Source: a virus. From it: DNA of 20,709 nucleotides. How positions within the stretch are numbered: position 1 is the stretch's first letter; the number at the start of each line of letters is the position of its first letter. The DNA is taken from positions 1-20,709 of the IMG/VR virus record IMGVR_UViG_3300037070_008044; one strand, written 5' to 3'. Under the pieces are notes generated by a model. It was not told where the DNA came from. It saw nothing but the letters and a program-made list of their open reading frames with translations, and ran no database searches. Position numbers and translations under genes: made by a program. Positions 1-20,709 of the stretch are shown piece after piece.

Positions 1-2200
1 TTGTTGCCGCTGCGGAAGCAGCCGCCGCATGTGCGTCCGCAGAAGTAGCCGCAGCCGAGGCTACTTGAACTTCAGCACTTGTCGCTGAGCCTGCACCACC
101 TGTAAGGGCAGAAATTCTACTGGATAACGCATCAACTACTGATTGCAACCCATGTACAGAAGTAGTAGCAGTGGTTCGTGCAGATACCGCACTAATGCCA
201 GCTAAAACCGAAGTGACTGCCGCAGATGCGGCTGCCGCATGTGCATCTGCCGATGTCGCAGCGGCAGAAGCTACTTGAACCTCGGCACTTGTTACTGAAC
301 CACCACCAGCACCAAGAGCAGAGATACGACTAGACAAAGCATTAACAACACTTTGCAATCCATGAATAGATGTAGCAGCTGTAGTACGAGCTGAAACTGC
401 ACTGATCCCTGCTAAAACTGAAGTTGCGGCGGCAGAAGCAGCAGCAGCATGTGCATCAACAGATACTATCTGAGCACTAACCGATACTACCTTTGCTGAC
501 AGTGCGGACAGGGCCGTACTGACCACATCACCCGCAGACAGCGCATTACTGACGATAGCAGCCAACACACTGTGATTATGCGATAGGGCATTTATTACAC
601 TTTGAAATCCATGAGTTGAAGTTCCAGCAGATCGAGCCGAGATTCCCGATATAAATACGTTAACCGAGTTAACCCGGGCGTCTACAGAAGTGGCAGCCGC
701 TGATGCGGTTTGTACTTCAGCACTTGTTACTGAACCACCACCCGCTCCAAGAGCAGAAATGCGACTGGATAACGCGTTAACAACAGATTGGAGTCCATGA
801 ACAGAAACTGCTGCAGTGGTTCTTGCAGAAACCGCGCTTATCCCAGCTAACACACTTGTAGCTGCCGCAGAAGCAGCAGCAGCGTGTGCATCCGCAGATG
901 TAGCAGCAGCGGATGCAACAGAAATAGCGGATGCAGCTTGTGCACTTACTAATGATAATTCAGTTGAAGTAACACTACCTGTGCCACCAGTGAGTGCAGA
1001 AATTCGTGAAGATAATGCATTTACTACTGATTGGAGCCCGTGAACTGATGCTGCCGCCGTTGTTCTTGCAGAAACCGCTGAGATACCGGCCAATACAGAG
1101 GTTACAGCAGCAGAAGCGGCTGCGGCGTGTGCATCAGCTGAAGTAGCAGCAGCACTCGCAGTACTAATCAGATTAGATAAGCTCGCGTGTGCTACGCTAT
1201 TCGCTTGGGAAAGAACAGACACAGCATGAGAAACAACACTGATTGCAAGAGAAGCAACAGCAGCAACGCTGGTAGCAGCAGCTGAGGCCGTTTGCACTTC
1301 AGCGCTTGTGACACTACCACCACCAGCGCCTAAAGCAGAAATTCTGGATGAAAGAGCATTAACAACACTTTGAAATCCATGGACAGAAGCAGCTGCTGTT
1401 GTTCTAGCTGAAACGGCACTAATCCCAGCCAATACGGAAGTTGCTGCCGCCGACGCAGCTGCTGCATGAGCATCTACTGAAACAATTTGAGCAGAAATTG
1501 AGACGAGTTTAGCAGAAGCAGAGTCCCCTGCTGATAGACTTGCACTGACAATATCAGAAAGTGCATTATGTGCAGAATTCAAATTGCTGACAGTTGCAAC
1601 TAAAACAGAAAGAGTGCTAGCAGCTTGAGTACTAACTGCGGCGACTTCGGCAGAAGTAACGCTTCCGCCCCCGGCGGCAATAGCCGAAATTCTACTCGAA
1701 AGTGCATTTACAACAGATTGAAGTCCATGAACAGAAGTAGCTGCTGTAGTTCTTGCAGAAACAGCGCTAATACCAACAAGAACTGAAGTTGCCGCTGCTG
1801 AAGCCGCTGCTGCATGAGCCTCTACTGATACAATTTGTGCTGAAACTGAAACTACTTTAGCAGATAGCGTTGAAACATTTGTTGCAATTACTGAAACCGC
1901 TAAAGAAAGACCAGCCAAACTAGCAATTATTGCAGATGCAGCCAAACTAGCCACAGCCGCTACGCTAGTAGCCGCTGCCGAAGCTGCTGCTGCATGCGCG
2001 TCTGCGCTTGTAGCCGCTGCTGATGCTGTTTGAACTTCGGCGCTAGTTACGCTACCCCCACCAGCTGCAATTCGTGAGGAAAGGGCATTAGCAACACTTT
2101 GTAAACCACGAACTGAGAGATTAGCTGTAGTACGTGCAGATACCGCAGAAATTCCAGCTAAAACAGAAGTAGCCGCCGCAGACGCCGCTCCAGCATGAGT
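1..2200 (-). repeat. Imperfect protein-level repeats within the fibre gene
   Basis: Eight copies of the segment encoding HG(L/F)QSV-NAL begin near + strand positions 130, 336, 588, 774, 1016, 1356, 1706 and 2087. Spacing is irregular, about 186 to 381 bases. Amino acids are well conserved but the DNA is not: the same Ser, Ala, Val and Leu positions use many synonymous codons. The longest identical stretches between copies are short, for example GCATTAACAACACTTTG at about 336 and 1356. Confidence 0.85.
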
Positions 2201-2500
2201 TTCAACAGAATTTACACGCCCGGATAACGTATCATCGGCAGCAGTTCTAGATATTGTTTCAGCAGATAAAGCATTCGATACCACACTAATAGCTTGAGAC
2301 AAAGCATCATCCGCAACATTACGGGCAGCAACTTCTACTGACATTCCTTGTGAAATTGCTGAAGCAACTTGTGCACTAGCAATGTCTAGAATAGTGCCAA
2401 TCGTAATCTTAACGTTGCTACCCGCTCGTACCGCAGGCAGAGCATCTCCTACCTGCGCCGGATCCCCTGACGGCAACGCTGAGATTTTAGTATCAGCCAT
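1..2500 (-). CDS. Long repetitive tail-fibre-like protein, 3' end beyond the window
   Basis: The frame is open from ATG at 2500 to the left edge, giving at least 833 residues without a stop. The N-terminus (MADTKISALPSGDP, then ALPAVRAGSNVKITIG) matches the short virion-anchoring leader common on phage tail fibres and spikes. From about residue 100 the protein is almost entirely Ala, Ser, Val, Thr and Gly. It repeats a module of roughly 60 to 130 residues: an Ala/Ser stretch with AHAAAASAAATS, then VLAGISAVSARTTAA, then HGLQSVVNALSSRIS, then a Gly-rich turn and SVTSAEVQ. The HG(L/F)QSV element occurs eight times. Hydrophobic spacing in VVNALSSRISAL suggests a trimeric coiled-coil or beta-helical shaft, with Gly-rich turns as joints. 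The start lies 2 bases after the stop of the 47-aa gene, and that junction carries an AGGA. A receptor-binding tip, if present, would lie past the left edge. The fibre role is an inference from the leader, repeats and position. Confidence 0.85.
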   Translation of the reverse strand, partial: MADTKISALPSGDPAQVGDALPAVRAGSNVKITIGTILDIASAQVASAISQGMSVEVAARNVADDALSQAISVVSNALSAETISRTAADDTLSGRVNSVETHAGAASAAATSVLAGISAVSARTTANLSVRGLQSVANALSSRIAAGGGSVTSAEVQTASAAATSADAHAAAASAAATSVAAVASLAASAIIASLAGLSLAVSVIATNVSTLSAKVVSVSAQIVSVEAHAAAASAAATSVLVGISAVSARTTAATSVHGLQSVVNALSSRISAIAAGGGSVTSAEVAAVSTQAASTLSVLVATVSNLNSAHNALSDIVSASLSAGDSASAKLVSISAQIVSVDAHAAAASAAATSVLAGISAVSARTTAAASVHGFQSVVNALSSRISALGAGGGSVTSAEVQTASAAATSVAAVASLAISVVSHAVSVLSQANSVAHASLSNLISTASAAATSADAHAAAASAAVTSVLAGISAVSARTTAAASVHGLQSVVNALSSRISALTGGTGSVTSTELSLVSAQAASAISVASAAATSADAHAAAASAAATSVLAGISAVSARTTAAVSVHGLQSVVNALSSRISALGAGGGSVTSAEVQTASAAATSVDARVNSVNVFISGISARSAGTSTHGFQSVINALSHNHSVLAAIVSNALSAGDVVSTALSALSAKVVSVSAQIVSVDAHAAAASAAATSVLAGISAVSARTTAATSIHGLQSVVNALSSRISALGAGGGSVTSAEVQVASAAATSADAHAAAASAAVTSVLAGISAVSARTTATTSVHGLQSVVDALSSRISALTGGAGSATSAEVQVASAAATSADAHAAAASAAAT

Positions 2501-2502
2501 TC

Positions 2503-2646
2503 CTAACTTTCAAGAATGAAGCGATCACCATTTTCTAACAATATAATAGATGTGCCATCTTCCATAAGAAGATATTGAGGCACAAGTGGATTGACAGATA
2601 AAACCCACGTCTCCATTCTCATAGACATCCCAACTATCATCAACAT
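2503..2646 (-). CDS. Small 47-aa structural-type protein
   Basis: A short frame starts at ATG 2646 and ends with TAG at 2503-2505. Its start shares one base with the stop of the preceding gene (TAATG), which suggests translational coupling, and the fibre start follows two bases after its stop. The C-terminus reads LLMEDGTSIILLENGDRF, an acidic/hydrophobic alternating pattern of the (L)LEDG type found in small phage structural proteins, and it probably forms a beta hairpin. The first 25 residues are Met-rich, so an internal ATG (for example at 2628 or 2616) could be the true start. Function is unknown; its place between an adaptor-type gene and the fibre suggests a role in attaching the fibre, which is inference. 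Confidence 0.55.
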   Translation of the reverse strand: MLMIVGMSMRMETWVLSVNPLVPQYLLMEDGTSIILLENGDRFILES

Positions 2647-2894
2647 TAAAAACCCAACCTTTGTGAAAGACGCTTTGTCCATGTCTCTTTTGGAAGCATC
2701 TCTCTAAGACGTATTAATTGTTGATCTGTTGGAAATTTTCTTTCAATATACTGTCTAATATCTAGTGCTTCTTGAACTTTTTTCTGTGGAATAACTATTT
2801 TTCCTTGTGCATCCTGTAACAATTCCAATTGTTTTTCCAATGAAATTTTTTCTTTAATTTCATGATTGATAGGCTCACCATCTTCCAAGGACAT
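2646..2894 (-). CDS. Small unknown protein (82 aa)
   Basis: I do not recognise this family. The start ATG at 2894 overlaps the stop of the preceding spike-base-like gene by one base (TAATG), and its own stop overlaps the next start in the same way, so it sits in a tightly coupled chain. The protein is charged and probably helical: an acidic N-terminus (SLEDGEP), a Lys/Glu/Leu-rich middle, and a basic C-terminus (ETWTKRLSQRLGF). There is no signal peptide, membrane segment or cysteine. The position between spike-base and fibre genes suggests a minor virion component or chaperone, but nothing in the sequence proves it. Confidence 0.65.
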   Translation of the reverse strand: MSLEDGEPINHEIKEKISLEKQLELLQDAQGKIVIPQKKVQEALDIRQYIERKFPTDQQLIRLREMLPKETWTKRLSQRLGF

Positions 2895-3151
2895 TAAAAT
2901 AGACCTACTAAATTAGATGCTGTAGTTCCTGTATTAAAAATCTTTACTACTCTAATAGGTAAAATTGTGCCAGCCACGGCATTCGTGAAAACAATAATAC
3001 TTCCATCAAACATTAAAACCGCAATATTTCCTGCATTGCCTACATACAAAGCCCGAGTAACATAAGGTAAATATTGAGCGTCACTAGGACCAATAGTAAA
3101 CCCAGCGATAGCCGGTTCTCCTGAACCCTGTCCACTACGATCCATTACCAT
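2894..3151 (-). CDS. Head-spike-base-like protein, copy 1 (85 aa)
   Basis: A compact beta-rich protein with the pattern SGQGSGEPA, I-PSD, RALYVGNAGN, GSI, GT--PI-V and TGTTASNLVGLF. This matches my memory of the small phage family annotated as spike base protein, RCAP_Rcc01079 type, named for the head-spike base of the Rhodobacter capsulatus gene transfer agent. A second copy lies at 19204-19473 in this window, with the same motif order but clearly diverged sequence. A GGGAG stands 8 bases before the ATG at 3151; an alternative ATG lies two codons further on. It follows an adaptor-like gene and precedes two small genes and the fibre, so it may form the socket for that fibre. The family assignment is from memory and was not searched. 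Confidence 0.75.
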   Translation of the reverse strand: MVMDRSGQGSGEPAIAGFTIGPSDAQYLPYVTRALYVGNAGNIAVLMFDGSIIVFTNAVAGTILPIRVVKIFNTGTTASNLVGLF

Positions 3152-3781
3152 CTAACGCGCTCCCATCCTAAAAGATTTAGCTGTGACTCTTCGTCTCGCA
3201 ACAAAATTTGTTAAAGTTATTGCCCTAGCTGCATAATCTGAAAAATGCATCAATGCTCTTGTTGTCTCTCCATCTTGTGCTGCTAATTCATAAAGAGCGT
3301 ATTCTTCCAAAGCGGGTACAAAATCATCTGGAAAGTCTCTAAGTACCGCTTGCGGAAAATCAAAATGAGGAGCAAATCCCGCAAAATAAACCCGGAGAAA
3401 TCCTGCCGTTGCCTCTGGTTTAGGCCAGACGCCCATCCAAAAGAGCCCCCGCATAAAAAAGGATCTCGAAGGACCTGTTGATTGTTCCCATCGTGTACGA
3501 AGATCACTTACTTTAACAGGGGTAAGCCAATCTTCAATAACATCGCTCCAAATTGATGTCACCCCTAAAGCTGTTTCCGGTAACCATCCTCGAAGATCAT
3601 AATACGTTCTTAGATTACCGACCGGCACCGACACGTGCCGTTCATAAAAGCGAGTCACGTCAGAAAGATCATCTAAACCTTCGTTGATAGCGTCACGAAT
3701 ATCAACATCTTTCCAACGAGTCGATGACATCGCCTCGTGTCTAATACGAACGTTATTGATAATCTCCGAAAGAGGAATCAC
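3152..3781 (-). CDS. Head-tail adaptor-like protein (209 aa)
   Basis: The protein starts with MIPLSEIINNVRIRHEAM, then DIRDAINEGLDDLSDVTRFYE, a helical N-terminus typical of phage adaptor/connector proteins that dock on the portal (P22 gp4-like role). It continues with a conserved-looking centre (RGLFWMGVWPKPEA, then YFAGFAPHF) and a helical end (ALEEYALYELAAQ), then a basic tail. The start is GTG at 3781, overlapping the upstream stop by four bases (GTGA), with AGGACA just before it. Length and position after the capsid genes fit head completion: it would close the portal and link head to tail. The assignment rests on fold-like pattern and gene order, so the exact family remains uncertain. 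Confidence 0.6.
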   Translation of the reverse strand: MIPLSEIINNVRIRHEAMSSTRWKDVDIRDAINEGLDDLSDVTRFYERHVSVPVGNLRTYYDLRGWLPETALGVTSIWSDVIEDWLTPVKVSDLRTRWEQSTGPSRSFFMRGLFWMGVWPKPEATAGFLRVYFAGFAPHFDFPQAVLRDFPDDFVPALEEYALYELAAQDGETTRALMHFSDYAARAITLTNFVARRRVTAKSFRMGAR

Positions 3782-4044
3782 TGTCCTGCTGAACCGTATC
3801 CAATTCGGGTTCCTGGGAATGGGGGTGAATCATAAAAGCGAACTTCATCATAAGTCTCAGTTCGCTCTAAAATACTACGGGCGCCCCCACTGATGGGTTC
3901 AACATATGTCTGAACCGCGGAGCCATCACCAAAATCTAAAGCAACAACATTATATGGCTCACGAATATACTTTATATCACCGCTTATTGTTTGCTTCACA
4001 AAAATCGCCGATACGTGTCGGAGCGGAATCGCCAACCGTGCCAT
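3778..4044 (-). CDS. Small virion-type protein (88 aa), unknown
   Basis: The start ATG at 4044 has a strong ribosome binding site (AGGAGG with CCAAA before the ATG), which makes this start convincing even though the first 68 bases overlap the 3' end of the glycosyltransferase gene. The protein is mixed and beta-prone (MARLAIPLRHVSAIFVKQ, NVVALDFGDGSAVQTYV) and ends in a loop rich in Pro, Gly and Tyr. No enzymatic motif, signal or membrane segment is visible. It overlaps the adaptor-like gene by four bases, so it probably acts with it in the head-tail junction. Function is otherwise unknown. Confidence 0.7.
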   Translation of the reverse strand: MARLAIPLRHVSAIFVKQTISGDIKYIREPYNVVALDFGDGSAVQTYVEPISGGARSILERTETYDEVRFYDSPPFPGTRIGYGSAGQ

Positions 4045-4708
4045 TTTGGCCTCCTAAAACGCCATGAAACTGATTAAAGAGAGTTTCATTTGAGAATTCT
4101 GGACCAATGTGATGTTCACATTTTATAGATGTATCCACATGTGGTCTAAATCCAGCTCTCTTTGCTCGAATACAGAACGTAAAATCTTCTCCATACGAAC
4201 GTTTACCAAAGTCTCCACCAAACGGTCCAACATTACGACATTCAGGAAGTGAAGCGATACTCTTAAGGAGTTTAATAGATGTAAATACACACCCAAAACC
4301 CACTCCATCACAAGGCGAGATAACATTTGATGGATATTTTGCTGCCCATTCGAATGATTCTTTCTTATTTAGGAATGCAAATAGAGGCCAATACGGTGCC
4401 GCTCTTTGAAAATATAATGCACTAACAAAATCAAGACCATAACTCGTTAATTTAGCGATTGTTTCCGATGGAATCAAAAGATCGTCATCAACCCAAAAGA
4501 CTCCATCTACTTCTGTCTCCTGAGCAACATCTATTGCTGATTCTACAATCTTATTTCTAGCGGCTGCAAAGCCCATTCGATCCGGGCTTACGTCTCCAAC
4601 CCAAGTAATGCCATGATTTGCAGCAAACATGATAGCAGCACGATGGGATTTATCAAAAGAAGGGTCCGATGAAGGGCCATACGTAGGTTTCGCGAATAAT
4701 AGTCTCAT
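3977..4708 (-). CDS. GT-A fold glycosyltransferase-like protein
   Basis: Likely transfers a sugar from a nucleotide sugar. An N-terminal strand/helix with AAARNKIVESA is followed by VDGVFWVDDDLLIPS near residue 70, the DxD-type metal and nucleotide-sugar site of GT-A enzymes. A later SYGEDFTFCIRAKRAGF segment resembles the (G/E)ED catalytic region, followed by a His pair (CEHHIG). The frame extends to a TTG at 4720, but I prefer ATG at 4708 because it overlaps the radical SAM stop by four bases (ATGA), the usual junction here. The last ~22 codons overlap the next gene and read through its ribosome binding site, so the C-terminal tail may be an accident of insertion. It works in a cassette with a radical SAM protein and a methyltransferase. 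The acceptor (virion protein, host glycan or DNA base) is unknown. Confidence 0.75.
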   Translation of the reverse strand: MRLLFAKPTYGPSSDPSFDKSHRAAIMFAANHGITWVGDVSPDRMGFAAARNKIVESAIDVAQETEVDGVFWVDDDLLIPSETIAKLTSYGLDFVSALYFQRAAPYWPLFAFLNKKESFEWAAKYPSNVISPCDGVGFGCVFTSIKLLKSIASLPECRNVGPFGGDFGKRSYGEDFTFCIRAKRAGFRPHVDTSIKCEHHIGPEFSNETLFNQFHGVLGGQNGTVGDSAPTRIGDFCEANNKR

Positions 4709-5535
4709 ATCCTTGTACAAACCTTACAAATTTCATACTTATCAGCTTGATTAGTATCATGTGCTTCTCTAAAAGTCACATAATCAGAAGATGAATACAC
4801 TTCTCGAATAGTTTGCTTCGAAAGATCACCAAAAATCTGTTTTCCTAATGGATCAAAGCAACAACTAGTTACTTTTCCATCAAAAAGTATGTAGATTTGA
4901 CTTAATGCACGAAAACATGCCTCATTTGGCTTAAAGTTTCGTATTGTTCGGCCGTCCCCAGACCAATTTCCTTCTTGAATGAGCATGCCATGCCCATTTT
5001 CGCCTCTAAGACCCCATCGATCGTAAAAAATATACCCATCCGAACGGGTAAAATTGTCATTATCAATGACCGCTCGGACTTCAACGCCGCATTTTTCGCG
5101 GTTTTTGATGGCAAAATCAATATTTTCACAAACTTTATCGAATTTTCCATCTAAACCCATAATTTTCTTATGTTGTTCAGCATCTGTAGCATTTAAACTC
5201 ACCTGAATTGAGGATAAACCCGCTTCTCGTAGTGCTAAAAACCTAGCTGGAGTGAGATAAACTCCATTTGTAAAGACATCTACAATAGCTTCTGGCTTCT
5301 TTTCTCTCGCATAACGTACTCTTTCTACTACATGAGGGTCTAGTAAAGGCTCTCCAAGACCCGTAATACAAATTTGAGTAATCAAAGGAATCGTTGCAGC
5401 CTCATCGAGAATCTTTTTATACAATTCCAGAGGCATATTTCCCATAGTTCTCATTTTTGAAACTACAGGATATGGACAAAAATTACACGCCGCGTTACAT
5501 ACGGAAGTGTTCTCTATTTGTAGCTGAACACTCAT
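4705..5535 (-). CDS. Radical SAM protein with C-terminal SPASM-like cysteines
   Basis: Cys13, Cys17 and Cys20 form the CX3CX2C motif (CNAACNFC) that binds the [4Fe-4S] cluster used to cleave S-adenosylmethionine. A GE motif follows in ITGLGEPLLDP, then VDVFTNG and SIQVSLNA, as expected along the radical SAM barrel. The C-terminal part has further cysteines (EACFRAL, SCCFDP and a final ICKVC), consistent with a SPASM or twitch domain holding extra Fe-S clusters. Such enzymes modify peptides, sugars or nucleotides; the substrate cannot be read from sequence. The ATG at 5535 overlaps the methyltransferase stop (ATGA), and the next gene, the glycosyltransferase, overlaps its stop. Fold confidence is high; function confidence is low. 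Confidence 0.85.
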   Translation of the reverse strand: MSVQLQIENTSVCNAACNFCPYPVVSKMRTMGNMPLELYKKILDEAATIPLITQICITGLGEPLLDPHVVERVRYAREKKPEAIVDVFTNGVYLTPARFLALREAGLSSIQVSLNATDAEQHKKIMGLDGKFDKVCENIDFAIKNREKCGVEVRAVIDNDNFTRSDGYIFYDRWGLRGENGHGMLIQEGNWSGDGRTIRNFKPNEACFRALSQIYILFDGKVTSCCFDPLGKQIFGDLSKQTIREVYSSSDYVTFREAHDTNQADKYEICKVCTRI

Positions 5536-6068
5536 ATTACCTTACGTAATGCAAAGACAAAATTATTTCCATCATCTAGAGAATGATCTAATTCCCACCA
5601 ATATGGAGCTACATAACTACGATAATCAGATGATGCCGTTTGTCCCAATTGTTCATAATGAACTTTCCGAAGAAAAGAAAATGAATTTTCTGATAAAACC
5701 CGGGTATGCCCTGGATCCCCCCATGCCCATTTCGATTGAAGAGAAGGACAGGTCCCAAGTACTAAACCATCAAGATTTAATGCTTGCCAAAAGGCTCGAA
5801 AAGTAGCGAAAAATCCACGAAAATCTCCTTGTCTTCCAAAATGTTCTAAGATTTCATAAGCGTGAATTTCATCAATAGACCCATCACCAACTGGAAGATG
5901 TTTTCCTTTTTCAAGTTCTTCTAAATCAAATATAAAATCTGGTTTAGCTTTTGAATTAATATCTAAAGTTATCCACTTAGTTTCAAAATCCGGAGCAGAC
6001 GTAGGTGCCGTCAAACGACGAATTGGTTTACTATGTCCCGCTCCAAGCATAAGACAAGTCTGCATCAT
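5532..6068 (-). CDS. Class I SAM-dependent methyltransferase-like protein (178 aa)
   Basis: The N-terminus LMLGAGHSKPIRR carries the Gly-rich motif I of Rossmann methyltransferases. It is followed by WITLDINSKAKPDF (an acidic residue after strand 2, expected to hold the SAM ribose) and by VGDGSIDEIHAYEILEHF, the usual motif around strand 4 in family-11-like methyltransferases. A later strand reads LDGLVLGTCPSL. The start overlaps the stop of the zinc-ribbon gene by one base (TAATG). It is linked through four-base overlaps to the radical SAM and glycosyltransferase genes, so the three probably act in one pathway. The substrate is unknown; a sugar or a glycopeptide would fit the neighbours. Confidence 0.78.
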   Translation of the reverse strand: MMQTCLMLGAGHSKPIRRLTAPTSAPDFETKWITLDINSKAKPDFIFDLEELEKGKHLPVGDGSIDEIHAYEILEHFGRQGDFRGFFATFRAFWQALNLDGLVLGTCPSLQSKWAWGDPGHTRVLSENSFSFLRKVHYEQLGQTASSDYRSYVAPYWWELDHSLDDGNNFVFALRKVI

Positions 6069-6451
6069 TATTGTTTCATCATTTGAGCAACTTGACGATC
6101 ATATTGTCTCATCGCTGCTCGTCCGGCTCTATCTCGGGCCTGTTGTTCTTCATGAGTGGGTGGTTGAGGAGCCAATGAAATTTTCTTCAAATAAATAGCG
6201 GCAATAAGCTTCCAGCACCTAGGCAAAAGCAGCTCTTCCCATCTCTTAGGATTTGTAATTTGAATTTGTTTAGAACCGCAAGGACAAACATTAATTCTCT
6301 TAGCTGAGTGGGCTTCCAATATTTCTAACTTTGTTACCAAACGACCACAAATGTAACAACGATAGCAATAATGCAAACCATCAGTTTCACCAACGGAAGC
6401 CAATTCACGTTGTTTCAAAATCATCTCGGAACTCACATTCATTAGTTTCAT
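6068..6451 (-). CDS. Zinc-ribbon protein (127 aa)
   Basis: Two paired cysteine clusters, CYRCYICGR and CPCGS about 22 residues later, form a typical four-cysteine zinc ribbon. The C-terminal half has a hydrophobic helix (PRCWKLIAAIYLKK) and a Gln/Arg-rich tail (EEQQARDRAGRAAMRQYDRQ). The ATG at 6451 follows GGAAGAAGC, an acceptable binding site. This is the first gene after the terminator at 6477-6506, so its expression would depend on read-through or on a promoter I cannot see. Zinc ribbons are common in phage genomes and may bind nucleic acid or protein; here the gene leads the modification cassette. Role unknown. Confidence 0.7.
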   Translation of the reverse strand: MKLMNVSSEMILKQRELASVGETDGLHYCYRCYICGRLVTKLEILEAHSAKRINVCPCGSKQIQITNPKRWEELLLPRCWKLIAAIYLKKISLAPQPPTHEEQQARDRAGRAAMRQYDRQVAQMMKQ

Positions 6452-6476
6452 GCTTCTTCCTTTTTCATATTCAAAA

Positions 6477-6506
6477 AATAGGGGGTGAAGTAATTCACCC
6501 CCTATT
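6477..6506 (-). terminator. Strong rho-independent terminator after the capsid genes
   Basis: A perfect 13-bp inverted repeat (AATAGGGGGTGAA and its complement) flanks a four-base loop. Read on the minus strand, the hairpin is followed at once by six T residues (complement of the A run at 6473-6478, partly overlapping the stem base). It lies 9 bases past the decoration-like stop and 26 bases before the zinc-ribbon start. It should separate abundant capsid transcripts from the downstream cassette. There is no U-tract on the other side, so it is probably one-directional. Confidence 0.88.
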
Positions 6507-6515
6507 AATTGTTCC

Positions 6516-6947
6516 TTACAAAGCCCTAATGAAAACTTTCTTTAAGGCTGCAACTGGCGTTGTACCCGTGACATACGCTTCACCCGCGTAGATAAACCCG
6601 GTCTTGCCGTCAGAGGCCGCAGATCGTGCAAGACGATCCGTAGCTGTGACGGGAATCAGGATATCACCAGCAACTACCGACACTGAAGTATCGTTAGTGA
6701 TTAGGGCACCAGCGGCACGGTACCCATAGTTCTGAACGAGGCCGTATGATGCAGCGGCGATGTCCGCATCCACTACGCCAACAACCAGGCTCAGAGTAGC
6801 TGTAACAGGTTGAGTTGTGCGAACACCATCTGCTGTTCCAACATCCCAGGAGACGATGTCGCCAGCTTGTACCGTTGCAGCTTGAGCATTATAAACGTTC
6901 ACGAAGACCTTCTCGGCCTCCTGTGATACTACGTGCGGAATCAACAT
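6516..6947 (-). CDS. Head decoration/capsid-stabilising-like protein (143 aa)
   Basis: A beta-rich, low-charge protein immediately downstream of the major capsid gene. It has AGDIVSWDVGTADGVRTTQP, then LSLVVGVVDADIAA, then GLVQNYGYRAAG, a pattern I associate with small phage head proteins that decorate or cement the capsid. The start ATG at 6947 follows a good GGGAGAAAG site. The gene ends just before a strong terminator, matching the need for as many copies as the capsid protein. I infer that it sits on the outside of the mature head; it could instead be a minor head protein. Confidence 0.65.
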   Translation of the reverse strand: MLIPHVVSQEAEKVFVNVYNAQAATVQAGDIVSWDVGTADGVRTTQPVTATLSLVVGVVDADIAAASYGLVQNYGYRAAGALITNDTSVSVVAGDILIPVTATDRLARSAASDGKTGFIYAGEAYVTGTTPVAALKKVFIRAL

Positions 6948-6967
6948 GATCTTTCTCCCTATTCCAA

Positions 6968-8041
6968 TTAAGCGGTTGCCGATTCAAGAGTAGCAACATC
7001 GATGTCATACGCGACACCAAGCTTCCGACGGTTGTTGATCCAGAAGGCTCCGCGGATAGGCATAAGAGCCGTTTCCAGGAGCTGGTTATTCGGACGAATG
7101 GAATCTCCCACCTTAAACGACTTACGATTGTCGAAGGTAAAGCCCATCCATGCCGAATTGCACATATACCAAGTACCCTTTGTGATTGCCACTGTTCCGG
7201 TCTGCACATCGGGAACCTGCTCATCAGCAAACGCCGGCTTGCCCTTGAACTGAACGGTATCGAACGGAATGTCACCCTTATTGTAATCAGGGTTACGATG
7301 CGTTAGTGCAAGAGCCTTCTCGAATACGACGAAAGACCGCTCGTCGGATACGTGGAAGTCAGGTGCTGAATTTGCCCCTCCCCCACCACGTTGACAACGA
7401 ATGTGAAGCGTGCGGAGCTGGTTTAGAAAAGCAACCAGAGTCGATGCGTTAGCATCGAGCGTCTGATTCCGCCACCAGGGGTTAGCCGACTGATCGATAC
7501 CAGCGACGGTTGTCGATGTGGTCGGGTCCTTCTTGATGAAGAGGGGCAGTGGGCTGATGAAGACGGATCCATCAACCGATGACGTAAGCGCTGTGTCCAG
7601 CGAAACACCATCTACTGCACCTTGGCCCTGAAGGAGCGCCTTATTAAACAAATCAATGATGGAAGCTTCAGCCTGACGACGCTTAGAGTCAACAATCGAC
7701 TCGATAGCTTCTGTTCCGCCAGTCTGAAATTCCTCCATATCAGCGAATGTGATAGGAGCCGCAGTCTGCACCCAAGCGAAGTATGCAGCCGTATCGCCGT
7801 CTGTCGGATTTACGTTAACTGTACCGAAAGCCCCAAGAGGCTTAAGCGGTTCCAGTGTGCTCATTACAGCTTTGCGAAGCTGCCGACCCCCGAAAGCAAT
7901 ACCCTCCCAGTTGCCCATCTTCTTCATGAAGTAGAACAACTTGGTCCCCGTCGAGACGTTATCCGCGACGATGGGAGAGAGCTTGTCAAGAGCCAGCGCC
8001 GCAATCGTATTATACGTTACGGTTTGCGAAGAAGGTGGCAT
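6968..8041 (-). CDS. Major capsid protein (357 aa)
   Basis: It builds the icosahedral head. The N-terminal arm (TVTYNTIAALALDKLSPIVADNVS) is followed by GGRQLRKAVMSTLEP, DTAAYFAWVQTAAPITFADMEE and VDSKRRQAEASIIDLFNKALLQG, a recognisable HK97-fold layout: strand hairpin, long spine helix and then the central domain. The C-terminus (LMPIRGAFWINNRRKLGVAYDIDVA) is also typical of phage major capsid proteins. It follows an acidic scaffold gene and precedes a decoration-like gene, the canonical order. GAGG stands 9 bases before ATG 8041. No separate protease gene is seen here, so the head is probably scaffold-assembled without maturation cleavage; that is inference. Confidence 0.88.
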   Translation of the reverse strand: MPPSSQTVTYNTIAALALDKLSPIVADNVSTGTKLFYFMKKMGNWEGIAFGGRQLRKAVMSTLEPLKPLGAFGTVNVNPTDGDTAAYFAWVQTAAPITFADMEEFQTGGTEAIESIVDSKRRQAEASIIDLFNKALLQGQGAVDGVSLDTALTSSVDGSVFISPLPLFIKKDPTTSTTVAGIDQSANPWWRNQTLDANASTLVAFLNQLRTLHIRCQRGGGGANSAPDFHVSDERSFVVFEKALALTHRNPDYNKGDIPFDTVQFKGKPAFADEQVPDVQTGTVAITKGTWYMCNSAWMGFTFDNRKSFKVGDSIRPNNQLLETALMPIRGAFWINNRRKLGVAYDIDVATLESATA

Positions 8042-8057
8042 TTGTCAAAGCCTCAAT

Positions 8058-8186
8058 CTAGCGAGTTACTTTATAGACGGTTTCTAATCTCAAGTCTGCC
8101 GTCCGCAGATTCCTTGAGATCTTTCTCTTCGCTACACGTCCCCATTTGATTGCTATTTCTAGTTCGCATGGAGTTGCGTGTCCCAT
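8058..8186 (-). CDS. Possible small basic protein (42 aa)
   Basis: The 153-base gap between the scaffold and capsid genes holds an ATG-to-TAG frame of 42 codons starting 8 bases after the scaffold stop. The product is basic (WGRVAKRKISRNLRTADLRLE) with no recognised motif. No clear ribosome binding site precedes it, and the region might be only an untranslated leader of the capsid gene. It is a weak call, included because gaps of this size are rare in this operon. Confidence 0.35.
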   Translation of the reverse strand: MGHATPCELEIAIKWGRVAKRKISRNLRTADLRLETVYKVTR

Positions 8187-8194
8187 CAGAGTTT

Positions 8195-9262
8195 TTATCG
8201 ACCGGATGCTACTTGACGTCTAGCTGAATCAAGAGCCGCACGTGTAGCTTCTTTGATGTCCATACCGGCCGCAATAACTGGTTCCGTAGGCGTTGGAGCG
8301 GGCTTGGTCGGACGCACAGGCTCATCTTTCTCCTTCGCTTTCTTAAGACGAACCACTTCGCGCTTATTACCTTCTTTTGCGCGACGGTTCGTTTGTACCG
8401 TATTATGAAGAATTGTCAAAAAATCAGGAAGAGAAACATCTTTACCAGGCGTTACTTTACCAACAAGAGCAGCCATCTCTTGTTCTACCGTCTCGTCCCA
8501 ATCTCCACCCTCAGCAACCACACGGGTGCCAAAATCCGCAATTTGACTCTTCAATCTAAGAGCGCTCTCAGATTTAGCTCGTTGCTCATTATCTTTCTGA
8601 ATAGGAGCAATTGCTTTGCCAGTAACAGTTTTAACAACTTTAACAAGGGCAGGGCCAAGAACGTTAGCCGCCTCTTCGCCAATATTAGCTTTTAGAAGAG
8701 CAATAATTTCGGCATCAATCTGTTCCTCTGTGGCGGTAGGAACCGTAGGGGTAGGCTCTTCAGCCAACTTAAGCCCAGCGGCCTCAACCATCTGCTTAAG
8801 AACGCCATGAGGATCTTTCTTTAGAGCTTCGATAGCTGCATGATCCGCTTCATATGTTTTCTTAAGAGTAGAGAGTGCTTTAGTTTTCTCAGTGAATCCC
8901 CGCACCATACTACGATGGATTTTCTTAAGCCCGGGATCCTTCTCAATTCTCTCAAGATCTTCTGGACTAAAGGTAAGGGCTTCTTCTTCCTCTTCTTCGA
9001 CGACCTTCTCTGGCTCCTTAACTACTGGAGTCTCAGTTTCTTCCTCTTCTTCAACTGCATTCGGATCAACGATAATGCTATCTTCCTCACCAACTTTAGT
9101 CTCTGTCTTCTCTGGTGTCTTTTCTGGTTCTGCCACAGCTGGAGTTTCAGGGTCTAAAGATTGTGTTGCAAAGCCACTGGCTTCTTTATCCGGAGTATAA
9201 CCTTGTTCCTTCGATACAGTTGCTACCGCTTCACGGATACTCGCCTGAACGTCGTCAGTCAT
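8195..9262 (-). CDS. Acidic scaffold protein for head assembly (355 aa)
   Basis: The first third is strongly acidic and disordered (runs of Glu such as EEEEETETP and EEEEEEALTF, with repeated EPEK/TPEK). The middle is helical with coiled-coil character (IHRSMVRGFTEKTKALSTLKKTYEADHAAIEALK). The C-terminal end is basic and Pro/Lys-rich (REVVRLKKAKEKDEPVRPTKPAP), then a final helix (IKEATRAALDSARRQ). This is the classic plan of phage internal scaffolds, whose basic helical tail contacts the capsid protein, and the gene lies directly upstream of it. The frame opens with GTG at 9274, but GGAG six bases before ATG 9262 makes the ATG the better start. Confidence 0.8.
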   Translation of the reverse strand: MTDDVQASIREAVATVSKEQGYTPDKEASGFATQSLDPETPAVAEPEKTPEKTETKVGEEDSIIVDPNAVEEEEETETPVVKEPEKVVEEEEEEALTFSPEDLERIEKDPGLKKIHRSMVRGFTEKTKALSTLKKTYEADHAAIEALKKDPHGVLKQMVEAAGLKLAEEPTPTVPTATEEQIDAEIIALLKANIGEEAANVLGPALVKVVKTVTGKAIAPIQKDNEQRAKSESALRLKSQIADFGTRVVAEGGDWDETVEQEMAALVGKVTPGKDVSLPDFLTILHNTVQTNRRAKEGNKREVVRLKKAKEKDEPVRPTKPAPTPTEPVIAAGMDIKEATRAALDSARRQVASGR

Positions 9263-9273
9263 TCGATTCTCCA

Positions 9274-10269
9274 CTAAATAGTAAACTGATTCTTATTTCT
9301 GTAAAGTGCTGCTTCTAATGGTCCGGTAAATTGTGCAGGAGTCTGTGCCGGACCCCCATGAACTTCTGGCATGCAAGACCCAATAGATGAATTCCATTGA
9401 TACCCTGCTGGACAAGTCTGTGCGGCGGGTTTAACTGGCTTAGGCGTCGCTGCTTTCACGGGTTGCGCCGGGATACCCGCCGAAAACGTTTGAGCGAAAG
9501 GAGCCAAAGCCGACGTGAGGTCCTTTGCATTGCCCCACCAAAGTCCACCCTTTGGAAGCGAGTAACCCGCGATTTCATTATCTTCAATTTCTTTCGCAGT
9601 TTTGCCAATCGGGGTCCGCGGCGTCGCTCCGCTGAGATTAGGGTCATTAGTTCCAAAAATCCCGGCACGATAATTGAACATATTCACTAGTACATCATGT
9701 AACTCATTACCTGTATACTGTAATTGTTTCTGAGCTAATGATGCCGGTGCTGCGGCTGCTCCGCGCCCGCCCCCACCTCCGCCGCCTCCCCCACTAGCGG
9801 GCTGTGTCCCCCACGCCGAAGTAATTCGCCAATCATCTAAAGGTAAACATTGATTAATATTAAACTTAGTAGTGCCCCCAGGACAATCAACTGGCTTGTT
9901 AAAACCAGCACCACCAATAGGGTTTCCACTAGCATCTACGTTTTCATTCCGAAAAGATTTTGTAGAATCATCCCAAAAACCACGCCAAGCTATCCATTGT
10001 CCTTCAGAGATACCTGTGTCATATTGATTAGGCTTTGATTTAATTTCTCTGAGATACCATTCGTGGTCATCTCCACCAGCGCCAGCATTTCTTTGATCGT
10101 TACATTGCTGATAACAACGATTGCCCCGCTCATAAGCGATTTCTCCGCACTGACACTCTGGCTGTTCAGTATCTGGTGCAGTAATCTCTTGGCCAGCTGA
10201 TGTGAAACATCGACTATTCGCAGGATCCCAAGAATTCCTGTTTGCACACCAACTGGGACGAGGAGCCAT
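9274..10269 (-). CDS. Cys-repeat, Gly-linker protein in the head module (331 aa)
   Basis: I do not recognise a family. Four short Cys-bounded units with spaced aromatic or Asn residues are visible: CANRNSWDPANSRC at the N-terminus, CGEIAYERGNRC, CPGGTTKFNINQC near the middle, and CPAGYQWNSSIGSC near the C-terminus. A run of nine Gly residues followed by an Ala-rich stretch separates the N- and C-terminal halves. The second half has helical segments around LHDVLVNMFNYRAGIFG and DLTSALAPFAQTF. No signal peptide or membrane segment is present. The ATG at 10269 has a good GGGGAGAAAA site and directly follows the previous stop (TAAATG). Its place between portal and scaffold suggests a virion protein or ejected internal protein. 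Confidence 0.7.
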   Translation of the reverse strand: MAPRPSWCANRNSWDPANSRCFTSAGQEITAPDTEQPECQCGEIAYERGNRCYQQCNDQRNAGAGGDDHEWYLREIKSKPNQYDTGISEGQWIAWRGFWDDSTKSFRNENVDASGNPIGGAGFNKPVDCPGGTTKFNINQCLPLDDWRITSAWGTQPASGGGGGGGGGRGAAAAPASLAQKQLQYTGNELHDVLVNMFNYRAGIFGTNDPNLSGATPRTPIGKTAKEIEDNEIAGYSLPKGGLWWGNAKDLTSALAPFAQTFSAGIPAQPVKAATPKPVKPAAQTCPAGYQWNSSIGSCMPEVHGGPAQTPAQFTGPLEAALYRNKNQFTI

Positions 10270-10563
10270 TTATTTTCTCCCCATATCGAAATGTACTCGA
10301 CGACCTGTGAGAAGATCTAGTCTCTTCTTGCGAAATTCTAAACCTTCACGACTCATAATAGCAGAGCGCTGCCCCCGGGTGGTAATATACTCGCCTGATT
10401 CAGAGATATGCTCATCAAAATACGGTTCAAGCGGCTCTTCCCCAAATAAACCCGGAATGTGGGGGCACTGGGGCCAATCGCCACATCGACGCTCTTTTCC
10501 ACATTCGTCGCAAATAAGAACTTCTTTATCGTTACGTTTTTCGGTATGATATTCAGGAGTCAT
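10270..10563 (-). CDS. Zinc-ribbon protein of the head module (97 aa)
   Basis: An N-terminal metal-binding motif, CDECGKERRCGDWPQCPH, has five cysteines and one histidine close together, like the small FmdB-type ribbon proteins common in phage genomes. It continues with EPLEPYFDEHISESGEYITTRGQRSAIM and a basic C-terminus (GLEFRKKRLDLLTGRRVHF). The start follows the preceding stop directly (TAAATG). It probably binds DNA or protein during packaging or head assembly; no direct evidence distinguishes these. It is a different ribbon type from that at 6068-6451. Confidence 0.68.
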   Translation of the reverse strand: MTPEYHTEKRNDKEVLICDECGKERRCGDWPQCPHIPGLFGEEPLEPYFDEHISESGEYITTRGQRSAIMSREGLEFRKKRLDLLTGRRVHFDMGRK

Positions 10564-11070
10564 TTATTTCTCGTCATGTGCAATCATCTCTAAAGCTCTA
10601 AATTGTCTAAGAGCCTTTTTCTTACTCGCGTGAGTACCTTTAACCGCTCCCGTCTCCATGTTAACAACTTGAAATTCATCACCTTTTTGACGAATCTGAT
10701 AAGGTCCGCCAACTACAGAACCTTTCTCCTTAGCCCCCGCCTCTCCCTTAGCATCTTCCCCCTCATCTTCAAGCATCGCCTCACATTCCATCAGGCGGGC
10801 CTTCTGTCGAGCGAGATCAGCTTTGAAAGATTTCATCGCTTGTTTACTAATTTCTTCAGGATTCCAATTAGTAATATGATCTTCACCTTGTTTAATTTCT
10901 TTACGAAGACGTTTTACTTCTTCCTTACGATATTTAGAATCATCGTATTCTGGACCTGTAGAAATATGAGCTTGAACATTAAGACGAGGCTTATATTCTT
11001 TCTCTTCCATCTCCGGTGCATTACTACCAATTGCTGCTGCTAAATGACCGTATTCTTTTACCTTTGCCAT
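10564..11070 (-). CDS. Charged helical protein after portal (168 aa), unknown
   Basis: A highly charged, mostly helical protein: an Lys/Glu-rich centre (YRKEEVKRLRKEIKQGEDHI, then ADLARQKARLMECEAMLEDEGED) suggests a coiled coil. The C-terminal 45 residues (YQIRQKGDEFQVVNMETGAV, then KKKALRQFRAL) resemble a small two-strand-plus-helix domain. GAGG stands four bases before ATG 11070, and the gene begins 7 bases past the portal stop. No catalytic motif is seen. It could be a portal-associated or internal protein; it may also be a processed scaffold partner. Confidence 0.65.
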   Translation of the reverse strand: MAKVKEYGHLAAAIGSNAPEMEEKEYKPRLNVQAHISTGPEYDDSKYRKEEVKRLRKEIKQGEDHITNWNPEEISKQAMKSFKADLARQKARLMECEAMLEDEGEDAKGEAGAKEKGSVVGGPYQIRQKGDEFQVVNMETGAVKGTHASKKKALRQFRALEMIAHDEK

Positions 11071-11077
11071 ATATCCT

Positions 11078-13039
11078 CTAAGCCGCCGAAATGCCAGGCG
11101 AAATAGGCGACGGAGCCCCCGGGGGTTGAGGTGAGGCAGGAACCGGCCCCGCTTCTTGACCAGCTACTGGAGAAATACCAGGAGTTGGTCCTGCTTGCAT
11201 CATATTCATCTGAACAATAGCCATCAAACCTTCCATAATTGCGGCAATATCCTGACCATTTTTGATACCAGACAGACTAAGCAATCTCTTGAGAAGATTT
11301 GGCGCTCTCACCATCAATGCGGCAGCAGCCGGATTAGAAATAAAATTTAGAACCTGCATGAGCTTCTGACCCCGCTCTGATTCAGCCACGGGAGAGAGAG
11401 TATCAGGTTCAATTTCAATATGCCACTTAATTCCAAGTACAGCATCTCGAAGTCGTTCCGCGTTAATCTCTGCGTAAACCTGAGCTACCTCTTGTGCTGC
11501 TGGAATGGCCAGAGGTGAATCAAGATCAACGTTAATTGCGATCCATTTTGGCATGTTAAGATTGTCAACGGCACAAAGAATCATTTCCTCAATAATTTCA
11601 GCTAACCAATCACTGACTCTACTGCGCTTAAATCCTTCACTAGCTTGCATCTTAGTATTAGCAATGACCGCCCGGGTGGCCGTTTGAGTCGGTGGCGAAA
11701 GTGGGTCACCACTAATACTCGATGCTTGTACAAATTCCTTCTCACTGAGAGAAAGTGTCTGAATGGCCCCCTGTGATGTAGATGGCTGTGGAACCGGCTC
11801 AATTACGGCGTGAGTTCCTCCCTTGCGGGGGATCATCACATTCATGTCTCGTGAGCCAAATTTAGCAGCTTCGTCTGGTGAAACTGCATCCTCATCATAT
11901 GTAAAGCGCGGAACCGTTCCGATTCTCATCTGCCGCATGTATTCTGCGCTGTCATTGTAACCGTCTTGTGATGGCAGCTTTAAATACACTGGGGGTACTG
12001 GCAAGAAGTGATACGGGTCCACATCTGGACGAAAGAACTTAAGTGGGCAGCGATCATAATCTGCCTTCATCAAGCATTTCTCGTGACCTTGAGCAAATAC
12101 AAGCTTTCGTTTAGTTCTCAAGTCCCAAATACGATAAAGTCGAACACGATCAACTGCTCCTGTGTCTTCGTTAGCAACTAAGTCAGCACTAGCCTTAAGA
12201 TTTTCAGTATTAATATACGCTGAAGAGTTCTTTACATCTTCAAGAGGATATTCTTCCCAGTACCCAACCCAATCATTATGCCAGAGAACCGGTTTATCGC
12301 TTGTTGAGATAAGAATCTGTTTTGAATGAATATGTTTAACGTAAAAGGTTTCACCCTTAAGACTCTCACGAAGTTCTTTTAGTTGAGCCTTAACCGTATC
12401 TATATCTGCCTGTCCTATAGGCGCTTCTCCTCCCGAAGAGATCATTCCTCCAGGGGGCTGAGCTGTCAGATCTACTGGTGGTATTACTTCCTCGGTTCCT
12501 ACATAGCCACCTGTATCTTGTCTGTCATCGAATCCTTCAGTATCTTCTTTTTCTTGTAAAGGTGGTCGTTCCGCAGCAGGGTTATTAATAAAGTCGGGAT
12601 CGTATCCAACTTCGACACAACCAATGGACCAGAAAGATTCCTTTAAAGCAAGAGACGTGTTCTCTCTAAACCCGGCGGCAGGATCTCGTGTAAGATATAT
12701 CCCAGTGTCCTGAAGGAGCTGAGCCTTTGCTGTAATCGTTTCAGCAGGGGTATCAGCTCTTTCAGGAGCCGAGATGACCTTTCCATACGGAGTATAAAAG
12801 TATAATGAGGCAATAGCCTCGTCTACATCCGGATGGATTTTATTATGTTGAGCTTTCCGATCGCCATGATCATCAAACTCATTTTGTCGTTGACGCCCTC
12901 TCCAATATTGGTAACACTCGGCAACTCGATAGAATTTTTCCCAACTGTCACGAAGAGCTTCTGAACCTTTAATGCGATTCATCCATAGCTTGACTTCCTT
13001 CGCTTCAGCCACTGTCGAGTTGACTTGGTTTGGATCCAC
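11078..13039 (-). CDS. Portal protein (653 aa)
   Basis: It forms the dodecameric ring through which DNA enters and leaves the head. The N-terminal region has WEKFYRVAECYQYWRGRQ and the HNKIHPDVDEAIASLYFYTP segment common in portals. The centre has wing-like strands (FYVKHIHSKQILIST, LVFAQGHEKCL), then FLPVPPVYLKLPSQDGYNDSAEYMRQM and a C-terminal helical crown. Length is in the range of portals of podovirus-like phages. A disordered insertion of about 50 residues (DTEGFDDRQDTGGYVG, PPGGMISSGGEAP) interrupts the N-terminal half, and the last ~35 residues are Pro/Gly-rich. The start is GTG at 13039, with AGGAG five bases upstream, one base after the preceding stop. It lies one gene after the terminase. 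Confidence 0.85.
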   Translation of the reverse strand: MDPNQVNSTVAEAKEVKLWMNRIKGSEALRDSWEKFYRVAECYQYWRGRQRQNEFDDHGDRKAQHNKIHPDVDEAIASLYFYTPYGKVISAPERADTPAETITAKAQLLQDTGIYLTRDPAAGFRENTSLALKESFWSIGCVEVGYDPDFINNPAAERPPLQEKEDTEGFDDRQDTGGYVGTEEVIPPVDLTAQPPGGMISSGGEAPIGQADIDTVKAQLKELRESLKGETFYVKHIHSKQILISTSDKPVLWHNDWVGYWEEYPLEDVKNSSAYINTENLKASADLVANEDTGAVDRVRLYRIWDLRTKRKLVFAQGHEKCLMKADYDRCPLKFFRPDVDPYHFLPVPPVYLKLPSQDGYNDSAEYMRQMRIGTVPRFTYDEDAVSPDEAAKFGSRDMNVMIPRKGGTHAVIEPVPQPSTSQGAIQTLSLSEKEFVQASSISGDPLSPPTQTATRAVIANTKMQASEGFKRSRVSDWLAEIIEEMILCAVDNLNMPKWIAINVDLDSPLAIPAAQEVAQVYAEINAERLRDAVLGIKWHIEIEPDTLSPVAESERGQKLMQVLNFISNPAAAALMVRAPNLLKRLLSLSGIKNGQDIAAIMEGLMAIVQMNMMQAGPTPGISPVAGQEAGPVPASPQPPGAPSPISPGISAA

Positions 13040-13040
13040 G

Positions 13041-13409
13041 TTACTCCTGATCTAGCTCATCTCGTCGCTTCATAATGGCGTCAAGAACACCCTTCCGTCC
13101 CCCCGGGTGTTTCTGACTGGCTTCTTCATCTGCTTGAAGCTGATCGAGTTCTTTCTCTGTAGTTGCTTCTTTAATTAACTCGATTGCTTCATCACTAACT
13201 ACTGTTGAAATTATCCCGGGGGTGAGGTCGGGGGCAGAGGGCAAAGCTTCTGGAGGAATAATGCTAGCCGTGATCTCTGTCCATTGCTCCGCAGACAAAG
13301 GAACTTCTCGAATTAGTTCCGCATTTTCAGTTGCATTTTGACTAACTTGAATAGTAACCCCACCATCACCGCGAGGAATAAAATGCAGACCGTTATGTTT
13401 AATAGCCAT
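13041..13409 (-). CDS. Small unknown protein between terminase and portal (122 aa)
   Basis: I do not recognise a family. The frame extends to ATG 13445, but I choose ATG 13409 because GGAG lies six bases before it; this gives an 11-base overlap with the terminase end. The N-terminal half looks like a small beta sheet (NGLHFIPRGDGGVTIQVSQ), the centre is Pro-rich (IIPPEALPSAPDLTPG), and the C-terminal part is helical and charged (EAIELIKEATTEKELDQLQADEE, then GVLDAIMKRRDELDQ). It could be a small terminase-associated protein or portal cofactor. No DNA-binding helix-turn-helix is evident. Confidence 0.65.
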   Translation of the reverse strand: MAIKHNGLHFIPRGDGGVTIQVSQNATENAELIREVPLSAEQWTEITASIIPPEALPSAPDLTPGIISTVVSDEAIELIKEATTEKELDQLQADEEASQKHPGGRKGVLDAIMKRRDELDQE

Positions 13410-14988
13410 TTTTTTCTCCGTATCCATAAACGCTAACACCCGCACGTCGCTGCTCTAGTCGTTTACGACGACGAGTACTAGCTTCCATTGCCTCATAGTC
13501 AGCAAGACGAATTTCACCCGGGGGCACGGGGGCTTGCGGAGTCTCCGGCCCAAGTGACGGGCGACTAATTACAAAGTACTTACAAGCATCATAAGCGTGG
13601 TCTATGACCGTTGGGTCTCGGTCATCTAACCAGATCTCTCTGTCACCAACCTTAGCTTTAGCTCGCATTTGAGCGCCAATTTCTTTTGTGACCATATTAC
13701 AGCCACGAGGATAACTATTCGTCTTAATTAGAAAATATAGACGCGGAGCCCCTAATTTTCCAGTAATAGGATGGCGATGAGTAGGGTCGACTCGAAGATA
13801 TTCCTTCAAGCGACTACGCGTTGCTTCTTCATCATTCTCAGCAGGTTGCCAATAAATTGCAGTCTCTTTTGGCATAACCTTTGTGTCGATATACTCATCT
13901 CCTACTGACCATTCTGGCTTCTTATTCAATGTTCGTCCACGAGTTTTGTTAAAAATACTAGGATCTGCTAAATTAGTGTGATAGCGTCCACCATCTTCTT
14001 TACTCATCTCATAAATAGCTTTACGATGATCAGATACTAATGCATCAGGCACATAATATTCACGATAAACAAAGATATTACCATAAGAATCTGTAGCATT
14101 CCAAAGGCAACAAGTTGGGGAGTACTCACCATGATCAAGTGATCTATGAAGTTTCATAGATTGCATGATCTTATCAATTAACCACGACTCAGGCCGCAGT
14201 AGGCTCAGAGGATCGATCTTGAAAATCTTTCCCTCCGGATTCCCCCACTCAGGACGAACGTATCGTCTTACGTAATCGTCGTCCTTAGATAAAGCCGCCT
14301 CAACCGTGGACTTGTTCGCGTGAATGTTCGTCTCTGAGAAAACGATCTTGCTCTCATACCCAAGCTTGGCCCACCGCTCACGTTCCGGTGATTCTGGAGC
14401 GAACCGACGATAGACCCAATGTCCTTCATCCGTTACATATCCTTCAGCGTAAAGATAACTAGGTGGAAGGTATACTCCTTCATCGTTCTTCCACTTCCAT
14501 TCTTTTCCAGACGCCGTCTCATATTCTTCAATAGCCTCCGCCGGTACACTCGCTCCTGTCCAGCGTCCAATACGAACATCAAGCAGGTCCCATGCTTTTT
14601 CACTAATTTCCTCTACCTGAGATACGTAGGCAAAGTTGAGTTCCAACCCGGCGAGTAGATCAAGGGAGTTGGGTTGATCAAGATGTATGAAGTAGACACG
14701 AGAGCCGTTGTTGAGGTTAAGTACACTTTCATTTCGACTCCCTTTATTATACATCTCTGGAAGACACCACTGATACCACGTCTCCATAGTTGTCTTCAGC
14801 AATTGAGTATAACTTCTACGAATAACAGCCATCCTCGAACCTGGATACTTGTGCAGAAGTGCTAAGCTCTTTAAGCATGCCCCAACTGTCTTACCGCTGT
14901 TAATTCCACCTACCAAGAGAGTGGGCGCAGCTCCTCTTTCGAAGAGCCACTGCTGTTCCGGATTAGCCCACTTCTTAATTACCTTCAT
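13399..14988 (-). CDS. terL: Large terminase subunit (ATPase and nuclease)
   Basis: It pumps and cuts phage DNA at the portal. The N-terminal ATPase has a Walker A motif at residues 27-34 (GGINSGKT) and, after a conserved adenine-binding-type stretch (MAVIRRSYTQL), a Walker B-like segment ELNFAYVSQVEEI near 116-128. The usual Asp seems to be replaced by Ser123, though Glu126 and Glu127 are present. The C-terminal RNase H-like nuclease shows SLDHGEYSPTCC, HTNLADPSIF and DPTVIDHAYDACKYF, supplying the acidic metal-binding residues. The length of 529 residues is normal. ATG 14988 overlaps the upstream stop (ATGA). No small terminase subunit is identifiable in the window. Confidence 0.92.
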   Translation of the reverse strand: MKVIKKWANPEQQWLFERGAAPTLLVGGINSGKTVGACLKSLALLHKYPGSRMAVIRRSYTQLLKTTMETWYQWCLPEMYNKGSRNESVLNLNNGSRVYFIHLDQPNSLDLLAGLELNFAYVSQVEEISEKAWDLLDVRIGRWTGASVPAEAIEEYETASGKEWKWKNDEGVYLPPSYLYAEGYVTDEGHWVYRRFAPESPERERWAKLGYESKIVFSETNIHANKSTVEAALSKDDDYVRRYVRPEWGNPEGKIFKIDPLSLLRPESWLIDKIMQSMKLHRSLDHGEYSPTCCLWNATDSYGNIFVYREYYVPDALVSDHRKAIYEMSKEDGGRYHTNLADPSIFNKTRGRTLNKKPEWSVGDEYIDTKVMPKETAIYWQPAENDEEATRSRLKEYLRVDPTHRHPITGKLGAPRLYFLIKTNSYPRGCNMVTKEIGAQMRAKAKVGDREIWLDDRDPTVIDHAYDACKYFVISRPSLGPETPQAPVPPGEIRLADYEAMEASTRRRKRLEQRRAGVSVYGYGEKNGY

Positions 14989-15467
14989 TTCTTAGGTTCT
15001 AATCCTGTTACGAGCTGCATTGCAAGCTTACGCGCTTCATCAAATGGAATGTTGTTATCGCGAAAAGCGTTATATTTAATGATAAATGCATCAAATTGCT
15101 CTTCTGTTGTAAACACGGGTCCAGATTTTTGAGCAGCTTGAACGTTAATAGGTTGGCCATCCACGGGGCTAGCTGCTTGCTTTGAATTAGCAACTGCGTT
15201 AGCAATAGCCCGTCCAATCCAGAGAAAACCACCCGCAACAGCAACGGCCATTGCATCACTTAAACCCGCGTGTTTGAGGGCCTCAGTTACTGCTGGTGTA
15301 TTCATAAGCCATCCGGCACCAGCAACACCGGCGGTCATTAAGAGTCCCCACCAAACAGTCTTAAGCGCCTTTAGGGCCATGACTTTAAACGAAAACCCGG
15401 GGGCCTTCACCTCTTTCTGAATTTGTCGTGCTAGATTCAGTTTGCCGAACATCTCACCAAGGCCCAT
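14985..15467 (-). CDS. Two-segment membrane protein next to terminase (160 aa)
   Basis: The frame opens at 15509, but ATG 15467 lies one base past the upstream stop and follows an AAGGGAAAA purine stretch, so it is the better start. After a soluble N-terminus (GLGEMFGKLNLARQIQKEV) come two hydrophobic stretches, TVWWGLLMTAGVAGAGWLM and AMAVAVAGGFLWIGRAIAN, separated by a short polar loop. A soluble helical tail follows (TEEQFDAFIIKYNAFRDNN). The two-segment layout resembles some phage holins, and lysis genes are close by, but the long soluble tail is unusual. It could instead be a virion or inner-membrane protein. Confidence 0.65.
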   Translation of the reverse strand: MGLGEMFGKLNLARQIQKEVKAPGFSFKVMALKALKTVWWGLLMTAGVAGAGWLMNTPAVTEALKHAGLSDAMAVAVAGGFLWIGRAIANAVANSKQAASPVDGQPINVQAAQKSGPVFTTEEQFDAFIIKYNAFRDNNIPFDEARKLAMQLVTGLEPKK

Positions 15468-15468
15468 A

Positions 15469-16329
15469 CTATTTTCCCTTGATGCTCTTAACAGCTTCAA
15501 CAGGATCAATTACAATACCAATTCGTAGAATATCATGTCTTTCAATCACGTTTTCTAAACTCCCACTAATTGATAAAGTCGCGTCACCAACAAGTAACAC
15601 GCCTCCAGAAATAGGCAATTGTCCGTACATCATTAATGAGAGACCACTATGAAATCCTTGACATGAAATTTGGTCCGGGCACGTCGCGGACGCCTCGTCC
15701 CAACCCAAAAGAAAGGTCCCCGACGCATTTGATTTCCTGGCATCAAATTTAACTCCTGCGCCGAGGCTCCGCACTAATCTTGATCTGGGCTCATCTTCTG
15801 TCGAACCCTTTAGTCTACTTGAGAAGCTTCCTTCGGCAACAACTGTGGTATCAACGTCCCGTAGGTGTCCGATGATGACACCATACCAAAATCCTGCGGA
15901 TGCCGATTTATAGGCTTCCAAATTTGTCGCCGTGAACGTTTCGCCAGGGGAGGTAGATAAACCCAAGCGAGCTCCAATACGACCCAAACTCCTACCATTA
16001 CCAATCGCCAGCGGCCCATTGGTGTTCACCCATAAAGTTGGAGTAACGTCAGTTCCTGTGTCCCCCGTCATGGTGACTAGTGCACCAATTTGCGTGTCTA
16101 CGTGGAATCCCCGGGCATTCTCCTTCACCAAAACCGAGGGTTTCACTATAATCACAGCCGGTGGTGGTGAAGGCCACGGCTCCTCTGGTAGGAGTTCTGG
16201 AGGGTCCGTCGGTACAATATCGATTGGCTCTACAATAGGCGAGGGCCTTGGCGTCGGTTTCGCCTTCGGTGTTGAGGCTGGCGCATCCGCGTAGCACAAG
16301 GCACCGGAGAGACATAGCACCAGAATCAT
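15469..16329 (-). CDS. Exported beta-rich protein with proline-rich linker (286 aa)
   Basis: I prefer ATG 16329, with GAGG nine bases upstream and 11 bases after the preceding stop; the frame extends to ATG 16374. That start gives a signal peptide MILVLCLSGALCYADA with an AxA-like cleavage site. A linker rich in Pro, Thr and Lys follows for about 50 residues (PKAKPTPRPSPIVEP, PPELLPEEPWPSPPP). The rest is an alternating hydrophobic, Gly/Ser-rich beta domain (HVDTQIGALVTMTGD, RIGARLGLSTSPG, AGFWYGVIIGHL). Such a layout suggests a periplasmic or outer-membrane beta structure with a wall-spanning linker. The two cysteines (CPDQISC) could form a disulfide. A role in lysis or in superinfection exclusion is inference. 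Confidence 0.68.
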   Translation of the reverse strand: MILVLCLSGALCYADAPASTPKAKPTPRPSPIVEPIDIVPTDPPELLPEEPWPSPPPAVIIVKPSVLVKENARGFHVDTQIGALVTMTGDTGTDVTPTLWVNTNGPLAIGNGRSLGRIGARLGLSTSPGETFTATNLEAYKSASAGFWYGVIIGHLRDVDTTVVAEGSFSSRLKGSTEDEPRSRLVRSLGAGVKFDARKSNASGTFLLGWDEASATCPDQISCQGFHSGLSLMMYGQLPISGGVLLVGDATLSISGSLENVIERHDILRIGIVIDPVEAVKSIKGK

Positions 16330-16340
16330 GCATCCGCGCC

Positions 16341-16898
16341 TCACTGAATCCCCCCACTCTTCGTGGCTTGCCACACGTTACCTTGTGGGTCCTTATATGT
16401 GGACACTAGAGTAAAGGTTGCAGAGATTCTCGGGTTAGCCGGTTCCACCCGGGCATTAAATCGGTTGTCTCCCTGAATCACTAATGTGGCGGCATTACTA
16501 GGCGATACAACAAATGTCCAATCAACAACAGTAGGATCTGTTTTATCCCCAGGGTTAGGAACGTCTACTCCCGCTTTATTTTTTGGCGAAGAAGTTACAG
16601 CAATATTTGGATACCCCACGGGTAGAATGCATGCATTATGATTAGGTTCAGGCTGTCCAGGTTGTGCCCCAAATCCATAACAGAAAATCGCAAAGCTAGT
16701 TACGGTATTATCCCCTCCTGGGGATCCGCTGGGATTTGGTGTAGGGTTTGTCACATTGCCGCTACCGTCGCCAATAACACAAGTCCCGCCCCCTGTAATA
16801 ACGCAGGAATTATTATTTCCTGGAGAGGCCACGGGATCAGGTGCGCTTGGCGAACATCCTAACATAAAGAGACATGCAATCAAGACTCTATTTCGCAT
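16341..16898 (-). CDS. Putative lipoprotein (185 aa)
   Basis: The N-terminus MRNRVLIACLFMLGCSPSAP is a short basic start, a hydrophobic core and a lipobox-like MLGC, so Cys15 is probably lipid-modified in the envelope. A Gly/Asn/Pro-rich stretch follows (ASPGNNNSC, NPTPNPSGSPGG), then a beta-rich C-terminal domain (AVTSSPKNKAG, DWTFVVSPSNAATLVIQG, ISATFTLVSTYKD), resembling an Ig-like bacterial domain. The start overlaps the upstream stop by one base (TAATG). It follows a membrane-anchored coiled-coil protein, so it could be the outer-membrane partner of a spanin pair, but it is much longer than typical outer spanins. An alternative is a superinfection-exclusion lipoprotein. Confidence 0.7.
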   Translation of the reverse strand: MRNRVLIACLFMLGCSPSAPDPVASPGNNNSCVITGGGTCVIGDGSGNVTNPTPNPSGSPGGDNTVTSFAIFCYGFGAQPGQPEPNHNACILPVGYPNIAVTSSPKNKAGVDVPNPGDKTDPTVVDWTFVVSPSNAATLVIQGDNRFNARVEPANPRISATFTLVSTYKDPQGNVWQATKSGGIQ

Positions 16899-17485
16899 TA
16901 CGCCCTTTCTATCAAGCGATCAACTTTCACCATCAAAGAAGTGATCAATCCTTCAGCTCTTTGACGATCTTCTGTCGTTCTCGCCTCTGCGTCTTCCCAT
17001 CGGATGACGTGGGCATTAAATGACTCTTCTAATCTTCCTAGTGAGTTAATTGCAATGATGTTTTGTTTCTGGAGTTCGCCAAATTCACGTTCTAAAAACG
17101 AAAGTCTTCGTTCCATAGCATCCAATTGAAATCCATGTTTATTAGCGGAATCTCTAACATCGTGCCATTCTTTACGAGTAAGTGTACGAGGTAAAGTTCC
17201 ATTTTTAACAATTCGATCTCGATCGTCTTTTCGTCCTCTTGCCCGCCAAGCCACAATTGCAGTACCCGCCATCACCCCCGCCCATCCTGCAACTTGCTTT
17301 CCAAATTCATAAGTCTCCGGACTCACTCGGGTCCCTGTGGTCGATGCATCCTTTGATAAGAGTGTGTCTGCTCTCTGAGCACTGCCACCTCCAATGTGAA
17401 GCGTGTCCAGGTAATGTGCAGTGTCTCTCAATCCAATGCACCCATCTTGATACGAGTTGTAAAGTAGGCACTCTTCATCTACCAC
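16898..17485 (-). CDS. Membrane-anchored coiled-coil protein, possible spanin (195 aa)
   Basis: The start is GTG 17485, overlapping the preceding gene by 11 bases, with a weak AGG upstream. A hydrophobic segment lies around residues 62-80 (KQVAGWAGVMAGTAIVAW), followed by a basic stretch (RARGRKDDRDR) and a long helix with heptad-like spacing (LDAMERRLSFLEREFGELQKQ, then ARTTEDRQRAEGLITSLM). This matches the inner-membrane anchor plus periplasmic coiled coil of Rz-type spanins, and it lies between a holin-like gene and a lipoprotein. The first ~60 residues before the membrane segment are atypical for a spanin. The assignment is tentative. Confidence 0.55.
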   Translation of the reverse strand: MVDEECLLYNSYQDGCIGLRDTAHYLDTLHIGGGSAQRADTLLSKDASTTGTRVSPETYEFGKQVAGWAGVMAGTAIVAWRARGRKDDRDRIVKNGTLPRTLTRKEWHDVRDSANKHGFQLDAMERRLSFLEREFGELQKQNIIAINSLGRLEESFNAHVIRWEDAEARTTEDRQRAEGLITSLMVKVDRLIERA

Positions 17486-17762
17486 TATCGCCTGAAATTA
17501 CACCACCAACTTTTGTATGATTGGTTCTTGCGTAATAAGTAGAAATGATTGCAATAAATGCGAAATTAAGTACCTCAGACTTCTTTTCTGTAATTGCACA
17601 ATAGATGGCTGCGCATGTAATCAATATGGTCACAACAGCTTGTGTTAATTCCCATGTTAAATTAATACGTCTCTGTCCGGCCGTCATTAAGTTTTGTTCG
17701 AAGGTGGTTGTGGCGGGTAATAATGAACTTTGTCCAATTGTTGTTTGTGAAATTGGATTCAT
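17475..17762 (-). CDS. Small membrane protein, holin candidate (95 aa)
   Basis: A polar N-terminus of about 35 residues precedes two hydrophobic segments, TQAVVTILITCAAIYCAIT and LNFAFIAIISTYYA, joined by a short charged loop (EKKSE). The end is polar (RTNHTKVGGVISGDSG). The size, two-segment topology and position directly after the endolysin fit a holin, the pore former that releases the endolysin. The INLTWELTQA to ARTNHTKVGG pattern recurs, as I recall, in small membrane proteins of uncultured phages. The start shares a base with the endolysin stop (TAATG). The 44-aa protein at 18330-18464 is a rival holin or antiholin. Confidence 0.65.
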   Translation of the reverse strand: MNPISQTTIGQSSLLPATTTFEQNLMTAGQRRINLTWELTQAVVTILITCAAIYCAITEKKSEVLNFAFIAIISTYYARTNHTKVGGVISGDSGR

Positions 17763-18328
17763 TATCCGAGCTCTGCATAAGCTATCGTCAATTTCTCGTC
17801 ATATTTGTTACGAGCAAACCCTGTTCCGTTATAATAAAGCGCACTCCTAGACCAGTCTTTCGCGCGTAGCGCGTCTACTAAATTCGGATTACTTCTAATA
17901 AACATCACAAATGCTCGTAGATGATCATCAACGCTTCGATACATCGCGTTAATGAATCTTTGAAGATCTGGAAAACCAACAACCGTATGATTAAAACCCA
18001 TCACTTGAAAAAGCCCCCATGACGCACTCTTAAGAGCCGCGTCATGGTCTAAACTCACGGCTTTTTGCAATCGAGCATGTTGCTCTGAATATTTCCCGTA
18101 TCCTCCAGCAATTGGGTTACTAATATCTGGAGCAATTCGATCAAATCTTCGCTCTGTAAGTCGAGAAAAGATATGGCGTTCAAACAAAATCACCGGCTCC
18201 CCTGTGTCTAAGAAAGCCCCCTCTGGCCCCGCCTCCACCGTCGCAAATGCCTTCATAGCCCGGGTTTCAGCCATAAGAAACCAGGCTGCGTGAGCATATG
18301 CTTCGTCAGAAGGGAAGTCAGCCTTCAT
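17762..18328 (-). CDS. Endolysin, N-acetylmuramidase (DUF3380-type)
   Basis: It cleaves the glycan strands of peptidoglycan to release phage. The protein matches the DUF3380-type N-acetylmuramidase family along its whole length: a helical start, then VEAGPEGAFLDTGEPVILFE, in which Glu32 is the probable catalytic acid, then ALKSASWGLFQVMGFNH in the centre, and YNGTGFARNKYDEKLTIAY at the end. No signal peptide or separate wall-binding domain is present, so export would need a holin. The ATG at 18328 lies one base past the stop of the 44-aa membrane peptide, and holin-like, coiled-coil and lipoprotein genes follow. This is the firmest lysis assignment in the window. Confidence 0.9.
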   Translation of the reverse strand: MKADFPSDEAYAHAAWFLMAETRAMKAFATVEAGPEGAFLDTGEPVILFERHIFSRLTERRFDRIAPDISNPIAGGYGKYSEQHARLQKAVSLDHDAALKSASWGLFQVMGFNHTVVGFPDLQRFINAMYRSVDDHLRAFVMFIRSNPNLVDALRAKDWSRSALYYNGTGFARNKYDEKLTIAYAELG

Positions 18329-18329
18329 G

Positions 18330-18464
18330 TTACTTGGGCATCACCTGTAGAAGTTCTACAATGCACAACAGTATCACCGGTATCCAAAGCGGACACTTTC
18401 CAATTGCACTAATAATTGTTGTGATAAAAGCAGCAGCAACGCAACACAGAGTAACTGTCAACAT
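18330..18464 (-). CDS. 44-aa two-segment membrane peptide
   Basis: A full AGGAGG precedes the ATG at 18464, with a 4-base spacer (ATTT), one of the best ribosome binding sites in the window. The product is almost entirely hydrophobic: TVTLCCVAAAFITTIISAIG, a short KCPLW turn, and IPVILLCIVELLQVM, ending at TAA 18330-18332, one base before the endolysin start. Three cysteines are present. It is probably a minimal holin, antiholin or lysis regulator. It is too short for many automated gene calls, so it may be missing from earlier annotations of similar phages. Confidence 0.72.
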   Translation of the reverse strand: MLTVTLCCVAAAFITTIISAIGKCPLWIPVILLCIVELLQVMPK

Positions 18465-18472
18465 AAATCCTC

Positions 18473-19207
18473 CTAAAATGTGGAAAAGGCTCTTCCTGCC
18501 CCGGCGTTGTAAAGATTGGCTATTGATATATCAGATAGCCCTATCCCCCAAATCGCCACTTCATCTAATAAGCCGTCCATGTTAAACGCGAGTTGTGACG
18601 CGGCTCCCCACGTTGATCCCATGGCAAATTTTGCTGTTCCATAGCCACTTAAAGTTGAAACAGTTGCGATAGCCTGAGATGCTCCATTATGAAAAATCGA
18701 AAAAACACCACTCATTCTACGGCCAACAATATGTTGAAAAGATCCAGTGGTCACGGGGGTGGTAGAGGTAACCCGCCCTCCTGTAGTATCCGTTCCGGCG
18801 ATTCTCCATTGTTTGACGGTGATTGCTCCAGTTGGTCGTATCCCTACTAACCAATCTCCAATTATATCACCATTATGATAGCACGCGATGCCCCGTCCAT
18901 CTGTTGCGTCACCCCCCGCCAGTGCTGTTGCATTTACCCATGCTGAAATGGTAAAGTCGCCCGGTAACGATAAATTTCCAGCATTAGTAAGAAGTTCATC
19001 ATTTGCGGCTGTAAATAAAGCCGCATTTCCAATCTTCCCGGCTCCTTGTGTCACTGTATTCACGTCTGTTAACGAAAAGCCTCCGAAGCTCGCGGCGCGC
19101 GTTCCGCTAGCCTCTTCCAGCGCCCAATAGGCGAGAAGGCCGTTGAGCAGACCAATGGTCGCGCCTCCTCCCTCTCCGACTCGAATTCCCGGGATTCGCA
19201 GATTCAA
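18473..19207 (-). CDS. LamG/concanavalin A-like lectin protein, possible head-spike fibre
   Basis: After a short N-terminal segment (NLRIPGIRVGEGGGATIGLL) the protein is one LamG-type beta-sandwich. LLAYWALEEASG opens the domain, GNAALFTAANDELL and DFTISAWVNA follow, and LLDEVAIWGIGLSDISIANLYNAG closes it, all hallmarks of the LamG_3-like family. Such domains bind sugars or proteins. The start is probably TTG 19207, overlapping the upstream stop by four bases (TTGA). That upstream gene encodes a spike-base-like protein, so this product is likely the fibre that it anchors, giving a lectin-tipped spike for adhesion to a surface glycan. This is inference from the base-fibre pairing known in the Rhodobacter gene transfer agent. 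It is not known here whether the spike sits on head or tail. Confidence 0.78.
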   Translation of the reverse strand: MNLRIPGIRVGEGGGATIGLLNGLLAYWALEEASGTRAASFGGFSLTDVNTVTQGAGKIGNAALFTAANDELLTNAGNLSLPGDFTISAWVNATALAGGDATDGRGIACYHNGDIIGDWLVGIRPTGAITVKQWRIAGTDTTGGRVTSTTPVTTGSFQHIVGRRMSGVFSIFHNGASQAIATVSTLSGYGTAKFAMGSTWGAASQLAFNMDGLLDEVAIWGIGLSDISIANLYNAGAGRAFSTF

Positions 19208-19473
19208 TAGAGTCCAATAAGGCCGGTGGCCGTTGTCCCCGTCGCGAAAACTTGAATCACGACTATCGGAATATATGTTCCCCCCACGACCCCAATCAGT
19301 GTCACTATCGATCCATTGACGGTCTCTAGTGTGACGTTTCCACCAACACCAACGTAAACGGCGCGTACTAGCTGGTCTAGCTGTGCCGTATCTGAGGGAT
19401 TGATAGGAAATGCCCCTACCGCCGGTTCCCCAGATCCCTGGCCTGATGTATTTTTAATTGGGGTGGGGGGCAT
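19204..19473 (-). CDS. Head-spike-base-like protein, copy 2 (89 aa)
   Basis: The same motif order as copy 1 at 2894-3151: SGQGSGEPA, I-PSD, VRAVYVGVGGN, GSI, GGTYIPIVVI, FATGTTATGLIGLY. The two share the SGQGSGEPA box and the TGTTA box but differ widely between them, so they are old duplicates or separately acquired members of the spike-base family (RCAP_Rcc01079 type, from memory). TGAGGTAATA precedes ATG 19473. The TGA stop overlaps the start of the LamG gene, implying coupled translation and a physical partnership. The protein is low in charge and beta-rich with no signal peptide, consistent with a virion part. Confidence 0.77.
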   Translation of the reverse strand: MPPTPIKNTSGQGSGEPAVGAFPINPSDTAQLDQLVRAVYVGVGGNVTLETVNGSIVTLIGVVGGTYIPIVVIQVFATGTTATGLIGLY

Positions 19474-19475
19474 TA

Positions 19476-19799
19476 TTACCTCAGTATTTTAAAGTTGGCG
19501 AAATAGGGCTTTAGAATTTCCTGCGAAAGTGGTTCTGATCCCAAGGCTGTTGCCGCGCCGTAATATGGCGCGTCGGGCTCTCGGATCAGAACGCTATGGA
19601 TCCCGGCGGCGGTCAGGCTTTGCGAGAGTTGCTCTAAATCTTCTGATTTTTCCGCGACGAGCGCAACGACCCGCGTGTCTGACGACACGGGGGCCTTGCG
19701 TATAGCCTCGCCAGCCGCGTGCGCCGTTTGGCACGCGAGCACGCCGGGGAGATTTTTAGTAGAGCGATGAACGACGATGTATTGAATAGGGGAGCTCAT
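19476..19799 (-). CDS. pth2: Peptidyl-tRNA hydrolase 2-like protein (107 aa)
   Basis: It would release peptides from stalled peptidyl-tRNA. It spans the normal Pth2 length: an opening strand (IQYIVVHRSTKN), the LPGVLACQTAHAAGEAIRK helix with the conserved Gln and His27, TRVVALVAEKSEDLEQLSQ, then IHSVLIREPDAPYYG and TALGSEP, where family members have their D/G-T and GT-T--G loops. The match is clear to family though not to subfamily; relatives with RxPDxPYxG are known from phages. The start codon and its GGGAG site lie inside a perfect inverted repeat (19790-19810), and a tRNA gene lies 34 bases upstream. It may rescue tRNAs under phage or antiphage translation stress; that is inference. Confidence 0.82.
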   Translation of the reverse strand: MSSPIQYIVVHRSTKNLPGVLACQTAHAAGEAIRKAPVSSDTRVVALVAEKSEDLEQLSQSLTAAGIHSVLIREPDAPYYGAATALGSEPLSQEILKPYFANFKILR

Positions 19800-19810
19800 T
19801 ATGAGCTCCC
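19790..19810 (-). promoter_or_regulatory. Perfect inverted repeat over the Pth2 ribosome binding site and start
   Basis: Arms GGGAGCTCAT (19790-19799) and ATGAGCTCCC (19801-19810) are exact complements around one base. In the leftward transcript the GGGAG binding site lies in the 5' arm and codons 2-4 in the 3' arm, with the AU of the start codon in the loop. A stem of about 8 bp with a 5-base loop would mask initiation. It could also be an operator or a tRNA 3' processing signal. Confidence 0.75.
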
Positions 19811-19833
19811 GCCGATAAGGATTCGGCGTGAGG

Positions 19834-19908
19834 TGGAGCGCCCGCTCCGAGTTGAACGGAGGGCCTCCGGATTATTTATCCGGCGCTCTAACACTGAGCT
19901 ACGGGCGC
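19834..19908 (-). tRNA. tRNA-like gene with encoded CCA and abnormal anticodon loop
   Basis: All four arms fold: a 7-bp acceptor (GCGCCCG with CGGGCGC), a 4-bp D stem (GCTC/GAGC), a 5-bp anticodon stem (CCGGA/TCCGG), a 5-bp T stem (CTCCG/CGGAG) with loop TTCAACT, then discriminator T and CCA. T8, A9 and A14 are in place. The anticodon loop is TAAATAA, so position 33 is A instead of the nearly universal T and the triplet by position is AAT. The D loop AGTGTTA lacks the usual GG pair (G19 becomes T). It may be a degenerate or specialised phage tRNA, or a remnant of a host gene. Identity cannot be assigned safely. Confidence 0.75.
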
Positions 19909-20368
19909 ATAAAGTGGCTAAATTTGAGGATCTAGAGATTCGTAATTTATTTTTATGGAGGGCGGTAAGGATGTCGCTAAATTTAGTATAGAGAGACGCG
20001 AAACTCCAGGAAAGTGCGGTAAGTGAGGAGTGGGGGGTCCTCGTCCGGGGGGTGGGGGCGGTCGCGGTTGCCGGTCGGCGTTGCTGCTTGCCTCGCTGCC
20101 CCATCTTACTTAGCTGCGCGCCTCGCGGCCCAGGACGCGCGATCGGCGATCCCCCTAGGCCCCCGCCTAGCGCGCCCCCCGATCGGCCCCGGGCGGGGCC
20201 TAGGCGACCCGCGTAGGGCGATACGGGAATAGTACGAGCCGCTGCTACGACATAGCCCGATCGGGAAAAATACCCTGAGCGCCGGGGGCCGCGCGGCACC
20301 ATTATGGGTCCAGCGGTGCGGCGCGACGGCCCGGATCCCCCGGGCGGCCCCACCCGAGAGGCTACCAA
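19909..20368. other. Divergent intergenic region with sharp G+C rise and palindromes
   Basis: No convincing gene lies here. The left ~100 bases are moderate in G+C and hold the candidate leftward promoter. From about 20030 G+C jumps to 65-85% per line, beginning with three long G runs (20032-20037, 20047-20052, 20054-20058). Palindromic words recur: GATCGG at 20141-20146, CCGATCGG at 20179-20186 and CCCGATCGGG at 20256-20265; CTAGGC/GCCTAG facing each other at 20155-20170, and GCCTAGGC at 20198-20205. These could be operators or replication sites, or simple GC-rich host sequence. Confidence 0.55.
19977..19990 (-). promoter_or_regulatory. Candidate promoter -10 box and overlapping palindrome
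   Basis: On the minus strand TATACT (19985-19990) resembles a -10 box; the hexamer 17 bases upstream is TTTCCT, a poor -35. The palindrome CTAAATTTAG (19977-19986) overlaps it, and a CTAAATTT half-copy lies at 19918-19925. Position just upstream of the tRNA, at the head of the leftward operon, makes a promoter plausible but unproven. Confidence 0.3.
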
Positions 20369-20709
20369 ATGGCAAAGACCTACACCAAGACCCTGGCCAG
20401 CGGCGCAGACCGGCTGATCCTGATCAGCGAGGCGATCAAGTCCGGCTGCTCCGTCTACGCGTTCCACGTCGTCCGGAACGGCAAGACCGTGGTCAGCAAG
20501 ACCCGCGGTGGCTCCGAGAAGTACCCCACGATGACCGAGGGGAACGCGGCCGTAGACCGCGCGGCGGCCGCCGCGATCGCGGCCGGATGGTCGGCCCCCG
20601 CGAAGCGCGGTGGCCCGGCCGCCCCGGACGCGTTCAGCCTGGGCGCGCTCCCCGCTCCCCGCGTCGCTCCGGCCCCGGCCCCGGCCCCGGCCCCGGCCCC
20701 GGCCCCGGC
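20369..20709 (+). CDS. Partial unknown GC-rich gene, Ala/Pro-rich C-terminus
   Basis: The only convincing plus-strand gene. ATG 20369 is preceded by GAGAGG at a 7-base spacing. The first ~75 residues look like a small soluble domain (MAKTYTKTLASGADRLILIS, then VYAFHVVRNGKTVVSKTRGG, then NAAVDRAAAAAIAAGW). An Ala/Pro-rich tail follows that turns into an Ala-Pro repeat and runs off the window edge after 113 codons. I do not recognise the family. Third codon positions are almost all G or C, unlike every phage gene to the left, so it comes from a different genomic background: transferred DNA, host flank or a chimeric join. Confidence 0.7.
   Translation, partial: MAKTYTKTLASGADRLILISEAIKSGCSVYAFHVVRNGKTVVSKTRGGSEKYPTMTEGNAAVDRAAAAAIAAGWSAPAKRGGPAAPDAFSLGALPAPRVAPAPAPAPAPAPAP
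20669..20709 (+). repeat. GGCCCC hexanucleotide run at the window edge
   Basis: More than six units of GGCCCC in tandem end the window, encoding alternating Ala and Pro. Such a run is a common stopping point for short-read assembly, so the window end may be an assembly break. Confidence 0.9.

Follow-up and report, generated by a model that had tools for sequence, protein, structure and literature searches.

A candidate virion-glycosylation locus of a tailed phage, with a glycosyltransferase and a modular methyltransferase-radical SAM pair

Layout of the locus

The window, by which we mean the whole stretch of DNA analysed, is a 20,709-bp IMG/VR virus record. On its minus strand the order is terminase, portal, scaffold-like protein, capsid protein, decoration-like protein, terminator, zinc-ribbon protein (ZnR), methyltransferase (MT), radical SAM enzyme (rSAM), glycosyltransferase (GT), an 88-aa protein and an SU10-type adaptor, and downstream of the adaptor the genes continue on the same strand to a large repetitive fibre-like ORF. 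Upstream of the cassette lie the major capsid gene (6968..8041, minus strand; PHROG 9953 major head protein, 1.8e-32) and a gene at 6516..6947 (minus strand), which directly follows the capsid gene in all members of the clade described below that reach this point and, judging from its position, probably encodes a decoration-like capsid protein. Downstream lies the adaptor gene (3152..3781, minus strand; Pfam SU10_adaptor, 4.6e-16). Upstream of the scaffold-like gene, a 331-aa protein with a Cys-rich N-terminus (9274-10269) resembles by eye a Cys-containing ORF found upstream of the scaffold-like gene of contig L002.

The initial annotation had placed four tightly coupled genes between the decoration and adaptor genes, and all four minus-strand ORFs were confirmed, running from 6451 to 3977. 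They encode a 127-aa zinc-ribbon protein with C-x2-C and C-x-C knuckles (6068..6451), a putative class I SAM-dependent methyltransferase of 178 aa with LGAG and EH motifs and with orthologues (5532..6068), a 276-aa radical SAM enzyme with a Twitch-type C-terminal domain (4705..5535; PF04055, PF13186), and a predicted GT-A fold glycosyltransferase of 243 aa, recognised by invariant residues and fold (3977..4708). The genes overlap by TAATG (ZnR/MT), ATGA (MT/rSAM) and ATGA (rSAM/GT), which is the pattern expected for translational coupling. The start of GT is best placed at ATG 4708, because this ATG overlaps the rSAM stop codon and has AAGGA upstream; an alternative start at TTG 4720 is then unneeded. 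The low GC content might have marked recent import of the cassette, but this idea was dropped, as a neighbouring virion gene is equally low.

A terminator on one side of the cassette and an odd 68-base overlap on the other had also been pointed out, and both are real. The intrinsic terminator (6477..6506, minus strand) consists of a 13-bp stem and a T-run and lies between the decoration gene and the cassette. The feature is conserved: a strong hairpin comes after the decoration gene in 13 of 14 clade members, the window among them; the hairpin sequences are unlike, and 8 have a T-run. A simple reading would be that capsid and decoration proteins are produced in bulk and the enzymes past the terminator in smaller amounts. 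At the other end lies the gene for a small conserved virion-module protein of 88 aa (3778..4044, minus strand), which has homologues after the cassette in relatives and shares 68 bp with GT. This overlap is considered genuine because AGGAGG precedes the ATG at 4044 and the N-terminus is common to relatives; the shared region encodes the C-terminal tail of GT, which is predicted to be disordered (pLDDT below 50 at 227-243).

Several smaller features were seen towards the ends of the window. Paralogous small proteins of about 85-89 aa (SGQGSGEPA...) are encoded at opposite ends (2894-3151 and 19204-19473), and a relative of them stands directly after GT in L069. The product of the 107-aa ORF at 19476-19799 resembles a PTH2-type peptidyl-tRNA hydrolase. 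The right end (19801-20709) rises to about 64% GC and has no convincing gene, and is possibly foreign or misassembled.

The cassette in related phages

The clade of relatives was assembled from two scans of viral contigs, one with a capsid alignment and one with rSAM, and the region between the decoration and adaptor genes was defined as the slot. All four functions were found in the slot of the window and of 9 further distinct relatives in which the slot is largely in view (L088, L089, L105 with its duplicate L106, L109, L110, L113, L116, L117 and L118; for L113, L117 and L118 the adaptor side lies beyond the stretch read), and their orders are shuffled. The window has ZnR-MT-rSAM-GT, L105 and its duplicate MT-rSAM-ZnR-GT, L109 and L110 rSAM-ZnR-GT-MT, L113 and L117 MT-rSAM-GT-ZnR, and L116 and L118 rSAM-MT-GT-ZnR. 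The order is rSAM-MT'-ZnR-GT in L088, where MT' is a different methyltransferase family replacing the window type. In L089, MT and rSAM form one fused protein of 478 aa, with MT', GT and ZnR after it. Two more contigs, L107 and L111, are consistent with the set as far as their sequence reaches.

The initial annotation had raised the question of whether the set travels together. Neighbourhood comparison bears this out to the extent that the same functions recur in the same slot of relatives, but the set is not indivisible. In L114 the slot holds GT and ZnR, and in place of rSAM and MT it has a PLOD-type glycosyltransferase together with a polysaccharide pyruvyl transferase (L114:10670-12102), both of them glycan enzymes; in L115 it holds ZnR alone. 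In most relatives GT is present but rSAM is not, and the more distant L125-L130 carry GT and MT' only. In L035, which has an HK97-type capsid, a GT-family enzyme fused to a methyltransferase stands just before an rSAM relative, and a GT-family enzyme precedes an rSAM relative in a similar order in L090-L095.

Protein distances were then compared with those of the capsid protein. The correlation was high for GT (r 0.81), lower for ZnR (0.62), weak for rSAM (0.33) and lowest for MT (0.13); between cassette proteins it was 0.80 for GT-ZnR and 0.60 for MT-rSAM. In the trees of both capsid and GT, a sublineage B (L089, L113, L114, L116, L117 and L118) forms a clade with 100/100 support, and it is rejected in the tests with rSAM (p 0.003) and with MT (p 1e-91). 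The MT of the window falls together with those of L089, L113 and L117 (100/99); the rSAM of L116 falls with those of L107, L109 and L110 (100/99), against the placement of the L116 capsid and GT. It therefore appears that MT and rSAM are passed together from phage to phage while GT remains tied to the capsid. GT and ZnR would thus diversify with the capsid, and MT and rSAM would be a second unit exchanged between capsid sublineages; the evidence is strong but not final, because the groups tested were partly picked after viewing the trees and the sequences are few and divergent. A single indivisible four-gene operon is ruled out by L114, L115 and the tree conflicts. It should be added that inheritance of GT with the capsid is equally expected of any core phage gene, which counts against reading it as a sign of virion glycosylation.

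Properties of the cassette proteins

A Pfam scan gave no match for the GT, MT or ZnR of the window, and the identities of GT and MT rest on relatives, alignments and predicted fold. The N-terminal half of the L089 fusion is an orthologue of the window MT (49%), and a further orthologue, in L117, matches Methyltransf_11 above cut-off. LGAG and D36 are conserved, and with a Rossmann motif I and an acidic residue ending the second strand the protein can be assigned to the class I SAM methyltransferases. For ZnR, the cysteine pattern of the knuckles is kept in 11 of 12 aligned sequences. One knuckle cysteine is lost in the ZnR of L114 (L114:12820-13164), which belongs to the lineage without rSAM and MT.

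In GT, residues D74, D76, E174, D175 and H199 are invariant in 38 sequences. Structure prediction gave a confident model (pLDDT 90), from which the protein would be a GT-A glycosyltransferase with a DXD-type metal site. Its nearest solved structure is STIV A197 (PDB 2c0n; E 3.4e-10, Z 18.7 over 171 residues), and further fold neighbours are LH3, Mnn9, mimivirus R699 and COLGALT1. The match to LH3 covers residues 296-539, which we take to be a non-catalytic accessory domain of that protein. Similarity of fold does not by itself identify the acceptor of GT. The genomic surroundings of the GT family were counted over 68 loci with enough upstream sequence, and a locus was scored as capsid-linked when a capsid gene lay on the same strand at most 3 kb upstream. 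This was found at 44 of 68 loci, often within 400 bp, a fraction that is biased upward because the search seeds were themselves capsid-adjacent; after clustering, 25 of 41 clusters at 90% identity and 12 of 22 at 50% were linked. The upstream capsids are of SU10 or HK97 type, the latter in 7 of the 25 linked clusters (90% identity), and the HK97-type linked loci differ from the search seeds. The family is thus found with two other capsid types as well.

The rSAM of the window carries a canonical CX3CX2C motif, in which C13, C17 and C20 are invariant in 12 sequences, and matches Radical_SAM (PF04055) over cut-off at 1e-19 and SPASM (PF13186) at 7.6e-12; by motif and domain it belongs to the Radical SAM superfamily. 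The initial annotation had taken its SPASM-like cysteines as a hint of peptide or protein work. According to PMC6231123, the 7-Cys SPASM motif is CX9-15GX4C-gap-CX2CX5CX3C-gap-C, with two auxiliary clusters, and the function of SPASM/Twitch enzymes is hard to predict from sequence similarity. The C-terminal domain of rSAM does not have this 7-Cys motif. In the alignment of relatives its only conserved cysteines are C207, C225/C226 (one of the adjacent pair being extra), C270 and C273, and the domain is therefore of the Twitch type, a truncated SPASM with four cysteines and one predicted auxiliary cluster.

The closest solved structure to rSAM by sequence is BtrN (1.3e-16; best matches 4m7t and 4m7s). 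By fold BtrN again comes first and BlsE second, with anSME and SuiB close behind. BtrN and BlsE act on carbohydrate-type substrates, and anSME and SuiB are peptide or protein enzymes. It is conceivable that rSAM modifies a virion protein or peptide directly, by epimerisation, cross-linking or anSME-like Cys/Ser oxidation, in which case methylation and glycosylation would be additional modifications of protein. The SPASM match and the presence of anSME and SuiB among the top structural matches speak for this, and in these model comparisons their closeness weighs against sugar tailoring. However, the domain is a Twitch rather than a 7-Cys SPASM; there is no space for an N-terminal RRE because CX3CX2C begins at residue 13, nor was an RRE seen in the Pfam scan of the protein; no dedicated or conserved small precursor gene was found beside rSAM in the slot of the window and relatives; BtrN is the best match by both sequence and fold; and in L114 the pair is swapped for the pyruvyl transferase and a glycosyltransferase. 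By sequence, rSAM does not look like a RiPP-type maturase, the hint drawn from the cysteines does not hold up, and direct protein modification seems unlikely.

Wider searches placed the enzyme no more closely. In NCBIfam all matches were far below cut-off and no equivalog could be assigned. Single-sequence searches with rSAM gave no match in viral contigs and two remote matches only in phage records; one of these two, MT835743 (L004), was set aside because it looks bacterial, with V-type ATPase genes nearby. Where bacterial and archaeal MAGs encode homologues, the genes around them are mixed (methyltransferases, one GT, UbiA, RNase HII) and give no clue to the substrate.

Proposed function and comparison with known systems

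Gene content, the conserved slot, the MT-rSAM fusion, the exchange of the pair, the GT-A fold and the Twitch domain were all obtained by computation. On this basis our reading, of moderate confidence, is that a tailed phage here carries a locus for virion glycosylation, made up of GT and a modular sugar-tailoring MT-rSAM pair; that the acceptor is a virion protein and that rSAM works on a sugar is what we infer. GT, inherited with the capsid genes, would move a sugar from a host nucleotide-sugar onto a virion protein, and the candidate acceptors are the capsid, decoration or a neighbouring head or tail protein. A host source is assumed because no NTP_transferase-family gene for nucleotide-sugar synthesis was found in 9 relative contigs. 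The rSAM/Twitch and MT pair may then modify this sugar, for example by oxidising or rearranging a sugar carbon and adding a methyl group, so that the particle would end up with an unusual glycan. The pair would be a swappable tailoring unit that alters the glycan between phage lineages, and ZnR would belong to the core of this virion module, perhaps serving as an adaptor or chaperone. More tentatively, the virus-encoded rSAM/Twitch, fused to MT in one lineage, might carry out radical chemistry on a virion-attached sugar, the pair being shuffled as a glycan-diversifying cassette while GT stays with the capsid. The initial annotation had offered building or decorating a glycan, modifying a virion protein or altering a peptide; glycan building or decoration tied to virion proteins fits best, and peptide or protein chemistry by rSAM is the part that fell away.

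The enzymes could instead alter the host cell surface during infection (O-antigen or another envelope glycan) and so block superinfection or change receptors. This has been proposed, in PMC7029224, for the glycosyltransferases of pelagimyophages, whose cassettes also include radical SAM genes, and surface polysaccharides typically involve pyruvyl transferases and enzymes of GT2 type. Yet in unrelated phages the genes sit within the run of late genes from head to adaptor, and the 9 relative contigs (18-93 kb, possibly all fragments) hold no integrase; late position and lack of an integrase weaken the proposal. In addition, the same contigs lack an NTP_transferase-family gene, and no flippase- or polymerase-like gene was noticed in the slot. 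We regard host-surface modification as rather unlikely.

Some pathways of base modification include radical SAM enzymes, and in principle the cassette could serve to assemble a sugar on modified bases in phage DNA. Glycosyltransferases do act on modified phage DNA, as discussed in PMC12619734. However, no gene of the thymidylate synthase/hydroxymethylase family was found in the 9 relative contigs while the controls matched, which weakens this explanation; there is also no recognised DNA methyltransferase in the cassette, and the cassette is located in the virion block. A TET/JBP search gave no match in any control. DNA hypermodification is considered very improbable.

Returning to virion glycosylation, few cases are known in tailed phages. 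Freeman et al. 2023 reportedly described virion glycosylation of mycobacteriophages. The study is cited in PMC12619734 and PMC11256854; in these phages glycans are carried on capsid and tail tube subunits and the glycosyltransferases are phage-encoded. Tailed morphology and phage-encoded glycosyltransferases are shared with the present locus; in contrast, a single GT stands right after the capsid genes in the window, partnered by an MT-radical SAM unit that can be exchanged. The literature searched held no account of the cassette, a statement limited to that literature.

Like the window GT, STIV A197 is a small viral enzyme of GT-A fold, and it is suspected of glycosylating the major coat protein of its virus; it comes, however, from an archaeal virus, and the two share only about 20% sequence identity. 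We know of no radical SAM or methyltransferase linked to it. In PMC10551542, A197 is described as essential and as possibly glycosylating the STIV coat protein. BtrN (2-deoxy-scyllo-inosamine dehydrogenase, PDB 4m7t) resembles rSAM in its two domains, with CX3CX2C and four auxiliary-cluster cysteines; it differs in sequence (about 20% identity), and rSAM is fused to a methyltransferase in one relative. The pelagimyophage host-recognition region, according to PMC7029224, is variable and likewise contains radical SAM genes and phage glycosyltransferases, but it is a tail-fibre region read as serving host-surface modification, whereas the window set occupies the slot between capsid and adaptor, where gene content hardly varies. 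The SU10-type environmental phages MW202711 and MW202496 share the order capsid, small gene, related GT and next head/tail gene; there GT stands alone, in a slot without radical SAM, methyltransferase or zinc ribbon.

If the virion-glycosylation reading is true, it would suggest that customised sugars are common on phage particles, with effects on adsorption, particle stability and recognition. This wider meaning is based on a GT family tied to several capsid types and on exchangeable tailoring enzymes that include radical chemistry. The compact MT-radical SAM fusion of L089 would offer a handle for biochemistry. Finally, the large fibre-like ORF at 2-2500 runs off the contig end and has many Ala/Ser/Thr-rich repeats (ASAAATSVLAGISAVSARTTAA); its product is a possible candidate glycan acceptor.
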